Under the pieces are notes generated by a model. The model had not been told where the DNA came from and did no database searches. It worked only from the letters and a program-made list of their open reading frames with translations. 64,000 nucleotides of DNA, from assembly GCF_016765655.2 (NCBI RefSeq), contig NZ_CP086108.1, positions 1 to 64,000 on the forward strand, read 5' to 3'. Made by a program: the position numbers and the translations under genes. This document shows positions 1 through 64,000 of the stretch, piece after piece (positions within the stretch are counted from its first letter, which is position 1; each line of letters starts with the position of its first letter). Origin of the DNA: Skermanella mucosa. Lineage in GTDB: Bacteria > Pseudomonadota > Alphaproteobacteria > Azospirillales > Azospirillaceae.

Positions 1-50
1 GCTGCCGGCGGCGAGGTAAGAAGAGAACGAAGAGGCAGGGGCAGGAAACC

Positions 51-1769
51 ATGGACACGGCCATTCCCAACGAACCCAACAACGGGCACCCCAACCAGAA
101 GCACCCAGGTGCGGGGCGCCGCAAGACCCGTGGGCAACCGAGGGGGCGCCAGGTTGACCTGATCGCGCTGGCCGAGGTCCAGGACCTGCTGGGCGACCGT
201 CCCCGCCGGCCGGACCTGCTGATCGAGCATCTGCACCTCCTCCAGGACCGCTACCACGCCCTGCACGCGCGCCACCTGGTGGCGCTGGCGCAGGAGATGC
301 GGCTGGCCCTGGTCGAGGTGTACGAGGTCGCCAGCTTCTACGCCCATTTCGACATCGTGTTCGACGGGGAGGAAGCTCCGCCGCCGCTCACGATCCGGGT
401 GTGCGACAGCCTGACCTGCGAGCTGAAGGGTGCCGCCAAGCTGCTCGAAGCCCTGCCGGACGCCGTCGGCCCCAATGTCCGCGTCGTCCGCGCGCCCTGC
501 ATGGGCGCCTGCCACAACGCCCCCGCGGTGGCGCTCGGCCATGCCCTGCACGAACACGCCACGGTGGAGAACGTCAAACAGGCGCTCGACGCCGGCCACA
601 CCCACCCCCACGTCCCCGACTATCACGGGTTCGACGACTACCGCGCCGGCGGCGGCTACAAGCTGCTGGAGGAGTGCCTGGACGGCACCCGCGACCTGGA
701 ATCGATCCTGACCACCCTCGAAGGCTCCAGCCTGCGCGGCCTGGGCGGCGCCGGCTTCCCGACCGGGCGCAAGTGGCGCTTCGTCCGGGCCGAGCCGGGG
801 CCGCGCCTGATGGCGATCAACGGCGACGAGGGCGAGCCCGGCACCTTCAAGGACCGCCACTACCTGGAGACCGACCCCAACCGTTTCCTGGAAGGGATGC
901 TGATCGGCGCCTGGGCGGTGGAGGCGACCGACGTCTACATCTATCTGCGCGACGAATACCCCCAGTGCCGCGAGATCCTGGACCGCGAGATCGCCAAGGT
1001 CGAGCAGGCGGGCCTCAGCCGGCACACGAAGATCCACATGCGGCGCGGCGCCGGCGCCTATATCTGCGGCGAGGAATCGGCGATGCTGGAAAGCATCGAG
1101 GGCAAGCGCGGCCTGCCGCGCCACAAGCCGCCGTTCCCGTCCCAGGTCGGCCTGTTCGGCCAGCCGACGCTGATCAACAACATCGAGACCGTCTTCTGGG
1201 TCCGCGACATCGTCGAGAAGGGCCCGGAATGGTGGTCCGGCCACGGCCGCAACGGCCGCAAGGGCCTGCGCAGCTACTCCGTCTCCGGCCACGTGAAGGA
1301 GCCCGGCGTCAAGCTGGCCCCCGCCGGCGTCACCATCACTGAACTCATCGACGAGTTTTGCGGCGGCATGGAGGACGGCCATACCTTCAAGGGCTACCTG
1401 CCCGGCGGCGCCTCCGGCGGGATCCTGCCCGCCAGCATGGGCGACATCCCGCTGGATTTCGGCACCCTTGAGCAGCACGGCTGCTTCATCGGCTCCGCCG
1501 CCGTGGTCGTGCTGTCCGACAAGGACGACATGAAGGCGGTCGGCCTGAACCTGATGAAGTTCTTCGAGGACGAGAGCTGCGGCCAGTGCACCCCCTGCCG
1601 CGCCGGCACCGAGAAGGCCGTCAAGCTGCTGGAGCGTCCCCGCTGGGACCAGCCGCTGCTGGGCGAGCTGGCGAAGGTCATGACCTCGGCCTCGATCTGC
1701 GGCCTGGGCCAGGCGGCCATGAACCCCATCAAACAGATCATGAAGCATTTCCCGGAGGACCTGACATGA
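51..1769 (+). CDS. fdhB: NAD-dependent formate dehydrogenase, beta subunit (NuoE-NuoF fusion)
   Basis: This is the electron-transfer subunit of a cytoplasmic, soluble formate dehydrogenase. It passes electrons from the alpha subunit to NAD+. Residues ~35-200 are NuoE-like, with thioredoxin-fold [2Fe-2S] cysteines visible as CDSLTC and CMGACH. Residues ~200-572 are NuoF-like: a glycine-rich FMN/NADH region (GLGGAGFPTGRKW, GAGAYICGEESAML) and the [4Fe-4S] ligands C510, C513, C516 (SCGQCTPC) and C550. The 572-residue length and fused layout match the beta subunit of the tungsten FDH1 of Methylorubrum (family knowledge), whereas Cupriavidus-type FdsG and FdsB are separate. Its stop overlaps the fdhA start as ATGA, implying translational coupling. 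The basic, Pro/Gly-rich first ~35 residues are probably disordered. No accessory fdhD/fdsC gene is in the window. Confidence 0.93.
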   Translation: MDTAIPNEPNNGHPNQKHPGAGRRKTRGQPRGRQVDLIALAEVQDLLGDRPRRPDLLIEHLHLLQDRYHALHARHLVALAQEMRLALVEVYEVASFYAHFDIVFDGEEAPPPLTIRVCDSLTCELKGAAKLLEALPDAVGPNVRVVRAPCMGACHNAPAVALGHALHEHATVENVKQALDAGHTHPHVPDYHGFDDYRAGGGYKLLEECLDGTRDLESILTTLEGSSLRGLGGAGFPTGRKWRFVRAEPGPRLMAINGDEGEPGTFKDRHYLETDPNRFLEGMLIGAWAVEATDVYIYLRDEYPQCREILDREIAKVEQAGLSRHTKIHMRRGAGAYICGEESAMLESIEGKRGLPRHKPPFPSQVGLFGQPTLINNIETVFWVRDIVEKGPEWWSGHGRNGRKGLRSYSVSGHVKEPGVKLAPAGVTITELIDEFCGGMEDGHTFKGYLPGGASGGILPASMGDIPLDFGTLEQHGCFIGSAAVVVLSDKDDMKAVGLNLMKFFEDESCGQCTPCRAGTEKAVKLLERPRWDQPLLGELAKVMTSASICGLGQAAMNPIKQIMKHFPEDLT

Positions 1770-4540
1770 CCGAGGCGATCCGATTTTTCCTCGACGGCGA
1801 AGAGGTCGAGGCCCGTCCCGGCGAGACCATCTGGCAGGTCGCCAACCGTCGCGGCACCGAGATTCCCCACCTGTGCTACACCCCGGCCCCCGGCTACCGG
1901 CCCGACGGCAACTGCCGCGCCTGCATGGTCGAGGTCGAAGGCGAGCGCGTGCTGGCCGCGAGCTGCATCCGCAAGCCGCAGAACGGCATGAAGGTCAACA
2001 CCGCCAGCGAGAGCGCCAAGTCGGCCCGCAAGCTGGTGTTCGAGCTGCTGGTCGGCGACCAGCCCGACCGGAAGGAGGCGCACGACCCCGACGCCCGCTT
2101 CTGGCAGTGGGCCGACAGACTTGAAGTCTCCGACAGCCGCTTCCCCGGCGCCGACGCGGCGCCCGAGAAGGACTTCAGCCACCCCGCCATGGCGGTCCAG
2201 CTCGACGCCTGCATCCAGTGCAACCTGTGCGTCCGCGCCTGCCGCGAGGTCCAGGTCAACGACGTGATCGGCATGGCGATGCGTGGCCACGCCGAGAAGA
2301 TCGTCTTCGACTTCGACGATCCCATGGGCGTCAGCACCTGCGTCGCCTGCGGCGAGTGCGTCCAGGCCTGCCCGACCGGCGCCCTGATGCCGGCCACCCA
2401 GGTGGACGCCAAGACCGGCGTCTTCTCGGCGGCGCCCGACCGCAAGGTGGACAGCGTCTGCCCCTATTGCGGCGTCGGCTGCCAGCTCACCTACAACATC
2501 AAGGACGACAAGCTGCTGTCGGTCACCGGCCGCGACGGCCCGTCGAACCAGAACCGGCTTTGCGTCAAGGGCCGCTTCGGCTTCGACTATGTCCACCACG
2601 AGGACCGGCTGACCGTTCCGCTGATCCGCCGCGAGGGCGTGTCCAAGCATGACGTGGACATCGACCCCGAGAACCCGCTGACCCACTTCCGCCGCGCGAG
2701 CTGGGAAGAGGCGCTGGAGGTGGCGGCCAAGGGCCTGGCGAGGATCCGCGACGAGCGGGGCGGCGACGCGCTGGCCGGCTTCGGCTCCGCCAAGGGCTCG
2801 AACGAGGAGGCCTACCTGTTCCAGAAGCTGGTCCGCACCGGCTTCGGCACCAACAACGTCGACCACTGCACCCGGCTATGCCACGCCTCCTCGGTGACGG
2901 CGCTGATCGAGGGCATCGGCTCCGGCGCGGTGACGGCCCCCTTCATGTCGGCCAAGGACGCCGAGGTGATCGTGGTGATCGGCGCCAACCCGACCGAGAA
3001 CCATCCGGTCGCCGCGACCTTCTTCAAGAACGCGGTGGAGCGGGGCGCCAAGCTGGTGGTGATGGACCCGCGCGGCCAGGCGCTGAAGCGCTTCGCCACC
3101 CACATGCTCCAGTTCAAGCCGGGCCGCGACGTGGCGATGCTGAACGCCATGCTCAACGTCATCATCACGGAGAACCTGTACGACCAGCAATATGTCCAGG
3201 CCAACACCCAGGACTTCGAGGAGCTGAAGGAGCACGTCAAGGACTACACGCCCGAGCGGATGGAGGAGATCTGCGGCATCGCGGCCGACGAGCTGCGCAC
3301 CGTGGCGCGCCTCTACGCCCGGTCCGAGGCCTCGATCATCTTCTGGGGCATGGGCGTGTCCCAACACACCCACGGCACCGACAACGTGCGCTGCCTGATC
3401 GCGATGGCGCTGACCACCGGCCAGATCGGCCGCCCCGGCACCGGCCTGCATCCCTTGCGCGGCCAGAACAACGTGCAGGGCGCGTCCGACGCCGGCCTGA
3501 TCCCCATGGTCTTCCCCGACTATCAGTCGGTGGAAACCCCGGCGATCCGCGAGTTCTACGAGGACCTGTGGGGCACCAAGCTGCCGGGCAAGCGCGGGTT
3601 GACGGTGGTCGAGATCATGGACGCGATCCATGACGACAAGATCAGCGGCATGTACATCATGGGCGAGAACCCGGCCATGTCCGACCCGGACGTGGGCCAC
3701 GCCCGCGAGGCGCTGGCGAAGCTCGACCATCTCGTGGTCCAGGACATCTTCCTGACCGAGACGGCCAAGTACGCCGACGTGGTCCTTCCGGCCTCCGCCT
3801 GGCCGGAGAAGGACGGCACGGCGACCAACACCAACCGCCAGGTGCAGATGGGCCGCAAGGCCCTGCCGCTGCCGGGCGAGGCGCGGGAGGACTGGGAGAT
3901 CGTCACCCAGCTCGCCAACCGGCTGGGCCTCAACTGGACCTACAGCCATCCCAGCGAGATCTTCGCCGAGATGACCAAGGCCATGCCGTCGCTGGCGAAC
4001 ATCACGTGGGACCGGCTGGAGCGCGAGCATTCCGTCACCTACCCGTGCGACGCGCCGGACCAGCCGGGCCACGAGATCGTGTTCGGCAACGGTTTCCCGA
4101 CCGAGACGGGCCGCGGCCGGCTGGTGCCGGCGGCGATCATCCCGCCGGCCGAGGAGCCCGACGCCGAGTACCCGATGGTGCTGACCACCGGCCGCCAGCT
4201 GGAGCACTGGCACACCGGCGCGATGACCCGCCGGGCGCAGGTGCTGGACGACCTGGAGCCGGAAGCCGTCGCCTACATGGCCCCCGCCGACCTGCGCCGG
4301 ATGGGCCTGAACGGCGGCGACCGCATGCGCGTCTCCACCCGGCGCGGCCATGTGGAACTGGTGGCGCGGGCCGACTATGCGGTGCCGACCGGCCTGATCT
4401 TCATGCCGTTCTGCTACGCCGAGGCCGCCGCCAACGTGCTGACCAACCCGCAGCTCGACCCCTTCGGCAAGATCCCGGAGTTCAAGTACTGCGCGGCCCG
4501 TGTCGAACCGCTGAGGGAAGCCGCCCAGGCGGCAGAGTAG
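1766..4540 (+). CDS. fdhA: NAD-dependent formate dehydrogenase, alpha (catalytic) subunit
   Basis: This is the molybdopterin subunit that oxidises formate to CO2. The ATG at 1766 overlaps the fdhB stop and gives 924 residues. An upstream in-frame extension runs antiparallel to no signal and overlaps fdhB, so I rejected it. Visible domains in order: an N-terminal [2Fe-2S] ferredoxin/NuoG-like domain (HLCYTP, GNCRACMVEV); two [4Fe-4S] motifs (CIQCNLCVRAC and CVACGECVQACP); the MopB [4Fe-4S] motif (VCPYCGVGC); and the catalytic core with active-site Cys372 in RLCHASS, so a Cys-ligated rather than selenocysteine enzyme. The C-terminal molybdopterin-dinucleotide-binding domain includes GRQLEHWHTG. 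Mo versus W cannot be read from sequence; resemblance of the beta subunit to FDH1 makes W possible. With fdhB it would supply NADH from formate. Confidence 0.95.
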   Translation: MTEAIRFFLDGEEVEARPGETIWQVANRRGTEIPHLCYTPAPGYRPDGNCRACMVEVEGERVLAASCIRKPQNGMKVNTASESAKSARKLVFELLVGDQPDRKEAHDPDARFWQWADRLEVSDSRFPGADAAPEKDFSHPAMAVQLDACIQCNLCVRACREVQVNDVIGMAMRGHAEKIVFDFDDPMGVSTCVACGECVQACPTGALMPATQVDAKTGVFSAAPDRKVDSVCPYCGVGCQLTYNIKDDKLLSVTGRDGPSNQNRLCVKGRFGFDYVHHEDRLTVPLIRREGVSKHDVDIDPENPLTHFRRASWEEALEVAAKGLARIRDERGGDALAGFGSAKGSNEEAYLFQKLVRTGFGTNNVDHCTRLCHASSVTALIEGIGSGAVTAPFMSAKDAEVIVVIGANPTENHPVAATFFKNAVERGAKLVVMDPRGQALKRFATHMLQFKPGRDVAMLNAMLNVIITENLYDQQYVQANTQDFEELKEHVKDYTPERMEEICGIAADELRTVARLYARSEASIIFWGMGVSQHTHGTDNVRCLIAMALTTGQIGRPGTGLHPLRGQNNVQGASDAGLIPMVFPDYQSVETPAIREFYEDLWGTKLPGKRGLTVVEIMDAIHDDKISGMYIMGENPAMSDPDVGHAREALAKLDHLVVQDIFLTETAKYADVVLPASAWPEKDGTATNTNRQVQMGRKALPLPGEAREDWEIVTQLANRLGLNWTYSHPSEIFAEMTKAMPSLANITWDRLEREHSVTYPCDAPDQPGHEIVFGNGFPTETGRGRLVPAAIIPPAEEPDAEYPMVLTTGRQLEHWHTGAMTRRAQVLDDLEPEAVAYMAPADLRRMGLNGGDRMRVSTRRGHVELVARADYAVPTGLIFMPFCYAEAAANVLTNPQLDPFGKIPEFKYCAARVEPLREAAQAAE

Positions 4541-4591
4541 GGGAGCGGGGCGGTCACCACCACTCCGGCCGCCCCGAACCCTCCGACCGCG

Positions 4592-4637
4592 CCGGCCGCC
4601 TCAACCGCCCCGGCCGCACCGGCCGCCTCAACCGCCC
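4592..4637 (+). repeat. Short direct repeat downstream of fdhA
   Basis: A 19 bp sequence (CCGGCCGCCTCAACCGCCC) occurs at 4592-4610 and again at 4619-4637, a 27 bp period. It lies between the fdhA stop and the palindromic element that follows. No function is evident; simple slippage duplication is likely. Confidence 0.6.
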
Positions 4638-4643
4638 TGGAAC

Positions 4644-4731
4644 GTCATGACCGGGCTTGACCCGGTCATCTCCCCCAGGCCGAACCCGCGACGGCAACGG
4701 AAGAGATAGCCGGGTCAAGCCCGGCTATGAC
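4644..4731. repeat. Bipartite palindromic intergenic element (REP-like)
   Basis: Two palindromes face each other: 4647-4669 (ATGACCGGGCTTGACCCGGTCAT) is 23 bp so I describe it only by its arms ATGACCGGG/CCCGGTCAT around CTTGA, and 4706-4728 has arms ATAGCCGGG/CCCGGCTAT around TCAAG. The outer ends GTCAT and ATGAC, and the inner GATCTC-like ends, are also complementary, so the whole stretch can fold as one large hairpin. It sits after fdhA and before the IclR gene and may act as an mRNA-end structure. The same architecture, with different bases, recurs at 18.0-18.6 kb, so this is a dispersed family. Confidence 0.75.
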
Positions 4732-4862
4732 GACAGGGGAGAAACCCGGCCCCGGCCCCAACGGTGAAGGCAGCGGAGGACACCGCCGGGCCACCTCCGG
4801 CCAAGACGAAGACAGACCGTCCGGTCCAAGAAAGAACTCCATTCGGCAACGCGGGTCAGGTG

Positions 4863-5711
4863 ATGGGAAGCCAGGAAGAGACATTGACACGATCCGAATC
4901 GCCGGCCCCCGCCAAGGCAGCGTCCGCGACGGCGGCCGACCCCCGATCCCAGACGGTCCAGTCCCTGGTCCGCGCGCTGCACATCATGACGATCCTGGGC
5001 GAGGCCGACGGCCCCATGTCGCTGACCGAGCTGGCCCGCGCCGCCGACCTGTCCCCCTCGACCGCCCACCGCCTGCTGACCACGCTCCAGCAGGAACGCT
5101 ATGTCCGCTTCGACGGCGCGACCCGGAGCTGGTATGTCGGCGTGCAGGCCTTCATCAGCGGCAGCGGCTTCCTGAAGACCCGCAACGTCGTGGACCTCGC
5201 CCGCCCGCGCATGCGCCAGCTGATGGACCAGGCGAGCGAGACGGTGAACCTGGCGATCATCGAGAACCACGAGGTGGTCTATCTGGCCCAGGTCGAATGC
5301 CACCAGATGATGCGCGCCCTGGCCCCTCCCGGCTCCCGCCTGCCGCTGCATTGCTCCGCCGCCGGCAAGGCGCTGCTGGCCCGCATGGCGCCGCAATATG
5401 TCCGCAACCTGATGGAACAGCGCGGCCTTCCCCGCTTCACCGCCGCGACCCTGACGACGCTGGAGGCGCTGGAAGCCGACCTGGAACAGGTCCGCACCCG
5501 CGCCTATGCCGTGGACAACGAGGAACACGCGATCGGCCTGCGCTGCGTCGCCGCGACCATCTATGACGAGCGCGGCCAGCCGATCGGCGCGCTGTCGGTG
5601 TCCGGCCCGAAGGCCCGCGTGACCGACGACCGCGTGGCCTCGCTGGGCGGACTGGTGCGGCAGGCCGCCGCCGCGGTGACCAACGAACTGGGCGGCACGG
5701 CGCCGGGGTGA
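4863..5711 (+). CDS. IclR-family transcriptional regulator
   Basis: This is a DNA-binding regulator of 282 residues from the ATG at 4863. An earlier in-frame start at 4764 would add 33 low-complexity residues and run into the palindromic element. After a Ser/Ala-rich leader, an N-terminal winged helix-turn-helix is visible (ALHIMTILGEADGPMSLTEL, then LSPSTAHRLLTTL), followed by the IclR effector-binding domain (GSRLPLHCSAAGKALLA, AIGLRCVAATIYDERGQPIG). The ligand is unknown. Family members control acetate, aromatic or glyoxylate metabolism. Position just downstream of the formate dehydrogenase pair makes control of that operon possible but unproven. A decayed copy of its 3' end lies at 8263-8372. 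Confidence 0.9.
   Translation: MGSQEETLTRSESPAPAKAASATAADPRSQTVQSLVRALHIMTILGEADGPMSLTELARAADLSPSTAHRLLTTLQQERYVRFDGATRSWYVGVQAFISGSGFLKTRNVVDLARPRMRQLMDQASETVNLAIIENHEVVYLAQVECHQMMRALAPPGSRLPLHCSAAGKALLARMAPQYVRNLMEQRGLPRFTAATLTTLEALEADLEQVRTRAYAVDNEEHAIGLRCVAATIYDERGQPIGALSVSGPKARVTDDRVASLGGLVRQAAAAVTNELGGTAPG
5680..5711 (+). repeat. Left copy of 32 bp direct repeat bounding the toxin-antitoxin islet
   Basis: The last 32 bp of the IclR gene, beginning CCAACGAACTGGGCGGCACG and ending at its TGA stop, recur at 8341-8372 with one mismatch by eye. The two copies bracket the toxin-antitoxin block. Confidence 0.8.
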
Positions 5712-5718
5712 AGCGGTT

Positions 5719-6288
5719 TCAGATCACCTCGGAGAAGGGCCGAAGAGAAGCCACGGTTTTTGGCAACGACTGTCGGAGAAGGGTATCAAGATATTCCCCT
5801 GCGGATTTCGGCGGATTCTTGAGCTTACGATGACATCTCTGCGCCGCTATGACGACGGCCGCTCCGTCCAGTTCGAACAGATGCTGAATGAATTCATCCG
5901 GGTGGACCGCTTCGAGATCGTGCCTGGATAGCTCGCTCGCCGGGAAATCCTTCAGGTTGAACGTCACGATAGCGTCAGCGCGGGAGTGTATGGCGGCTGC
6001 GACGACATGGCGGTCATCCTCGTCCGGCAGAGAAACGGCGGGAGTCAGATGCTCATAACCTTTGACCAGGCAATCGAGCACAGCCGTATTCATCAGTTCC
6101 CGTGTTCGGCGCAGCCGTTCGATACCCAAATCCGGCCGGTTGGAAAGCAAGTTCCTGATCCATTCATCATGGATCGCATCAGTCCACTTCGCGCGGAACA
6201 AGTTCGCAGCGGCGAGTTCGATCAGCAGGTCCCGTAAAGGTGCAGGATAAAGAACGCAGGCATCATAGACAACGGTGAAGCCGGCCAA
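5719..6288 (-). CDS. PIN-domain ribonuclease toxin (VapC-like)
   Basis: This 189-residue protein opens with FTVVYDACVLYP, the first acidic motif of PIN-domain nucleases. It continues with an acidic centre (LPDEDDRHVVAAAIHSRADA) and a downstream acidic residue in IVTFNLKDFP, the usual Mg2+-binding constellation. Known family members cleave tRNA or mRNA when freed from their antitoxin. It follows the excisionase-type HTH gene with a 2 bp gap (that gene ends at 6291), so the two are one leftward operon and a probable toxin-antitoxin pair. It is longer than classical VapC (~130 residues), like the PIN family paired with HTH antitoxins. Its C-terminal ~50 residues are helical and unassigned. Confidence 0.82.
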   Translation of the reverse strand: MAGFTVVYDACVLYPAPLRDLLIELAAANLFRAKWTDAIHDEWIRNLLSNRPDLGIERLRRTRELMNTAVLDCLVKGYEHLTPAVSLPDEDDRHVVAAAIHSRADAIVTFNLKDFPASELSRHDLEAVHPDEFIQHLFELDGAAVVIAAQRCHRKLKNPPKSAGEYLDTLLRQSLPKTVASLRPFSEVI

Positions 6289-6290
6289 GA

Positions 6291-6740
6291 TCAGTAGCCC
6301 AGGTCCAGTTCCTGAGCCTGGGCCACAAGCTCGCCCATGGCATCCCGACGCTTCGCATCGGCCTGTTCCTTAAAGGTCTTCAGGTCCTGGAACCTGACCC
6401 TGCGATGGGTCCCGACTTTGTGGAACGGGATGAAGTTCTCTTCAAGCAGACGCACCAGGTATGGACGCGACACATTCAGGTAATCCGCCGCTTCCTGTGT
6501 GGTCAGCTCCGCATGGACGGGTATCAGGGTGACGGCATTTCCGTGTGCCATTTCGGTCAATACTTGCTCCAGCAACCGGGTCGCAGCCATGGGCAGCGTC
6601 AGTGCCCGCCCATCGTCCAATTGCACCCGGAGTGCTGCATTCTCGCCGTTTGCCGCCAAAACGCGGCTCAATTCCGCCGCCAGTCGGGTATCCTCGTCAG
6701 TCGGTACGACGCTCTCCGGCCTCCTGATCAGCGCGTTCAT
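6291..6740 (-). CDS. Excisionase-type HTH antitoxin
   Basis: This 149-residue protein carries a MerR/excisionase-type HTH in its C-terminal half (LTTQEAADYLNVSRPYLVRL, then IPFHKVGTHRRVRFQDLKTF), the DNA-binding form typical of antitoxins partnered with PIN toxins. The N-terminal ~65 residues form a separate helical region that may neutralise the toxin. It is the first gene of the leftward pair with the PIN gene at 5719-6288 and probably autoregulates the operon. The ATG at 6740 is chosen because it opens the longest conserved-looking reading. Partnership is inferred from gene order and spacing. Confidence 0.8.
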   Translation of the reverse strand: MNALIRRPESVVPTDEDTRLAAELSRVLAANGENAALRVQLDDGRALTLPMAATRLLEQVLTEMAHGNAVTLIPVHAELTTQEAADYLNVSRPYLVRLLEENFIPFHKVGTHRRVRFQDLKTFKEQADAKRRDAMGELVAQAQELDLGY

Positions 6741-6938
6741 GTCTGCCTCCTTGCAAGCTGACCGTTTATGCGCCTTCCGGACCCCAAACGCAATAAACGA
6801 AACGCGCGTGCCAAGCGGATGCTGGTGGAGGCATTCAACGTGTCATCGTGCCAGACCAATCATGGTGATGAATGAGGCGAACTCCAGGCCCGGCGCCTCC
6901 CTTGCCCTTTCACCTCTTCCCTCTTACTCTCTTCCGTC

Positions 6939-6961
6939 ATCCGCGGACTTGATCCGCGGAT
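6939..6961. repeat. Palindrome, single-arm member of the REP-like family
   Basis: The arms ATCCGCGGA and TCCGCGGAT surround CTTGA, the same central bases as the elements at 4647 and 18041. It is the only recognisable feature in the 303 bp gap between the HTH antitoxin and the XRE gene. No coding signal is visible in the rest of that gap. Confidence 0.7.
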
Positions 6962-7043
6962 CTCCCCGCATCCGCGTCCCCGGCGAAATCCAGTCCGCAG
7001 GTCGGCGGGAGCAAAGCGACCGCCGGCAAGCACGCCCGCCCGC

Positions 7044-7346
7044 TCACCCCTCGGCGAGCAGATCCAACGGCACCCGAAGCGCCGCCGCGATCCGCGCCAT
7101 TACATCGGAACTGCCCGGCGTCTTCCCCGACTCGATCCCCGACAGGTGCGACGGCGAAACCCCGGCAACCTCCGCCAGTTCCCGGATCGTGAACCTCCGG
7201 TGCTCACGCAATACGGCGACCGGATGTTCGCCATCGAGCATCCTTTCCGCCACGTCGAATGGGAACACCTCGGTTTCACCGGCTGCCAAACGGGTCTTCA
7301 CGGCATCGGCATCCGCGAGATCGACTTGATCCTGTGCGTCATTCAT
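7044..7346 (-). CDS. XRE-family HTH protein (antitoxin-like)
   Basis: A 100-residue protein with a C-terminal Cro/CI helix-turn-helix: FTIRELAEVAGVSPSHLSGI then ESGKTPGSSDVMARIAAAL. Its N-terminal 45 residues are acidic and include FPFDVAERMLDGEHPVAVLR, the layout of HigA/type II antitoxin proteins encoded next to a RelE-like toxin. No RelE/HigB gene is present on either side, so the toxin may have been lost or this may be a lone regulator. It lies between two PIN toxin pairs, all on the minus strand. Confidence 0.75.
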   Translation of the reverse strand: MNDAQDQVDLADADAVKTRLAAGETEVFPFDVAERMLDGEHPVAVLREHRRFTIRELAEVAGVSPSHLSGIESGKTPGSSDVMARIAAALRVPLDLLAEG

Positions 7347-7384
7347 GGAACTCGTCCGTCAAGGGTGATCCCCCACCGCGCTGA

Positions 7385-7843
7385 TCATGATGTCGGCAGA
7401 GTTTCGAACGGATTGATCGCCGCGACGCCCAGCGGCCCGAAATGCCGGAAGTTGCGCGTCAGGATGACAAGCCCATGACGCATTCCAGTCGCCGCGATCA
7501 GGATATCCGCCGTGCCCGGCGCGAACCCGCCGCCCTGGGCGACATCCGCAAGCTTTCCCGCCAGCCGCGCAATCGCCGGATCGACCGGCAGAATCCGAGT
7601 CCCGTACAGATGAACGAGGGCATCGAGCCATTCCGCCAAGTCGGCAGCCTTGCGCGTCGCTCCATGCCGGGCCGCCTTGGCTATCCCGGCCTCGATCTCG
7701 GTGACCGTGACCACGGACAGAAACAGCCGGTCCGACGCGGCATCCATCCACGCCAGCAAGTCGTTCCTCGAAACCGAACCGATGGATAACGAAGTGCTTG
7801 CGGATGCGCCGGGGGAAAGGACGTTGGTGTCGACCAGATACAT
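7385..7843 (-). CDS. vapC: VapC-type PIN ribonuclease toxin
   Basis: A 152-residue PIN protein starting MYLVDTNVLSPG (first catalytic Asp). It has an acidic Glu in VVTVTEIEAGIAKAARHG and the closing motif APGTADILIAATGMRHGLVI with Asp before LTRNFRHF. Length and motif spacing are ordinary for VapC, which cleaves tRNA or rRNA. The upstream gene on the same strand (7891-8133) is a Phd/YefM-like antitoxin separated by 47 bp, giving a normal antitoxin-toxin order. Overlapping longer frames lack these motifs. Confidence 0.86.
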   Translation of the reverse strand: MYLVDTNVLSPGASASTSLSIGSVSRNDLLAWMDAASDRLFLSVVTVTEIEAGIAKAARHGATRKAADLAEWLDALVHLYGTRILPVDPAIARLAGKLADVAQGGGFAPGTADILIAATGMRHGLVILTRNFRHFGPLGVAAINPFETLPTS

Positions 7844-7890
7844 CTGCGCCGCATGCTACGCAGGGACACGTCGAACGATCGGCGGCACGA

Positions 7891-8133
7891 TCAGAAATCC
7901 GCCGGCCGGATCGGCGTAGCATCCCGCTCGGGCAGGTCATCCGCCTGGAGCGGAGCCGACATCAGCAGCCATCCGAAAGACGGAATCCGCGACATACGCT
8001 CCCATTCCTCGAAGCTGACGATGACGGCCGTGGGTTTGCCATGCTTCGTGATCACCGACGGGCAACCCTGCACGGCATCGTCGATCACTGCCGACAGCGA
8101 CGCCTTCGCATCCCTCAACTGGATTTCGCGCAT
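7891..8133 (-). CDS. Phd/YefM-family antitoxin
   Basis: An 80-residue protein beginning MREIQLRDAKASLSAVIDDA with the continuation VITKHGKPTAVIVSFEEWER, a textbook Phd/YefM N-terminal DNA-binding and dimerisation fold. The C-terminal ~25 residues (PLQADDLPERDATPIRPADF) would be the disordered toxin-wrapping tail. It precedes vapC (7385-7843) in a leftward operon and is expected to bind both its promoter and the toxin. Confidence 0.86.
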   Translation of the reverse strand: MREIQLRDAKASLSAVIDDAVQGCPSVITKHGKPTAVIVSFEEWERMSRIPSFGWLLMSAPLQADDLPERDATPIRPADF

Positions 8134-8262
8134 GGTGCATTCCCGATCGTGAGACTACAATAGTCACTTTGACCGACCAAAGCGTTGGCGTCAATTGTTG
8201 CCCGGAATGGCCTCCGCGAAGTGCCGTCAACCTTGAAACAGCCTGATCGGTTCTTGTCCATG

Positions 8263-8372
8263 CCGGCTCCCGCCTGCCGATGCACCGCTCTGCCGCCGGC
8301 AAGGCGCTGCCGGCTTGCATATCCTTTCCGGTCACGCGATCCAACGAATTGGGCGGCACGGCGCCGGGGTGA
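8263..8372 (+). pseudogene. Decayed partial copy of the IclR-family gene
   Basis: The stretch at 8263-8312 matches the IclR gene around 5329-5378 (GSRLPMHRSAAGKALP versus GSRLPLHCSAAGKALL). The stretch at 8341-8372 matches its last 32 bp with one mismatch, including the stop. The two pieces are joined in one reading frame, with roughly 300 bp of the original missing between them. This is therefore a remnant of a duplicated IclR 3' region, now without promoter or N-terminus. It ends exactly where the IS630 remnant begins. Confidence 0.8.
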
Positions 8373-8613
8373 GGGGAGGAGTGCCGGCGGTCGCCCAGCC
8401 CCTCGGCCCCGTGATCGTTGTAGCGCCATACGATCCTGCTGATCCAGGTCGGCGAGTAACCCGTCACCGACGATTCATCAACTCCGAGTGCCCCTAGCTC
8501 AGAAGCCAGATGATCTGAAGATGACTGCGCTCAACTCCGTGCATGGCGGCCTTGTAGCGGCACTCAAGGTCCTCAGTGCTGAGGTGGGATGCCAAATAAA
8601 TCTTGCTTGCCAT
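8372..8613 (-). pseudogene. IS630-type transposase, N-terminal remnant
   Basis: Reading leftward from an ATG at 8613 gives an HTH-like N-terminus (LSTEDLECRYKAAMHGVERS then HLQIIWLLS). It is followed by a TAG at 8494-8496, probably a mutated CAG. After a frame change near 8467 it continues as VTGYSPTWISRIVWRYNDHG and AEGLGDRRHSSP. This is the conserved winged-HTH start of IS630/Tc1-type transposases. The catalytic DDE part is absent: the fragment stops at the junction with the IclR remnant. Its 5' end lies 10 bp from the left end of the IS1380-like element. Confidence 0.75.
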
Positions 8614-8623
8614 CCCCCATGAA

Positions 8624-10245
8624 TCTAACCGCAATTATGCACGAGGGCTGGCAGGCATAGCGTAAAGCCCTGATCTAGCTTAGGATTCGGCTGCTGACAC
8701 CCATCCCACCGGATCCGGATTGCTATGCCCGCCACAGTTGAACTTACCCCATCGCTGCCCGGCCTGTCACCTGTCGCCGGCAAGCCCGTGGTCGCCCGCT
8801 TCGATGGCGGGCGGCTGTCCTCCGATGCCGGCGTGCTGGGCCTGCGGGAGATCGAGAAGCGGCTCGGGATTGCCGACCGGCTTGCGGCGTGCCTGGAAGA
8901 CCCCCGGACGCCCGGGCGGATCGTTCATGGACTGGCGGAGATCATCCGCTTCCGCCTGCTTATGATCGCGGCCGGCTACGAGGACGGCAACGACGCCGAC
9001 AGCCTGCGCCGGGATCCGGCGTTCAAGCTGGCGCTCGACCGCCTGCCGGACGATGCTGGCCTGTGCTCGCAGTCCACCATCTCGCGCCTGGAGAACCTGC
9101 CCGATACCCGCGCCCTGCTGCGCATGGGCCGCGCTCTGGTCGATTTCTACTGCGCCGGGTTCCGGCAGGTCCCAAAGCGGATCGTGCTGGATATTGATGA
9201 CACCTTCGATGCCGTTCACGGCGAGCAGCAACTGCGTCTGTTCAATGGCCATTACGACGAGTACGGCTTCCAGCCGATCGTCGTTTTCGACGAGCACGGG
9301 CGCTTCGTCACCGCCATCCTGCGTCCGGCCAGGCGACCCAAAGGCACTGAGATCCGGGCGCACCTGCGTCGGATCGTGCGGCAGATCCGGGCCAACTGGC
9401 CGCAGGTCGAGATCCTGCTGCGCGCCGACAGTCATTACTGCTGCCCCGAGGTTCTGAACTGGTGCCGGGCCAACCGCCTGGACTATGTGCTCGGCCTGGC
9501 GCCAACCAGCACGCTGCGGCGGCATATCCTCGACCTGGAGGCCAGCACCGCCGCCCGGTTCGCCGCCGGTCCCGGGACCGCCAAGGTCCGGCGCTTCAAG
9601 GAATTCTACGACGCCGCCGGAAGCTGGAGCCGGACCGAGCGGATCATTGCGCGCGTTGAAGTCGGGCCGCAGGGCCCGGACACCCGCTTCATCGTCACCA
9701 GCCTGCGCCACGGCCGGGGGCGGTGGCTCTATGAGAAACTCTATTGCGCCCGCGGCCAGGCGGAAAATCACATAAAGAGCTGGAAGGCGCATCTGTGCGC
9801 CGACCGCACCTCCTGCCACAAGGCCACCGCCAACCAGTTCCGGCTGTTTCTGCATGCCGGCGCCTACTGGTTGCTGTGGTCGATGCGCGCCCTGATGCCG
9901 CGCCGGTCGCGCTGGCGAGTCGCCCAGTTCGACTCGTTGCGCCTGCGTTTGATCAAACTGGCGGCCCGGATCGTCGAGACCAGGCGGCAAATCCTCGTCC
10001 ACCTGCCTACCGCCTGCCCGGAGCAAACTGTCCTGCGCCTGCTCCTGGAGCGGGTTCCCCGACTCGTCACCTGAACGCCGGGGCCGAGTGCCCCTGTTCC
10101 GCCCAACCCGCCAACCTCAAGACCTCTCACCATTGCAGCGCCGCCCAATCGGCGTTACGGCCAACCCTTGCCTGAACAGCTAAAAGTTGAAGAAAGGCAG
10201 AGAACTTCAGAGCGCTTTCCGGCCTGGTGCATTAATGCGGCTAAA
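8624..10245 (+). mobile_element. IS1380-family insertion sequence
   Basis: An approximately 1.62 kb element bounded by imperfect inverted repeats: left 8624-8642 (TCTAACCGCAATTATGCAC) and right 10227-10245 (GTGCATTAATGCGGCTAAA), 15 of 19 bases complementary by eye, with weaker complementarity continuing inward. It encloses one transposase gene. Size fits the family (about 1.5-2 kb). I see no convincing target-site duplication, so exact ends could be off by a few bases. It sits beside the broken IS630 copy and next to the AT-rich orphan gene. Confidence 0.75.
8725..10074 (+). CDS. IS1380-family DDE transposase
   Basis: This 449-residue transposase catalyses movement of its element. The N-terminus PVVARFDGGRLSSDAGVLGL and the following EIEKRLGIADRL are characteristic of IS1380. 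DDE residues are visible in order: VLDIDDTFD (~residues 156-164), LLRADSHYC (~233-241) and ARGQAENHIKSWK (~340-352). The length is normal and there is no internal stop or frameshift, so it looks functional. It reads in the same direction as the IclR gene and away from the AT-rich gene that follows. Confidence 0.92.
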   Translation: MPATVELTPSLPGLSPVAGKPVVARFDGGRLSSDAGVLGLREIEKRLGIADRLAACLEDPRTPGRIVHGLAEIIRFRLLMIAAGYEDGNDADSLRRDPAFKLALDRLPDDAGLCSQSTISRLENLPDTRALLRMGRALVDFYCAGFRQVPKRIVLDIDDTFDAVHGEQQLRLFNGHYDEYGFQPIVVFDEHGRFVTAILRPARRPKGTEIRAHLRRIVRQIRANWPQVEILLRADSHYCCPEVLNWCRANRLDYVLGLAPTSTLRRHILDLEASTAARFAAGPGTAKVRRFKEFYDAAGSWSRTERIIARVEVGPQGPDTRFIVTSLRHGRGRWLYEKLYCARGQAENHIKSWKAHLCADRTSCHKATANQFRLFLHAGAYWLLWSMRALMPRRSRWRVAQFDSLRLRLIKLAARIVETRRQILVHLPTACPEQTVLRLLLERVPRLVT

Positions 10246-10353
10246 AAGCAAGCCCAGGCTCCGGTGTCAATCGTGCGATACCCGCAGCCGTGATACCGAA
10301 AATGCCCACCATCGCACCACTCCGCTGGAAACCCTCAAAGGATGCAGAATTAT

Positions 10354-11811
10354 TCAATCCGAAAGCTTAGAAATCCCTAAAGTCCTTTCTATCTGCTTTC
10401 TCAGATTTGATAATCCTCGAATTTCACTCGGAGTATTTGGAAGTGTAATACTATCTAAGCCATCATAACCTATATTTGCTTCCATACGATAATGTTTATT
10501 ATTAGCCTTCTTCATGTATCCATGATGAGAAAGTAAAACAGATAATTCACCCCTTAACCTCTTAGGGTTCTTTGTTGCCCTTTCAAGGTCTTCAATCAAC
10601 TCAATCAACCCATGGGATACTGGAAGATTCTTAATGATTGAGGTGAGAATCACTTTGCTTCGACGATCAAGGCCAGTTTGCTCCGCAGTCTGACAGGCAA
10701 GCTTTGCCGCCAATCGAATGCGATCTGAAAACTCACCAGGATAAATTTCACTACCGATGCGTTCAATAAACTGATCAGACAAAATGCCTTCTTCATCACG
10801 AGACGATACTTCATTTTGAGACCGAACTGCAACTTCTTCCTCAAGTTGCTTTATCCTATCGCGAAGGTTGGCAATCTCTTCTAAATAAAGCTTCTCTATC
10901 TCGTCGTTATTCAGTCGGGAACGATCACGAATGCGTTGCTTTTGGAGCGCTTGCTCCTGCAATTCAGTCCAATCCCAACCTTTTGATGGCATTTCGCTAC
11001 GGGCATAGATTGAGGCTGATTTCACTGCTGTGAGAAGATCATGCCCGACTTGTAACTTCCAATTAGGGAAAAACTTTCGTATAAAACCTTGTCCCGGCAA
11101 AGAAATACCGATTCTCCCTCCGTGAGCAATGACAACGTTGATCTTATCTCTTAAATCAAAAGAGAATTTTTTACTTGGCTCGACTATCACATGTGCTACA
11201 CCACCGAGATCATAAGCCAATTTCTCAATTTGACTCCTCTCAAGTAGCCATGTTGATGCACCCCGAGCTGACAAATAAATGACAGGAAGAAAACGGCTTG
11301 CTTGACCAAGAACAATGCTTTTGGCTAAATCTATAGATTCTTTATTGTCTTTGAGCCAGATCGGCTTGTCTGATACTTCTAATAAATTATCTTTTCCTCC
11401 CCAACTGTCATTTAACATTGACTTTATTATATATGGTTTGCGGGGAAATTCTAACTTAACGTTAGGTTCAACTGCAATGCATTGTGTCTTTATGCGGATG
11501 AGATCTTGCCGCTCCGTACCGGCACCGCAGACTATCACCACTTCTGTGCGCCAGAGCCGGCCATCATTGTCTGCAAAGTCATGCCTAAAGCCAATGGCAC
11601 TCAAATTCCCTTGGTCGGATATCTCCCGGAATCGTAGTTCTTCTCCGCTGGCTGACCGGAGGTATGCATTTTCGGTTTCCAGAACTTCATGCTCATACTG
11701 ATTCAATACAGTACTGTACTTCGTCCCATGCAGCCAAGCCATGACTTGTGCTACAAAATAAGCACGATTATTTACTGGTTTGATAGGGAATTCTGTTGCA
11801 AAAACTCGCAT
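10354..11811 (-). CDS. AT-rich orphan protein of unknown function, coiled-coil containing
   Basis: A 485-residue protein I do not recognise. Its DNA is conspicuously AT-rich compared with everything around it (codons such as AAA, TTA, AAT are frequent), which suggests acquisition from another genus. The N-terminal ~250 residues look like an alpha/beta domain (AYFVAQVMAWLHG, WRTEVVIVCGAG, FLPVIYLSARGAS, VAHVIVEPS). Residues ~300-335 are a likely coiled coil (EKLYLEEIANLRDRIKQLEE). The C-terminal ~130 residues are helical and basic. No Walker, nuclease or TIR motif is obvious, and no partner gene overlaps it. Being single, horizontally acquired and next to an IS element, it could be a defence or regulatory gene, but that is conjecture. 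Confidence 0.7.
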   Translation of the reverse strand: MRVFATEFPIKPVNNRAYFVAQVMAWLHGTKYSTVLNQYEHEVLETENAYLRSASGEELRFREISDQGNLSAIGFRHDFADNDGRLWRTEVVIVCGAGTERQDLIRIKTQCIAVEPNVKLEFPRKPYIIKSMLNDSWGGKDNLLEVSDKPIWLKDNKESIDLAKSIVLGQASRFLPVIYLSARGASTWLLERSQIEKLAYDLGGVAHVIVEPSKKFSFDLRDKINVVIAHGGRIGISLPGQGFIRKFFPNWKLQVGHDLLTAVKSASIYARSEMPSKGWDWTELQEQALQKQRIRDRSRLNNDEIEKLYLEEIANLRDRIKQLEEEVAVRSQNEVSSRDEEGILSDQFIERIGSEIYPGEFSDRIRLAAKLACQTAEQTGLDRRSKVILTSIIKNLPVSHGLIELIEDLERATKNPKRLRGELSVLLSHHGYMKKANNKHYRMEANIGYDGLDSITLPNTPSEIRGLSNLRKQIERTLGISKLSD

Positions 11812-11812
11812 G

Positions 11813-11825
11813 ATGAGAATCTCAT
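11813..11825. promoter_or_regulatory. 13 bp palindrome over the translation-start region of the AT-rich gene
   Basis: ATGAGAATCTCAT is a perfect palindrome with one central base. It begins two bases upstream of the start codon (read leftward) of the gene at 10354-11811, where a ribosome-binding site would lie. It could be an autoregulatory operator or could mask initiation; only its position and symmetry are observed. Confidence 0.4.
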
Positions 11826-12405
11826 GACAGAAAGGAGTACGCTCTAAAATTTAGCCTTTATCACATACTAAATCTATAAAAACATTCCGAGAAATTCCTT
11901 CGATATCTACTAATAACAGCCTGTTTATTGTTAACCCTAAATTATGTTAACACTCCAAACTTCTGTAATTCGTTTTTCGGGTCCCGTTTCTGACTAATAC
12001 CTTGCTACATACTGTTGAAGGTTGCGACAAAGCAGAAAATGCTAGGGAATCCGTGTTTTCCCCCATGGCAGATGGCGATAACGTCCTGTACAAGAGTACT
12101 ATACCAAGCCGTCGGCGCGCTGACCCACGCACCACATCGGCCTTATGTCTCCTTCAAGCGGTACCACCGCTTCACGTAGCTCCCCCACCCGGCACCAGCG
12201 TCAAACTGACGCGACATTCCCAACGCGCAGCCACCCTCTCGGTTGCCGCACCCAACCCCGCACCCACTTACCAGAGTATTTGACAATGCGCCCGCATTCG
12301 GCGCACTGTTCGCGTGCCGTCGCACCCCGCGAGGCGGCCGAGCAAGGAGTTACCAGCTCCCCACCCGGCCTGACCACCGATCACACCTGTCAAGGAAGAT
12401 CATCG
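11826..12405. other. Intergenic stretch without a convincing gene
   Basis: The left ~300 bp are AT-rich and probably carry the leftward promoter of the orphan gene and the boundary of the acquired DNA. GC-rich host-like sequence resumes near 12100. Short open frames here lack codon bias, family motifs or ribosome-binding sites. Confidence 0.6.
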
Positions 12406-12600
12406 ATGGCTACGCAAGCCCATACCACACCCGGCGCGTTCCTGCGCCAATCTTTGTTCTCCGCCGCCGCAGGGGTCCCGATCCCTGCGGCGGCGGGAAC
12501 ACCCGTTCCCGTCCCGCACCGTCACCGGCCGCACCGTCACCTGCCGCACCGTCACCTGCCGCACCGTCATCCGCCGCGCCGCTCCCCCCGCGGTTCCTGA
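12406..12600 (+). CDS. Possible small His/Pro-rich protein
   Basis: An ATG at 12406 is preceded at good spacing by AAGGAAG, a plausible Shine-Dalgarno sequence. It opens a 64-residue frame whose second half is built from the five-residue repeat PHRHL encoded by the 15 bp DNA repeat at 12515-12574. If translated, the His-rich tail could bind metal. However, the frame crosses strong hairpins at 12461-12510, and other frames are open through the same repeats, so the coding call is weak. No homologue is recognised. Confidence 0.3.
   Translation: MATQAHTTPGAFLRQSLFSAAAGVPIPAAAGTPVPVPHRHRPHRHLPHRHLPHRHPPRRSPRGS
12461..12510. promoter_or_regulatory. Two adjacent strong hairpins
   Basis: Arms 12461-12474 (CCGCCGCCGCAGGG) and 12483-12496 are perfectly complementary around an 8-base loop. 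A second hairpin, GGGAAC-ACCC-GTTCCC, follows at 12495-12510. There is no T-tract on either strand, so it is not a standard intrinsic terminator. It may be an RNA processing or stability structure. Confidence 0.55.
12515..12574 (+). repeat. Four tandem 15 bp repeats
   Basis: The unit CGCACCGTCACCTGC occurs four times in a row, the first and last copies carrying 1-2 changes. It translates as PHRHL in one frame and PSPAA in another. Copy number could vary by slippage. Confidence 0.8.
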
Positions 12601-12823
12601 CCGCGACCAAGCTCCGGCAGACTCCATCAGGCCGCCCGGCCGGGTTTCCCGGCCCGCTTTCGGCGAGCGCCCGGCGCTTTCCGGAAGACGCCCTCCCTTG
12701 GCCTACTCTTCCGACCGTGCGTGAAGGTCCGATCCGCATGCAGAACGATCCTGCCGATTCCCCCAGCACCGCCCCGTCCCCCAACCAGACCGCCGCCGCC
12801 CCGTCGCCCCTCACGCGTCCCTC

Positions 12824-13009
12824 ATGGCCCACGCCCTGGACGTCGTCGGCCTGCTGCGCGACACCGGGCTGACCGTCATCGAGCCCGAGCCGACCCCCGC
12901 CATGGTCGCCGCCGGCATGGCCGCCTCCGGCCTCGGCGCCGACCGGGTTCGCGCGGTCTTCAAGGCCATGCTGGCGGCGGGCGGGACGCTCGCCGGCCGG
13001 GTCCAATAG
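12824..13009 (+). CDS. Small hypothetical protein
   Basis: A 61-residue protein starting MAHALDVVGLLRDTGLTVIE. Almost every third codon position is G or C, a strong coding signature for this genome, although no clear ribosome-binding site precedes the ATG. A different frame from an ATG at 12738 (MQNDPADSPSTAPSP...) also shows coding-like bias until about 12820. The real product may therefore start there and a frameshift may separate the parts. It is followed 20 bp later by the hypothetical gene at 13030, so the two may be co-transcribed. Confidence 0.5.
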   Translation: MAHALDVVGLLRDTGLTVIEPEPTPAMVAAGMAASGLGADRVRAVFKAMLAAGGTLAGRVQ

Positions 13010-13029
13010 CCGGGAAGGGCGGCCCGCCC

Positions 13030-13533
13030 GTGCTCCCCTACCGCTACCCGGCGTGCCGCTGGCGCACGCTGAACCCCCAGCTCGACCCGCTGCTCACCGT
13101 CTGGTGGAACGCCCAGCGCCCCTGCGAGGGCCGCCACCCGCGCTGGTCCGAGATCGACGGCCGCCTGTGGATGCCGTTCCGCCGGCGCCTCCTCCTGGTC
13201 CGCGACGGCCCGCGCGCCGACCCGCCGTTCTGCCTCGCCCTGTTCCCGCTGGCGGCAGAACTGCTCGGCCTGCCCGCCGGCTTCCGCGGCACCGCCTGGG
13301 CCAGCCGCGCCCAGGCGATGCGGATCGGCCTGCTGACCCTCAACGCATCGGCGGCGCAGGCGGCGGCCTCCGGCCCGATCCCGCCCGGCCCCCGCGCCGC
13401 GGAGCGCGACGGCATGCTCAAGGCCGTCGCCGTGCCGCTCGCGCCGGAGCCGGACAGCACCGCCGCCCATGACCGCCCCGTGCTGATCGCGGTCGCGTGG
13501 CCGGACCCGAGGCGGACCAACCAACTCCTGTGA
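13030..13533 (+). CDS. Hypothetical protein, possibly PAS-like
   Basis: A GTG at 13030 opens a 167-residue frame with strong G/C third-position bias. It is 20 bp after the preceding small gene. Features include SEIDGRLWMPFRRRLLLVRD and PPFCLALFPLAAELLGLPAG then FRGTAWASRAQ. This arrangement loosely resembles the short PAS-type (PAS_5-like) proteins of Azospirillum relatives. That resemblance is weak and from memory, so function is left open. It ends 24 bp before the convergent quinone oxidoreductase. Confidence 0.55.
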   Translation: MLPYRYPACRWRTLNPQLDPLLTVWWNAQRPCEGRHPRWSEIDGRLWMPFRRRLLLVRDGPRADPPFCLALFPLAAELLGLPAGFRGTAWASRAQAMRIGLLTLNASAAQAAASGPIPPGPRAAERDGMLKAVAVPLAPEPDSTAAHDRPVLIAVAWPDPRRTNQLL

Positions 13534-13557
13534 GGAACCGGCCGGCAGGTCCCGGCG

Positions 13558-14607
13558 TCACGCGCCGCCGACGTCCCCGATGTTCCCGGTATCCCCGGCG
13601 TCTCCCGTGTCCCCGCCGTCTCCCATGTCCCCGATCTCGACGACGACCTTGCCCCGGGCCGTGCCGGATTCGACGGCGGCATGGGCGTCGGCCGCCCGGT
13701 CCAGGGAGAAGCGGCGCGGGTCGAGCAGGGGAAGCAGCTTGCCGGCCTCCACCAGCGCCGCCGCCTGCCGCAGGATCTCGCCATGGCGCGCCTTGCCCTC
13801 GCCGGTCAGCATCGGCAGCAAGGTGAACACTCCCGAATATGTGGCAGCCCGGAACGACAGCGGCGCCAGCGCGTGCGTCCCCCATCCCAGCGCGCTGACC
13901 ACATGCCCGAACCGCCGGACCGCAAGGAAGGAGGCGTCCAGGACCGGGCCGCCGACGGTGTCGTAGACAAGGTCGAACCCGCGCCCCTGCGTGTGGCGGG
14001 CGACATAGTCCTCCACCGGCTCGGCCAGATAGTCGATCGGCGTGGCGCCCAGCCGCGCGATCACGTCCGCCTTGTCCGCCGAACCCGTCGCCCACACCGT
14101 CGCCCCGAAGGCGCGGGCGACCTGGATGGCGACATGCCCGACTCCGCCGGCGCCGCCCTGGACCAGAACCGTCCGGCCGGCGCCGACGCCGGCCCGGTCC
14201 ACCAAGCCCTCCCAGGCGGTGATGGTGACCAGCGGCAGGGCGGCCACCTCCCGCATCGTCAGGTTGGCGGGCTTGGGCGCCAGAAGCTCGGCCTCCACCG
14301 CCGCATAGTCGGCGAGCGAGCCCTGCCGGCCGCCCACGCCGCCGGTCATGCCATAAACCGCGTCGCCCGGCTCGAAGGCGGTGACGCCCGGCCCGACCGC
14401 CGCGACCACGCCCGCAAGGTCGATGCCCAGGACGGCCGGCAGCGGCTGCCTGGCATGCGCGGCGGCCCCGGCGCGGATCTTGACGTCGAGCGGGTTGACT
14501 CCGCTGGCCATGATCCGGACCAGCACTTGCCCCGGTCCGGGCACCGGCCGCGCCACCTTGGCCAGCCGGAACGGGGCGCCGGGGGAGTCCAGCACCAGCG
14601 CCCGCAT
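13558..14607 (-). CDS. Zinc-type alcohol dehydrogenase family / quinone oxidoreductase
   Basis: A medium-chain dehydrogenase/reductase of 349 residues from the ATG at 14607 (MRALVLDSPG); an ATG at 14637 would add ten residues. The N-terminal GroES-like fold (GVNPLDVKIRAG, AVLGIDLAGVV) is followed by the NAD(P)-binding Rossmann motif VLVQGGAGGVGHVAIQVARA. No structural or catalytic zinc cysteines are visible, so it is likely a zeta-crystallin/quinone reductase type that reduces quinones or enones with NADPH. The last ~22 residues are a GD-rich repeat (GDMGDGGDTGDAGDTG) absent from the family core. It is divergent from a LysR regulator, which probably controls it. Confidence 0.88.
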   Translation of the reverse strand: MRALVLDSPGAPFRLAKVARPVPGPGQVLVRIMASGVNPLDVKIRAGAAAHARQPLPAVLGIDLAGVVAAVGPGVTAFEPGDAVYGMTGGVGGRQGSLADYAAVEAELLAPKPANLTMREVAALPLVTITAWEGLVDRAGVGAGRTVLVQGGAGGVGHVAIQVARAFGATVWATGSADKADVIARLGATPIDYLAEPVEDYVARHTQGRGFDLVYDTVGGPVLDASFLAVRRFGHVVSALGWGTHALAPLSFRAATYSGVFTLLPMLTGEGKARHGEILRQAAALVEAGKLLPLLDPRRFSLDRAADAHAAVESGTARGKVVVEIGDMGDGGDTGDAGDTGNIGDVGGA

Positions 14608-14633
14608 CCTGTTCGATCGTCCGTTCACCATCT

Positions 14634-14670
14634 CCATGATCCCTGCACCATGATCCTTCCACCATGATCC
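14634..14670. repeat. Three 14 bp tandem repeats in the divergent promoter region
   Basis: CCATGATCC recurs at 14634, 14648 and 14662 with exact 14 bp spacing, each followed by CTGCA or TTSCA-like bases. The array lies just upstream of the quinone oxidoreductase start, between it and the LysR gene. Repeated sites on near-helical phase may be binding sites for a regulator; this is inference from position. Confidence 0.6.
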
Positions 14671-14733
14671 TTGCCGTGTCGTCGAGGGGCGCAGTGTCGG
14701 CCCATCGCCGGCGTTTGGCGATCAACGTCCCTG

Positions 14734-14756
14734 TACGGAATCCATGCATTTCCGTA
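14734..14756. promoter_or_regulatory. Putative LysR operator
   Basis: TACGGAA at 14734-14740 and TTCCGTA at 14750-14756 form a perfect 7 bp inverted repeat with a 9 bp spacer, the T-N11-A style dyad recognised by LysR proteins. It ends 10 bp before the LysR ATG, so it fits autoregulation and control of the divergent gene. Confidence 0.65.
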
Positions 14757-14766
14757 TGGTCCGGCC

Positions 14767-15621
14767 ATGGACTGGAGCGACCTTCGGATCTTCCTCGCCA
14801 TCGCCCGCGAAGGCACGCTGGGCGCGGCGGCGCGGCGCGTCGGCCAGACGCAGCCGACCATGGGACGGCGCCTGCGGGCGCTGGAGGAGTCGGTCGGCCA
14901 CGCCCTGTTCCAGCGGACGAGCGACGGCTTCGTGCTGACCGACGAGGGGTCGGCCGTGCTGCGCCACGCCGAGCGGATGGAGGAGGAAGCCATCGCCCTG
15001 GAACGCGAGCTGGCCGGGCAGGGCGGGGGGCTGGAAGGCGTGGTGCGGGTGTCGTCGTCCGACTGGTTCGGCACCCATATGCTGACCCCGGTCTTCGCCG
15101 CCTTCGCCCGCAGCCATCCCGGCGTGACGGTCGAGCTTCTGACCGAGGCGCGCCTGCTCAGCCTCGCGCGGCGGGAGGCGGACCTCGCCTTCCGCATCCG
15201 CCCGTTCCAGGAGCCGGAGGTGGTCCAGCGCAAGCTGACGCGCATCGACTACGCCCTGTACGGAGTCGCGGGCGGGCCGCTGCCACGGACGGGCGACGGC
15301 CGCGGCTGCACCCTGGTGACCATGGACACGGGTTTCGGCACCATGCCGGACGTGGCCTGGCTGAAACGCATGCTGCCCGAGGCCCGAATCGGCTTCCGCA
15401 GCAACAACCGGGACGCCCAGGCCCGCATGTGCGCCGCGGGCGCCGGGCTCGCGGTGCTGCCCCGGCCGATCGGGGATTCCCTGGAAGAGCTGGCGGAAAT
15501 CGACCTCGGCGAACCGCCGCCCGGACGCGACGTCTGGGTCGGCTATCACCGGGACCTGCGCCGGCTGGCACGCCTCCGCGCCCTGCTCGACATGACGATA
15601 GACCGCTTCGCCGGCCGATGA
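14767..15621 (+). CDS. LysR-family transcriptional regulator
   Basis: A 284-residue regulator starting MDWSDLRIFLAIAREGTLGA, with the typical LysR HTH continuing as AARRVGQTQPTMGRRLRALE. A periplasmic-binding-like effector domain follows (residues ~90-284; MCAAGAGLAVLPRPIGDS near the C-terminus). The ATG at 14767 is the usual LysR start; upstream in-frame sequence lacks homology. It is transcribed away from the quinone oxidoreductase, and an inverted repeat lies in its leader. The effector is unknown. Confidence 0.92.
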   Translation: MDWSDLRIFLAIAREGTLGAAARRVGQTQPTMGRRLRALEESVGHALFQRTSDGFVLTDEGSAVLRHAERMEEEAIALERELAGQGGGLEGVVRVSSSDWFGTHMLTPVFAAFARSHPGVTVELLTEARLLSLARREADLAFRIRPFQEPEVVQRKLTRIDYALYGVAGGPLPRTGDGRGCTLVTMDTGFGTMPDVAWLKRMLPEARIGFRSNNRDAQARMCAAGAGLAVLPRPIGDSLEELAEIDLGEPPPGRDVWVGYHRDLRRLARLRALLDMTIDRFAGR

Positions 15622-15708
15622 TGCGCCCGCCGGGCCGGTTCCCCCCTTGCTCCGACCAATGCGGAGGAATAGCTTTGGTCAGCCAACCTGTGTCAGGAAG
15701 GACAAAAG

Positions 15709-15966
15709 ATGGCTGTCGTCAGCATGGTTGAGGCGAAATCCAACCTGTCCCGCCTGATCGAGGCGGTTGAGAACGGCACCGAAGCTGAAATCATCATCTC
15801 CCGCGACGGCAAGCCGGCCGCCCGGCTTGTGCCCGTGTCGCCTGTCCCGACCGGTCCACGAGTCGGCGTGGCGAAAGGGCGGTTCGCCGTACCCGACGAC
15901 ATTGACACCGACAACGAAACGATAAAGGGAATGTTCAGCGGCAGCGCCGAAGTCATCCTCTTCTGA
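15709..15966 (+). CDS. Orphan Phd/YefM-family antitoxin
   Basis: An 85-residue protein with the Phd fold: MVEAKSNLSRLIEAVENGTE, then AEIIISRDGKPAARLVPVSP. The tail (RFAVPDDIDTDNETIKGMFS) resembles the toxin-binding segment of antitoxins paired with VapC. An AAGGAC ribosome-binding site precedes the ATG. No PIN or other toxin frame follows in the 256 bp before the next gene, so the toxin has been lost or lies elsewhere. It would be stable only if neutralising a toxin in trans or acting as a repressor. Confidence 0.83.
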   Translation: MAVVSMVEAKSNLSRLIEAVENGTEAEIIISRDGKPAARLVPVSPVPTGPRVGVAKGRFAVPDDIDTDNETIKGMFSGSAEVILF

Positions 15967-16222
15967 TCCTGACAAGGCGCTCACGTTCACCGAAGCCGTT
16001 TTCGCCGGATCACGACCTTGCCGGCAGATCCAGCGGCACTCGGAGCACCCCCGCCTGCCGAGTCAATGCGTCGAAACCCGCTCCCGTAAGGTACCGGCCA
16101 GGGAACCGGCTGGCCCGGGCCTCGCCGCACTGGCCACATCCCGGCATGCTCCCTATGCTCGCGGGCGAGCAGGCGGCCCCGCCCGTCCGCCCCGTCGCCA
16201 ACAGCAAGCCGGAACCGACTTC

Positions 16223-17863
16223 ATGAGCACACTCCCCGGTACCGCCGCCGCCCGCTGGGCCATCGCCCTGACGGAAATCCCCAGCGTGACCGGAACCGCC
16301 GACGAGGCCGGGTTCGCCGGGCGGCTGGTGGACCTGCTGCGCGCCAGCCCCCTGTTCGCCGGCCGGCCCGGCGACGTCTGGACCATCCCCGTGCCGGGCG
16401 GGCGGCACGCGCGGGCCTGCGTCTGCGCGCTGCTGCGGGGCAGGGGGCCGCGCACCGTCGTGCTGACCGGGCATTTCGACACCGTGGGAATCGACGACTA
16501 CGGCGACCTGTCGCCCCTCGCCTGCCGGCCGGAGGCGCTGAAAACCGCCCTGGCGGAACGGCTGCGCCGGGAGGCGGCGACCCCGGCGGAACGGCTGGCG
16601 CTCGCCGACCTGGACGGGCCGGACTTCCTGCCCGGCCGCGGGCTGCTGGACATGAAGGCCGGGCTCGCCGCCGGGCTGGCGGCGATGGAGGAGGCCGCGG
16701 CGGACCCGGACTATCCGGGCAGCCTGCTGTTCCTGGCCGTGCCGGACGAGGAGGTCAACTCCGACGGCGCCCGCGCCGCCGCAGCCTCCCTGGCCGGCCT
16801 GGGCCGCGACCGGGGGCTGGAGATCGTCGCGGCGGTCAACCTGGACGCCCTGGTGGAGGACGGCGACGGAACCGAGGGGCGGGCGGTAGCCCTGGGCACC
16901 ATCGGCAAGCTCCTGCCCAGCGCCCTGGTGGTCGGCCGCGCGACCCACGCCTCCGACGCCTTCCGCGGCCTGGGCGCCTGCGCGCTGGCCGGCGCTCTGG
17001 CGGCAGAAATGGAATGGGCGCCCGACCTGCTGGAGCGCACCCGGGGCGAAAGCGGGGAGGAGGTCACCGCCGGGGTGACCCTGCTCGGCATGAAGGACAC
17101 CAAGCAGGGCTACAACGTCACCACGCCCGAGCGGGTCTGGATGTTCTGGAACGTCATGACCCAGCGGCGCGGCCCGGCCGAGGTGCTGGGCATCGTGGCG
17201 CGGCTCGCCGGCCGGGCGGCGCGCGGCTTCACGGACCGGCTCGGCGAGCGGCACGGCACCCCGACGGGCGAAGTGCCGGTGCTGACCTTCGACGTGCTCC
17301 GGCAGGAGGTCGAGCGCCGGGGACCGGCCGCCGCCGAAGCCCTGGCGGAGGCGGCCCGCGACGCGGCGGAGCGCGGGCTTGACCTGCCGGAACAGAGCCG
17401 GATCGTCACCGAACGCGCCTGGGAACTGAGCGGCCGGTCCGGCCCCGCGATCGTCCTGGGCTTCGCGTCCATGCCCTACCTGGCGACCAGCCTGGGGGAA
17501 GACCCTGCGGCGCGCCGGCTGGAAACCGCCTGCGCCGAGGCCGCCGCCAATGTCGCCCGGCGCCACGGAACCACGATCCGGCTGCTGCGCTATTTCCCCG
17601 GCATCTCGGACATGAGCTTCCTGGGCCAGGCGGACGAGGCCGCCATCCCCGTCATCGCCGCCAACACCCCGCCCTGGGGCGCCGGCATCGCCTGGCCCGA
17701 CGGCCCGGCGCTCGGCGGAGTCCCCATCGTCAACGCGGGACCCTGGGGCCGCGACTACCACACCCCGCTGGAACGACTGTGCGTCCCTTACGCCTTCGAC
17801 GTCCTGCCCGACCTGGTCGGCGGGATCGCAAGGCGGACGCTGGAGGACTCCGGGCCGGCGTGA
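16223..17863 (+). CDS. M20-family metallopeptidase, RocB-like
   Basis: A 546-residue zinc hydrolase of the M20/ArgE-RocB type. Metal-ligand motifs are visible: GHFDTVG (His-x-Asp), LLDMKAGLA (bridging Asp), PDEEVNSDG (catalytic Glu pair) and a C-terminal HTPLERLCVP. RocB proteins are associated with arginine utilisation in Bacillus, but the exact peptide substrate is unproven. The ATG at 16223 gives the expected length. It stands alone: a short intergenic region separates it from the orphan antitoxin upstream, and a tandem repeat field follows it. Confidence 0.87.
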   Translation: MSTLPGTAAARWAIALTEIPSVTGTADEAGFAGRLVDLLRASPLFAGRPGDVWTIPVPGGRHARACVCALLRGRGPRTVVLTGHFDTVGIDDYGDLSPLACRPEALKTALAERLRREAATPAERLALADLDGPDFLPGRGLLDMKAGLAAGLAAMEEAAADPDYPGSLLFLAVPDEEVNSDGARAAAASLAGLGRDRGLEIVAAVNLDALVEDGDGTEGRAVALGTIGKLLPSALVVGRATHASDAFRGLGACALAGALAAEMEWAPDLLERTRGESGEEVTAGVTLLGMKDTKQGYNVTTPERVWMFWNVMTQRRGPAEVLGIVARLAGRAARGFTDRLGERHGTPTGEVPVLTFDVLRQEVERRGPAAAEALAEAARDAAERGLDLPEQSRIVTERAWELSGRSGPAIVLGFASMPYLATSLGEDPAARRLETACAEAAANVARRHGTTIRLLRYFPGISDMSFLGQADEAAIPVIAANTPPWGAGIAWPDGPALGGVPIVNAGPWGRDYHTPLERLCVPYAFDVLPDLVGGIARRTLEDSGPA

Positions 17864-17960
17864 GCGATTCCTTCACCATTCCCTGCCATACTGCCCGCCG
17901 CACCCCGGTGCCGGATCTTTGCAGCGTGAATAGGGGAACCGGGGCGTGCCGCCGTTTGAT

Positions 17961-18605
17961 GACATTCGCTGACATAACCCCGGGGGGGAGCAGACGCACG
18001 GACACGCCGCCGGGCGCCGAGAACACCCCTGTTTCGTCATGGCCGGACTTGATCCGGCCATCCACGCGCAAGCTTCACCACGGCAGTCTGCGCGTGGATG
18101 CGCGGGTCAAGCCCGCGCATGACGAAAAGTGACGAAAAGCGAAGCACTCCCGGGGCCGCCATCATGACATTCGCTGACATACCCCCAGGGGGAGCAGACG
18201 CACGGACACGTCGCCGGGCGCCGAGAACACCCCCATTTCGTCATGGCCGGACTTGATCCGGCCATCCACGCGCAAGCTTCACCACGGCAGTCTGCGCGTG
18301 GATGCGCGGGTCAAGCCCGCGCATGACGAAAAGTGACGAAAAGCGAAGCACTCCCGGGGCCGCCATCATGACATTCGCTGACATACCCCCAGGGGGAGCA
18401 GACGCACGGACACCTCGCCGGGCGCCGGGAACACCCCCATTTCTTCATGGCCGGACTTGATCCGGCCATCCACGCGCAAGCTTCATCACGGCAGTCTGCG
18501 CGTGGATGCGCGGCTCAAGCCCGCGCATGACGAAAAGTGACGAGAAGCGAAGCACTCCCGGGGCCACCGCCGTCATGACGTTTGCTGACATACCCCCGGG
18601 GGGCC
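17961..18605. repeat. Three tandem ~205 bp repeats containing bipartite palindromes, plus a partial fourth
   Basis: Copies begin with GACATTCGCTGACAT at 17961, 18166 and 18370, and a truncated fourth (GACGTTTGCTGACAT) begins at 18577. Each copy holds an ~88 bp hairpin (first at 18036-18123). Palindrome GGCCGGA/TCCGGCC lies around CTTGA, then complementary CCACGCGCA/TGCGCGTGG, then palindrome TGCGCGGG/CCCGCGCA around TCAAG, with GTCAT/ATGAC outside. Copies differ at only a few positions. They occupy the space between the RocB-like gene and the convergent DUF2382 gene, so they may serve as a bidirectional transcript end. Short open frames inside are repeats, not genes. Confidence 0.88.
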
Positions 18606-18615
18606 GCCCTTGGTC

Positions 18616-19479
18616 TCAGGCCTCCCGCACCTTCGGCCGGGCAGGCTTCGACCCCGACGGTTTGGCCGGCTTGCCCGGCACGGTCGCCGCCTTGACCGAA
18701 CCGGACCGCCCTTGCGACGAGCCGCTGAAGCCCATGTCCTCGACCATCACGTCCTGGCGGCGCACGGTGCCGCTGACGGTCTCCTCGTGCTCGTTGCTGT
18801 GCTTGGTCAGGACGACCTCCTCGACGACGTGGGCGCGCTTGGCGACCACCGGCCGCTCGCGGGTCTCGGTCATCTCGATGGTGCGCTCCTCGAAGGCATG
18901 GTCCAGCTCATCCGGGGTCAGGTCGCGGTCCACGCGGCTGCGCTCGACTTCGACGCTCTCGCCGCGCAGGTTGATCGTCTGCTCGACCTCGCGTTCGCTG
19001 ACCGTCACCTTCAGGCGCTTGCCGCCGGTGGTCCGCTCCTTGCCGACCTCCAGTTCCTCCTCGATCACCTGGGCGGTCTCGGCCTCCCCGTAGTCGGCCT
19101 CCTCGTCTTCCTCGGCCTCTTCCTCGTCCGCCTCGGCCTCTTCCGCCCGGGCCCGCTCGGCGTCGCGGGCGTCCAGCCGCTCGGCCAGAGCTTCCGGGGT
19201 CAGCGCTCCGAAGCGGCGCATCACGGCCAGGGCGTCGTCGGCCCTGTCGTCGTCGGTCTCGGCGACAACCATCGCGCCGCCCTTCTGCATCGCATCGGCA
19301 TAGCGCCGGGCCTGGCTTTCGTCGTAACCGGCCTCCAGCAAGCGGCTGGAGATCTCGTCCGCGGGCGCGCCCTGCAGGATCTCCATCGCTTCCTTGTCGA
19401 AACCAGCTCCGGCAAGCTCGCCGAGCACGTTCCCGGCGATGTCGCCGTCTTCGAAAAGTCCGATGATCGATGTGGTCAT
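18616..19479 (-). CDS. DUF2382 (YsnF/AvaK) stress-response protein
   Basis: A 287-residue protein from the ATG at 19479, which follows an AGAGGCG-type ribosome-binding site. A longer open frame upstream is not supported. The N-terminal ~90 residues form a small domain (IIGLFEDGDIAGNVLGELAG then GFDKEAMEILQG), followed by a strongly acidic linker (EEAEADEEEAEEDEEADYGE). The C-terminal DUF2382 domain carries paired motifs such as RTTGGKRLKVTVSEREVEQT and RPVVAKRAHVVEEVVLTK. Family members are linked to general stress and PRC-barrel proteins; the biochemical role is unknown. A basic Gly/Pro/Lys tail ends the protein. Confidence 0.85.
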   Translation of the reverse strand: MTTSIIGLFEDGDIAGNVLGELAGAGFDKEAMEILQGAPADEISSRLLEAGYDESQARRYADAMQKGGAMVVAETDDDRADDALAVMRRFGALTPEALAERLDARDAERARAEEAEADEEEAEEDEEADYGEAETAQVIEEELEVGKERTTGGKRLKVTVSEREVEQTINLRGESVEVERSRVDRDLTPDELDHAFEERTIEMTETRERPVVAKRAHVVEEVVLTKHSNEHEETVSGTVRRQDVMVEDMGFSGSSQGRSGSVKAATVPGKPAKPSGSKPARPKVREA

Positions 19480-19692
19480 TCGAGTCGCCTCTGTGTCATT
19501 CCATAGCTGACGTCGAGCGGCTTCCGCCCCGCCCACTTCGCACTGCACAAAAACATGGCGCGCCGCGCGAGGTTCCGGGGACCGGCAGGGGTATAAGGGA
19601 TGGCGGTACCTGAACGAACGCGCTGGAGCCTTCCCGCCGGGACATGACAGGATTTCCGCAAATTCGTTTTCTGGAAGGGGAGGGGACGCCGC

Positions 19693-20166
19693 ATGAGCGC
19701 AGGAACTGACAAGCCCGGCGTGATCGCGCCGCCGCCGCTGCTGTTCGCCGGGGCCGTCGCCCTCGGCTTCGCGCTTCACCATTGGATCGCGCCGCTGGGG
19801 TTCGGCCTGCCCGGCGGGTTCCGCCTGGGGCTCGCCGGCCTGCTCGCCGTCGCGGCGCTGGCGCTGGCCGCCGCGGCGATCCGGCTGTTCAGCCGGGCCG
19901 GCACCCATGTGGAGCCGTGGAAGCCGGCGACCGCGCTGGTCACCGGCGGGATCTATGCCCGCACGCGCAACCCCATGTACCTCGCCATGGCCCTGCTCCA
20001 GACCGCCATCGCGCTCGGCTTCGACAGCGTCCCGGTGCTGGCCATGCTCGTCCCCGCGATCCTGGTGATCCGGTACGGGGTGATCGGCCGGGAGGAACGC
20101 TACCTCGCCGCCAAGTTCCCGGCCGACTACCCGGAATACCGGCGCCGCGTCCGCCGCTGGCTGTGA
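19693..20166 (+). CDS. Isoprenylcysteine carboxylmethyltransferase-family membrane protein
   Basis: A 157-residue integral membrane protein with about four hydrophobic segments (ALGFALHHWIAPLGFG, LAGLLAVAALALAAAAI, YLAMALLQTAIALGF, VLAMLVPAILVIRYGVI). The C-terminal catalytic signature is YARTRNPMY followed by REERYLAAKFPADYPEYRRR. This is the bacterial ICMT/PEMT-like family, putatively transferring methyl groups from SAM at the inner membrane; substrates in bacteria are mostly unknown. Length is normal. It converges with the methyltransferase gene 6 bp downstream. Confidence 0.86.
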   Translation: MSAGTDKPGVIAPPPLLFAGAVALGFALHHWIAPLGFGLPGGFRLGLAGLLAVAALALAAAAIRLFSRAGTHVEPWKPATALVTGGIYARTRNPMYLAMALLQTAIALGFDSVPVLAMLVPAILVIRYGVIGREERYLAAKFPADYPEYRRRVRRWL

Positions 20167-20172
20167 ATGTTC

Positions 20173-20949
20173 CTAGGCCGGCTTGCGGTAGGCCACCAGC
20201 GAGGTCCTGGCGAGATGGACGAGCGGGAGCTTTTTCGACAAGTCGCCCAGGTGCCGGAACACGCCCGGCACCTTCGGCCGGTAGTCGTGCCACAGCACGA
20301 TGCCACCCGGCTTCAGCATCCGGAGCGCCTTCTCCGTGTCGCTGACCACATAGGAATGGGCGTGCGACCCATCGATGAAGATCAGGTCGAAGCCGCCGGC
20401 ATGGGGTGCGTCATCCAGCGCCTTGCTGTCGCCGTAGAGCTGCTCTATCTTCGCGGCGGCTTCGGTTCCCGTATAGAGGAATTCCGTGAAGCGGGATTCG
20501 CGAAGCGCGATCTCCCCATGCTCCCGATCGTCCCTGTCCGACGCCACGTAAGCCTCGTGCCCTTCCGGCGGCAGCGTCAGCGTGACGATCCGCGCGTCGG
20601 CCGGGCTGTTGCGCGCCAGGTGATAGGTGGTCTTGCCGGTACAGGTGCCGAACTCGAAGATCCGGGTGCGGCCCTTGGCCAGGACCGACAGGACCCAGCT
20701 TTCCAGGTCCGACACGCCGCCCACGGCCGGCTTGTCGCCCTGGCTGATGAAATGCACCTCGCCGCCCAGCCCGGGGCCGAACTCGGTGGCGCTGAAGGCC
20801 GGGTCGAAATCGCCGAGGGCGACCATCGGGACCGGCCAAGGCCCGAAGACGAAGCGGTTCTTCCGGCGCGCCCGCAGGGAGAGCAGGCGCCAAGCGAGCC
20901 AGCCGGACACGACGGTGGCGACGAAGGAATATAAAACGACGAAAATCAT
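20173..20949 (-). CDS. Membrane-anchored class I SAM methyltransferase
   Basis: A 258-residue protein from the ATG at 20949. A single N-terminal hydrophobic anchor (IFVVLYSFVATVVSGWLAWR) is followed by a basic stretch. A Rossmann-type methyltransferase core follows: IFEFGTCTGKTTYHLA for SAM binding, FDLIFIDGSHAHSYVV (motif post-II), and MLKPGGIVLWHDYRPKVPG. It resembles the CmcI/Methyltransf_24 family, whose members methylate sugars, lipids or small molecules. A much longer minus-strand frame that includes it runs through rpoZ and is not real. It may sit in a leftward unit with rpoZ upstream. Confidence 0.82.
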   Translation of the reverse strand: MIFVVLYSFVATVVSGWLAWRLLSLRARRKNRFVFGPWPVPMVALGDFDPAFSATEFGPGLGGEVHFISQGDKPAVGGVSDLESWVLSVLAKGRTRIFEFGTCTGKTTYHLARNSPADARIVTLTLPPEGHEAYVASDRDDREHGEIALRESRFTEFLYTGTEAAAKIEQLYGDSKALDDAPHAGGFDLIFIDGSHAHSYVVSDTEKALRMLKPGGIVLWHDYRPKVPGVFRHLGDLSKKLPLVHLARTSLVAYRKPA

Positions 20950-20990
20950 CCGCCTTATATACAGTAAGCGGTCGGAATGAACAGCCGCCG

Positions 20991-21557
20991 TCAGTCGTAG
21001 AAGCGGTTGCCGGGATCGTCCAGGGCGTCGCTGACGCCTTCCGCGTCGCCGCCATAGGCCTTGCCCAGGTCGTTCACGTTCTGGTCGACAAGGTTGCCGT
21101 CCTCGCCCTCGAAGCCCGCTCCGGGTTCCTGGTCCATGCGGCTGAGGACGTCGTCTTCTTCGCCGATGGGGGCCTCGCCGATGGCGTCGTCGCCGCCCAG
21201 GTCCTCGGCCTCGGTGTCCAGGTCGGACATGGCGATCTCGTCCTCGTCCCGGTCGCCGGCGTCGGGGCGGTCGACCCAGGCCTGTTCGCCGGCCATCAGC
21301 TCGGCCACGTCCTCGTCCGGCTCGTCCGCCTCGACCCGGCGCTGGTGGCCCTTCACCAGGGCTTCGCGCAGTCCTTCCAGCGGCACGGCGTGCTCGGCGA
21401 TCTCGCGCAGGGCGACGACCGTGTTCTTGTCGTCGTCGCGGTCGATCTCCAGCTCCGCGCCGGCGGCCACGTCGCGCGCCCGGCGGGCGGCGATCATGAC
21501 GAGCTCGAAACGGTTCGGGATCCGCGTGACGCAGTCTTCGACCGTAACTCGGGCCAT
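20991..21557 (-). CDS. rpoZ: RNA polymerase omega subunit with extended acidic tail
   Basis: Residues 1-75 are a clear omega subunit ([45 protein letters not shown]). Omega helps assemble and stabilise RNA polymerase by binding beta-prime. The remaining ~110 residues are very acidic and unassigned (e.g. [38 protein letters not shown]). The total of 188 residues is longer than the ~70-130 usual in the family, though long acidic tails occur in related alphaproteobacteria. GGAGGA precedes the ATG. Finding rpoZ about 2 kb from a replication origin is unusual. It could be the sole copy on a chromid or a paralogue. Confidence 0.88.
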
Positions 21558-21754
21558 GGTTCATATCCTCCGGAGTTCGTTTCGACTGGGGAGGACAAAC
21601 ATGCCCGAGGCTGATTTGTTTCGGTGGCGTAACAGTTAATGCGGTGACCGGCCCGACGGGATGGGACACGGCGGGACGGGGGCGGGGTCCGCTTGTTCAC
21701 CAGGAGAGCGACACGCCACCCGGCAGAAAGGCCGGCAGAAAGAAAGGAAGCTTC

Positions 21755-22321
21755 ATGACATCCGCACGATCGGTCTCCCGGCCGTCACCGCGCCAGCTCA
21801 GCCGCCAGCTCCGCGAGGAAAACGACCCCCATCTGCGCCGCCGGCGCTGGATCGTCGGCCTGTCCTATCTGGGGGCGACCATGGGCCAGATCGTCGGCCT
21901 GTATCAGGTCGGCGTGCTGCGCCGACTGCCGGACCCGCCGGTCGGGGTCTTCGATTCCGCCAGGGTCGATGCCTCGGACTATGCTTACCGTCGCATGCAG
22001 ACACCGGACGGCCTGATGATGGTGGCGACCTATGCCGTGACCGCCCTGCTGGCGGGTGCCGGCGGACGGGACCGCGCCCGGACCGACCCTTGGCTGCCGA
22101 TCGCCCTGGCCGCCAAGGCGCTCTACGACGCCGGCGTGACCGTCAAGCTGGGGCGGGAGGAATGGGCCGACAACCGGGCGCTCTGCGCCTACTGCCAGAC
22201 CGCCACCGTCGCGTCCTTCGCGACGGCGGCGCTGTCCCTTCCCGAAGCCGCGGAAGCGCTGCACGGGCTGGGGCGGGCCGGCGGCGGCGGGGACGCCGCG
22301 AACGACCGCCGCCGCGGATAA
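21755..22321 (+). CDS. Vitamin K epoxide reductase-like membrane protein
   Basis: A 188-residue protein starting at 21755 after an AAGGAAG ribosome-binding site. About four transmembrane helices are visible (WIVGLSYLGATMGQIVGLYQ, MMVATYAVTALLAGAG, WLPIALAAKALYDAG, TATVASFATAALSL). A redox CxxC, C144-AY-C147, lies before the last helix, where VKOR enzymes carry their quinone-reducing cysteines. The second (loop) cysteine pair of canonical VKOR is not seen, so it may be a reduced or divergent form. Members of the family reoxidise disulfide-forming proteins using quinone. No DsbA partner is adjacent. Confidence 0.72.
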   Translation: MTSARSVSRPSPRQLSRQLREENDPHLRRRRWIVGLSYLGATMGQIVGLYQVGVLRRLPDPPVGVFDSARVDASDYAYRRMQTPDGLMMVATYAVTALLAGAGGRDRARTDPWLPIALAAKALYDAGVTVKLGREEWADNRALCAYCQTATVASFATAALSLPEAAEALHGLGRAGGGGDAANDRRRG

Positions 22322-22361
22322 CCGCGGGAGAAGCCCGACGGACGGCGGATGCCGGCCCGGC

Positions 22362-22661
22362 TCAGCGGGACAGCAGCTCGGCCGCGATCCGCCGCCCTTC
22401 CTCGTCGGTGCCGCCGGACACCGTGGGGCGTCCGGCGCGCCGGTACCAATAGCCCGCGTTGTCCAGGTCGCCTTCGATCCGATGGAGCCACGCATGGATC
22501 CAGGCGGCATCGGCCCCGTCCAGTGCCTGGACGATGCCGTGGGCCGGTTCCCATTCGCCCCGCAGGCCATGGCGGATCGCCTGCAGCGTCGGGGGAAGGT
22601 CGGCCGGCGCCGGCTCCCGGTCGAGCGACGCGATGAAATCCTGTTCCGTGGTCCGTGCCAT
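22362..22661 (-). CDS. Conserved hypothetical protein
   Basis: A 99-residue soluble protein with the stretch LQAIRHGLRGEWEPAHGIVQ followed by ADAAWIHAWLHRIEGDLDNA and GYWYRRAGRP. This pattern is recognisable from small conserved alphaproteobacterial proteins of unknown function; the tandem helices look TPR-like. It is convergent with the VKOR-like gene and divergent from repA, and its promoter side faces the iteron array. No function can be assigned. Confidence 0.7.
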   Translation of the reverse strand: MARTTEQDFIASLDREPAPADLPPTLQAIRHGLRGEWEPAHGIVQALDGADAAWIHAWLHRIEGDLDNAGYWYRRAGRPTVSGGTDEEGRRIAAELLSR

Positions 22662-22728
22662 CGTTTCCTTATCCTTGTGATCTCGACGTTTCCGTCCCGG
22701 ACCCGATTTTCCCCCGATCCCGGGAGCT

Positions 22729-23105
22729 GGTCAACCGAACGCCAAGCCGGCCGTTCGGACGGGGCCGTAGGTCAATCCAACGCCAAGAGGGATAGGACGC
22801 CTCCACCCCGGCGGCCCGGTCCCGGGCCGGATGGTCAACCGAACGCCAAGGCCGCCGCCCGGTCAGGCCCTGTCAGGCCCCGAGTCCGGGCCTCATTTCC
22901 CCGTTTCCGGGAGGCCAGTCCGCAGCAAAGCCGATTCGCACGGGTCCTATTGGCCTTTGGTTGACCTCCTTCCGGTCAGGATTGGCGTTTGGTTCACCTC
23001 GCGGGGGCCGGGGTTGGCGTTTGGTTTACCTGCGTCCTGACTCGACGGTGAGTCCGGTTGGCGTTTGGTTTACCTGGGGGAAAAAGATCTGGCGTTTGGT
23101 TGACC
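22729..23105. other. Iteron-type replication origin (oriV)
   Basis: Eight 17 bp iterons with core TTGGCGTTTGGTTNACC are present. Three are in the opposite orientation, at 22729-22745, 22770-22786 and 22833-22849. Five are in direct orientation, at 22950-22966, 22982-22998, 23014-23030, 23058-23074 and 23089-23105. Direct copies are spaced at ~31-44 bp. Copies differ at 0-2 positions (for example TTGGCCTTTGG at 22950). The array lies immediately upstream of the initiator gene repA. By analogy with iteron plasmids it would bind the initiator and set copy number. An A-rich melting region is not obvious. Confidence 0.9.
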
Positions 23106-23168
23106 TGGGCCATTCACCATCTGGACGGGCGGTCCGCCGGTGGCATGATGCATCCATGAGGAGGACCC

Positions 23169-24068
23169 ATGAGTGAAGGACGCCAGTTAGGCCTGTTCGA
23201 CAGCCCCTTGCGCGGGGATGTCAGCAATGACCGTCGGATGATGGTCTGGGGCTTCTTCGCGCTGGATACCAGCCGCAAGTCGATGGACCCCATCATCTAT
23301 GACGACGGCCTGCGCCGGATCGAGGTCAAGCCGAGCTATTCCGGCATGGCCAACGTCGTGGACAAGGATTTCATCATTTATATCGCGAGCCTGATGCGCG
23401 AGAAGATCGACAAGGGGGAGCGGCCGGCGCAGAAGTTCACCTTCACCGCCAACGACTTCTGCCGCGTGTCGGGCAAGGTGGTCGGGGGTTCCGCCTACGA
23501 GCAGATCCGGGAGAGCATCGACCGGCTGCAGGGCACCCAGATCAAGACCAACATCGAGACCGGGGGGGAGGGCGAGGACGCCTGGTTCTCCTGGATCTCG
23601 AAGGCCAAGATCAACTATCGCACCACCAAGGACGGCAAGAAGTCGATGCGCTCGATCACGGTCGAGCTGTGCGACTGGCTCTACCGGGCCATCCTGCACG
23701 ACGACATGATGCTGACCTACAATTCGCGCTATTTCGAGCTGGCCCCGCTGCCCCGGCGCATCTACGAGATCGCCCGGAGCCACATGGGCGGCAACGAGGG
23801 TTTCCGGATCAACCTGGAATCCCTGAAGACCCATGTCGGCGGCTCGACGCCGCTGAAGGGTTTCAAATACCTGGTCAAGCAGTTGCTGGAGGCGGACAGC
23901 CTGCCCGATTTCGGCATCGCGCTGGCCAACCAGAAACACCTGGAAGCCGGCCCGCTGGACGGCTCCGAACGCATTCCGCTGAAGGACGTGGCCGTCATCT
24001 TCTGGCGCCGGTCGTCCGGCCGCCCGAGCGATTTCGCGGCGCTGCCCTTCTGGAATCCCGAACTGTGA
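23169..24068 (+). CDS. repA: Replication initiator protein RepA (RPA family)
   Basis: A 299-residue initiator of the alphaproteobacterial RPA type known from Azospirillum and Rhodospirillum-like plasmids. Conserved stretches include LGLFDSPLRGDVSNDRRMMV at the start, KFTFTANDFCRVSGKVVGGS and YEQIRESIDRLQGTQIKTNI in the middle, and a C-terminal winged-helix-like region (RRIYEIARSHMGGNEGFRIN then LESLKTHVGGSTPLKGF). It should bind the iterons directly upstream. The ATG at 23169 lies 64 bp after the last iteron, so iteron occupancy probably also represses repA. A partition parAB pair is not present in the window. Confidence 0.93.
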   Translation: MSEGRQLGLFDSPLRGDVSNDRRMMVWGFFALDTSRKSMDPIIYDDGLRRIEVKPSYSGMANVVDKDFIIYIASLMREKIDKGERPAQKFTFTANDFCRVSGKVVGGSAYEQIRESIDRLQGTQIKTNIETGGEGEDAWFSWISKAKINYRTTKDGKKSMRSITVELCDWLYRAILHDDMMLTYNSRYFELAPLPRRIYEIARSHMGGNEGFRINLESLKTHVGGSTPLKGFKYLVKQLLEADSLPDFGIALANQKHLEAGPLDGSERIPLKDVAVIFWRRSSGRPSDFAALPFWNPEL

Positions 24069-24145
24069 GGTCCCCGAGCGAGGAGACGTCCGGAACTTGA
24101 AAACGCTGACTTGAGGACACCGGGATGACATAGCGAAAAAGGAAA

Positions 24146-24167
24146 GGCCCGCCTGCCAGGGCGGGCC
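24146..24167 (-). terminator. Intrinsic terminator-like hairpin for leftward transcription
   Basis: Perfect 8 bp arms GGCCCGCC and GGCGGGCC surround TGCCAG. On the minus strand the stem is followed by TTTCCTTTTT, a terminator-like tail, while on the plus strand no T-tract follows. It lies downstream of repA, so it would stop transcripts heading into repA from the right. A second hairpin at 24258-24275 shares the 12-base core GCCTGCCAGGGC. Confidence 0.6.
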
Positions 24168-24257
24168 ATCCCCCGAACACAAGCGGCGGACGGATCCGCT
24201 TACCTGTAGCCTAGACACCTGCAGAGTAGTCGAGTCCGGTTCCTTCTGACAAGCGGA

Positions 24258-24275
24258 AAGCCTGCCAGGGCTTTT
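24258..24275 (+). terminator. Short hairpin downstream of repA
   Basis: AAAGCC and GGCTTT pair around TGCCAG and are followed by TCG after four T residues (GGCTTTTCG). A weak rightward terminator for repA is possible. Apart from the two hairpins, the 259 bp between repA and the next gene shows nothing recognisable. Confidence 0.45.
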
Positions 24276-24327
24276 CGCACCAGGGAAGGTGCGCCCGCCG
24301 CGGACCGCAACACTCCGCAGGGATATC

Positions 24328-25248
24328 ATGGGCGCTCACGTCGTGGGCAGCCGCTGGGGAACCGTTGCCGCGTCGGTCATGCGCCGGCCCGGCCTCTCCG
24401 TGGCTGCCAAAGCAGTCTATGCCGCACTCGCGACCTATGCCGACCGCGTCGGCTGGATCTGGGTGCGCCAGGAAACCATCGCCTCCGACCTGGAGCGCTC
24501 CCGCGCCTGGGTCCATGCCGCCATCGCCGAGCTGGAGGCGCAGGGCCTGATCCTGCACGACCGCCAGTACATCGAAGGCCGCCAGCGGGCCAGCCGCTAC
24601 CGGCTGCAGGACGGCATGGCCCGCCGGGCGGAAGCCGAGGCCGGTGCGCGGCCGGAGATCCGGACGCACGCCGTCGAGGTGTCGGAAGATCCTGACGCCG
24701 CTGTCGAGTCCGCTGACACGAGTCATCACGACGAATCAACAGACTCTCACGAAGCGCGGGCGGGCTTGTCGGCGCAGCCGGTTTCCGAAACCGTCCGACC
24801 GGTCGCCGCGGACTGGGTGCCGACCGGCGCCGACGCGGCCTGGGCCAAGGCGCGGCACCCCGACCTGGACGTGCTGGCCTTCACCGAAAGCTTCGTCCTG
24901 TCCTGCCAGGCCAAGGGCTACCGCTACGCCGACCCGTCGGCGGCGTGGCGGCGCTGGCTGCTCGAACCGAAGGGCGGCCTGCCGCTGCTCAACGCCCGGA
25001 ATACCCGCCGATCCCCGGACCAGGAGAACTCCCATGGAACCCGCCCGCGTGAAACCGACACGGCAGCAGTCCGGCAACGTGGTGACGCTCGCCGCTCCCC
25101 CTCCGAAACCCGATGCAAACCCCAGGACGCCGTCGGCCGGGGACCGGACCCGCGCATTGCCGACCGCAATCGGGAACGGGCGGCTGCCTGCCTGGACCGA
25201 CTCCTGGGCCGACGAGCCGGCGATCCATCTGCCGGACATGCCCGATGA
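24328..25248 (+). CDS. HTH-domain protein, plasmid replication helper-like
   Basis: A 306-residue frame whose N-terminal ~100 residues contain a winged HTH (GLSVAAKAVYAALATYADRV, QETIASDLERSRAWVHAAIA, ELEAQGLILHDRQYIEG), as in plasmid-borne helix-turn-helix proteins found next to initiators. A middle region (VAADWVPTGADAAWAKARHP, then YADPSAAWRRWLLEPKG) resembles the DnaT/replication-helper C-terminal motif. After ~residue 230 the sequence becomes low-complexity and overlaps the next gene by 215 bp. The functional protein may therefore effectively end near there, or a frameshift may be present. It is downstream of repA on the same strand. Confidence 0.65.
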   Translation: MGAHVVGSRWGTVAASVMRRPGLSVAAKAVYAALATYADRVGWIWVRQETIASDLERSRAWVHAAIAELEAQGLILHDRQYIEGRQRASRYRLQDGMARRAEAEAGARPEIRTHAVEVSEDPDAAVESADTSHHDESTDSHEARAGLSAQPVSETVRPVAADWVPTGADAAWAKARHPDLDVLAFTESFVLSCQAKGYRYADPSAAWRRWLLEPKGGLPLLNARNTRRSPDQENSHGTRPRETDTAAVRQRGDARRSPSETRCKPQDAVGRGPDPRIADRNRERAAACLDRLLGRRAGDPSAGHAR

Positions 25249-25648
25249 CGTGATCGACGCCTTGCCGGGAGCCCTGGCGCGGGCGAGGGACGAACTCGCG
25301 CCCGGCGATCCGGCGGAAGTGCTCGCGGCCGTGACCACGCTGGCGTCCCGCCGGGGCTTCCCGCTTCCCGACGACATCGCCCTCGAACTGGACATCGAGG
25401 TGATGGCAAGCTGGCCGCGCGACCTTTGGCGCAAGGCGTTCCGGGCCGTGTGGGAGCAGTTCTCCTACCGGCGGCTGCCGGAGCCTGCCGACTTCCGGCG
25501 CCACATCGCCGCCGACCTGGACGAGCGGCGCGCCCGGCTCGACCGGCTGGAGTCCCTGCGGCTGAAGCTGGAGACGGTCCGGCTCAAGCGGCAATGGGAC
25601 GAGGAGGCGCGCAGCCGCCGGGCGAGGGCGGGATGGCGGGGCCGGTAG
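25034..25648 (+). CDS. Hypothetical protein encoded behind the HTH replication helper
   Basis: A 204-residue protein whose ATG at 25034 follows AGGAGAA, a strong ribosome-binding site. The first ~60 residues are Pro/Arg/Thr-rich. The C-terminal part is helical: EVLAAVTTLASRRGFPLPDD, LWRKAFRAVWEQFSYRRLPE and a basic coiled-coil end (ARLDRLESLRLKLETVRLKR). No family is recognised. Its position, overlapping the HTH gene behind repA, suggests a role in replicon maintenance, but that is inferred only from context. Confidence 0.6.
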   Translation: MEPARVKPTRQQSGNVVTLAAPPPKPDANPRTPSAGDRTRALPTAIGNGRLPAWTDSWADEPAIHLPDMPDDVIDALPGALARARDELAPGDPAEVLAAVTTLASRRGFPLPDDIALELDIEVMASWPRDLWRKAFRAVWEQFSYRRLPEPADFRRHIAADLDERRARLDRLESLRLKLETVRLKRQWDEEARSRRARAGWRGR

Positions 25649-25676
25649 CAATGCTCCTCCCGCCTTCCCTGTTTCC

Positions 25677-26747
25677 CTATCTCCCGCGGGAGACGGCGCG
25701 CTTCAGCCTGGCCCACAACCTTGCGATCCGGCCGGCGGGGACCGGTTCCGCCGGTACCGGCGCCGGGGGAGCGGTTTCGACGGGCACTTCGGTGCGGGGT
25801 TCCGCCTGCAGGGGGCCGAGGCCCCAGAATCGCGCGATCCGGACTGTCGAGGAGAGCCCCGCATCCAGGATGAACGGCCCCGCGATGCCCAAGGGCTCGC
25901 CGTCCTCTCCCGGACCGATCGGCGCCCCATGGGCCATGCCGGCGATCTCGTACAGCTCGACCACGGCCCGTCCGTTCCGGTCATGCAGGACCAGATGGCG
26001 CTGGCCCGCGACCTCGTCCTCCCTGGCGGGACCCGGGGCGTCGTGAAGGTGGGCCCACTGGTTCGCCAGCTCGGCGGCATTCATGGCGGCGACGGTGCGG
26101 TCGGCCGTGCCGTGCCAGATCGACAGGACGGGCCAGGGACCCTCGTGGCCGGAAGCCTGCCGGACCAGGTCGCCCCATTCCGCCGGGGGCTTGGCGCGGC
26201 CGCGGAACATCGCGCCCATCGCCTCGCGCAGGCCGAGCGCCGCCTTGTAGGGGAGGCCGGCGATGGCGCCGCCGCCGACGAAGGTCTCGGGATACGTCGC
26301 CAGCATGACCACCGCCATGGCGCCGCCGGCCGACAGGCCGCTGACGAAGGTCCTGGAGGGGTCGGTGCCGTGGGCCTGCCGCATCCGTTCCACCATGGCG
26401 CGGATCGACGCGGCCTCGCCGGCATCGCGCTCGATGTCGTCCGGCTCGAACCAGTTGAAGCAGCCGCCCTGGTTGTTTTCCCGCTGTTGTTCGGGAAAGA
26501 GGAGCGCGAAGCCCCAGCGTTCGGCAAGAAGCGACCATCCCGTGCCCTCGTCGTAGCCGGCGGCGGTCTGGCCGCAGCCGTGCAGCACGACGACCAGCGG
26601 CGCCCCCGCCGCGAGCCCGTCCGGCACGAACTTGTACAGGGCCAGATTGCCGGGATTGGGTCCGAAATCGTCGTCGCGGACGAGGCGGCGGGCGGTCTCC
26701 CGACCCAGTTCACCGTCCCGCCCCGTCCCGTCGTCCTGTCTCAGCAC
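25677..26747 (-). CDS. PHB depolymerase-family esterase
   Basis: An alpha/beta hydrolase with a PHB-depolymerase/feruloyl-esterase core: PLVVVLHGCGQTAAGYDEGT, the lipase box GLSAGGAMA (nucleophile Ser), Asp in WHGTADRTV and His in GMAHGAP. It should hydrolyse short-chain esters or polyhydroxyalkanoate oligomers. No clear signal peptide is visible. I place the start at a GTG at 26747 (356 residues). The open frame continues to 27017, but that extension overlaps the small opposite-strand gene at 26916-27077, which has better start signals. The last ~35 residues are basic and Pro-rich. Confidence 0.8.
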   Translation of the reverse strand: MLRQDDGTGRDGELGRETARRLVRDDDFGPNPGNLALYKFVPDGLAAGAPLVVVLHGCGQTAAGYDEGTGWSLLAERWGFALLFPEQQRENNQGGCFNWFEPDDIERDAGEAASIRAMVERMRQAHGTDPSRTFVSGLSAGGAMAVVMLATYPETFVGGGAIAGLPYKAALGLREAMGAMFRGRAKPPAEWGDLVRQASGHEGPWPVLSIWHGTADRTVAAMNAAELANQWAHLHDAPGPAREDEVAGQRHLVLHDRNGRAVVELYEIAGMAHGAPIGPGEDGEPLGIAGPFILDAGLSSTVRIARFWGLGPLQAEPRTEVPVETAPPAPVPAEPVPAGRIARLWARLKRAVSRGR

Positions 26748-26915
26748 GGTGTCGCACCCTTCCCGCTGGTCATGGCCGATCCATAGCAGTCCGACCCTCA
26801 ACAGGATGCCGTACCGATGGTCGCACCGTGACTTTCCCGACCCGCCGGTGTTGCATTCCCGCGGCCCGCCTTCCCGGCGGACCGCCCGTTCAGCCAATTC
26901 ACACGGGAGGCCGCC

Positions 26916-27077
26916 ATGGCCGATGAGAACCGGACCGACGACGTCGACAAGGACCAGCCCGCAGGCGGCAAGCCGGGAGCCGGCAAGACCGGCGGCGACA
27001 GCCAGAAGGGCGGACAAGTGAACCAGGAGGTTCAGGAGGAAGCCGCGGAGGAACGCAAGGAAGGCGGCTACCAGTAA
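26916..27077 (+). CDS. Small hydrophilic protein (stress-protein-like)
   Basis: A 53-residue frame from an ATG preceded by GGGAGG at ideal spacing. The product is very hydrophilic with Gly/Lys/Gln/Glu bias (KPGAGKTGGDSQKGG, then NQEVQEEAAEERKEGGYQ), the composition of small, disordered, stress-associated proteins. It is divergent from the esterase and convergent with the dienelactone hydrolase gene, ending 13 bp from it. No domain is recognised. The ribosome-binding site and host-like codon use make it a likely real gene. Confidence 0.6.
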   Translation: MADENRTDDVDKDQPAGGKPGAGKTGGDSQKGGQVNQEVQEEAAEERKEGGYQ

Positions 27078-27089
27078 CCGCCGACTTCG

Positions 27090-28331
27090 CTAAACCCCGT
27101 CACTTTCCGTCCAGCGCGCCATCAGCGTGTTGGACGGCAGGGCGGGATCGACCAGCTTGCGCGCCGTCTCCACCCCCGCCACCGGCAGGCCGTCCAGCTT
27201 CAGCGCGCCGATCTGCACCAGGACGGACGCCTGGTCCCAATAGATGTGCTCGTTGTAGAGCTTGTCGCCGCGGAAATTGATGATCGCGATCAGGGGGATC
27301 TCGACATATTTCCCGGTCGGCGGGATGCCGGGCAGCATCCAGTCGATCTCGCGGTCATGGGTGAAGCAGAACAGCATCTCGTCCACCACGCGATCGGCGC
27401 CCACGGTGCGCGAGATCGGGATCAGCTTGGTGTCGGCCGGGTTCCCGTGGACGAAATGGTTCGAGTAGAAGCGGTGAAGCTGCTTGTAGCCATACCCGCC
27501 CGTCATGGTCGGGATATGGTTGACGTAGGGCTCGGCCACCATGGTCGACATGGTGGCGTCCACGTCGCGGGTGGCGAACTCGTATTCGCAATGCTTGTCC
27601 CACAGCGCCGACAGGTCGTAATGCGGCCCCATCGCGTTGCGCAGCATCGTGATCGAGCGTGAATGCGCCATCAGCGCCGCCGGCTTGTCGAAGTGCGGCC
27701 CGGGGCGGTTGAACGCGTGGCCGGCCTGCGGATAGACGAAGATGTCCACGTCGGCCCGTCCCGCGAAGGTGGCGCGGATCTTTTCGACCACCTCGGGCGG
27801 GGAGATCCGGTCGGCCCCGCCGAAATGCAGGGTAAGCGGGCAGGCGATGCGGTCCGCCTCGTCCAGCAGCTTCTCGATGCCTCCGCCGTAATAGCCGACC
27901 GCTGCATCCACGCCGCAGCGCGCCGCTGCAAGGTAAGCCAGGCGGCCGCCCAGGCAGAAGCCCACCGCCCCGACCGCCTTCCGGCCGTCGGGTCCGCCGA
28001 CCTCCGGCATCGCGCGGGCGGCGGCGACGGTGGCGCCGATATCGCGCACCCCCTGGTCCAGGTCGAAGCGTTTCATCAGGTCGAGCGCTTTTTCCCGGTC
28101 GGCGCCCTCGTAGCCGAGCTCGACGTCCCGCTCCAGCCGCCAGAACAGGTCGGGCGCCAGCACCACGTAACCTTCCTCGGCGTAGAACTCCGCCACGTCC
28201 CGGATATGCGCATTGATGCCGAAGATCTCCGGCAAAAGGATGACGGCCGGGCCATGGCCCGCGGCCGGCACCGCCTTGTAGGCCCGGAAGCGCTCGCCGC
28301 CCTCGGCCCCGATCTCGATGAAACCGCCCAT
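27090..28331 (-). CDS. Dienelactone hydrolase fused to a SnoaL/NTF2-like domain
   Basis: A 413-residue fusion. Residues ~1-235 are dienelactone hydrolase-like (AVILLPEIFGINAHIRDVAE, nucleophile Cys in GFCLGGRLAYLAA, acid in FGGADRISP, His in AGHAFNRPG). Residues ~240-413 look like an NTF2/SnoaL barrel (YDLSALWDKHCEYEFATRDV, YVNHIPTMTGGYGYKQLHRF, INFRGDKLYNEHIYWDQASV). In Methylobacterium-like bacteria the same pair is known as a fused carboxymethylenebutenolidase-like protein. The substrate is unknown, and no catechol-pathway genes adjoin. I chose the ATG at 28331; an earlier in-frame start would add 27 residues without homology. Confidence 0.84.
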   Translation of the reverse strand: MGGFIEIGAEGGERFRAYKAVPAAGHGPAVILLPEIFGINAHIRDVAEFYAEEGYVVLAPDLFWRLERDVELGYEGADREKALDLMKRFDLDQGVRDIGATVAAARAMPEVGGPDGRKAVGAVGFCLGGRLAYLAAARCGVDAAVGYYGGGIEKLLDEADRIACPLTLHFGGADRISPPEVVEKIRATFAGRADVDIFVYPQAGHAFNRPGPHFDKPAALMAHSRSITMLRNAMGPHYDLSALWDKHCEYEFATRDVDATMSTMVAEPYVNHIPTMTGGYGYKQLHRFYSNHFVHGNPADTKLIPISRTVGADRVVDEMLFCFTHDREIDWMLPGIPPTGKYVEIPLIAIINFRGDKLYNEHIYWDQASVLVQIGALKLDGLPVAGVETARKLVDPALPSNTLMARWTESDGV

Positions 28332-28365
28332 GTCCGCCCCCGATTCCCGTTGTGGAACGGCTTGT

Positions 28366-29319
28366 CTACCCGGTCGCGGCCGGCACGCCAATACCGGGGT
28401 CGGCTTTTTCATAGTCGATCGGCGTCGCGTGCCAGCCCTCGGCGCGTCTGGCCCAGAAGCGGTCGCGCAGCAGGACCGAGATCGGCCCCGGCCGGTCGTT
28501 GCCCATGATCCGGCCGTCGATCCGGGAGGCCGGCATGACGCCGCCGGCCGTGGTGCAGGCGAAGATCTCGTCGGCGTCGCGCAGTTCGGCGGCGGAGACG
28601 GGCCGGACCTCGCACGGGATGCCTAGCTCGGCGCACAGCTCGATCATGGACAACCGCGTGATGCCGTCCAGCGCCCCCCGGTCCGGCGTCGCGACGCGGC
28701 CGCCGGTGATGCTGAAGATGTTGAAGCCGGCGCCCTCGGTGACGTTGCCGTCGGCGTCCAGCAGCACGGCGAAGTCGGCGCCCCTGTCAAGCGCCTCGAA
28801 CTGGCCGCGGGTGAGGTCGCCCCAATGGAAGTTCTTGACGCGGGGTTCGACCGATTCCGGCGGAATGCGCCGGGTTTCGGCGATCATGAGGTGAAGCCCG
28901 CGCTCGCACATCTCGGCGCTCGCGACCGAGACCCACGGCACCGCGAAGGCGGCGATGTAGCTGCGCGCATAGGCGGGATGTCGGGGCATTCCCGGCGCCG
29001 GGACCCCGCGCAGGCAGTCCATCGCGACATAGGCCGACCGCAGGCCGGACAGGCGGACGAGCCGCTCCAGGATCTCCTTGATCTCGTCGTCGCTCTCGGC
29101 CGGCGTCATGCGGAGCGAGTCCATGGAGGCCCGGAAGCGCCTGACATGGTCGTCCAGCCGGAAGAACGCTCCCTCCCACACGCCGACCACGTCGTAGGTC
29201 ACGTCCGAGCGGCGGTATCCCCAGTCGGTCAGCGGGACCGCGGCCTGTCCGACGGGCATGTAGCGGCCGTCGACATAGGCCGCACCGGCGGCGTAGGGGG
29301 AGGGGGATTCTTCCGTCAT
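28366..29319 (-). CDS. Class IV aminotransferase (branched-chain / D-amino acid type)
   Basis: A 317-residue PLP enzyme of fold type IV. Visible landmarks are AAYVDGRYMPVGQAAVPLTD near the N-terminus, the PLP lysine in RVKNFHWGDL, GNVTEGAGFNIFSI and TTAGGVMPASRIDGR. The family interconverts branched-chain or D-amino acids and keto acids, or acts as aminodeoxychorismate lyase; these cannot be separated by eye. The ATG at 29319 (MTEESPSPYAAG) is preferred to one 21 bp upstream. It is divergent from ppc, with 170 bp between. Confidence 0.85.
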   Translation of the reverse strand: MTEESPSPYAAGAAYVDGRYMPVGQAAVPLTDWGYRRSDVTYDVVGVWEGAFFRLDDHVRRFRASMDSLRMTPAESDDEIKEILERLVRLSGLRSAYVAMDCLRGVPAPGMPRHPAYARSYIAAFAVPWVSVASAEMCERGLHLMIAETRRIPPESVEPRVKNFHWGDLTRGQFEALDRGADFAVLLDADGNVTEGAGFNIFSITGGRVATPDRGALDGITRLSMIELCAELGIPCEVRPVSAAELRDADEIFACTTAGGVMPASRIDGRIMGNDRPGPISVLLRDRFWARRAEGWHATPIDYEKADPGIGVPAATG

Positions 29320-29489
29320 CTCGGCTCCTTCTCGTGGCACCCCTATCCTGCGGCAGGACGAGCCGACGTGACAACGGCCTTTGCGAGGCCGGAATAATGC
29401 CGCATTGCAGCACGGAGGGGATGGTGCGGCGGATTGTCGCCGGGTAGACTCCCTCCCGGCAATCCGGGAAGCAAGGGGAGGCGTCGATC

Positions 29490-32282
29490 ATGCGGGAGAT
29501 CAACCATACCACTGGGCAGGCCGAGGTGCCCGAGAAGGACTTTCCGCTCCGCGACGATATCCGTCTGCTCGGGCGCATCCTGGGCGACACGATCCGGTCG
29601 CAGGAAGGCGACGCGGTGTTCGACCTGGTCGAGGGCGTCCGCCAGACCTCCATCCGGTTCCACCGCGACCAGGACCAGGCGGCCCGGCGGGAGCTGGAGG
29701 ACCTGCTGAACGGCATGACGCCGCGCCAGACCACGCGGATCATCCGCGCCTTCAGCTATTTCTCCCACCTCTCCAACATCGCCGAGGACCAGCACCATAT
29801 CCGCCGCACGCGCGCCCATGACCTGGCCGGGTCGGCGCCACGGCCCGGCACCATCGGCCATGCACTGGCCCGCGCGGAAGAGGCCGGGATCGGGTCCGAG
29901 CGGCTGGAAGCCTTCTTCAAGGAGGCGCTGGTCTGCCCGGTGCTGACCGCCCACCCCACCGAGGTGCGCCGCAAAAGCTCGCTGAACCGGGAGATGGATC
30001 TGGCGCAGCTCCTGGCGGAGCGGGAGCGGGGCCGGATGACGCCGGAGGAAACCGCGGTCTGCGACGAGGCCATGCGCCGCGCCGTGCTGACCTTGTGGCA
30101 GACCAGCCTGCTGCGCTGGACCAAGCGCACGGTGATAGACGAGGTCCAGAATGGCGTCTCCTTCTACGACCACACTTTCCTGCGCGAACTGCCGCGCTTC
30201 TACGCCCAGCTCGAGGATCGCCTGAGGGCGCCGCATCCCGGCCGGAAACCCTCCGAGGTGCCGCCCTTCCTGCGGATGGGAAGCTGGATCGGCGGCGACC
30301 GGGACGGCAATCCCTTCGTGACCGCCGACGTGGTCGCCCGGACCATGCGGCTGCAAAGCACCCGGGCGCTCGCCTTCTACCTGGACGAAATCCATGCGCT
30401 GGGCGGGGAGCTGTCGCTGAACAGGCGCAACGTCACCTTCTCCGACGCGCTCCGCGACTTGGCGGACCGGTCGCCGGACCGCTCGCCGAACCGCCAGGAC
30501 GAGCCCTACCGCCGCGCCCTGACCGGCATCTATGCCCGACTGGCTGCGACAGCGCGGGCGCTGGGGCAGGCCGAGGTTCTGCGCCACGCGGTCGGCGACG
30601 CGCCGCCCTATGCCGACGCCTCGGAGCTGAAGGGCGAACTGGACGTCATCCACGACTCCCTGATGGACAACGGGTCGGAGGTGCTGGCCCGCGGGCGGCT
30701 GCGCCAGCTCCGCTACGCGGTCGCGGTGTTCGGCTTCCACCTCGCCAGCCTGGACCTGCGCCAGAACTCCGACGTGCATGAGCGCACGGTCGCCGAACTG
30801 CTGGAGGCCGCGGCGCCGGGCACCGGCTATGCCGGCCTGGACGAGGAGGCGCGCATCGCCCTGTTGCTGGAGGAGCTGAAGACCGCGCGGCCCCTGGCTT
30901 CCCCCTTCGTCGGCTATTCGGAGGAGACGGCCGGCGAGCTGGCGATCCTGCGCATGGCGGCCGACGCGCACCGGAGATACGGCGCCGCGTCGATGCCCAA
31001 CTGCATCATCTCCAAGGCGGACGGCGTCTCGGACATGCTGGAGGTGGCGCTCCTGCTGAAGGAGGTCGGGCTGCTCCGGCCGCTCGACGGCGCGCTGGAC
31101 GTCAACATCATCCCGCTGTTCGAGACCATCGGGGACCTGCGCAATTCCACCCGGATCATGGACCGGCTGCTGTCGCTGCCGGCGTATCGGAGCCTGCTGG
31201 AAAGCCGGGGCCTGGAGCAGGAGGTGATGCTGGGATATTCCGACAGCAACAAGGACGGCGGGTTCGTGACGTCGGGCTGGGAGCTGTACAAGGCGGAGAT
31301 CGGGCTGGTCGAGGTGTTCCGCCGGCACGGCGTCCGGCTGCGCCTGTTCCACGGCCGGGGCGGGTCGGTCGGACGCGGCGGCGGCCCCAGCTACCAGGCG
31401 ATCCTGGCCCAGCCGGGCGGCGCCGTGCAGGGGCAGATCCGGATCACCGAGCAGGGCGAGACGATCTCCGGCAAATATTCCAACGCCGAGGTCGGCCGCC
31501 GCAACCTGGAGACCCTGGCCGCCGCCACGCTGGAGGCGACGCTGCTCCACCCCGACGCCGCCGCCCCCCGCGACGAGTACCTGGCCGCGATGGAGGAGCT
31601 GTCGGGCCACGCCTTCGACGCCTATCGCGACCTTGTCTACGGGACCCGGGGCTTCGAGGACTATTTCTGGGAATCGACGGTGATCACCGAGATCGCCAGC
31701 CTGAACATCGGCAGCCGGCCCTCGTCCCGGAAGAAGACCCGCAGCATCGAGGACCTGCGCGCGATTCCCTGGGTGTTCAGCTGGGCCCAGTGCCGGCTGA
31801 TGCTGCCGGGCTGGTACGGATTCGGGTCGGCTGTGCAGGCCTGGCTCGCCGCCCATCCCGGCGAGGGACCGGAGGGCGGCATGGCCATGCTGCGGGCGAT
31901 GCACCGGGACTGGCCATTCTTCCAGACCCTGCTGTCGAACATGGACATGGTGCTGGCCAAGAGCAACATCGCGATCGCGTCCCGCTATGCCGAGCTGGTC
32001 ACCGACCCGGACCTGCGCCGCACCGTGTTCGAGCGCATCCGGGCGGAATGGCAGGCCTCGATCGACGCCCTCCTGACGATCACCGGGCAGGACAGCCTGC
32101 TCCAGGACAATCCCCTGCTGGCCCGCTCCATCCGCAACCGCTTCCCCTACCTGGACCCGCTGAACCACGTCCAGGTCGAGCTGCTGCGCCGCCACCGCGG
32201 CCGGAGCGAGGAGGAGTACGTCCTGCGCGGCATCCAGCTGACGATCAACGGAATCGCCGCCGGACTGCGCAACAGCGGGTAG
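29490..32282 (+). CDS. ppc: Phosphoenolpyruvate carboxylase
   Basis: A complete 930-residue PEP carboxylase that makes oxaloacetate from PEP and bicarbonate, the main anaplerotic entry to the TCA cycle. Catalytic signatures are intact: [13 protein letters not shown] (catalytic His), [41 protein letters not shown] and [11 protein letters not shown]. The C-terminus ends [15 protein letters not shown], close to the conserved terminus that holds the allosteric aspartate site. An AAGGGGAGG ribosome-binding site precedes the ATG at 29490. It is a stand-alone gene, divergent from the aminotransferase and convergent with the oxygenase gene. Confidence 0.97.
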
Positions 32283-32304
32283 CGGCGGCGGCGGGGAGGA
32301 CGGC

Positions 32305-33162
32305 TCAGGTGTAGCGGATCAGCAGGACGAGGCGCGCCGAGGAGATCGGCTGCATGGCGCGGTGGAAGGTGTTGGGGTCCTCGGCGAAGCCGTCGCCCGG
32401 CTCGCCGGTGGCGACCACCACCTGGCCGGGTCCGTAATAGCTCATCAGCTCGGCCTCGCTGATCGTCGTGCTGGGCCGGAACAGCATCGACACCTTCTTC
32501 CTGCGGTGCGACCCCAGGATCGTCGCGTGCGCCCCGTCCAGGTCGTCGTCCCCCTTGAGGATGTAGAAGAACAGCGAAACCGAGTTCTTGCCGATCACGT
32601 CGTAATGCCAGCGGCTCGCCAGGTCGATGTCCTTGTGCTGGGTGGGCGGCAGGTTGGTCGGGAACGACCAGCGCAGCGATGCCTCGATCCCTTGCGGGTT
32701 GAATCCCAGGACCCGCTTGCCCAGCAGCAGGAGCTTCGGGTCGTGGGTGATCCTCCGGACCGCTTCGCACCGGTCCAGGTCGACCGTCTCGGCGACGGCG
32801 ACCGGCTCGCCGGTCGGCAGCCTGCCCCCCGCGACCGCTTCCAGCGGCATCCCTTCGCTGGCGCCCCACGGCTTGACCGGGGTGGTGGTGCCGAACTCGG
32901 CCAGGGCGTCGCGGAGGTCGTCCGGCAGCCGGAGCCCGAGGGCAAGCCCGTCCCGCTTGATCCGCAGGGCGACCTGCTCGACGTCCATCGTCGTGAACAG
33001 GGAACCGTCCTGCCCTCGGGGGTCCAGATGGTCCTGGTCGGGCGCTGCGATCTGGTAGAGCGTGGACATCAGGCCCTGTATCCGCCTGACCGATCCGAAA
33101 CGCCCCAACGTTCGCTGAAGGCGCTTTTCCTTGATTACGGCGTTCAATCTCGAAGGTTTCAC
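32305..33162 (-). CDS. Putative Fe(II)/2-oxoglutarate-type dioxygenase
   Basis: A 285-residue protein whose C-terminal half has the double-stranded beta-helix pattern of phytanoyl-CoA-type oxygenases. Possible iron ligands are His and Asp in SRWHYDVIGKNSVSLFFYIL, and a distal His in PNTFHRAMQPISSARLVLLI with the oxoglutarate-binding Arg after it. GAHATILGSHRRKK lies between them. The N-terminal half is unassigned. No hydroxylation substrate is suggested by neighbours. The EPS locus begins after it on the same strand, so a role in modifying a cell-surface product is conceivable but not shown. Confidence 0.6.
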   Translation of the reverse strand: MKPSRLNAVIKEKRLQRTLGRFGSVRRIQGLMSTLYQIAAPDQDHLDPRGQDGSLFTTMDVEQVALRIKRDGLALGLRLPDDLRDALAEFGTTTPVKPWGASEGMPLEAVAGGRLPTGEPVAVAETVDLDRCEAVRRITHDPKLLLLGKRVLGFNPQGIEASLRWSFPTNLPPTQHKDIDLASRWHYDVIGKNSVSLFFYILKGDDDLDGAHATILGSHRRKKVSMLFRPSTTISEAELMSYYGPGQVVVATGEPGDGFAEDPNTFHRAMQPISSARLVLLIRYT

Positions 33163-33252
33163 TGTTGCGCACCAGGTTGAAGCGGTTTCAGGCGAAAGTA
33201 ATAGACGGGTCCCTCACCGGGAAGGGACGCCAAGGCGCTAACCCGTAAAATT

Positions 33253-34371
33253 TTATCCAAATGAAGAGTGTCCGGCGCAGCAACCCGCCGCGGTCGTTCC
33301 CAGGTTCCGGCGCACCTTGCGATAGGCATCGACTACGTCATGGGCCAGGGCGTCGGTTTCCAGCGAGCGCAGCATGTCGCCCACGGTCCTGCCCCCCCTC
33401 ACCACGATCTCGGCGGGTGCCTCGATCAGCAGTCCTGCCCCTCCGGCCTCCCGCATCCAGCGCTGTTCCTCCTGGGCCGCTTCGGCCGCCAGGGCGGTCG
33501 CCTCCTCCGCGCAGGCCTGGGCGAGCCAGACCTTCATGTCGGCTGGAAGCCGGTCGACCACGGCGGATTTCGCCAGCAGTTCGGTCGCCAGCCCCGGCGA
33601 GAAGGCGCCGAAACGGACATAGCGGAGCCTGGCGTCCGCCAGCCGCCGGGCCGGTCCGGCGAGCACGGGCGGCACCTCCGCCGCGACCGCCTCGCCGTTC
33701 ACGACCGCGCCCAGGGCCGCCGCCGGGGTCATCGGAACGGTGTCGAACCCGAGCCGCCCCCAGACGGCGGCGGACCCGGGGCTGCAGGCGATCCTGCCCC
33801 CATCGGGCCAGGCGTCGTTCCGCACCGCCATCCCGCCGGCCGCGACCTCGCCGGTGAACCAGACCGCCAGGCCGGCGCGCCCGGCCTGATCCTCGCGCAC
33901 GCCCCGGCCGGGCGAGGTGTTGCGCCAGACCCGGACCTCCGGCGCCGTCATCCCGAACATCTGCATGCCGAACAAGGTCCAGACGGGCGGAGCCCCGGGC
34001 CACAGGTGGGCGGCCGAGTGCCAGGCATCGACGGGGATCCGCGCGACGTCGTCGAGCGCCGGCAGGCTGACGGTCCCGATATCCACCAACTCGACCGCGA
34101 CGGACCCGCCGCTGAGCCACTGGATGCGCTGGGCGAGACGCCGGGTGGAGAGGCCGAGCAGGTTGCCGTAGAGCGGCCACGCCGCGCCGAGGCGCAGCCG
34201 GTGAACCGGCGTCCCGCCCATCTCCTCCGCCGTCCGGCCCTGGGACTGGACGGCGGAGGACGCGATCGGGACCAGGCAGGCCATGCCGCCGACCTTGGCG
34301 CCGGCCTTCAGGCCCGCCTTCAGGAAGGAGCGCCGGTCGATTCCCCGGTCCATCTTGGGAGGGGGCCTCAT
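33253..34371 (-). CDS. Tat-exported TRAP-type substrate-binding protein (DctP family)
   Basis: A 372-residue periplasmic protein. The N-terminus has a twin-arginine signal (DRRSFLKAGLKAGAKVGGMA) and an A-x-A-like cleavage region near residue ~40. The mature part resembles DctP/TRAP solute receptors (HRLRLGAAWPLYGNLLGLS, LWPGAPPVWTLFGMQMFGM, and MKVWLAQACAEEATALA near the end). No TRAP membrane components (DctQ/DctM) are in the window. Its ATG overlaps the stop of the upstream glycosyltransferase as ATGA, so it is translated as part of the EPS operon, an odd partner for such a protein. The longer open frame upstream is not used. Confidence 0.75.
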   Translation of the reverse strand: MRPPPKMDRGIDRRSFLKAGLKAGAKVGGMACLVPIASSAVQSQGRTAEEMGGTPVHRLRLGAAWPLYGNLLGLSTRRLAQRIQWLSGGSVAVELVDIGTVSLPALDDVARIPVDAWHSAAHLWPGAPPVWTLFGMQMFGMTAPEVRVWRNTSPGRGVREDQAGRAGLAVWFTGEVAAGGMAVRNDAWPDGGRIACSPGSAAVWGRLGFDTVPMTPAAALGAVVNGEAVAAEVPPVLAGPARRLADARLRYVRFGAFSPGLATELLAKSAVVDRLPADMKVWLAQACAEEATALAAEAAQEEQRWMREAGGAGLLIEAPAEIVVRGGRTVGDMLRSLETDALAHDVVDAYRKVRRNLGTTAAGCCAGHSSFG

Positions 34372-35348
34372 GGGCTGGCGGCCAGCGGCATGCCGCGCGG
34401 CGTCCGTTCGCGGCGCCAGCTGGCGAGGCCTTCCATCCGGCCGCGCAAGGTCGCGCGCCAGCGGTCGAGGGCCAGGCGGCGGTCGGAGCGGGCTTCCAGC
34501 GCCAGGCAGAGCAACCCGGGCGCGTTCCGCGTCCCGCAGGCCAGCGACCACGCCAGCAGCGCCGCCCGCCGGACCGGCGAAAGGTGGTGGAGCAGCAGGA
34601 AGGTCTCGTTGTGGACCGCGTCGCTGACCGCCCGGGCGTTGAAGCCGTTGCGCTTGTCGTAATCCTGGCGGGGCGCGGGGAAGTGGTCGACCAGGATCGC
34701 CGGGTCGTAGACCAGCTGCCAGCCCCGCTCGACCATGTCCAGGCCGATGCCCAGCTCGAAATGGACCTGCGCGCCCGCCCCCTTCAGCCGCCGGTCGAAC
34801 CCGACCTTGCGGAGCAGCCCCGTCCGATAGGCGCAGTTGACGCCCTTCAGCACCTGGACCCGGCGCGGCCCGCCGCACCCCAGGTGATGGTTGCCGACCA
34901 CGCGGCCCCACCACTGGACCAGGCCGACCTTCCCGTGCAGGCCGCCCGGCTCGCCCAGTTCTCCCGGGATCAGGTCGCGCCCGCCGACGCCGCCGACCTT
35001 GACCGACGCCGCGAACGTCCGTTCGATCCGCTCCAGCCAATCGGCATGGGGAACCGCGTCGTCGTCGGTGATAGCCACCACCTCGCCCCGGACATGGTCG
35101 AGGCCGGTCGCCATGGCGTGGATCACGCCGGGCTGGTCGACCAGCACCAGGTCGGGCGGCGGGTTCGGGGAGAACAGCGGGGCGAAGCGCCGGACCGTCT
35201 CGATGGTCTCGTCGTCGCCGTCGCGGGCGACGACGACGATCTGGTCGGCCGGGCGGCGCTGCCGGGCGAGGCCGGCAAGGCACCGGGCGAGGTCCATGGG
35301 ACGCCGGTACGAGGGAACGAGGACGCTGATCTTCATCATGGTCTTCAT
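34368..35348 (-). CDS. Family 2 glycosyltransferase
   Basis: A 326-residue GT-A inverting glycosyltransferase starting MKTMMKISVLVPSYRRPMDL. The metal-binding DxD-like motif is AITDDDAVPHADW, and the acceptor-side motif is FDRRLKGAGAQVHFELGI. It should add a sugar to the growing lipid-linked EPS repeat at the inner face of the membrane. The start overlaps the stop of the Wzy-like gene (ATGA at 35345-35348) and its own stop overlaps the TRAP-type gene, so three genes form one tightly coupled leftward operon. Confidence 0.9.
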   Translation of the reverse strand: MKTMMKISVLVPSYRRPMDLARCLAGLARQRRPADQIVVVARDGDDETIETVRRFAPLFSPNPPPDLVLVDQPGVIHAMATGLDHVRGEVVAITDDDAVPHADWLERIERTFAASVKVGGVGGRDLIPGELGEPGGLHGKVGLVQWWGRVVGNHHLGCGGPRRVQVLKGVNCAYRTGLLRKVGFDRRLKGAGAQVHFELGIGLDMVERGWQLVYDPAILVDHFPAPRQDYDKRNGFNARAVSDAVHNETFLLLHHLSPVRRAALLAWSLACGTRNAPGLLCLALEARSDRRLALDRWRATLRGRMEGLASWRRERTPRGMPLAASP

Positions 35349-36826
35349 GGTGCGGAGGCCCCGCGGCTGGAGGATTGGGAGGCCCAGTGCCGCTCGGCCG
35401 CGATCGAGAAGCCGATGAAGCTCCAGAACAGGGTGCCGATGAAGCCGGTCAGCATGTTCGTGAAGATCATCTGGACCAGGATCGACAATGCCACCGATTC
35501 GGCGACGGTGACGAAGCCGTCGTGCCGGCTCCACCGCCGCTTGAAGGTGGCCGTGACCAGCAGCGCCACGCCCGACAGGTACAGGGCCGCTCCCAGCCAG
35601 CCGAGCACGAACGGCACCTCGAGCAACCCGCTGTCGATCACGCCGAACTCGCCCATCTTGCCGTTGTTGGAGATCTTGGTCGCGACGCCGGTGGCGCCGA
35701 TCCCCTGGCCGATCGGGTTGGACAGGGCGTCCTCGACGAAGGTCTGGAAGAAGTGGACCCGGTCGTTGAAGCTCTGGTCGTCCTGCGCCTTGTCGCCGAT
35801 CATGCTCTCGATGCGCGTCGTCACGGTCTTGGAGACCTGCTCGATCGACAGCAGCGGCAGCGACAGGACGGCGGTCAGCAGCACGGCGGCGATCAGCTTG
35901 GCGCGGCGCGACATGTCCATCTTGGCGAGCATGATGAACAGGCCGGCGCCGAAGCCGACCCAGGCGGCCCGCACCAGCGACAGCAGCAGCGCCACGACCG
36001 CGGGGATGCCGGCCAGGAAGGGCAGGCGCCCGCGGGCCCCCAGCACGATCAGCAGGCTGACCGCCAGCATGTTGGCATAGGGGCCGGGGGAATTCAGCGG
36101 GCCGAAGATGCGGACTTCCATGGGCGCCGGCCGGCCGATCGATTCCATCTGCACGACCTGCATCCAGAACGCGTCCCACGGCGCCAGGAAGAAGAACTGA
36201 TGGATGCCGTAGATGCCGAGCACGGCGGCGCCCATCAGGAACGCCTGCTCGGTCGAGGCCTTCAGCTTTTCATAGCTGCGCCAGCTGAAGGCGATGTGGA
36301 TGCCCATGACGACCGGCAGGACCCAGTTCAGCACGTCGAACGAGGCCGGGCTGAAGCCGACGTTCATCACCCCGACCGGGTAGGCCAGCGACAGCGCCAC
36401 CAGGATCGGCACGAAGGGGAACATGTCGCGCTGGTTCAGCCGGGGCAGGAACCGGATCACGGTGACCAGCATCAGCAGGCTGACGACGTAGGGCGCCAGC
36501 ATGATCGGGCTGAACTCGGTCCAGCCGGACTTGAAGTCGACCACCCGGCGAACGAACGGCGTCAGGAACCAGATCCACCAGAGATGGACCAGGTAGGCCG
36601 CCGGAAACCGCACGAACAGGAAGGCACCGATCAAGAAGGCGAGCGGCGTGTAGAAGAACCGCGTGGCCCCCGTCAGCCCCGCCGCGCAGGACAGCAGCAC
36701 GATGGCCCAGAAGCCGCCGATGAAGAACAGGCTGACCGGTACCGTCAGCCTGACCTGCCGGTCGCGCCGGGCCTTGGGCGGCACCTGGGGCGGACCCTGG
36801 GGAGGAACCATGCTGTACGCCGTCAT
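35345..36826 (-). CDS. O-antigen ligase/Wzy-type polysaccharide polymerase
   Basis: A 493-residue polytopic membrane protein with about ten to twelve hydrophobic segments (VSLFFIGGFWAIVLLSCAAG, MLAPYVVSLLMLVTVI, GRLPFLAGIPAVVALLLSLV and others). A large periplasmic loop carries NDRVHFFQTFVEDALSNPIG, the hallmark region of the O-antigen ligase/WzyE-like superfamily (Arg and His positions). It would polymerise EPS repeat units on the periplasmic side. A Pro-rich cytoplasmic N-terminus precedes helix 1. It is first in the leftward operon with GT2 and the TRAP-type gene, divergent from the rightward EPS block. Confidence 0.85.
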   Translation of the reverse strand: MTAYSMVPPQGPPQVPPKARRDRQVRLTVPVSLFFIGGFWAIVLLSCAAGLTGATRFFYTPLAFLIGAFLFVRFPAAYLVHLWWIWFLTPFVRRVVDFKSGWTEFSPIMLAPYVVSLLMLVTVIRFLPRLNQRDMFPFVPILVALSLAYPVGVMNVGFSPASFDVLNWVLPVVMGIHIAFSWRSYEKLKASTEQAFLMGAAVLGIYGIHQFFFLAPWDAFWMQVVQMESIGRPAPMEVRIFGPLNSPGPYANMLAVSLLIVLGARGRLPFLAGIPAVVALLLSLVRAAWVGFGAGLFIMLAKMDMSRRAKLIAAVLLTAVLSLPLLSIEQVSKTVTTRIESMIGDKAQDDQSFNDRVHFFQTFVEDALSNPIGQGIGATGVATKISNNGKMGEFGVIDSGLLEVPFVLGWLGAALYLSGVALLVTATFKRRWSRHDGFVTVAESVALSILVQMIFTNMLTGFIGTLFWSFIGFSIAAERHWASQSSSRGASAP

Positions 36827-37198
36827 TCACTGCTTCCCGATGATTTGCAGGCCGAAGCCGTCGCCGGACCGGGCGAGGGCACGTCTTCCAATTATCACAG
36901 GCGGCGGGTGCGGGCCGGGTAGGAAAGAAGATTAGTCCGAAGAAGAAACCGGCAGGAATGCCGCCGGAGTCTTCGGGATGATACGACGGGGCGGGGCGGC
37001 GACTTGGATGATCCATGGCATCGAAGGACAGACCTCCGTCGGGGCGGGTGGCTGCAAATAATCAGTTATCCGTTCGCTCCATGCTTCGCTCCGGCGCCAG
37101 CCCCGAAGGTAAGGGCCTGACGTCCCGGAATGCCCCTCCGATGAGGATCTGGCGGCATTTTACGCGTTTGCCCTAGCATCCGCCGTCAGCTTCCAGTC
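36827..37198. promoter_or_regulatory. Divergent intergenic region of the EPS locus
   Basis: These 372 bp separate the leftward Wzy-led operon from the rightward glycosyltransferase block and must carry both promoters. I see no long inverted repeat or clear -35/-10 pair. An AT-richer patch (CAAATAATCAGTTATCC, near 37055) and CATTTTACGCG near 37155 are candidate promoter areas. No open frame with coding bias is present. Confidence 0.5.
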
Positions 37199-38437
37199 AT
37201 GACCCGGGTGATTTCCCTTATGACCTTGTCGTATCCCGCCGTCGACGCGCCCGGCGGCCGTCAGCCGCTGTCGCTGGTTCCTCCCGCGCGCGTCACCACC
37301 CTGCAGATCGGCATCGGCTGGTTCCCCGAGACGCCGGGCGGACTCGACTGCGTCTACTACAACCTCGCCCGCCATCTGCCCGACCAGGGCGTCGACGTCG
37401 TCGGGCTGGTCGCCGGATCGGAGAACGTCGCCCGCGGCAGCGGCGGGCGGGTCACCAGCTTCGCCCGCCACGACGACGACTGGAAGGTCCGGATGAGGGC
37501 GATCCGGGCCAGGGCCGGCGAGGTCCTGAAGTCCGGCGGAGCCGACCTGATCGCCAGCCATTTCGGCCTCTACAGCCTGCCCCTGTACGACCATCTGCGC
37601 AAACGTCCTTTCGTGATGCACTTCCACGGCCCCTGGGCCCTCGAATGCGCCGCCGAAGGGGGCGGGTTCCTGGCGCAGCACAGCCGCTGGCTGATCGAGA
37701 CGGCGGTATACCGCACGGCCGACCGCTTCATCGTGCTGTCCGACGCCTTCGCCCGGCTGCTGGAGAACCATTATCGGGTCCCGGGCGACCGGATCGACGT
37801 GGTCCCCGGCGGCGTCGCCGACAGCTTCTTCCAGGAGAACGCCACCCCGGCCGAGGCGCGCCGGCTGCTCGACCTGCCGTCGGACCGGCCGATCCTGCTG
37901 ACCGTCCGCCGCCTGTGCCGGCGCATGGGGCTGGAGGACCTGATCGACGCCATCGGCGACCTGCGCGAGGCGGTTCCCGACGTGCTGCTGTTGATCGGCG
38001 GCAAGGGCCCGATCGAGGCCGAGCTTAAGCGCCGCGTCGCGGAGCGCGGGCTGGACCGCCACGTCCGCATGCTGGGGTTCATTCCCGATGCGGAACTGCC
38101 GCTCTACTACCGTGCCGCGGACCTGTCGGTCGTGCCGTCGGTGACGCTGGAAGGCTTCGGGCTGGTCGCGGCGGAATCCCTGGCCGCCGGCTGCCCGGCG
38201 CTGGTCACCCCGGTCGGCGGCTTGCCCTCCGTGGTGGCCGACCTGTCGCCGGGGCTGGTGCTCGAGGACGGCGGGCAGGCCGGGCTGGCGGACGGCTTGG
38301 CCGCCGTGCTGCTGGGCGTCATCAAGGTGCCCGACCGGGTGGCATGCCGCCACTACGCGCTGGACCGGTTCCAATGGTCGCTGGTGGCCGAGCGCACGTC
38401 CCGGGTCTATCGCAAGGTGCTGGGAGCCGCGCCATGA
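37199..38437 (+). CDS. Family 4 glycosyltransferase
   Basis: A 412-residue GT-B retaining glycosyltransferase. The N-terminal domain shows IGIGWFPETPGGLDCVYYNL, and the C-terminal nucleotide-sugar domain shows the E-x7-E motif EGFGLVAAESLAAG. It probably transfers a hexose to the lipid-linked repeat unit. No ribosome-binding site is obvious for the ATG at 37199; an ATG at 37220 is an alternative that would remove seven residues. It starts the rightward EPS block and overlaps the next gene by ATGA. Confidence 0.9.
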   Translation: MTRVISLMTLSYPAVDAPGGRQPLSLVPPARVTTLQIGIGWFPETPGGLDCVYYNLARHLPDQGVDVVGLVAGSENVARGSGGRVTSFARHDDDWKVRMRAIRARAGEVLKSGGADLIASHFGLYSLPLYDHLRKRPFVMHFHGPWALECAAEGGGFLAQHSRWLIETAVYRTADRFIVLSDAFARLLENHYRVPGDRIDVVPGGVADSFFQENATPAEARRLLDLPSDRPILLTVRRLCRRMGLEDLIDAIGDLREAVPDVLLLIGGKGPIEAELKRRVAERGLDRHVRMLGFIPDAELPLYYRAADLSVVPSVTLEGFGLVAAESLAAGCPALVTPVGGLPSVVADLSPGLVLEDGGQAGLADGLAAVLLGVIKVPDRVACRHYALDRFQWSLVAERTSRVYRKVLGAAP

Positions 38438-39951
38438 GCGCCGCCCACGGGGCGCTTCCCGGCAGCATGGCGGGACCGTGGATGCTGGACGGGCGGGACG
38501 CCATCTACGGCATGGTCGCCGGGGTGTCCAACGCGATCCCGGTCGGCGTGCTGCGCGGCACCGGGACCGTGTCGGTCGCCGACAAGGGCGCGATCGGCGA
38601 CGGCGACAGCCATCCCCTGTCGGAGGTCTTTCCGACCCTGGACGCCGCCCGCAAGATGTATCCGTTCGCGGCCAGCCTGCGGATGGAGATCGACGAGGCG
38701 GCGATCCGCCTCGCGATCCTGGAGGCCGAGGCGGCCCGGCCCAAGAAGGCGGTCTACCTGCCCGGGGGCCGGCGCTACCGGGTCGGCGGCACCCTGACGC
38801 TGGACCAGGTGTCGATGTTCTCCGACGCGATCGGCACGACCCTGGTGTGCGCGGACCTGGGGAGGGGCCGGCCCTGCATCGAGCTGACCGGCGATTCCAA
38901 CCGGATGAACGTCCGGCCCTATCTGCGCGACCTGACCATAGAGGGGCCGGGACGCCCGGCCAGGGTGGGCGAGAGCCCGGCCGAGTGCGACGGCGTCCGG
39001 ATCGGCCGGCCGGGAACCAAGACCGCGCCGCAGCTCGAGCGCGTGTTCGTCAGCGGATTCCGCAACGGCATCGTCATCGACCAGGATGACGGCCACATCA
39101 TGATGTACAGCGTCGCCGCGACCGACAATTACTATGGCCTGCATCTGGTCAGGACCAACGGCGACACCAAGATGCTGAACTGCCAGTTCGGCGGCAACCG
39201 GTTCGCCGGCATCGGCTGCCGGCCCGACGCCGGGCTGGGCGGCGGCTTCACCTGCTACCAGACGACCTTCGGCTTCCAGCCCTACGGCATCTACCAGGAG
39301 CCGGGGCCGGGCCGTAACAACCTGCTGACCGACGGCATCATCCATGGCCGGTTCGAGGCGCTGGGCAACGGGGCGATCGTGTCCGACGCGACAGCGGCGG
39401 GCGAGAACCCCATGGTGTCCGGAATCCGGATCGTCGGGACCGGCTTCAATTGGGACGATTCCTTCAGGATCGCGTCCCGGCCGCGCGATTACTGCCTGAA
39501 GCTGCCCTTCGTCCAGGGCATCAATACGATCGAGATGGACAATTTCCCGTTCGCTCCGGGCGACAGGGGAATGATCCATGCCGGCGACGGGCAGGGGCGG
39601 TTCCGCCTGATCTTCTCCGGCCGGGCCAAGCCCGAGCCCGACTGGAAGCTGGTGGCCGGCAACGACTACACCGAGGGCCTGACCCGCGTCAGCGTCCGCG
39701 ACACCGTGAACACGGTGGAAGTGGCGGTTCCCGCCGGGGCGCGTTCCGCCTCCGTCCGGGTGCAGACCAACTGCTACGCCGCCTCGTCGCGCGGCATCAA
39801 CCCGCAGGCCACACCCATGGGCGACCCCGGCGGCTCCTGGTGGATCGCCACCGCGGAGCAGGGCGCCTTCACGGAACTCACAGTACGGCTATCGGCGCCG
39901 GCCCCGTCGGGCGGTGTGCGGTTCCGCATCCTGGTCACCGACAAGGACTGA
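38434..39951 (+). CDS. Right-handed beta-helix (pectate lyase-like) protein
   Basis: A 505-residue protein whose ATG overlaps the preceding stop (38434-38437). After DKGAIGDGDSHPLSEVFPTL DAA-type opening, typical of pectate-lyase superfamily proteins, residues ~90-420 consist of beta-helix-like rungs (KAVYLPGGRRYRVGGTLTL, FVSGFRNGIVIDQDDGHIM, YYGLHLVRTNGDTKMLNCQF). No signal peptide is visible. The C-terminal ~100 residues form a separate beta domain. In EPS loci such proteins may act as lyases or tailspike-like depolymerases, or help to modify the polymer. Catalytic residues cannot be assigned by eye. Confidence 0.78.
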   Translation: MSAAHGALPGSMAGPWMLDGRDAIYGMVAGVSNAIPVGVLRGTGTVSVADKGAIGDGDSHPLSEVFPTLDAARKMYPFAASLRMEIDEAAIRLAILEAEAARPKKAVYLPGGRRYRVGGTLTLDQVSMFSDAIGTTLVCADLGRGRPCIELTGDSNRMNVRPYLRDLTIEGPGRPARVGESPAECDGVRIGRPGTKTAPQLERVFVSGFRNGIVIDQDDGHIMMYSVAATDNYYGLHLVRTNGDTKMLNCQFGGNRFAGIGCRPDAGLGGGFTCYQTTFGFQPYGIYQEPGPGRNNLLTDGIIHGRFEALGNGAIVSDATAAGENPMVSGIRIVGTGFNWDDSFRIASRPRDYCLKLPFVQGINTIEMDNFPFAPGDRGMIHAGDGQGRFRLIFSGRAKPEPDWKLVAGNDYTEGLTRVSVRDTVNTVEVAVPAGARSASVRVQTNCYAASSRGINPQATPMGDPGGSWWIATAEQGAFTELTVRLSAPAPSGGVRFRILVTDKD

Positions 39952-39954
39952 TCC

Positions 39955-41157
39955 ATGAACCGAACCGTACATGGCGGCCTGAACATCGGGATGGTCAGCT
40001 TCGCCTTCCACCGCGAGAACGGGCAGGGGCTGGTGAACTGCGAGATCGCCGCCGCGGCGCTGGCCCGGGGGCACCGCGTCACCCTGTTCTGCGAGGACGC
40101 AGATCCGGCGCTGGCGGCGCACCCCGGCGTCGAGGTGGTGCGCCTCAAGTCCTGGAAGCTGCCGACCCAGCTGCTGCGCGACCAGGCCCTGGCGCTCCAG
40201 GCTACGGCGGCGGTCGCGCGGCGCCGCCGTCGGCTGGACCTGGTCGTGACCAACGGCTTCTGCATGTGGGGGCGAAGCGACGTCAACGCCGTCCATTTCC
40301 TGCACCGCACCTGGACCCGGTCGCCCAACCATCCCTGGCGGCTGAAGCGCAGCCCCGACGGCGCCTACCGCTGGCTCTACAGCCAGGCGAACTGCCTGTT
40401 CGAGCGCCATGCCCTCGCCCGCTCCGGGCGGATCGTCGCGGTCTCCGACCCGCTGCGGGAAGAGGTGATCGCGATGGGCTTCGCGCCCGACCGGGTCGTC
40501 ACGATCCACAACGGCGTCGATCTCTCGCGCTTCCGCCCCGGCCCCGGGGACAGGGCGCGCTTCGGCCTGCCCGAGGGTGTTCCGACCGGGATCTTCGTCG
40601 GCGACATCCAGACCAGCCGGAAGAACCTGGACAGCGTCCTGAAGGCGCTCGCGATCACTCCCGGCGTCCATCTCGCGGTCGTCGGAACGGCGGAGGGCAG
40701 CGCCTTCCCGGCCATGGCGGAGCGGCTGGGCGTCAAGGACCGCTGCCATTTCCTGGGCTTCATGAGGCCGGATGGCGTCGCGGCGGCGTTCCGCTCGGCC
40801 GATTTCTTCATCTTCCCCTCGCGCTACGAGACCAGCGGCCTCGTCCTGCTGGAAGCCGCGGCCACCGGCCTGCCGGTGATCACTGCGGCATCGGTCGGAG
40901 CCGCCGGGATCTTCGCGCCCGACGCGGCGCTGATCTCCCCGGACCCGGAGGATGTCGCCTGGCTCGCCCGGGCCATGGCCCGGTTGCGCGACGACCCAGG
41001 CCTGGCCCGAAGCCTGGGAAGCGCGGCATTGGAAGTCGCCGGGCGCCAGACCTGGGACGTGGCGACCGGGAATTACCTCGACCTGTTCGAACAGGCGACC
41101 CGGCGGGTCGCCGAAACCCGGGCACCGGCCGGCCTGGGGGCACCTGAAGGCGCCTGA
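39955..41157 (+). CDS. Family 4 glycosyltransferase
   Basis: A 400-residue GT-B enzyme with MNRTVHGGLNIGMVSFAFHR at the start, the donor-domain motif VVTIHNGVDLSRFRPG, and E-x7-E in ETSGLVLLEAAATG. The ribosome-binding site AAGGAC and the 3 bp gap from the beta-helix gene make this the third gene of the rightward operon. A hairpin (TGCGGG-TTAT-CCCGCA at 41165-41180) follows its stop. The sugar it transfers is unknown. Confidence 0.9.
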   Translation: MNRTVHGGLNIGMVSFAFHRENGQGLVNCEIAAAALARGHRVTLFCEDADPALAAHPGVEVVRLKSWKLPTQLLRDQALALQATAAVARRRRRLDLVVTNGFCMWGRSDVNAVHFLHRTWTRSPNHPWRLKRSPDGAYRWLYSQANCLFERHALARSGRIVAVSDPLREEVIAMGFAPDRVVTIHNGVDLSRFRPGPGDRARFGLPEGVPTGIFVGDIQTSRKNLDSVLKALAITPGVHLAVVGTAEGSAFPAMAERLGVKDRCHFLGFMRPDGVAAAFRSADFFIFPSRYETSGLVLLEAAATGLPVITAASVGAAGIFAPDAALISPDPEDVAWLARAMARLRDDPGLARSLGSAALEVAGRQTWDVATGNYLDLFEQATRRVAETRAPAGLGAPEGA

Positions 41158-41224
41158 AGGCGATTGCGGGTTATCCCGCACTGCGACATCTCCCGGCCGA
41201 ATCCAACCCTTTCGGTAGTAGTAC

Positions 41225-41255
41225 AAATCCCGGACTGATCCGGCGTCCGGGATTT
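41225..41255. terminator. Strong inverted repeat between EPS glycosyltransferase genes
   Basis: AAATCCCGGAC and GTCCGGGATTT form a perfect 11 bp stem around a 9-base loop, followed by TTGGTAAAAAATC. It has the shape of an intrinsic terminator or attenuator with a short T-run (the A-run on the opposite side would also allow leftward use). It lies between the genes at 39955 and 41303, so it may separate two transcription units within the block. Confidence 0.7.
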
Positions 41256-41302
41256 TGGTAAAAAATCTTATAACGCATTTGTCACGGGATGCACCGGGCC
41301 AC

Positions 41303-42514
41303 ATGGATCCATCCATACTCTTCGTCGATCACGCCTCCGATGTGGGCGGTGCCGAGCTGTCGCTGCTCGATACCGCGATGCATTGGGCGGCGCCCCTATG
41401 CGTGGCCTTGATGCAGCCGGGGCCGTTCCGCGACCTGCTGCGCGACCAGGGCGTCCCTTCGACCCTGGTCGAAGCCGGCGAGGCCGTCCTGGGCGTGCGC
41501 CGCGGCGGCGGCTGGGATCAGGGCCTGCGGGCGGCCGCGGGCATTCCCCGGCTGGCGCACCAGCTCGCCCGTCTCGCCCGATCCTACGACGTCGTCTATG
41601 CCAATACCCAGAAGTCGCTGATCGTCGGCGGCCCCGCCGCCTGGATGGCCGGCCGGCCGCTGGTCTGGCACCTGCACGACATCCTCTCGGCCGAGCACTT
41701 CTCGGCGATGAACCGGCGGCTGCCGGTGCTGGTCGCCAACCGCTTCTGCGCCCGCGTCATCGCCAATTCGTCCGCGACGGCCGAAGCCTTCGTCCGCGAA
41801 GGCGGCAACCCCGACCTGGTCGGCGTGGTGCCCAACGGCTTTTCCGGGGCTCCGTTCGACCGGGACTCCGAGGAGGAGATCGCGGCCCTCCGCCACGCGC
41901 TGGGCCTCGACGGCAAGCCGCTGGCCGGGATGTTCGGCCGCCTCGCCCCGTGGAAGGGCCAGCATGTCTTCATCCGCGCCGTCGCCGCCGTTCCCGGCCT
42001 TCATGCCGTGATCGTCGGCGGCGCGCTGTTCGGCGAGCAGGTCTACGAGGAGGAACTGAAGCTCCTCTGCGCCGAGCTCGGCGTGCGGGACAGGGTCCAT
42101 TTCCTGGGCTTCCGGCGCGACATCCCCCGGCTGATGCGCATGATGACCCTGATCGTCCACGCCTCCACCGCGGCGGAGCCGTTCGGCCGGGTGCTGGTCG
42201 AGGCGATGCTGGCCCGCTCGCCCCTGATCGCGTCCCGGGCCGGCGGCGCGCTGGAGATCGTCGAGGACGGCGTCACCGGCCGGCTGGTAGCACCCGGGAG
42301 CGTCGCGGAACTCCGGGCCGCCATGGCGCGCATCCTGGCCGAGCCGGGCGAGGCCGCCACGATGGCGGACCAGGCCCGGCGGGCGGCGGTCGCGAACTTC
42401 TCCACCGAGGTCATGATCGACGGCATCCGCCGGGAGATCGGCCGCGTCCTGCCCGCCCCGGCCACCGACCCGCTTCCGGGCGGCCGCGGCGGTTCGACAG
42501 CCATTTCCGGCTGA
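41303..42514 (+). CDS. Family 4 glycosyltransferase
   Basis: A 403-residue GT-B enzyme beginning MDPSILFVDHASDVGGAELS. The same frame could start at a TTG at 41255, but that lies in the terminator stem. The C-terminal domain shows VGVVPNGFSGAPFDRDSE and the E-x7-E motif EPFGRVLVEAMLAR. It follows the strong hairpin, suggesting its own promoter or read-through control. It precedes the Wzc-like gene by 34 bp. Confidence 0.88.
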   Translation: MDPSILFVDHASDVGGAELSLLDTAMHWAAPLCVALMQPGPFRDLLRDQGVPSTLVEAGEAVLGVRRGGGWDQGLRAAAGIPRLAHQLARLARSYDVVYANTQKSLIVGGPAAWMAGRPLVWHLHDILSAEHFSAMNRRLPVLVANRFCARVIANSSATAEAFVREGGNPDLVGVVPNGFSGAPFDRDSEEEIAALRHALGLDGKPLAGMFGRLAPWKGQHVFIRAVAAVPGLHAVIVGGALFGEQVYEEELKLLCAELGVRDRVHFLGFRRDIPRLMRMMTLIVHASTAAEPFGRVLVEAMLARSPLIASRAGGALEIVEDGVTGRLVAPGSVAELRAAMARILAEPGEAATMADQARRAAVANFSTEVMIDGIRREIGRVLPAPATDPLPGGRGGSTAISG

Positions 42515-42548
42515 ATTCAAAAACCATCAAACTTTGATTGAGGCGATA

Positions 42549-44843
42549 ATGAGCGTCGAGATGCTCTCCTCCCCCATCAGCGAGCCGGCACCGGCCCACG
42601 CCCGTCCGGCGAAAGGCGATGAAATCGACCTCGGCGCCATCATGGCCGCGATCAAGCGCCGGCGGGGGACGATCCTGGGCCTGGCGGTGGCCTGCACCGC
42701 GATCGGGGTCGGCGCCAGCTATGCCGTCAAGCCGACCTATTGGGCCGAGGCGGTGATCTCCCTGAACGTGCGCGGCGCCGCCATCACGGAAAGCGCCAGC
42801 GTGATCCCCGACCTGAAGGTCGACAACTCGATCATCCGCGGCGAAATCGACATCCTGACCTCGCGCACCGCCGCCGGGCGGGTGGTCGACTCGCTCGGGC
42901 TGACGCCGGAGCCGGTTTCCGAGGACGCCGGCCTGATCAGGGACGGTCTCCAGCGCCTGGGGCGTTCGATCGCCGAGTCCGGCCTGTTCGACCGGGCCGC
43001 CGCCCTGGTCGGCCCGAGCGAGGTGGTGGACGGGATCCGCGCCGCGCTTGCCCGGCCGGACGTCCCGTCCCAGCCGGTGTCCAGCGATCCGCGCGAGCAG
43101 ATGATCAACATCTTGCTCGGCAACGTCAGCGCCGCCAACGACGGCCGATCCTACAGCATCCGGGTGGGCTATTCCGCGGCCTCGGCGGAGCAGGCGGCGC
43201 TGGTCGCCAACGCCTTCGCCAACGAATACCTGCAGATGCAGCGGGACGAGAAGGTCCGCGAGACGGTCAATGCCAACGAGTGGCTGAAGCGTCAGGTCCA
43301 GGTGCTGCGCGAGGACGTGCTGGCCGCCGAGACCCGCGTCCAGAAGCTCCAGGAGAACGCGGGGCTGGCCGATCCGGCGCGCGGCGGCTCGGCGGTCAGC
43401 CAGCAGATGGCGCAGCTGAACGTCCAGCTCGTCGCCGCCCGCGCCGCGGTCACCCAGGCCGAGGCCAAGCTGCGCTCCGGCCAGGACATGCTGCGCACCC
43501 GCGGCAGCATCGACAGCGCCGCGGCCGTGCTGGAAAGCCCGATGCTCCAGCTGCTGGCGCGCGACCAGACCGAGATCAAGCGCAAGATGGCCGACCTGTC
43601 GAGCCAGTACGGCGACCGCCACCCCACGATCATCGGCCTGCGCAGCGAGCTGGCCTCGGTCGAGCAGCGCATCCGGGACGAGATGCAGCGGACCGTCCAG
43701 GCCCTGAACAACGACGTCGCGATCGCCCGCGCCAGCGAGCAGAGCCTTCAGAACCGCCTTCGCCAGCTGGAGGCGAGCTATGCCGACGGCGCCAAGGTCG
43801 AGATCCAGGTGCGCCAGTTCCAGCGCGAGGCCGACGCCGCCCGCGAGCTGTACCAGAGCTTCCTCCAGCGCATGAAGGAGACCGGCGCGCAGGCCGAACT
43901 GGCGCGGCCCGACGCGCGGATCATCTCCGAGGCGGTCGAAGCCCCGTTCCCGGCCTTCCCCAACCGCAAGCTGTTCGCCGTGATCGGCCTGGTGTTCGGC
44001 CTGTTCCTGGGCCTGTTCATCGCCTTCGTCGCCGAGAACCTGCAGCGCGGCTTCAACGACATCGATGACCTGGAAGGCGAGACCGGCATCCCCGGCTTCG
44101 GAAGCATCCCGCTGGTCCGGCGCGGCCGCAAGGGCAACCCGGTGGACTATCTCGTCGAGAAGCCGATCTCCGCCTATTCCGAGTCCCTGCGCACCGTCCA
44201 GAGCCTGATCCACAGCGTCAGCCAGAGCCGCACCGCCCGCGTCATCCTGGTCACCTCGGCGGTGGCCGGCGAGGGCAAGTCGACCTTCTGCGCCTCCCTG
44301 ACCCGCCAGCTGGCGCTCGGCAACCAGAAGGTCCTGCTGATCGACGGCGACCTGCGCCGGTCCCGGCTGCTCGAGGTGATGCCGGGCAAGCCCGTGGCCG
44401 ATCAGGCCGATGCGCCCGCCGACCTGATCGAGGTGCTGGAAGGCAGGCGGGAGTTCGGCGACGCGATCCGGGTGGACGAGGCGACCGGCCTCCACTATCT
44501 CGCGACCGCGCGGCACGAGCAGAACCCGCAGCGGCTGCTGATGGGCCGCCCGATGCAGGGTGTCATCACCCAGGCGCTGCGCCACTACGACCTGGTGGTG
44601 ATCGACGCGCCGCCGGTGATGGCGGTGTCCGACGCCCTGGTGCTGGCCCGCTACGCCGACGCCAGCCTGCTGATGGTCCGCTGGTCCAAGACCTCGCGCA
44701 AGCTGGTCAACGACGCGGTCAAGCGGCTGCGGGTCAGCGGCGTCAAGGTCTCCGGCGCGGTCATGACCATGGTCGACCTGAAGAAGCGGGCCAAGGGCGG
44801 CCACGAGGACTACAGCTACCGCAACCCCTACTACGCGGACTGA
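42549..44843 (+). CDS. Wzc-like chain-length regulator with C-terminal BY-kinase
   Basis: A 764-residue inner-membrane protein. A Wzz domain is bounded by two transmembrane helices (GTILGLAVACTAIGVGASYA near residue 50 and LFAVIGLVFGLFLGLFIAFV near 480), with a long periplasmic coiled coil between. The cytoplasmic tyrosine autokinase part has Walker A GEGKSTFCA, Walker A' VLLIDGDLRRS and Walker B YDLVVIDAPP. The extreme C-terminus is Tyr-rich (YSYRNPYYAD), the autophosphorylated cluster. It would control polymer length and export with Wza-type channels. I use the ATG at 42549 rather than an upstream TTG. No separate phosphatase gene is nearby. Confidence 0.93.
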   Translation: MSVEMLSSPISEPAPAHARPAKGDEIDLGAIMAAIKRRRGTILGLAVACTAIGVGASYAVKPTYWAEAVISLNVRGAAITESASVIPDLKVDNSIIRGEIDILTSRTAAGRVVDSLGLTPEPVSEDAGLIRDGLQRLGRSIAESGLFDRAAALVGPSEVVDGIRAALARPDVPSQPVSSDPREQMINILLGNVSAANDGRSYSIRVGYSAASAEQAALVANAFANEYLQMQRDEKVRETVNANEWLKRQVQVLREDVLAAETRVQKLQENAGLADPARGGSAVSQQMAQLNVQLVAARAAVTQAEAKLRSGQDMLRTRGSIDSAAAVLESPMLQLLARDQTEIKRKMADLSSQYGDRHPTIIGLRSELASVEQRIRDEMQRTVQALNNDVAIARASEQSLQNRLRQLEASYADGAKVEIQVRQFQREADAARELYQSFLQRMKETGAQAELARPDARIISEAVEAPFPAFPNRKLFAVIGLVFGLFLGLFIAFVAENLQRGFNDIDDLEGETGIPGFGSIPLVRRGRKGNPVDYLVEKPISAYSESLRTVQSLIHSVSQSRTARVILVTSAVAGEGKSTFCASLTRQLALGNQKVLLIDGDLRRSRLLEVMPGKPVADQADAPADLIEVLEGRREFGDAIRVDEATGLHYLATARHEQNPQRLLMGRPMQGVITQALRHYDLVVIDAPPVMAVSDALVLARYADASLLMVRWSKTSRKLVNDAVKRLRVSGVKVSGAVMTMVDLKKRAKGGHEDYSYRNPYYAD

Positions 44844-45012
44844 GCGCGACCGGCCGGGGCGCCGCGCCGATGGCGCCCCGCAAGGGGTAAGGATCACCCG
44901 ACAGAAATGGGTATGCGGAAGAGCGGTGCGGGACCTCTTCCTATTCGGCGACCGCGGTGCGCCGCAAAATTATAATAAATCCATGACAAACAGCCAGAGA
45001 GGCAAGCACGTC

Positions 45013-46260
45013 ATGCCGTTCGACAGTAGCGGTTTCCTGGTGGAAAAAGCGCGCGTGGCCGTGATCCACGACTGGCTCTATACTTACGGTGGCGCCGAGC
45101 GGGTGCTGGAGCAGATCCTGGCGGTCTTCCCCAATGCCGACGTCTTCAGCCTGTTCGACACCCTTCCCGACGACCAGCGGGGTTTCCTGGGCGGCCGCAA
45201 GGTCAAGACCTCGTTCATCCAGAAACTGGTCCGCAAGAACGGCAACCACCGATTCCTGCTGCCCCTGATGCCGCTGGCGATCGAGCAGTTCGACCTGTCG
45301 GACTACGACCTGGTGATCTCCAGCTCCTACGCGGTCGCCAAGGGGATCATCACCGGCCCGCGGCAGTTCCATGTCAGCTACGTGCATTCCCCGATGCGCT
45401 ACGCCTGGGACCTGCAGCACGAATATCTGCGGAATTCCAAGCTGACCAGCGGCGCCAAGGCCTGGATGGCCAGGCTGCTCCTGCACAAGATGCGGCTGTG
45501 GGACATCCGGACCAGCAACAGCGTCGATTCCTACATCGCCAATTCCAACTTCGTCGCCCAGCGGATCTGGAAGCTGTACCGCCGTCCGGCCAAGGTGATC
45601 TCGCCGCCGGTCAACGTCGATCGTTTCCGGGTCGGCGAAAGCAAGGGCGACTTCTATTTCACCGCGTCGCGACTGGTCCAGTACAAGCGCATCGACCTGA
45701 TCGCCGAGGCCTTCTCGCGGACGCCGGAACGGCGCCTGGTGATCGCGGGCGAGGGACCGGAGATGCGCCGCATCCAGGCGCTGGCCGGCCCGAACGTCGA
45801 GATCCTCGGCCATGTCGATTCCGACCGGCTGACCACGCTGATGCAGCAGGCCCGCGCCTTCGTCTTCGCGGCCGAGGAGGATTTCGGCATCGTCCCGCTG
45901 GAGGCCCAGGCCTGCGGCACGCCGGTGATCGCCTATGGCCGCGGCGGCGCCCTGGAGACGGTCCGCGGGCTGCTGAACTCGGCCCAGCCGACCGGCATGT
46001 TCTTCAACCAGCAGACCAGCGACAGCCTGGTCGAGGCGGTCGACCTGTTCGAGCGGATGTCATCCCGGATCACCCCGCAGGCCTGCCGCGCCAACGCGCT
46101 CCGCTTCGGCGAACAGCGCTTCCGCGACGATCTGCTGGCCTTCATCGGCCAGGAGTTCGAGCGTCACGTCCAGCATTACGACGGCGTCCGGCCGGAGCCG
46201 ATGGTCGAGGCCGAATGGGCCGAGAAGCGCCTGGTCACCCACCCCGGCCACGCGGCGTAG
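45013..46260 (+). CDS. Family 4 glycosyltransferase (mannosyltransferase-like)
   Basis: A 415-residue GT-B enzyme. The chosen ATG at 45013 follows AGAGAGG; earlier ATGs at 44926 and 44983 are possible but have poorer signals. Motifs include VAVIHDWLYTYGGAERVLEQ, YVHSPMRYAWDLQHEY (typical of WbaZ-like mannosyltransferases) and EDFGIVPLEAQACG (E-x7-E). It is the fourth GT-B gene of the block. A 169 bp gap follows the Wzc-like gene, so a local promoter is possible. Confidence 0.88.
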   Translation: MPFDSSGFLVEKARVAVIHDWLYTYGGAERVLEQILAVFPNADVFSLFDTLPDDQRGFLGGRKVKTSFIQKLVRKNGNHRFLLPLMPLAIEQFDLSDYDLVISSSYAVAKGIITGPRQFHVSYVHSPMRYAWDLQHEYLRNSKLTSGAKAWMARLLLHKMRLWDIRTSNSVDSYIANSNFVAQRIWKLYRRPAKVISPPVNVDRFRVGESKGDFYFTASRLVQYKRIDLIAEAFSRTPERRLVIAGEGPEMRRIQALAGPNVEILGHVDSDRLTTLMQQARAFVFAAEEDFGIVPLEAQACGTPVIAYGRGGALETVRGLLNSAQPTGMFFNQQTSDSLVEAVDLFERMSSRITPQACRANALRFGEQRFRDDLLAFIGQEFERHVQHYDGVRPEPMVEAEWAEKRLVTHPGHAA

Positions 46261-46332
46261 GCGCGCCGGACGGCGCAAGCCTCCGGGGCCGGCATCAATT
46301 CACAAATTTCTGTAGAGCTGAAAGGCGCAATC

Positions 46333-47655
46333 ATGAGCGTGTCCGAGAGGATGATGATGAACCCTGTTCAAGCGACCGACGGTGTTGTCAGCCTCGGTGC
46401 GGCCACGGGGGAATCCCTTGCCGGCGATGCCGCGGCCGGCGGCTCATCCATCGCGTCGATCCACAAGTTCAGGCTGCCCGAGGTCAGGCAGACGTTCCGG
46501 TCCCGCTTGATCGAGCCGGTCGGACCCGTTCCGTTCAACCGGATCTTCCTCACCGGCGAGGAGCGGTCGAGCCTCAACGCCGCCTCGGGGGACGATAATG
46601 TCGCGACCGACGGCCGCGCGACCACCCGCTGCATCGAGTTCCTGAAGTCCCGGCTGGGGCTTCGCCATGTCCTGCTGACCCCGTCCTGCACCCTGGCGCT
46701 GGAGGCGATGCCGCGGGTCCTGGGGATCGGCCCCGGTGACGAGGTGATCATGCCGTCGTTCACCTTCTGCTCGACCGCCAACGCCTTCCTGCTGGCGGGC
46801 GCCACCCCGGTCTTCGTGGACGTGCGGATCGACACCCTGACCATGGACGAGAACATCGTCGAGGCGGCGATCACGCCCCGGACCAAGGCGATCTGCGTGG
46901 TCCACTATGCCGGCGTCAGCTCCGACCTCGACCGGATCGCGGCCGTGGCGGCGCGCCACGGCATTCCCATGGTGGAGGACGCGGCCCAGGGCGTCGGCGC
47001 GTCCTACAAGGACCGGGCGCTGGGCAGCATCGGCGAGATGGGCGCCTACAGCTTCCACCACACCAAGAACATCGTCTCCGGCGAGGGCGGCGCCCTCTGC
47101 ATCAACAATCCGGCCCTCGACGACTCAGCCTGCAACTACCGGGACAAGGGCACCAACCGCCGCCAGTTCTTCCGCGGCGAGATCGACAAGTACACCTGGG
47201 TCAGCCCCGGCTCGTCGCTGGCCATGAGCGAGGTCGTGGCGGCCTTCCTGGTGTCGCAGCTGGAAGCCATGGACCTGATCACCGCCCTGCGCGGAGCCGC
47301 CTACGGCTACTACCGCAAGGGCCTGCGCGGCCTGGAGCGCCGGGGCCTGCTGACGCTGCCGGTCATTCCCGACTATGCCCGCAGCAACTACCACATCTTC
47401 CACATCCTGCTGGAAAGCCAGGACACCCGCGATCGTCTGCTGGCCTTCTTGAAGAGCTGCGGCGTCCAGGCCACGTCCCACTTCGTCCCGCTGCATTCGG
47501 CGCCCATGGGTGTCTCGCACTGCCGGACGGCGGGTCTCCTGCCGGTCACCGAGCATGCGGCGAAATGCATGCTGCGGCTGCCGCTGTTCGCGAACATCAC
47601 GCGCAGCGAGCAGGACAAGGTGATCGAGGCGGTCCGCGCGTTCTTCCAAGGCTGA
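46333..47655 (+). CDS. DegT/DnrJ/EryC1-type sugar aminotransferase (WecE-like)
   Basis: A 440-residue PLP enzyme that probably aminates a dTDP- or UDP-4-keto-6-deoxy sugar for the EPS. The core matches WecE/RffA: NRIFLTGEERSSLNAA near the start, LTPSCTLALEAMPRVLGIGP, VEDAAQGVGASYKDRALGS, and the PLP lysine in FHHTKNIVSGEGGALC. The N-terminus carries ~60 extra residues compared with ~375-residue relatives. AAAGG precedes the ATG. No keto-sugar-forming dehydratase (RmlB-like) lies in the window, so the substrate must come from genes elsewhere. Confidence 0.88.
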   Translation: MSVSERMMMNPVQATDGVVSLGAATGESLAGDAAAGGSSIASIHKFRLPEVRQTFRSRLIEPVGPVPFNRIFLTGEERSSLNAASGDDNVATDGRATTRCIEFLKSRLGLRHVLLTPSCTLALEAMPRVLGIGPGDEVIMPSFTFCSTANAFLLAGATPVFVDVRIDTLTMDENIVEAAITPRTKAICVVHYAGVSSDLDRIAAVAARHGIPMVEDAAQGVGASYKDRALGSIGEMGAYSFHHTKNIVSGEGGALCINNPALDDSACNYRDKGTNRRQFFRGEIDKYTWVSPGSSLAMSEVVAAFLVSQLEAMDLITALRGAAYGYYRKGLRGLERRGLLTLPVIPDYARSNYHIFHILLESQDTRDRLLAFLKSCGVQATSHFVPLHSAPMGVSHCRTAGLLPVTEHAAKCMLRLPLFANITRSEQDKVIEAVRAFFQG

Positions 47656-47717
47656 GACGGCCTGACGCGGGCGCTTCTCTGGGTGCCCGCGTACGTAATC
47701 CCCATGGGAAAGATTTG

Positions 47718-49025
47718 ATGAAGGCGTTGCGGTTCATCTTCGGCCGGGGCAGCACTGCCGCCGCCGTCCAGACATTCGGCGCCCGGGTGATCATCCTGGG
47801 CATGAACCTGCTCACGGGGATCGTGACGGCCAACCTGCTTGGACCCGAGGGCCGGGGCGAGCAGGGCGCCATGGCCCTTTGGCCGTCGGTCCTGATGCCG
47901 ATCCTGGCGATCGGCCTGCCGATGTCCCTGGTCTACAACTGGCGGAAGTCGGAGCGGTTCGGCCCGGATTTCTTCTACGCGGCGATCGCCGTGTCGCTGG
48001 CCGTGGGAATCGTGGGCGGCGGCTCCGCGGCGCTGGCGATGCCGTGGCTGCTGAGCGGCTACGACGCGGACGTGGTGGCCGGCGCCCAGGGGCTGGTGCT
48101 GCTGATGCCGTTCATGCTGTGCAATACCCTGGTCTACAGCGTCTACGAGGCGCTCGGCCGGTTCCGGTGGATCAACATCGTCATGCTGGGGCAGACGCTG
48201 GCCACCCTGGTGCTGCTGGCCGTCCTGGGCTGGATGGGCGAGCTGACGGCGGTGCGAAGCGCCTATTGCTACGCCGTTCCGCCGCTGGTCTTCGCCCTGG
48301 TCTCCGGCCTGCGGCTGCTGCCGCGCCTGCCGGTGAGGCTGCGTCACCTGAAAGGCACCGTGCGGCGGCTCCACGGCTATGGCTGGCGGTCCTACGGGAT
48401 CGAGTTCATGGGCGTGATTTCGTCCTACATCGACCAGCTCCTGCTGGTGGCGCTGCTGGCACCGGCCGAGCTGGGCCTGTACGTCGTCGCCGCGAGCCTG
48501 GCGCGCATGCTGCACATGATCAGCGGGTCCGCCGCGGTCGTGCTGTTCCCCAGGGTGGCGGCCCAGCCGCTGGACGACGTCATCACCTATGTCTCGCTGA
48601 GTTCCCGGGTCGCGACGACGGCGACCGGCCTGCTGGCCATCGGCATCGCCCTGGTGGCCCCGGTCATGCTGCCGTTCATCTACGGCGCCGACTTCGCGCC
48701 GGCGACCCGGATCTTCCCGATCCTGCTGGCCGAGGCGGTGCTGACCGGCAGCATCCGGATCATCGGGCAGGGCTTCATGGGCGCCGGCCGGCCGGGGGTG
48801 ATCGCCTGGGCGCAAGGCGTCGGCCTCGCCTGCGTGGTGCCCCTGCTGTGGGTCCTGGTCCCGGCCTACGGCGTCATGGGAGCGGCGGCGTCGATGCTGC
48901 TGGCGACCATCGTGCGCCTCGCCTTCATCGCCGCCGCCTACGAGCTGCTGCTGAACCGGCGCATGCCGGGCCTGCTCATGCGGCGCAGCGACGTGAACTT
49001 CCTTTATCGGCGGCTTGTCAACTGA
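47718..49025 (+). CDS. Wzx-type polysaccharide flippase
   Basis: A 435-residue membrane protein with about twelve transmembrane segments (VIILGMNLLTGIVTANLLG, LPIAI-like segments, and IEFMGVISSYIDQLLLVALL). It has the MATE/PST fold of repeat-unit flippases. It should move the lipid-linked EPS unit across the inner membrane. The ATG at 47718 follows GGGAAAG; the open frame extends upstream into the aminotransferase gene, which I reject. It lies 62 bp after that gene and 20 bp before the GT2 gene, within one operon. Confidence 0.87.
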   Translation: MKALRFIFGRGSTAAAVQTFGARVIILGMNLLTGIVTANLLGPEGRGEQGAMALWPSVLMPILAIGLPMSLVYNWRKSERFGPDFFYAAIAVSLAVGIVGGGSAALAMPWLLSGYDADVVAGAQGLVLLMPFMLCNTLVYSVYEALGRFRWINIVMLGQTLATLVLLAVLGWMGELTAVRSAYCYAVPPLVFALVSGLRLLPRLPVRLRHLKGTVRRLHGYGWRSYGIEFMGVISSYIDQLLLVALLAPAELGLYVVAASLARMLHMISGSAAVVLFPRVAAQPLDDVITYVSLSSRVATTATGLLAIGIALVAPVMLPFIYGADFAPATRIFPILLAEAVLTGSIRIIGQGFMGAGRPGVIAWAQGVGLACVVPLLWVLVPAYGVMGAAASMLLATIVRLAFIAAAYELLLNRRMPGLLMRRSDVNFLYRRLVN

Positions 49026-49045
49026 ACCCGCGGAGTGGCATTCCG

Positions 49046-50035
49046 ATGAGTGACCTGATCAGCGTCTGCATACCTGCCTATGGCAAGCGGTTCCTGGCCG
49101 AGACCCTGGAATCCTTGATGAAACAGGACTACCGCCCGTTCGAGATCGTGATCGGCGACGACCGGCCGGACGCGGTGGACGAGGCCCTTCTGAACGCGAT
49201 GCGGACCGACGAGGGGATCACGGTCCGCTACATCCCCAACCGGCCGCGGCTGGGCCAGGCCGGCAACGTCAACATGCTGTTCCGGGAGGCGCGCGGGGCC
49301 TGGATCGCGATCATGCACGACGACGACCTGATGATGCCGGGATCCCTGTCGGCGCTGCATGCCGGCGCGGTCCGGCACCCCGGCGCCTCGGTCGTCTATG
49401 GCAGGGTCACCATGATCGACGCCGCCGGCACCATCGACGCGGCGGCGACGGCCCGGGGCAACCGCGACTTCGGCCGCACGCCGGACCGGGCCGGCGCGCA
49501 GTCCTCCGCCCTGGCGGCCGCGGTGGACGGGCGCATCCCGCACAACGGCTTCCTGGTGCGCGCCGACCTCGCCCGTGCCGTGCTCTACAGGCCGCGGGAA
49601 GAGGTCGGCGACGTCTGCGACTATGATTTCGGCATCCGGCTGGCTCTCGCGGCCCCAGACGCGCCGTTCGTCTTCGTGGACCACGACGCGTCGGCCTGCC
49701 GGCGCTGGGGGGGACAGATCTCGGCCTCGTCGCGCAGCGGCATCTTCGCGCTGGGCCTCCTGGACCGGCTGGAACCGCGCAACGCCGAAGAGAAGGCCGC
49801 AGTCGGGCGCGCGGCGGCCCGCCACGCCGCCATCGCCCTGTGCGAGCACGCCCGCGCCGGCAGCCGCGGCGCCGCCCTGCGGCTGCTGTTCTCCGGAGCC
49901 TACTGGAGCGCCGCCCGGCCCGGCGAGGCGGCGTACCACGCGCTGCTGATCCTGTCGCCGGACTTGGCCGGCAGGGTCATGGCACGGCTGCGGCTGGGAC
50001 GGCGGGCGCGCCACGCAGACATGGCCATGGGGTAA
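49046..50035 (+). CDS. Family 2 glycosyltransferase
   Basis: A 329-residue GT-A enzyme (MSDLISVCIPAYGKRFLAET, nucleotide-binding and metal motif IAIMHDDDLMMPGS). It is probably the last glycosyltransferase of the rightward EPS operon, starting 20 bp after the flippase with CGGAG upstream. The C-terminal ~90 residues are helical and alanine-rich. A long intergenic region follows. Confidence 0.88.
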   Translation: MSDLISVCIPAYGKRFLAETLESLMKQDYRPFEIVIGDDRPDAVDEALLNAMRTDEGITVRYIPNRPRLGQAGNVNMLFREARGAWIAIMHDDDLMMPGSLSALHAGAVRHPGASVVYGRVTMIDAAGTIDAAATARGNRDFGRTPDRAGAQSSALAAAVDGRIPHNGFLVRADLARAVLYRPREEVGDVCDYDFGIRLALAAPDAPFVFVDHDASACRRWGGQISASSRSGIFALGLLDRLEPRNAEEKAAVGRAAARHAAIALCEHARAGSRGAALRLLFSGAYWSAARPGEAAYHALLILSPDLAGRVMARLRLGRRARHADMAMG

Positions 50036-50858
50036 CCCGGGGAACACGGCGTCCGGACGCGCCGCCGATCCGTCCCTGCGATCGCGGCAAGGCAGCCCGG
50101 ATCGGCCAGCCCGGCACGGGGCTCGGAATCGAACGCCCGGAACGATGATGGGTCCACGGCAGGCGTCGTGAGGACCGCGACGGGGCCGGCGCCGAGCCGC
50201 CGCCCCGTGGCAAACGCCGGACAATGTCGGTCGCCCGCGACTCGTGGACGGCGACCCGGAACTTGTCCCGATAGACGGAGCGGATGCCGATCAGGATCCC
50301 GGGCGCAGCCTCACGGAGGCGCGGATTCGGTCCTGCGGACGACCCCCAGGCGGATTCCGCCGGGCTGGCGCATTTCGATCATCCCGATCGTCATCGGCCG
50401 CCACTTCGATTTTTCAGATTTACTCGCTGGAGATGGGCCTCGGGGGCGAGAACGGTCCCGCAGCGCGATTGTATTCAAATTTCATACTCAAGTGTTCTTC
50501 ATGAACACGCACGTAAATCAAAGTAAAGATCTAGTATTTCTGTTTTGAAATGTTCCTTTTTCCTGTTGACTCGTTGCTTAGTTAGGGCTCTATATGCCTT
50601 ATAACGTCGGCAACTGAGGCGATGATACTAAATAAAAATTAACAAACAACATAACAACCGAAGCGCAGACAATACAATAGAGTTCGATTGATGGGAATTA
50701 ATCTTTCCATATCGTTATTTTTTTGGCCGTTTACTGACAAAAATCCAAGTACTCATAACGGCTGTACCAGGCCATGGACTGGCCGCAACGAGCTTGATTG
50801 CTCCGCGCATAATCCAATTCGCTCATAACGTTGATCCAGATACAGACAAGGAATTGAG
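50036..50858. promoter_or_regulatory. Long AT-rich control region ahead of the tandem paralogues
   Basis: No gene is visible in these 823 bp. The first ~400 bp are GC-rich with degenerate frames. From ~50460 the sequence is strongly AT-rich. It contains an inverted repeat GTGTTC-N5-GAACAC (50492-50508), a likely sigma-70 promoter (TTGACT at 50566-50571, 17 bp, TCTATA at 50589-50594), and three related CTTATAACG/CTCATAACG motifs at 50598, 50752 and 50822. The next start at 50859 has AAGGAA upstream. If the promoter is used, the transcript has a ~250-base leader. The composition suggests silenced or acquired DNA under complex control. Confidence 0.6.
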
Positions 50859-51539
50859 ATGTCGACCACCTATACGCTGACCATCACCATGGACGATACT
50901 ACCGTCAATGACCTGCTGAACTCCGGTTATTACTTGTACGCCTACAAGGCGGTGCAGGCGGCCAACGCGAACGGCGGCGCGCCGCTGGTCTGGTTCCAGA
51001 CCCAGACCATCTCGGAAAACACGGTGATCACCTGGACCGAGAGCTATGAGGCCTATACCTCGACGGAGACGAGCTTCACCGACGGCACGGTCATCAACGC
51101 CAGCGCCAGCTACCCCATCAACCTGGGCCAGGAACTCCAGGTGAACTCCGTCGCGGGCACCGGCACAATCGTCAACTCGTCCAACACCAGCGTGATCTCC
51201 ATCCTCAACCAGACCAGCACCCAGTTCACCTGCGGCATCTCGCAGTCGGTCCAGGGCTCGTCGGGCTCCCAGCTCTGCGCGCTGCCGCTCTACGGCAACA
51301 ACCTGGACACCATCACGCCGGTCGAACAGGTCTTGGTGGTCTTCCAGACCGAGCAGGTGGACACGGGATCGGTCGTCTACCAGTGCTACGCGCCCAGCCT
51401 GCTGGTCAACATGACCGGAATGACCGCGGCGTCGATCAGCTACGACATCAACACCAACTGGTCGGGCAACACCGAGGGATGGTGCACCCAGTACGAGGCC
51501 GGGACCGATATCACCCCGATCCTGGTCCAGCAGTCCTGA
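50859..51539 (+). CDS. Protein of unknown function, first of a tandem pair
   Basis: A 226-residue soluble protein with no signal peptide or membrane segment and few charged residues. It is Thr/Ser/Asn-rich, beta-sheet-like and has cysteines in FTCGISQ, LCALPLYG, YQCYAP and WCTQYE. It starts MSTTYTLTITMDDTTVNDLL and shares with the following gene GGAPLVWFQT, EAYTS, GQELQVNSVAGTG, CGISQ, ALPLYG, TPVEQVL and YDINTNW. I do not recognise the family. It lies after the AT-rich control region and before the PPTase/NRPS genes. A link to the NRPS product (binding, packaging, toxicity) is only suggested by proximity. Confidence 0.75.
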   Translation: MSTTYTLTITMDDTTVNDLLNSGYYLYAYKAVQAANANGGAPLVWFQTQTISENTVITWTESYEAYTSTETSFTDGTVINASASYPINLGQELQVNSVAGTGTIVNSSNTSVISILNQTSTQFTCGISQSVQGSSGSQLCALPLYGNNLDTITPVEQVLVVFQTEQVDTGSVVYQCYAPSLLVNMTGMTAASISYDINTNWSGNTEGWCTQYEAGTDITPILVQQS

Positions 51540-51620
51540 CCCGGTGAGCTGAAGCGGATCCGGCCGGCCGGGCCGAGCTATCGGGTTGCAGGCGGCAGCA
51601 CACTCGACGGAGGGAGCGGC

Positions 51621-52325
51621 TTGGGCAGTTACAGCATTCAGATCACGATGGATCAGGACACGCTGACCGACCTCCTGGATTCGGGATTCAGGCTGCTCGT
51701 CTTCAAGGCGGTGTGCACCACCATGGGGGGCGGCGCGCCGCTGGTCTGGTTCCAGACCACCGATTACAGCCTGTCGAACATGGTCGGCTGGAGCACGTCG
51801 ACGGAAGCCTACACCTCGCCGACCACGACCACGACCGTGGCGCAGGGGCAGACGGTCGTCGCCAGCACGACCTACTCGATCACGGCCGGCCAGACCCTTC
51901 AGGTGACATCGGCCGCCGGAACCGGGGCGGTGGTCGCCAACGGCTCCACGACGGAGATCTACATCGACAACACCACCACCAGCGAGTTCCTCTGCGGCCT
52001 GTGCCAGCAGCTTTCCTGGCAGGGTGTCGCCGGCGCGTACGAACCGACTTTCGCGCTGCCGCTCTACGGCGGGATCATCGATGTCGTCACCCCCGCCGAA
52101 ACGGTCCTGATCGCGTTCGACACCGATCCGCTGACCGCGGGGATGGCGGCCTACCAGCTCCTCTCCCCCGCGCTGCTCGTCGATTTCTCGGAAGCCAGCG
52201 AGACCACGCTCGACGTCACCTATGCGATCAACACCAACTGGGCGGCCAACACCGCCGCGTGCTACACCCAGGTCGCCGCGGGCCAGGAGCTGGTGCCGCT
52301 GCTGTTCCTCCAATCCGACGACTGA
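51621..52325 (+). CDS. Protein of unknown function, second of a tandem pair
   Basis: A 234-residue paralogue of the preceding protein. Translation begins at a TTG (51621) after an excellent GGAGGGAG ribosome-binding site. It carries the same ordered motifs: SIQITMDQDTLTDLLDSG, GGAPLVWFQTTDYS, STEAYTS, AGQTLQVTSAAGTGAVV, EFLCGLCQQLSW, ALPLYGG and ITNTNW-type NTNWAANT. Length and motif order show a tandem gene duplication followed by divergence. No signal peptide is present. The 81 bp between the two genes lacks a terminator, so they are probably co-transcribed. Confidence 0.72.
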   Translation: MGSYSIQITMDQDTLTDLLDSGFRLLVFKAVCTTMGGGAPLVWFQTTDYSLSNMVGWSTSTEAYTSPTTTTTVAQGQTVVASTTYSITAGQTLQVTSAAGTGAVVANGSTTEIYIDNTTTSEFLCGLCQQLSWQGVAGAYEPTFALPLYGGIIDVVTPAETVLIAFDTDPLTAGMAAYQLLSPALLVDFSEASETTLDVTYAINTNWAANTAACYTQVAAGQELVPLLFLQSDD

Positions 52326-52362
52326 TATGGCCCGGCGGCCGGCCCCGCGGCGACCCCGCCCA

Positions 52363-53196
52363 TCAGTGAGCCGCTTCCTGCACGCCGGCCGGGCCGAGCG
52401 GCACGACGCGGTGCAGGCGGGCCTGGAGTCGCGGGGCGGAAGGGCATCCGGGCTTCCGTCCGGCCGCCACGGCCATCAGGTGGTTCCCGGTCGGTTGGAA
52501 GGTCGCGAAGGACCAGCGGGCGGCATCGTCTTCCAGGTCGGGCTCGAAGGCGATGCGGATGCGGGTCGGATCGGCCGGGTCGATGGCGAAGCGGTCGAGC
52601 GGGATCGACAGGCCAAGCCCCCGCGCCTTGATGTAAGCCTCCTTCAGGGTCCAGTAGGTGAAGAAACGGCGGGTCCGGCCGGCGGGCGGCAGCGACCGCA
52701 GGTCGGCCACTTCCGCCGGGGCGAGGAAGCGGCCGGCGATCTCCATCAGGTCGCCGGCGCGTTCCAGGTTCTCGACGTCGATGCCGATCTCGCGATCGGC
52801 GGCGACGGCGCAGGCGACCATGCCGTTCGTGTTGGACAGGTTGAACTCCAGGCCGGAAAGGCCGGAAAGGCCGGGCAGGGCGGGGCCGGCGATTTCCGGC
52901 CGGCCGTGGGCGTTGGCCCGGAACCGCCAGGCGGCCGGCGGAACGTCCGCATAGCGGGACAGCACGGTGCGCACCAGCGCCCGCGTCACGAGGTATTCGT
53001 GCCGCGCCCGGTCGTTGAGGTAGCGGCGATACCGGTTGATTTCCTCCGGCGCCAGCAGGGCACGGTAGGATTCCGACAGGTCCGACACCGTCGGCGAGTC
53101 GGACAACACGTAGTAGATGTCGACCTGGCCGGGCTCCGGGATCATCGTTGCGCTTTCAGTTTGCCCTAGGACCAAGTGCCAACCACCAGACGACAT
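52363..53196 (-). CDS. Sfp-type 4'-phosphopantetheinyl transferase
   Basis: A 277-residue enzyme that transfers phosphopantetheine from CoA to the serine of carrier-protein domains. Signature motifs are present: REIGIDVENLERAGD (Mg2+ site) and FFTYWTLKEAYIKARGLGLS (the WxxKEA motif). It lies one gene away from the NRPS on the opposite strand and should activate its two carrier domains. Starts at 53145, 53196 and 53214 are possible; I used 53196 because WHLVLGQ fits the family's N-terminus. The C-terminal ~25 residues are basic. Confidence 0.88.
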   Translation of the reverse strand: MSSGGWHLVLGQTESATMIPEPGQVDIYYVLSDSPTVSDLSESYRALLAPEEINRYRRYLNDRARHEYLVTRALVRTVLSRYADVPPAAWRFRANAHGRPEIAGPALPGLSGLSGLEFNLSNTNGMVACAVAADREIGIDVENLERAGDLMEIAGRFLAPAEVADLRSLPPAGRTRRFFTYWTLKEAYIKARGLGLSIPLDRFAIDPADPTRIRIAFEPDLEDDAARWSFATFQPTGNHLMAVAAGRKPGCPSAPRLQARLHRVVPLGPAGVQEAAH

Positions 53197-53377
53197 AGGT
53201 TTGTGATCACGCACCCTGGGGAAAACCGTAGCTCAGCGTGCCTGCCCCTCGCTCCGGGCTCGCCTGCCGCCGATCCTCCCATTCCGCACCACAATGGCCG
53301 CAGTGCCGGAAAGGATCAACGGCAGGATCGGGGCAGACCGGGGTCCCGGCCAGCCGTCCTGACGGGAACCGCGACGT

Positions 53378-53680
53378 TCAAGCGGCGTGCGGGACGTCGG
53401 GGCCGCCGGACGGGCGGGTCGGGCGCCGGCGCATCGGGATGATCTCGGCGCATCGCCCGGACGGGGCGCCGCGGCCGTAACGCACCGCGTCGGCGATCTG
53501 CGCCCGGGTTATGCCGATATCGGCGAGCTGCCCGTCGGTCATCTCGTGCAGGCGCTTCTCCGCGCGCGAAATCGGATCAAGCCCGATCCAGCGGGCCACG
53601 ACCGCCGCCGCGGCCGGCAGCAGGCCCCGGCGCGCTAGGCGGCTGCGGGGAAGAAAACGATCAAGTTCAACCAGGTTCAT
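53378..53680 (-). CDS. DUF1127-domain protein
   Basis: A 100-residue protein with the YjiS/DUF1127 helical motif EKRLHEMTDGQLADIGITRA then QIADAVRYGRG, flanked by basic and Pro-rich ends. Small DUF1127 proteins in alphaproteobacteria affect stress and phosphate or RNA-linked regulation, but this copy's role is unknown. It sits between the PPTase and the NRPS on the minus strand. The ATG at 53680 is reasonable. Confidence 0.75.
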   Translation of the reverse strand: MNLVELDRFLPRSRLARRGLLPAAAAVVARWIGLDPISRAEKRLHEMTDGQLADIGITRAQIADAVRYGRGAPSGRCAEIIPMRRRPTRPSGGPDVPHAA

Positions 53681-53845
53681 GTCCGGCTCCTTTGCTGTCC
53701 GGCACTGTGATCGGACCCGGTTTCCATAGAGTTAGCGGCGGGTGCCCGGGGCTGAGACAAATAAATGTCATCAATTCGCGGCCTGCGGCAAACACCGCCC
53801 GGCAGGGCTCCGCGTCGATCGCGCTTGACCGGGCCACGGCCGAAA

Positions 53846-53916
53846 AGTACTAGAGAAGCTTAGGCCATCCTATCTAAATTGGATGGAATATTACCATTGT
53901 ATGCAATCAGTACTAG
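53846..53916. promoter_or_regulatory. Repeat-rich NRPS promoter region
   Basis: AGTACTAG occurs at 53846-53853 and 53909-53916. Between them is an inverted repeat CCATCC-N10-GGATGG (53865-53886) and an ATTG-N4-CAAT dyad near 53897. The tract is AT-rich, contrasting with the gene that follows at 53957. Symmetric sites of this size commonly bind dimeric regulators; which one is unknown. No clear Shine-Dalgarno sequence precedes the NRPS ATG. Confidence 0.55.
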
Positions 53917-53956
53917 CATAATCCATTAACCGCCGATCCGGAAGCTCACGCTCGCC

Positions 53957-56900
53957 ATGCCAGATACCGACAGCAGCGAAGCCGACCTAGACCTTCTCGA
54001 CTTTCTCCTAGACGAAGACGGCGATTCCCCGCCGCAGCGCGGGACCGGCATCGGGATCCGCCCGGCGGACGGGGTGCGGGACGGGGGGCCTCGCCGGGCC
54101 CCGCTGTCGTTCCAGCAGCGGCGCATGTGGTACCTGCACCGCCTGGACGAGAGCGCCGCCTACACGATCTGCCTGGCCTTCCGGCTGGACGGGAGGTTCG
54201 AGCCCGGGGCCTTCGAGGCGGCGGTCGGCGACGTGGTGGCGCGCCACGCGGTCCTGCGCACCCGCTACGAGGAGCGGGACGGCGAAGGCGAGCAGGTGGT
54301 CGAGCCGGCGGGGCCGGTCCCGGTCGGGCTGTTCGACTGGCGGGACCGGGCGGAGGACGGCGAGGCCCTGGCGGCGGCGATCCGCGAGGAGAGCGCGCGG
54401 CCGTTCGACCTGGGCCGGGGATCGCCGCTGCGGGCGACGGCGATCCGGATCGCGGAGTCACGGACCGCGATCGTCCTGGCGATCCACCATATCGCGGCCG
54501 ACGCCTGGTCGTTGGGCATCCTGTCGGGCGACCTGCTGTCGGCCTACCGGGCGCGGCTGGCCGGTGGCGCCCCCGCCTGGGCGCCGCTGCCGGTCTCCTA
54601 CGCCGACTTCGCGGCCTGGCAGCGGGAGACCTACGGGCCGGAAAGCATCGCGGACGACCTGGACTATTGGCGGAGGCGGCTGGCCGGGCTGCCGGTGCTG
54701 GACCTGCCGACCGACAGGCCGCGCCCGCGCCTGCAAAGCTTCGACGGCGCGCTGGTCCCCTTCGCGGTTCCGGCCGCGGCGGCGGACCGGCTGCGCCGGT
54801 TGGCCTCGGCCGCGCGCACCACCCAGTTCACCGCCCTGATGGCGCTCTTCCAGATGCTGCTGGCGCGGCACTGCCGGCAGGACGACGTGCCGGTCGGCAC
54901 CTCGCTGGCCAACCGGGAGCGGCTGGAGACCCAGGGGCTGGTCGGATTCTTCGTCAACATGGTGGTGGTGCGCGGCGACCTTTCCGGCGACCCGGGGTTC
55001 GCGGCGCTGCTGGAGCGGCAGCGCGGGCTGGTGCTGGAGGCGTTCGACCACGCGACCCTGCCGTTCGAGATGCTGGTGGAGGCGCTGGACCTGCCGCGCG
55101 ACACCGGCCGCAACCCGCTGTTCCAGGTCGCCTTCACGCTGCTGGACCCGACCCCGCCGCCGACCGCCGGCGGGGAGTTCGCGGTCGAGCCGCTGCTGAC
55201 CCAGGAGGCCGCCCGCTTCGACCTGGAGCTGTTCATCCGGGAGGAGGCGGGCGGCGGCCTGTCCGGGGTGTTCTCCTACAATACGGACCTGTTCGAGGCG
55301 GAATCGGTCGCCCGGCTGGCGCGGCAGTTCGTGACCCTGGCGGAGAGTGCTGCGGCGGCGCCGGACATGCCGGTGTCGCGCCTGCCGCTGATCGGGCCGG
55401 ACGAGCGGGCGGCGCTGCTGACCGGGCCGAAGCGGCCGGCGGCGCCCTTCGCCGAAGGGGTCCACGACCGGTTCGTCCGCCACGCGCGGGAGCGGGCCGG
55501 GGCCACCGCGCTGAGGCTGAACGGCGAGCGGCAGGGCTACGGCGCGCTGGAACGCCGGTCCGCCGCGATCGCCGGGCGGCTGCGGTCGCTGGGGATAGGG
55601 GCCGGCGACCGCGTCGCCCTGTGGTTCGAGCCGTCGCTGGAGATGCCGGCGGCGATCCTGGGCGTGCTGCGGGCGGGGGCGGCCTATGTGCCGCTCGATC
55701 CCCATTATCCCGCCGACCGGGTCGCCCACGCGCTGGAGGACAGCGGCGTCGCGGCCGTCCTGACGACGGAAGCGCTGGCGCCCCGGGTGCCGCCCCGGGT
55801 GCAGTCGGGAACCACGGCGCCGGTGGTGTGCGTCGAGGACTGCGGGGACGCCGATGCCGAGGGGTTCGAGCCGGTCGCGGTCGGGCCGGACGACCTGGCC
55901 TATGTGATCTACACCTCCGGCTCGACCGGCAGGCCCAAGGGCGTGCTGGTCACCCACGGCAACCTGACCCGGCTGTTCGACGCGACCGACGCGTGGTTCC
56001 GCTTCGGCGCGCGGGACGTCTGGACGCTGTTCCATTCCTACGCCTTCGACTTCTCCGTCTGGGAGATCTGGGGCGCGCTGGCTCATGGCGGCGCGCTGGT
56101 GATCGTCCCGCGCGAGGTGGCGCGGGCGGCCGACGCCTTCTACGACCTGCTGTGCCGCGAGAAGGTGACGGTGCTGAACCAGACGCCGTCGGCCTTCCGC
56201 CAGCTGATCCAGGCGGAGGAGGCGGACCCGCGCGAGTCCGAACTGGCGCTGCGCTTCGTGGTGTTCGGCGGCGAGGCGCTGGACCTCGCCAGCCTGGAGC
56301 CGTGGCTGGACCGCCACGGCGACGACGCGCCGCGGCTGGTCAACATGTACGGCATCACCGAGACGACCGTCCACGTGACATACCGGCCGATCCGCTGGCG
56401 CGACGTCAAGCGCCGGCTGGGCAGCGTCATCGGCGAGCCGATCCCGGACCTGTTCATCCGCCTGCTCGACGACCACGGCGAGCCGGTGCCGCCCGGCATG
56501 GTCGGGGAGATCTGGGTCGGTGGCGCCGGCGTGGCGCGGGGCTACCTGAACCGGCCGGAGCTGACGGCGGAACGCTTCGTCCTGGATTCCGCCGGCGGCG
56601 GGCTTCTGTACCGCAGCGGCGATCTGGCGCGGGTCACCCCGGTGGGCGACCTGGAATATCGCGGGCGGGCCGACGCCCAGGTGAAGCTGCGCGGGTTCCG
56701 CATCGAGCTGGGGGAGATCCAGGCCGTGCTGTCGGACCATCCGGCGGTCGGCGACGTGGCGGTGGTGCCGCGCGGGGAGGGTGACGCCAAGCGGCTGGTC
56801 GCCTATGTCGTCCCGCGTCCCGGCGCGGACGGCGAGGCCGGAGGCGACGAGGGCTGGCGCGCCACCTTCGACATGATCTACGGAGGTGACGGGGAAGCGC

Positions 56901-59900
56901 GGGACTTCGATATTTCCGGCTGGAACGACAGCTACACCAACGCGCCGATCCCCGCGGCGGAGATGCGCGCCTGGCTGGACGAGACGCTGGACCGGCTGCG
57001 GGCGCTGGCGCCGCGCCGGGTGCTGGAGATCGGCTGCGGCACCGGGATGATCCTGTTCGGGCTGGCGCCGTCGGTCGAGCTTTACCACGGGCTGGATTTC
57101 TCCTCCCCCGTAGTCGAGCGGCTGCGCCGGGCGGCTGCGGCGCGCGGGCTGGACCATGTCACGGTGGAGCGGCGGGAGGCCGCCGACCTGGACGGGGTGC
57201 CCGGCGGCTTCGACCTGGTGGTGATCAATTCGGTCGCGCAATATTTCCCGAGCCGCGCCTATTTCATGGCGGTGGTGGAGGGTTCCCTGGCCCGGCTGGC
57301 GCCGGGCGGGCGGCTGTTCCTGGGCGATCTGCGCAACCGCGTGCTGCTGCGGGCGTTCCATGCCGACATCGCCGCCGCGACCGGGGCGGGACGGACCCGG
57401 CTGGAGCTGGCGCGCCGGCTTGCGCGCGCGGTCGAGCGCGAAAAGGAGATCCTGGTCGATCCCGCCTTCTTCTCGGCATTGGCGCGGCGGCCCGACGTGG
57501 CCGGCGTGGCCGCCATGCCCAAGGTGGCGGCGGGAGACAACGAGCTGACCCGCTTCCGATACGACGCCGTCGTGACGCTCAAGGGCGGCGCCGGGACCGT
57601 TGCGGGGGCGGAATATTCATCCTGGGCCGATTGCTGCACGGAAGGCCATCTGGCCGGGCGGCTGGCGCGGGAAACCTCCGGCTTCGGCATCTCGGGCATT
57701 CCCAACCGGCGGCTGGCCCGGCCGCTGGCGGCGCTGGCCTGGATCGAGGCCGACGGGCCGCCGGAGGAGGTGCTGGACCGGGCGCCCGGCGATCCGGCGG
57801 GCGGCCCGGCGGGGGCATTGGACGGCGCGGCGATCGCGCGGCTCGCCCGCGAGCACGGCTGGGAGGCGGTCCCGGGCTGGACCGCCGGAACGGAGGACGG
57901 GCGGCTGGACGTCCTGTTCCGCCGGCCGGGCGAGCCGGTGCCTGCTGGCGGCGCGCGGGAGATGCCGGCCGCCGCCGAGGCGCCGATCACTTATCTGAAC
58001 GAGCCGGCGCCGCCGGACCGGCGCGGCACGCTGGGGCGGGCGCTGCGCCGGCACGCCGCGTCGCGGCTGCCGGAACACATGGTGCCCGGGGCCTTCGTGT
58101 TCCTGGACCGGCTGCCGCTGGGGCCGACCGGCAAGCTGGACGCCCGCGCCCTGCCGGAACCCGGCGAGGACGGGCCGGCGGCCGGGACGGAGGGCGAACC
58201 ACCGCGCACCCCGCTGGAAGCCGCCGTGGCGGAGACCTGGGCGGAGGTGCTGGGCACCGCGCGGATCGGCATCCGCGACAATTTCTTCGAGGCCGGCGGC
58301 CACTCGCTGCTGGCGACCCGGGTGATCGCCCGCATCCGCGCGCGGTTCGGCATAGACCTGCCGCTGCGCCTGCTATTCGAGCGGCCGACCGTGGCCGAGT
58401 TCGCGGCGGAGCTGGCGGGGCGGCTGGGGCCGGACCCCGTTGAGGAGCGTGCCGACGGGGGCGCCGAGGGGATCATCCCGCCGGCCGACCGCACCGGCAT
58501 CCTGCCGCTCTCCTATGCCCAGCAGCGCCTGTGGTTCCTTGACCGGCTGATGCCGGGCACCGGCGTCTACAACGTGGCGCTGGGGCTGAAGCTGGATGGT
58601 GACCTGGACGAGGCGGCCCTGCGCCGGGCGCTGACCGGCCTGATCGCCCGGCACGAGACGCTGCGCACCCGTTTCCCCGTGGTGGACGGCCGGCCCTTCC
58701 AGGAGATCATGCCGCCGTTCGAAGCCCCCCTCGCCGTAAGGGACGGATCGGAGTTCGCGCTTCCGGCCATCCCGGACTCCGCAGGCCTGGGGCGGGCGCT
58801 GCGGCCGCTGGCCCTGGAGCCGATCGACCTGGACCGCGGGCCGCCGCTGCGGCTGACACTGGTCCGGCTCGCCCCCGGCTCCGCCGTCCTGGTGGCCGTG
58901 CTCCACCACGCCGTCACGGACGGCTGGTCCATGGGCGTGCTGGCGCGGGAGGTGACGGAGCTTTATCGCGCCGCGGTCGAGGGGCGGGCCGCCGGCCTGC
59001 CGCCGCTCCCGGTCCAGTACGCCGACTTCTCCGCCTGGCAGCAGCGGAGCCTGGCCGGCGCCGCGCTGGAGCGGCTGATCGGCCACTGGCGCGAGCGGCT
59101 GGCGGGCGCTCCCGAAGCGCTGGAGCTTCCCGCCGATGCGCCGCGCACCGCGGGAGCGGACCGTCCCGCCCGGTCCCGCCGCTTCCGGATCGATGCCGCG
59201 GAGACCGAAGCGCTGCGCGGGCTGGCCGGCCGGGGCGGCGCCACGCTGTTCATGGTGCTCTATGCCGGGTTCGCCCTGCTGCTGTCGCGCTGGAGCGGCC
59301 AGACCGACGTGGTCGTGGGCACGCCGATCGCGAACCGCACGCGCGACGACCTGGCCGGCCTGATCGGCTGCTTCGTCAATACCCTGGCCCTGCGGCTGGA
59401 CCTGTCGGGCGACCCTTCCGGGCGGGAGCTGGTCGAGCGGGCGCGCCGGGTGACCCTCGACGCCTATGCCCACCAGGACGCCCCGTTCGAGCTGGTGGTG
59501 GACGCCCTCGGGCTGAAGCGGTCGATCAGCCGCACGCCGCTGTTCCAGGCCATGTTGGTGCTTCAGAACGCGCCGGGCGGGCGGCTCGACCTGCCGGGGC
59601 TGACGGTCACGCCGCTGGCCGACGATGCCGGCGTCGCGCGCTTCGACGTGCTGCTGACCCTGGTCGAGCAAGGGGGCGGAATCGATGCCGTCCTGGAATG
59701 CGACGGAAGCCGTTTCAATGCCGCAACGGTCGAGCGAATGGAACGCCATTTCAGGCACCTGCTGGCTGAGCTGGCGGCCCGTCCCGAGGCCGGCGCGCTG
59801 CGGCTGCCCCTGGCCGACGCCGGGGCGGAGGCCGAGGCGATCCGGGCTTGGCAGCGGGCCGGGCGGGCGCCCCTGGATCTCGTCGCTCCCGGAACGGTCC

Positions 59901-61159
59901 CGCATGTCCTGGACGCGGATGGGGCGCCGGTGCCGGTCGGCCTGCCGGGAACGCTTTGGCTGGAGCGGCCGGGGGAGGCGCCGGTTCCGACCGGAGTCAC
60001 GGCGCGCTGGACCGAGGAGGGCGTGCTGGAGCGCCGGGACGCCGGGGCCGAGGCGCCGGAGCCGGAAGCGGCGGCGCCCGTCCGCGACGGGTCGGACCCG
60101 CCGAGCGCCACCGAGACCCGGCTGCTCGCCCTCTGGTCGGCCGTGCTGGAGCGGCCTGTGACCTCCGTCCATGCCGGTTTCTTCGAGCTTGGCGGGCATT
60201 CCTTCCTGGCGGTGCAGCTGATGGCCCGGGTCGAGGCGGCGTTCGGCTGCCGGCTGCCGCTGGCCAGCCTGTTCTCCGGCGGGACGGTCGCCCGGCAGGC
60301 GGCGCTGATCGACGCCCGGTCGGGCGGTGCCGACGAGGTGCTGGTGATGCTGCGCCCGGAGGGCGACCGGGGCACCATCCTGCTGCCGCACGAGGTCTCG
60401 GGCCATGTCCTCAGCTATGCGGCGCTCGCTGGGCGTCTGCCCGAGGGCTGGCGGGTGGCGGCGCTCCAGGCGCGCGGGCTCGACAATACCCGGCCGCCGG
60501 TGCGCGGGCTGCCCGAGATGGCCCGGGCCTATGCCGACGCCGTGCTGGCGGCCGGCCTGCCCGGTCCCTTCGTGCCGGTCGGCTACTCGTTCGGCGCGGC
60601 CCTGGCCGGCGAGCTGGCCGCCGAACTGGCGGCGCGCGGCCGGACGGTCGCCCGCGTCTGCGTGATCGACGCGCCGGCCAACCCGCAGGACTTCGCGGAC
60701 GGCATCGTGCCGGGGGACGAGGCCGGGCGGCTGCTCCACATGGTCCGGGCGGTCGAGCACTCCATGGGGCTCGATCTCGGCCTCGATGGCGCCGTGCTGA
60801 AGCAGTTCGGGCAGGAGACCCGGATCGACCTGGTGCACCGGCGGCTGGCCGCGACCGGGGCTTTCGGCGGGGCGGTCACGCGCGACCAGGTCGCCGGGAT
60901 GCTGGCGGTCTATGGCGCCAACCTGGACGCCCTGAGGAGCTTCCGGCCCAGGCGGATCGGCCCGCCCGTGGATGTCTGGGTGACCGACGCGCTGGCCGCC
61001 CGCCCCGGAACGGTGGCGGATCTCGGCTGGTCGGCTGTCACGGCCGGGCCGGTCGCGGTCCACCGGATCGGCGGCGACCATGCCTCCGTGATGAGGGAGC
61101 CGCTCGCCGGGGAATTGGCGGCCGCGATCGGCCGCGCCCTCGATCCCGCGCCGGGCTGA
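53957..61159 (+). CDS. Nonribosomal peptide synthetase, C-A-MT-PCP-C-(A remnant)-PCP-TE
   Basis: A 2400-residue NRPS. C1 covers ~residues 45-480; its active motif is HHIAADA (177-183), with Ala replacing the usual Gly. The A domain covers ~500-925: A3 YTSGSTGRPKG, A4 with D698/W702, A8 LRGFRIELGEI at 911-921. Aligned by hand to GrsA, its ten specificity residues read DFWNVGMVHK, nearly the threonine code. An N-methyltransferase is inserted between A8 and A10 (~985-1200; EIGCGTG at 1024-1030). PCP1 carries Ser1450 (GGHS). C2 covers ~1510-1945 with intact HHAVTDG at 1650-1656. Then ~55 residues (1977-2033) resemble the tail of an A domain, PCP2 has Ser2082, and the type I thioesterase has Ser2211 (GYSFGA) and a late His (GGDHAS). 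The product might contain N-methyl-threonine. No MbtH gene is seen. Confidence 0.92.
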   Translation: MPDTDSSEADLDLLDFLLDEDGDSPPQRGTGIGIRPADGVRDGGPRRAPLSFQQRRMWYLHRLDESAAYTICLAFRLDGRFEPGAFEAAVGDVVARHAVLRTRYEERDGEGEQVVEPAGPVPVGLFDWRDRAEDGEALAAAIREESARPFDLGRGSPLRATAIRIAESRTAIVLAIHHIAADAWSLGILSGDLLSAYRARLAGGAPAWAPLPVSYADFAAWQRETYGPESIADDLDYWRRRLAGLPVLDLPTDRPRPRLQSFDGALVPFAVPAAAADRLRRLASAARTTQFTALMALFQMLLARHCRQDDVPVGTSLANRERLETQGLVGFFVNMVVVRGDLSGDPGFAALLERQRGLVLEAFDHATLPFEMLVEALDLPRDTGRNPLFQVAFTLLDPTPPPTAGGEFAVEPLLTQEAARFDLELFIREEAGGGLSGVFSYNTDLFEAESVARLARQFVTLAESAAAAPDMPVSRLPLIGPDERAALLTGPKRPAAPFAEGVHDRFVRHARERAGATALRLNGERQGYGALERRSAAIAGRLRSLGIGAGDRVALWFEPSLEMPAAILGVLRAGAAYVPLDPHYPADRVAHALEDSGVAAVLTTEALAPRVPPRVQSGTTAPVVCVEDCGDADAEGFEPVAVGPDDLAYVIYTSGSTGRPKGVLVTHGNLTRLFDATDAWFRFGARDVWTLFHSYAFDFSVWEIWGALAHGGALVIVPREVARAADAFYDLLCREKVTVLNQTPSAFRQLIQAEEADPRESELALRFVVFGGEALDLASLEPWLDRHGDDAPRLVNMYGITETTVHVTYRPIRWRDVKRRLGSVIGEPIPDLFIRLLDDHGEPVPPGMVGEIWVGGAGVARGYLNRPELTAERFVLDSAGGGLLYRSGDLARVTPVGDLEYRGRADAQVKLRGFRIELGEIQAVLSDHPAVGDVAVVPRGEGDAKRLVAYVVPRPGADGEAGGDEGWRATFDMIYGGDGEARDFDISGWNDSYTNAPIPAAEMRAWLDETLDRLRALAPRRVLEIGCGTGMILFGLAPSVELYHGLDFSSPVVERLRRAAAARGLDHVTVERREAADLDGVPGGFDLVVINSVAQYFPSRAYFMAVVEGSLARLAPGGRLFLGDLRNRVLLRAFHADIAAATGAGRTRLELARRLARAVEREKEILVDPAFFSALARRPDVAGVAAMPKVAAGDNELTRFRYDAVVTLKGGAGTVAGAEYSSWADCCTEGHLAGRLARETSGFGISGIPNRRLARPLAALAWIEADGPPEEVLDRAPGDPAGGPAGALDGAAIARLAREHGWEAVPGWTAGTEDGRLDVLFRRPGEPVPAGGAREMPAAAEAPITYLNEPAPPDRRGTLGRALRRHAASRLPEHMVPGAFVFLDRLPLGPTGKLDARALPEPGEDGPAAGTEGEPPRTPLEAAVAETWAEVLGTARIGIRDNFFEAGGHSLLATRVIARIRARFGIDLPLRLLFERPTVAEFAAELAGRLGPDPVEERADGGAEGIIPPADRTGILPLSYAQQRLWFLDRLMPGTGVYNVALGLKLDGDLDEAALRRALTGLIARHETLRTRFPVVDGRPFQEIMPPFEAPLAVRDGSEFALPAIPDSAGLGRALRPLALEPIDLDRGPPLRLTLVRLAPGSAVLVAVLHHAVTDGWSMGVLAREVTELYRAAVEGRAAGLPPLPVQYADFSAWQQRSLAGAALERLIGHWRERLAGAPEALELPADAPRTAGADRPARSRRFRIDAAETEALRGLAGRGGATLFMVLYAGFALLLSRWSGQTDVVVGTPIANRTRDDLAGLIGCFVNTLALRLDLSGDPSGRELVERARRVTLDAYAHQDAPFELVVDALGLKRSISRTPLFQAMLVLQNAPGGRLDLPGLTVTPLADDAGVARFDVLLTLVEQGGGIDAVLECDGSRFNAATVERMERHFRHLLAELAARPEAGALRLPLADAGAEAEAIRAWQRAGRAPLDLVAPGTVPHVLDADGAPVPVGLPGTLWLERPGEAPVPTGVTARWTEEGVLERRDAGAEAPEPEAAAPVRDGSDPPSATETRLLALWSAVLERPVTSVHAGFFELGGHSFLAVQLMARVEAAFGCRLPLASLFSGGTVARQAALIDARSGGADEVLVMLRPEGDRGTILLPHEVSGHVLSYAALAGRLPEGWRVAALQARGLDNTRPPVRGLPEMARAYADAVLAAGLPGPFVPVGYSFGAALAGELAAELAARGRTVARVCVIDAPANPQDFADGIVPGDEAGRLLHMVRAVEHSMGLDLGLDGAVLKQFGQETRIDLVHRRLAATGAFGGAVTRDQVAGMLAVYGANLDALRSFRPRRIGPPVDVWVTDALAARPGTVADLGWSAVTAGPVAVHRIGGDHASVMREPLAGELAAAIGRALDPAPG

Positions 61160-61377
61160 GGCTACTTAAAAGCTTCAAGAATGGTCTTCCGGGATTTCAA
61201 TTGACCTGAAGGCTTCCGATAATCTACTGATGGTGGAGTTCATGAGTATTTCATCGCGTATATTTTCCACCCCCCGGCTCGGTTCGCCATAGCTCGGTTC
61301 GAACATGAGTTTTCCAGCCCTGGTGCGGGCGGCATAGCCCCCTCGCTCAATTTTCCCCGACAGCCGAGACCGATGCC

Positions 61378-62421
61378 ATGCCGCGCCCGCTCCGAATCGC
61401 CCAGGTAGGTTCCATCATCTTCCCGATTCCACCGACCCGCTTCGGCGGAACGGAACGGGCGGTCTCGTACCTGACCGAGGCGCTGGTCGCCGCCGGGCAC
61501 GACGTCACCCTGTTCGCCTGCGGCGACGCGGTCACCTCGGCGCGCCTGGTCGCGTCGCGGGCGACGGCGCTGAACGGCAGCCAGGTGACCAACGCGCTGC
61601 CCCACTTCGCCGCCCATTTCGCGCTGGTCCGCCGGCACCTGGAAGAGTTCGACATCATCCATTTCCACGAGGAGGGGATGCATTTTCCCTGTTTCATGGA
61701 TGTCGCCGACCGGACCGTCACCACCTTCCACATGCCGCTGGGCGGGCCGGACATGCGCATCCTGTACGATGCCGTTCCGGAAATGCCGCTGGTGTCCATC
61801 TCCGACCGCCAGCGCCTGCCGCTGCCCAACGCGAACTGGGCGGGAACCGTGCTCCACGGCATTCCGGCGGATCTCTACCGTTTCAATCCCGACCCCGGAG
61901 GGTATCTGGCCTTCATCGGCCGCTTCTCGCCGACCAAGCAGCCGCACGAGGCGATCCGGATCGCACTGGCCGCCGGAATGCCGATCAAGCTCGCCGGGAC
62001 CCTGTACGACCAGGACCGCCCCTATTGGGACAAGCGGGTCCGGCCCCACCTGGACAACCCGCTGGTCGAGGTCGTCGGCGAGCTGAACGACGCGGAGAAG
62101 GACGGCTTCCTGGGCAAGGCGCGCGCATTGCTGTTCCCGATCGACTGGGAAGAGCCGTTCGGGCTGGTCATGATCGAGGCCATGGCGACCGGCACCCCGG
62201 TGGTGGCCTACCGCTGCGGCGCGGTGCCGGAGGTGGTGGAGGACGGCATCACCGGCTTCGCCGTCACCAGCCTGGAGGCGGCGGTCGAGGCGGTGGGCCG
62301 CATCTCCGACCTGGACCGCGCCGCCGTCCGCCGCCGCTTCGAGGAACGCTTCACCGACACCCGCATGGCCGCCGACTACGTTGCGATCTACCGGCGCCTG
62401 CTGGCCGGCGGACGGGACTGA
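61378..62421 (+). CDS. Family 4 glycosyltransferase
   Basis: A 347-residue GT-B enzyme starting MPRPLRIAQVGSIIFPIPPT. It has AYLTE-like segment AVSYLTEALVAAGHDVTLFA, donor motif LAFIGRFSPTKQPHEAIRIA and E-x7-E in EPFGLVMIEAMATG. This subfamily is widespread as stand-alone genes in Rhodospirillales. It lies 218 bp after the NRPS on the same strand. It could glycosylate the NRPS product or another surface molecule, but no data in the sequence decide this. Confidence 0.88.
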   Translation: MPRPLRIAQVGSIIFPIPPTRFGGTERAVSYLTEALVAAGHDVTLFACGDAVTSARLVASRATALNGSQVTNALPHFAAHFALVRRHLEEFDIIHFHEEGMHFPCFMDVADRTVTTFHMPLGGPDMRILYDAVPEMPLVSISDRQRLPLPNANWAGTVLHGIPADLYRFNPDPGGYLAFIGRFSPTKQPHEAIRIALAAGMPIKLAGTLYDQDRPYWDKRVRPHLDNPLVEVVGELNDAEKDGFLGKARALLFPIDWEEPFGLVMIEAMATGTPVVAYRCGAVPEVVEDGITGFAVTSLEAAVEAVGRISDLDRAAVRRRFEERFTDTRMAADYVAIYRRLLAGGRD

Positions 62422-62451
62422 GGTCGACCCGGTCGGTTCAGCTCGTCGCGA

Positions 62452-62539
62452 TGCGTTGGGCCACGGCCTAACCTGCGGTTTGATGCAGGGCGGAGGTGAT
62501 GCGGTTTGTCGAGCGTAGGTTGGGCCGTGGCCCAACGCA
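62452..62539. repeat. Large inverted repeat (23 bp arms)
   Basis: Left arm 62452-62474 and right arm 62517-62539 are complementary over 23 bp with one mismatch by eye, built on TGCGTTGGGCCACGGCC, and separated by 42 bp. Sequences with GTAGGTTGGGC...GCCCAACG are common repeated intergenic elements in proteobacteria. It sits between the glycosyltransferase and the convergent methyltransferase, so it could end both transcripts or be a MITE-like element. Confidence 0.75.
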
Positions 62540-62595
62540 ACGGCCCGGCTGACCCGGCGGGGTCAATCTGACCGGGTCCCGCACTTAGGATTCCC

Positions 62596-63408
62596 CTATC
62601 TCCGCGTGCCGAGCGTCAGCACGAAGGTGCGGGGCACGTGGATGCCCTGGCCTTCGCGGTAGCGCTCGTGGAAGGCGACGAAGTCGCGCTTCAGCGCGGC
62701 CCGGCGCTCGTCGTCGAGGCTGGCGGCCAGCGTGCGGGTCGGGCCGTAGCCGGTGACGAAGGTGTTCCAGGCCGCCTCGCCGCCGGTCTCGACATAGTGG
62801 CTGGTCTCGACCCGGATCGTCAGGTCGAAGGCGTCGCCCAGCAATTGCCGAAGCCGCTCCGGGCGGCCCCAGTCGAACGGCGACACGGCGGGCGGGGCCG
62901 CCATGTAGGGGCGCATCACCGCGAACATCTCGGCGATCGAGCCGTCGGGCGTCCAGGTCGCCAGCGCCAGCCGTCCGCCGGGCCGGCACGCGCGGGCGAG
63001 TTCGTCGGCCGCCGCCTCGGGCCGGCTGACGAACATGACCCCGAAGGTCGAGACGACCGCGTCGAAGCCGGCATCCGCCACCGGCAGGGCCTCGGCGTCA
63101 CCCAGCCGGTAGTCGATCGCGAGCCCGTCCGACAGGCCGCGCGCCGCGTCCAGCAGGCCGGCGGCGATGTCGATCCCGGTGACATGGGCGCCGCGCCGGG
63201 CGCAGGCCCGGGCGGTGATGCCGGTGCCGGTCGCGACGTCCAGGATGCGCTCGCCCGGCAGGGGCGCCAGGGCGGCGACGGTCGCGTCGATGCCGTCATA
63301 GACACCGCGGATGATCTCCTCGTAGTCGCGCCCGCCCGAGCTCCAGACGGAGGCGGCACGCTCGTTGTGCGGCTGGATGGCGGGAACGTGAGTGGTCTGG
63401 ATGGTCAT
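62596..63408 (-). CDS. Class I SAM methyltransferase (UbiE/COQ5-like)
   Basis: A 270-residue soluble methyltransferase with the SAM motif RILDVATGTGITARACARRG, GDAEALPVADAGFDAVVSTF and CRPGGRLALATWTPDG. The fold is that of Methyltransf_11/UbiE-type enzymes acting on small hydrophobic or aromatic substrates. The conserved stretch after motif III (FDWGRPERLRQLLGDAFDLT) is characteristic of a broad, poorly characterised subgroup. It is divergent from the regulator gene at 63603 and converges with the glycosyltransferase. Confidence 0.88.
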   Translation of the reverse strand: MTIQTTHVPAIQPHNERAASVWSSGGRDYEEIIRGVYDGIDATVAALAPLPGERILDVATGTGITARACARRGAHVTGIDIAAGLLDAARGLSDGLAIDYRLGDAEALPVADAGFDAVVSTFGVMFVSRPEAAADELARACRPGGRLALATWTPDGSIAEMFAVMRPYMAAPPAVSPFDWGRPERLRQLLGDAFDLTIRVETSHYVETGGEAAWNTFVTGYGPTRTLAASLDDERRAALKRDFVAFHERYREGQGIHVPRTFVLTLGTRR

Positions 63409-63602
63409 GGCATGCTCCTCGGTTTCGGCTTCCGGCGGGAAGGATCGCGCGGGGGCGTCGGCCGCGCGTCCGGCGAGGCGTCAGGCGGGCGTCAGGAGGC
63501 GGTCTCTTTCGGGGGATGATCCCGTCGGGCGTAAGCGCCTGCGACAGCCGTGGCCCGGCCTGCTATGGTCCGATTCTCGGGCAGGCTCCCCCGGAGGGCG
63601 CG

Positions 63603-64000
63603 ATGGACGGACCGACGCTTCGTTTGCTGGGCGGCTTCTCGCTCGCCGACGCGGGCGGGTGCGAGGTCGCCGTGCCGGGGCGGAAGATGCGGTTGCTGCT
63701 CGCTTATCTGGCGCTGAACGCGGCGCGCCCCGTCTCCCGCGAACGCCTCGCCGGCCTTCTATGGCCGGACCGCGACGGCCGGAGCGCCCGGCACTGCCTC
63801 CGCCAGAGCCTGATGGAACTCCGCCGCCTCGGCGGGCGGGTGGGGGGAGACCTGATCCGCTGCGATAACGATTCGGTCGCGGCCGCCCTGCCGGAGGAGC
63901 GGGTGGACGCGCCGACCGTCGAGCGGCTGGCCCGGGAGGCCACTCCCGAGGCCCTGCGCGCCGCCGCCGTCCTGTGCGTCGGACCCCTCCTGCCGGGGGA
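63603..64000 (+). CDS. SARP/BTAD-type transcriptional regulator, 5' part
   Basis: An open frame from the ATG at 63603 runs off the window edge. The first ~95 residues look like the winged-helix DNA-binding domain of SARP/AfsR-type activators and related large ATPase-linked regulators (LRLLGGFSLADAGGCEVAVP, RKMRLLLAYLALNAARPVSR, ERLAGLLWPDRDGRSARHCL, RQSLMELRRLGG). The bacterial transcriptional activator (BTAD) domain would follow. The rest, often a TPR or cyclase-like part, is not visible. It is divergent from the methyltransferase gene and may regulate it. Confidence 0.75.
   Translation, partial: MDGPTLRLLGGFSLADAGGCEVAVPGRKMRLLLAYLALNAARPVSRERLAGLLWPDRDGRSARHCLRQSLMELRRLGGRVGGDLIRCDNDSVAAALPEERVDAPTVERLAREATPEALRAAAVLCVGPLLPG

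What the first reader, a model, noticed from the sequence alone, without database searches (positions are those of the whole stretch)
59886..60055. Relic of a lost adenylation domain inside the NRPS second module
After the second condensation domain the sequence passes almost directly to a carrier domain. The ~55 residues between include VLDADGAPVPVGLPGTLW and TARWTEEGVLERRDAG. These read like the A-domain region around motifs A6-A7 (VLD..G.PVP.G.PGEL...TGD.ARW..DG.LE). An intact A domain of ~500 residues therefore seems to have been deleted in frame, leaving a working-looking C-PCP-TE. The PCP would then need loading in trans or the module may act as a relay, release or dimerisation step.
Basis: partly seen in the sequence, partly recalled or inferred. 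Interest (0 to 1): 0.75.

Follow-up and report, generated by a model that had tools for sequence, protein, structure and literature searches.

The report
Adenylation-domain relic in a peptide synthetase
The last module of this bacterial peptide-making enzyme has lost the domain that picks its amino acid and keeps only a scrap of it, while its other parts look intact, so the final building block must be loaded in some other way.

Summary
In the 2400-residue NRPS (window 53957-61159, +) residues 1977-2030, between C2 and PCP2, are a colinear remnant of adenylation motifs A6, A7 and the start of A8. Profile-profile comparison of four Skermanella homologues with an A-domain alignment gives 96.7% probability, score 68.9 (300 column shuffles: at most 22.2); it survives removal of loci fetched with a peptide from the remnant (95.6%, 59.7 against 19.1). 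The gene is in 4 of the 5 genus genomes searched; all four carry the remnant, none an intact second A domain there. Two distant synthetases of the same architecture (Pantoea herbicolin cluster, Burkholderia stagnalis) have an intact A domain at that place, and a tree groups both C domains with theirs. The A domain was therefore most simply lost in the Skermanella line. C2, PCP2 and TE keep their motifs and low dN/dS. In two genomes a seven-module herbicolin-like line without a TE accompanies the gene: nine modules, eight A domains. No other NRPS-type A domain above the family cut-off was found in all four. My best guess is that the upstream threonine-type A domain also charges PCP2, as reported for fungal SidD; that is inferred. 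New member of a known kind.

The parts
53957..61159 (+). NRPS gene, 2400 aa, C1-A1-MT-PCP1-C2-(A relic)-PCP2-TE
   Evidence: open frame, Pfam
54098..55420 (+). C1 condensation domain; motif HHIAADAW at 54485-54508
   Evidence: Pfam, motif and coordinates
55457..56836 (+). A1 adenylation domain, intact, the only full one; signature DFWNVGMVH read at landmarks recalled from memory, threonine-like
   Evidence: Pfam, signature
56963..57766 (+). methyltransferase domain inserted in A1 (likely N-methylation)
   Evidence: Pfam; 57-60% identity to the MT of Burkholderia and Pantoea homologues
58199..58420 (+). PCP1, motif GGHSL
   Evidence: Pfam, motif
58472..59806 (+). C2 condensation domain, active-site motif HHAVTDGW at 58904-58927, conserved as HHA[VI]TDGW in 4 of 4 homologues
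59801..59872 (+). remnant of the C-to-A linker (RLPL...AW...), residues 1949-1972
   Evidence: resemblance to the C-A linkers of intact modules; coordinates
59885..60046 (+). adenylation-domain relic, residues 1977-2030: A6-like 59903-59974, A7 to A8-start 59990-60046
   Evidence: HMM and profile-profile matches with shuffles; alignment to intact A2 of homologues
60119..60316 (+). PCP2, motif GGHSF, serine kept in 4 of 4 homologues
   Evidence: Pfam, motif
60359..61141 (+). thioesterase domain, GYSFGA at 60581-60598
   Evidence: Pfam, motif
52363..53214 (-). 4'-phosphopantetheinyl transferase gene next to the NRPS, also next to it in Skermanella rosea
   Evidence: Pfam, S. rosea annotation

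Best explanation
This is the terminal synthetase of a herbicolin-type lipopeptide line (or, in two of the four genomes, what remains of one) whose last module lost its adenylation domain in the Skermanella lineage. About 60 residues of the A domain (A6, A7, start of A8) stay as a non-catalytic spacer between C2 and PCP2. C2, PCP2 and TE are still used. PCP2 is charged by another A domain, most likely A1 of the same polypeptide, which would load both PCP1 and PCP2 with threonine; the MT methylates the unit on PCP1, C2 joins the chain to the unit on PCP2, TE releases it. Shown by computation: the relic, the intact A domain in orthologues, intact motifs and purifying selection, the accompanying seven-module line in two genomes. 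Inferred: that the module is active, that A1 loads PCP2, that the substrate is threonine.
For: Relic. Intact A2 between homologous domains in Burkholderia stagnalis and Pantoea; C1 and C2 of the Skermanella proteins each group with C1 and C2 of those two (support 100/99 and 100/97, tree of 41 chosen C domains). Motifs of C2, PCP2 and TE kept in 4 of 4 homologues; dN/dS of C2 0.18-0.26, PCP2 0.09-0.26, TE 0.28-0.44 in three pairs. Over the family cut-off the four genomes share no NRPS-type A domain but A1: S. rosea (G002) has only A1 and a Pls-like A-PCP protein, G004 only A1 and one further NRPS. Precedent: SidD A1 loads T1 and T2 where the second A domain is truncated (PMC10192304, passages read).
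Against: No direct test of loading. Below the cut-off each genome holds many adenylating enzymes (34 matches in all in G000), any of which might act in trans. PCP2 is only 39-42% identical to PCP1 (35-39% in the two homologues with their own A2), so it has hardly come to resemble A1's own carrier. The dN/dS of the relic (0.34-0.52) is below 1, and in the window-G002 pair it is lower than that of the TE (0.34 against 0.44), so the relic is not simply neutral. In G002 and G004 the upstream line was not found, so a partner supplying C1 is unknown there.
Confidence: 0.4

Rival explanations
1. PCP2 is charged in trans by a separate adenylating enzyme, as SyrB1 (with shuttle SyrC) does for the C-T-Te end of SyrE.
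For: SyrE is a nine-module line whose last module also lacks its A domain (PMC8949500, section 4.1 read). A Pls-like A-PCP protein lies on the same replicon in G000 and in G002, and its homologues are in G003.
Against: The Pls-like protein is a transmembrane hexapeptide-repeat type, no homologue of it is among the listed A-domain matches of G004, and no A domain above the cut-off lies in the 64 kb window but A1.
Confidence: 0.25
2. Relay or skip: no amino acid is added; the chain passes from PCP1 to PCP2 or straight to the TE, giving an octapeptide-type product.
For: There are eight A domains for nine modules in G000.
Against: If the module were bypassed, the C2 motif and low dN/dS should decay; they have not.
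Confidence: 0.2
3. The gene is dying or inactive; the lost A domain ended its use.
For: In G002 and G004 the rest of the line was not found.
Against: Open frames in the three full-length genes, dN/dS about 0.25-0.29 over the whole protein, and 0.23 on the G002 branch alone.
Confidence: 0.1
4. The A-like stretch is chance or convergent; no A domain was ever there.
For: The single window sequence matches Pfam only at E 0.056, and the G002 linker no longer beats its shuffles in the reduced test.
Against: The combined alignment beats all 300 shuffles in both tests, in the right order and position, and orthologues have the domain.
Confidence: 0.03

Closest known systems
Terminal synthetase of herbicolin A (Pantoea agglomerans ZJU23, WP_235765216.1)
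   Same: C-A-MT-PCP-C-?-PCP-TE; A1 59%, MT 60%, C1 45%, C2 43%, TE 32% identity; C1 and C2 group in the tree
   Different: Its second A domain is intact; PCP2 has GGDS where the four Skermanella proteins have GGHS
SidD / Nps6 fungal siderophore synthetases
   Same: Two modules, the second with a truncated A domain; A1 reported to load both carriers (PMC10192304, passages)
   Different: Fungal, a different and larger remnant (about 290 residues missing from the N terminus), iterative; loading not tested here
SyrE (syringomycin)
   Same: Nine-module lipopeptide line ending in C-T-Te without its own A domain (PMC8949500, section 4.1)
   Different: A known trans A-T partner and shuttle; whether SyrE keeps an A relic was not tested
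X domain of complestatin synthetase
   Same: A C-like domain followed by remnants of an A domain (PMC1894796, passages)
   Different: There the C domain itself is diverged; here C2 keeps its motif

Membership tests
NRPS terminal module C-A-PCP-TE | complete A domain between C and PCP | tested here: not met
   only about 60 residues of A remain
NRPS terminal module C-A-PCP-TE | C, PCP and TE with active-site motifs | tested here: met
   HHxxxDG, GGHS, GxSxG in 4 of 4 homologues
Herbicolin-type terminal synthetase | orthology of the domains along the protein | tested here: met
   domain identities, C1 and C2 tree
Herbicolin-type terminal synthetase | accompanied by upstream NRPSs and accessory genes of the herbicolin kind | tested here: inconclusive
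   found in G000 (about 280 kb away, with SDR, MbtH, ABC exporter, GT, hydrolase) and in G003 (adjacent; SDR and GT seen), not in G002 or G004
SidD-like intermodular loading | truncated second A domain | tested here: met
SidD-like intermodular loading | A1 charges the second carrier | not testable with these tools
   needs a biochemical loading assay
SyrE-like trans-loaded C-T-Te | a dedicated stand-alone A-T partner | tested here: inconclusive
   no shared NRPS-type A domain over the cut-off in the four genomes, weaker ones not excluded

The most novel reading that the evidence does not exclude
The relic is not mere debris: its A6-A7 strands persist as a small folded piece that docks A1 (or an outside A domain) so that it can charge PCP2, making this a bacterial terminal module that lives on a neighbour's adenylation domain.
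Probability: 0.12. Interest if true: 0.6.

Novelty: new member of a known kind. Interest (0 to 1): 0.42.

Why it matters
It is a natural experiment on the rule that each module has its own A domain: a clear before (Pantoea, Burkholderia) and after (Skermanella) pair, with the rest of the module kept. It makes testable how a carrier is loaded after its A domain is lost, and it warns that counting A domains would mispredict the product. Degenerate A domains and C-T-TE modules are already described, which limits the surprise.

Tried and rejected
Looking for the relic elsewhere: the four-row alignment A1 (relic plus PCP2) matched 9 of 385 genomes of the class and 9 of 398 of the phylum at E <= 1e-15, the window's own genome among them in both. 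Most other matches cover only the PCP part. Three reach into the relic part (G339, G091, G758); reading them showed intact A domains upstream, so they are not relics. Only up to 8 candidates a genome were scored there, so relics could have been missed. A C-PCP-TE end without any relic was met in G086.

The whole-class relatives search with the PCP-TE end gave matches in 28 of 99 genomes, but only G002-G004 (and the window) cover the linker; in the order, 4 of 82 genomes match C2-linker-PCP2 at E <= 1e-110. G001, of the same genus, lacks the gene. The nine loci were no orthologues. The identity of ARWTEEGVLE with four of nine rows is partly circular, because one search used WTEEGVLE as a search peptide; it is not counted as evidence, and repeats the tests without those loci.

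PDB sequence searches were weak: for the G003 linker 10 of 12 listed matches are adenylate-forming enzymes, best E 0.041; for the window linker 2 of 3, best E 0.33. A structure model (ten rows, nine of them intact modules, which favours an A-like fold) gives four short strands in the relic at pLDDT about 70-80 and disorder after it; no fold search was run. PCP1-PCP2 resemblance gave little.

Literature: searches were searched; I saw listings, passages of PMC8949500, PMC10192304, PMC3849588, PMC1894796 and PMC10364316, and section 14 of PMC8949500. The two listed papers that name Skermanella were not opened. I make no claim that this case is absent from print.

Full report
What is there. The NRPS gene at 53957-61159 (+) encodes 2400 residues with C1, A1, MT, PCP1, C2, PCP2 and TE. 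C2 ends near residue 1950 and PCP2 starts near 2055. Residues 1977-2030 (59885-60046) carry VLDADGAPVPVGLPGTLW and TGVTARWTEEGVLERRDAG.

Is it an A-domain relic? Pfam alone is suggestive: E 0.056 at the right end of PF00501 for the window linker, E 0.00087 for the G003 linker, nothing for G002 and G004. Homologues make it firm. Four linkers against an A-domain HMM score 22.7, 11.8, 10.7 and 8.6 bits, each above its own 2000 shuffles. The profile-profile match is 96.7%, score 68.9, with A6 and A7 in order and about 24 columns missing between them; 300 column shuffles reach 22.2. Because one search used a peptide of the relic to fetch loci that entered the HMM, I repeated the tests without them: 18 rows, 95.6%, 59.7 against 19.1; singly, G003, window and G004 still beat their shuffles, G002 (7.8 against 8.0) does not. 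Six control linkers gave -2.5 to -3.1 bits or no match. Aligned with the intact A2 of Burkholderia stagnalis and Pantoea, the relic covers A6, A7 and the first residues of A8, and residues 1949-1972 look like the C-to-A linker.

How widespread? The gene is in 4 of the 5 genus genomes searched: G000 (window), G002 (identical in place to Skermanella rosea plasmid pSR-1, NZ_CP086112.1), G003 and G004; not in G001. The G004 gene lies on two contigs. All four have the short linker with A-like sequence, and none has an intact A domain there. Outside the genus, in 82 genomes of the order, C2-linker-PCP2 has no match at E <= 1e-110. Scans with the relic-PCP2 alignment over 385 class and 398 phylum genomes gave no second relic, with the limit that few candidates a genome were scored.

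Before and after. Burkholderia stagnalis (WP_347469875.1) and Pantoea agglomerans ZJU23 (WP_235765216.1, herbicolin cluster) have C-A-MT-PCP-C-A-PCP-TE with 62/59% identity in A1, 57/60% in MT, 46/45% in C1, 44/43% in C2 and 40/32% in TE. In a tree of 41 chosen C domains, C1 and C2 of the Skermanella proteins each group with C1 and C2 of those two (100/99, 100/97). Loss of A2 in the Skermanella line is the simplest reading; with two outgroups, gain cannot be strictly excluded, but a gain would not leave A6-A7 sequence.

Is the module alive? The C2, PCP2 and TE motifs are kept in 4 of 4 homologues. dN/dS: C2 0.18, 0.26, 0.22; PCP2 0.26, 0.09, 0.19; TE 0.44, 0.28, 0.30; relic A6-A8 0.34, 0.52, 0.44 (window against G002, G003, G004). 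The relic changes faster than its neighbours against G003 and G004 (dN 0.50 and 0.35 against 0.16 and 0.15 for C2), hardly so against G002. On the G002 branch the whole protein is at 0.23, the relic at 0.82 from only nine changes. Yet seventeen or so relic positions, such as GLPG, LW, RWT and LER, are the same in all four. So the module is kept; the relic is looser but not free.

The assembly line. On the same replicon of G000, at about 343-370 kb, three NRPS genes (2167, 2966, 3734 aa) hold seven A domains; the last ends shortly after a PCP with no TE, and the PCP-TE query finds no other TE in G000. Beside them are genes 33-49% identical to the herbicolin SDR, MbtH, ABC exporter, glycosyltransferase and hydrolase. 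In G003 the homologous 3690-aa NRPS, SDR and glycosyltransferase lie next to the terminal gene, on the other strand. Signatures read at recalled landmarks give Thr, Thr, Thr, DAATVAAVC, Thr, DADHAGLVE, Gly-like, then Thr-like A1. With the window's two modules that makes nine modules and eight A domains; the herbicolin cluster has nine A domains (PMC10364316, passages). Joint action of the two loci in G000 is inferred. In G002 and G004 the upstream line was not found.

Who loads PCP2? Above the TIGR01733 cut-off, G000 has nine A domains, G002 two (A1 and a Pls-like A-PCP protein), G004 two (A1 and another NRPS). So the only one seen in all four is A1. SidD offers a precedent for A1 charging a second carrier beside a truncated A domain; SyrE for trans loading. 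PCP2 has GGHS in all four against GGDS in both orthologues with A2; this could mark a change of partner, but two outgroups are few. I put cis charging at about 0.4, trans at 0.25, relay or skip at 0.2, dead at 0.1. That the stretch is an A relic I hold at about 0.95.

Structure. A model of C2-relic-PCP2 puts strands at 1981-1985, 1998-2003, 2010-2018 and 2024-2026 with pLDDT of about 70-80 to residue 2025 and about 40 after it. The other rows were intact modules, so this leans towards an A-like fold and says little about function.

Noticed in passing
G000:C3 about 343-374 kb (loci L054, L055, L058), outside the window: A herbicolin-like cluster with seven modules and accessory genes but no terminal TE synthetase, about 280 kb from the window's terminal synthetase; contiguous with it in G003.
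   Followed up: partly
L056:3897-8225 (+), G000:C3 about 389-393 kb; homologue L059 in G002: Pls-like A-PCP protein with hexapeptide repeats, possibly a poly-amino-acid synthetase.
   Followed up: partly
window 54485-54508: C1 has HHIAADAW, with A in place of G in the HHxxxDG motif, in the three homologues that include C1; the Pantoea C1 has HHIISDAW.
   Followed up: no
L048 (G086), about 9524-11908: A C-PCP-TE end with a short linker and no A-domain relic in another family of the class.
   Followed up: partly
window 50859-51539 and 51621-52325: Two neighbouring, apparently related proteins without a Pfam match, also present beside the NRPS in Skermanella rosea.
   Followed up: no
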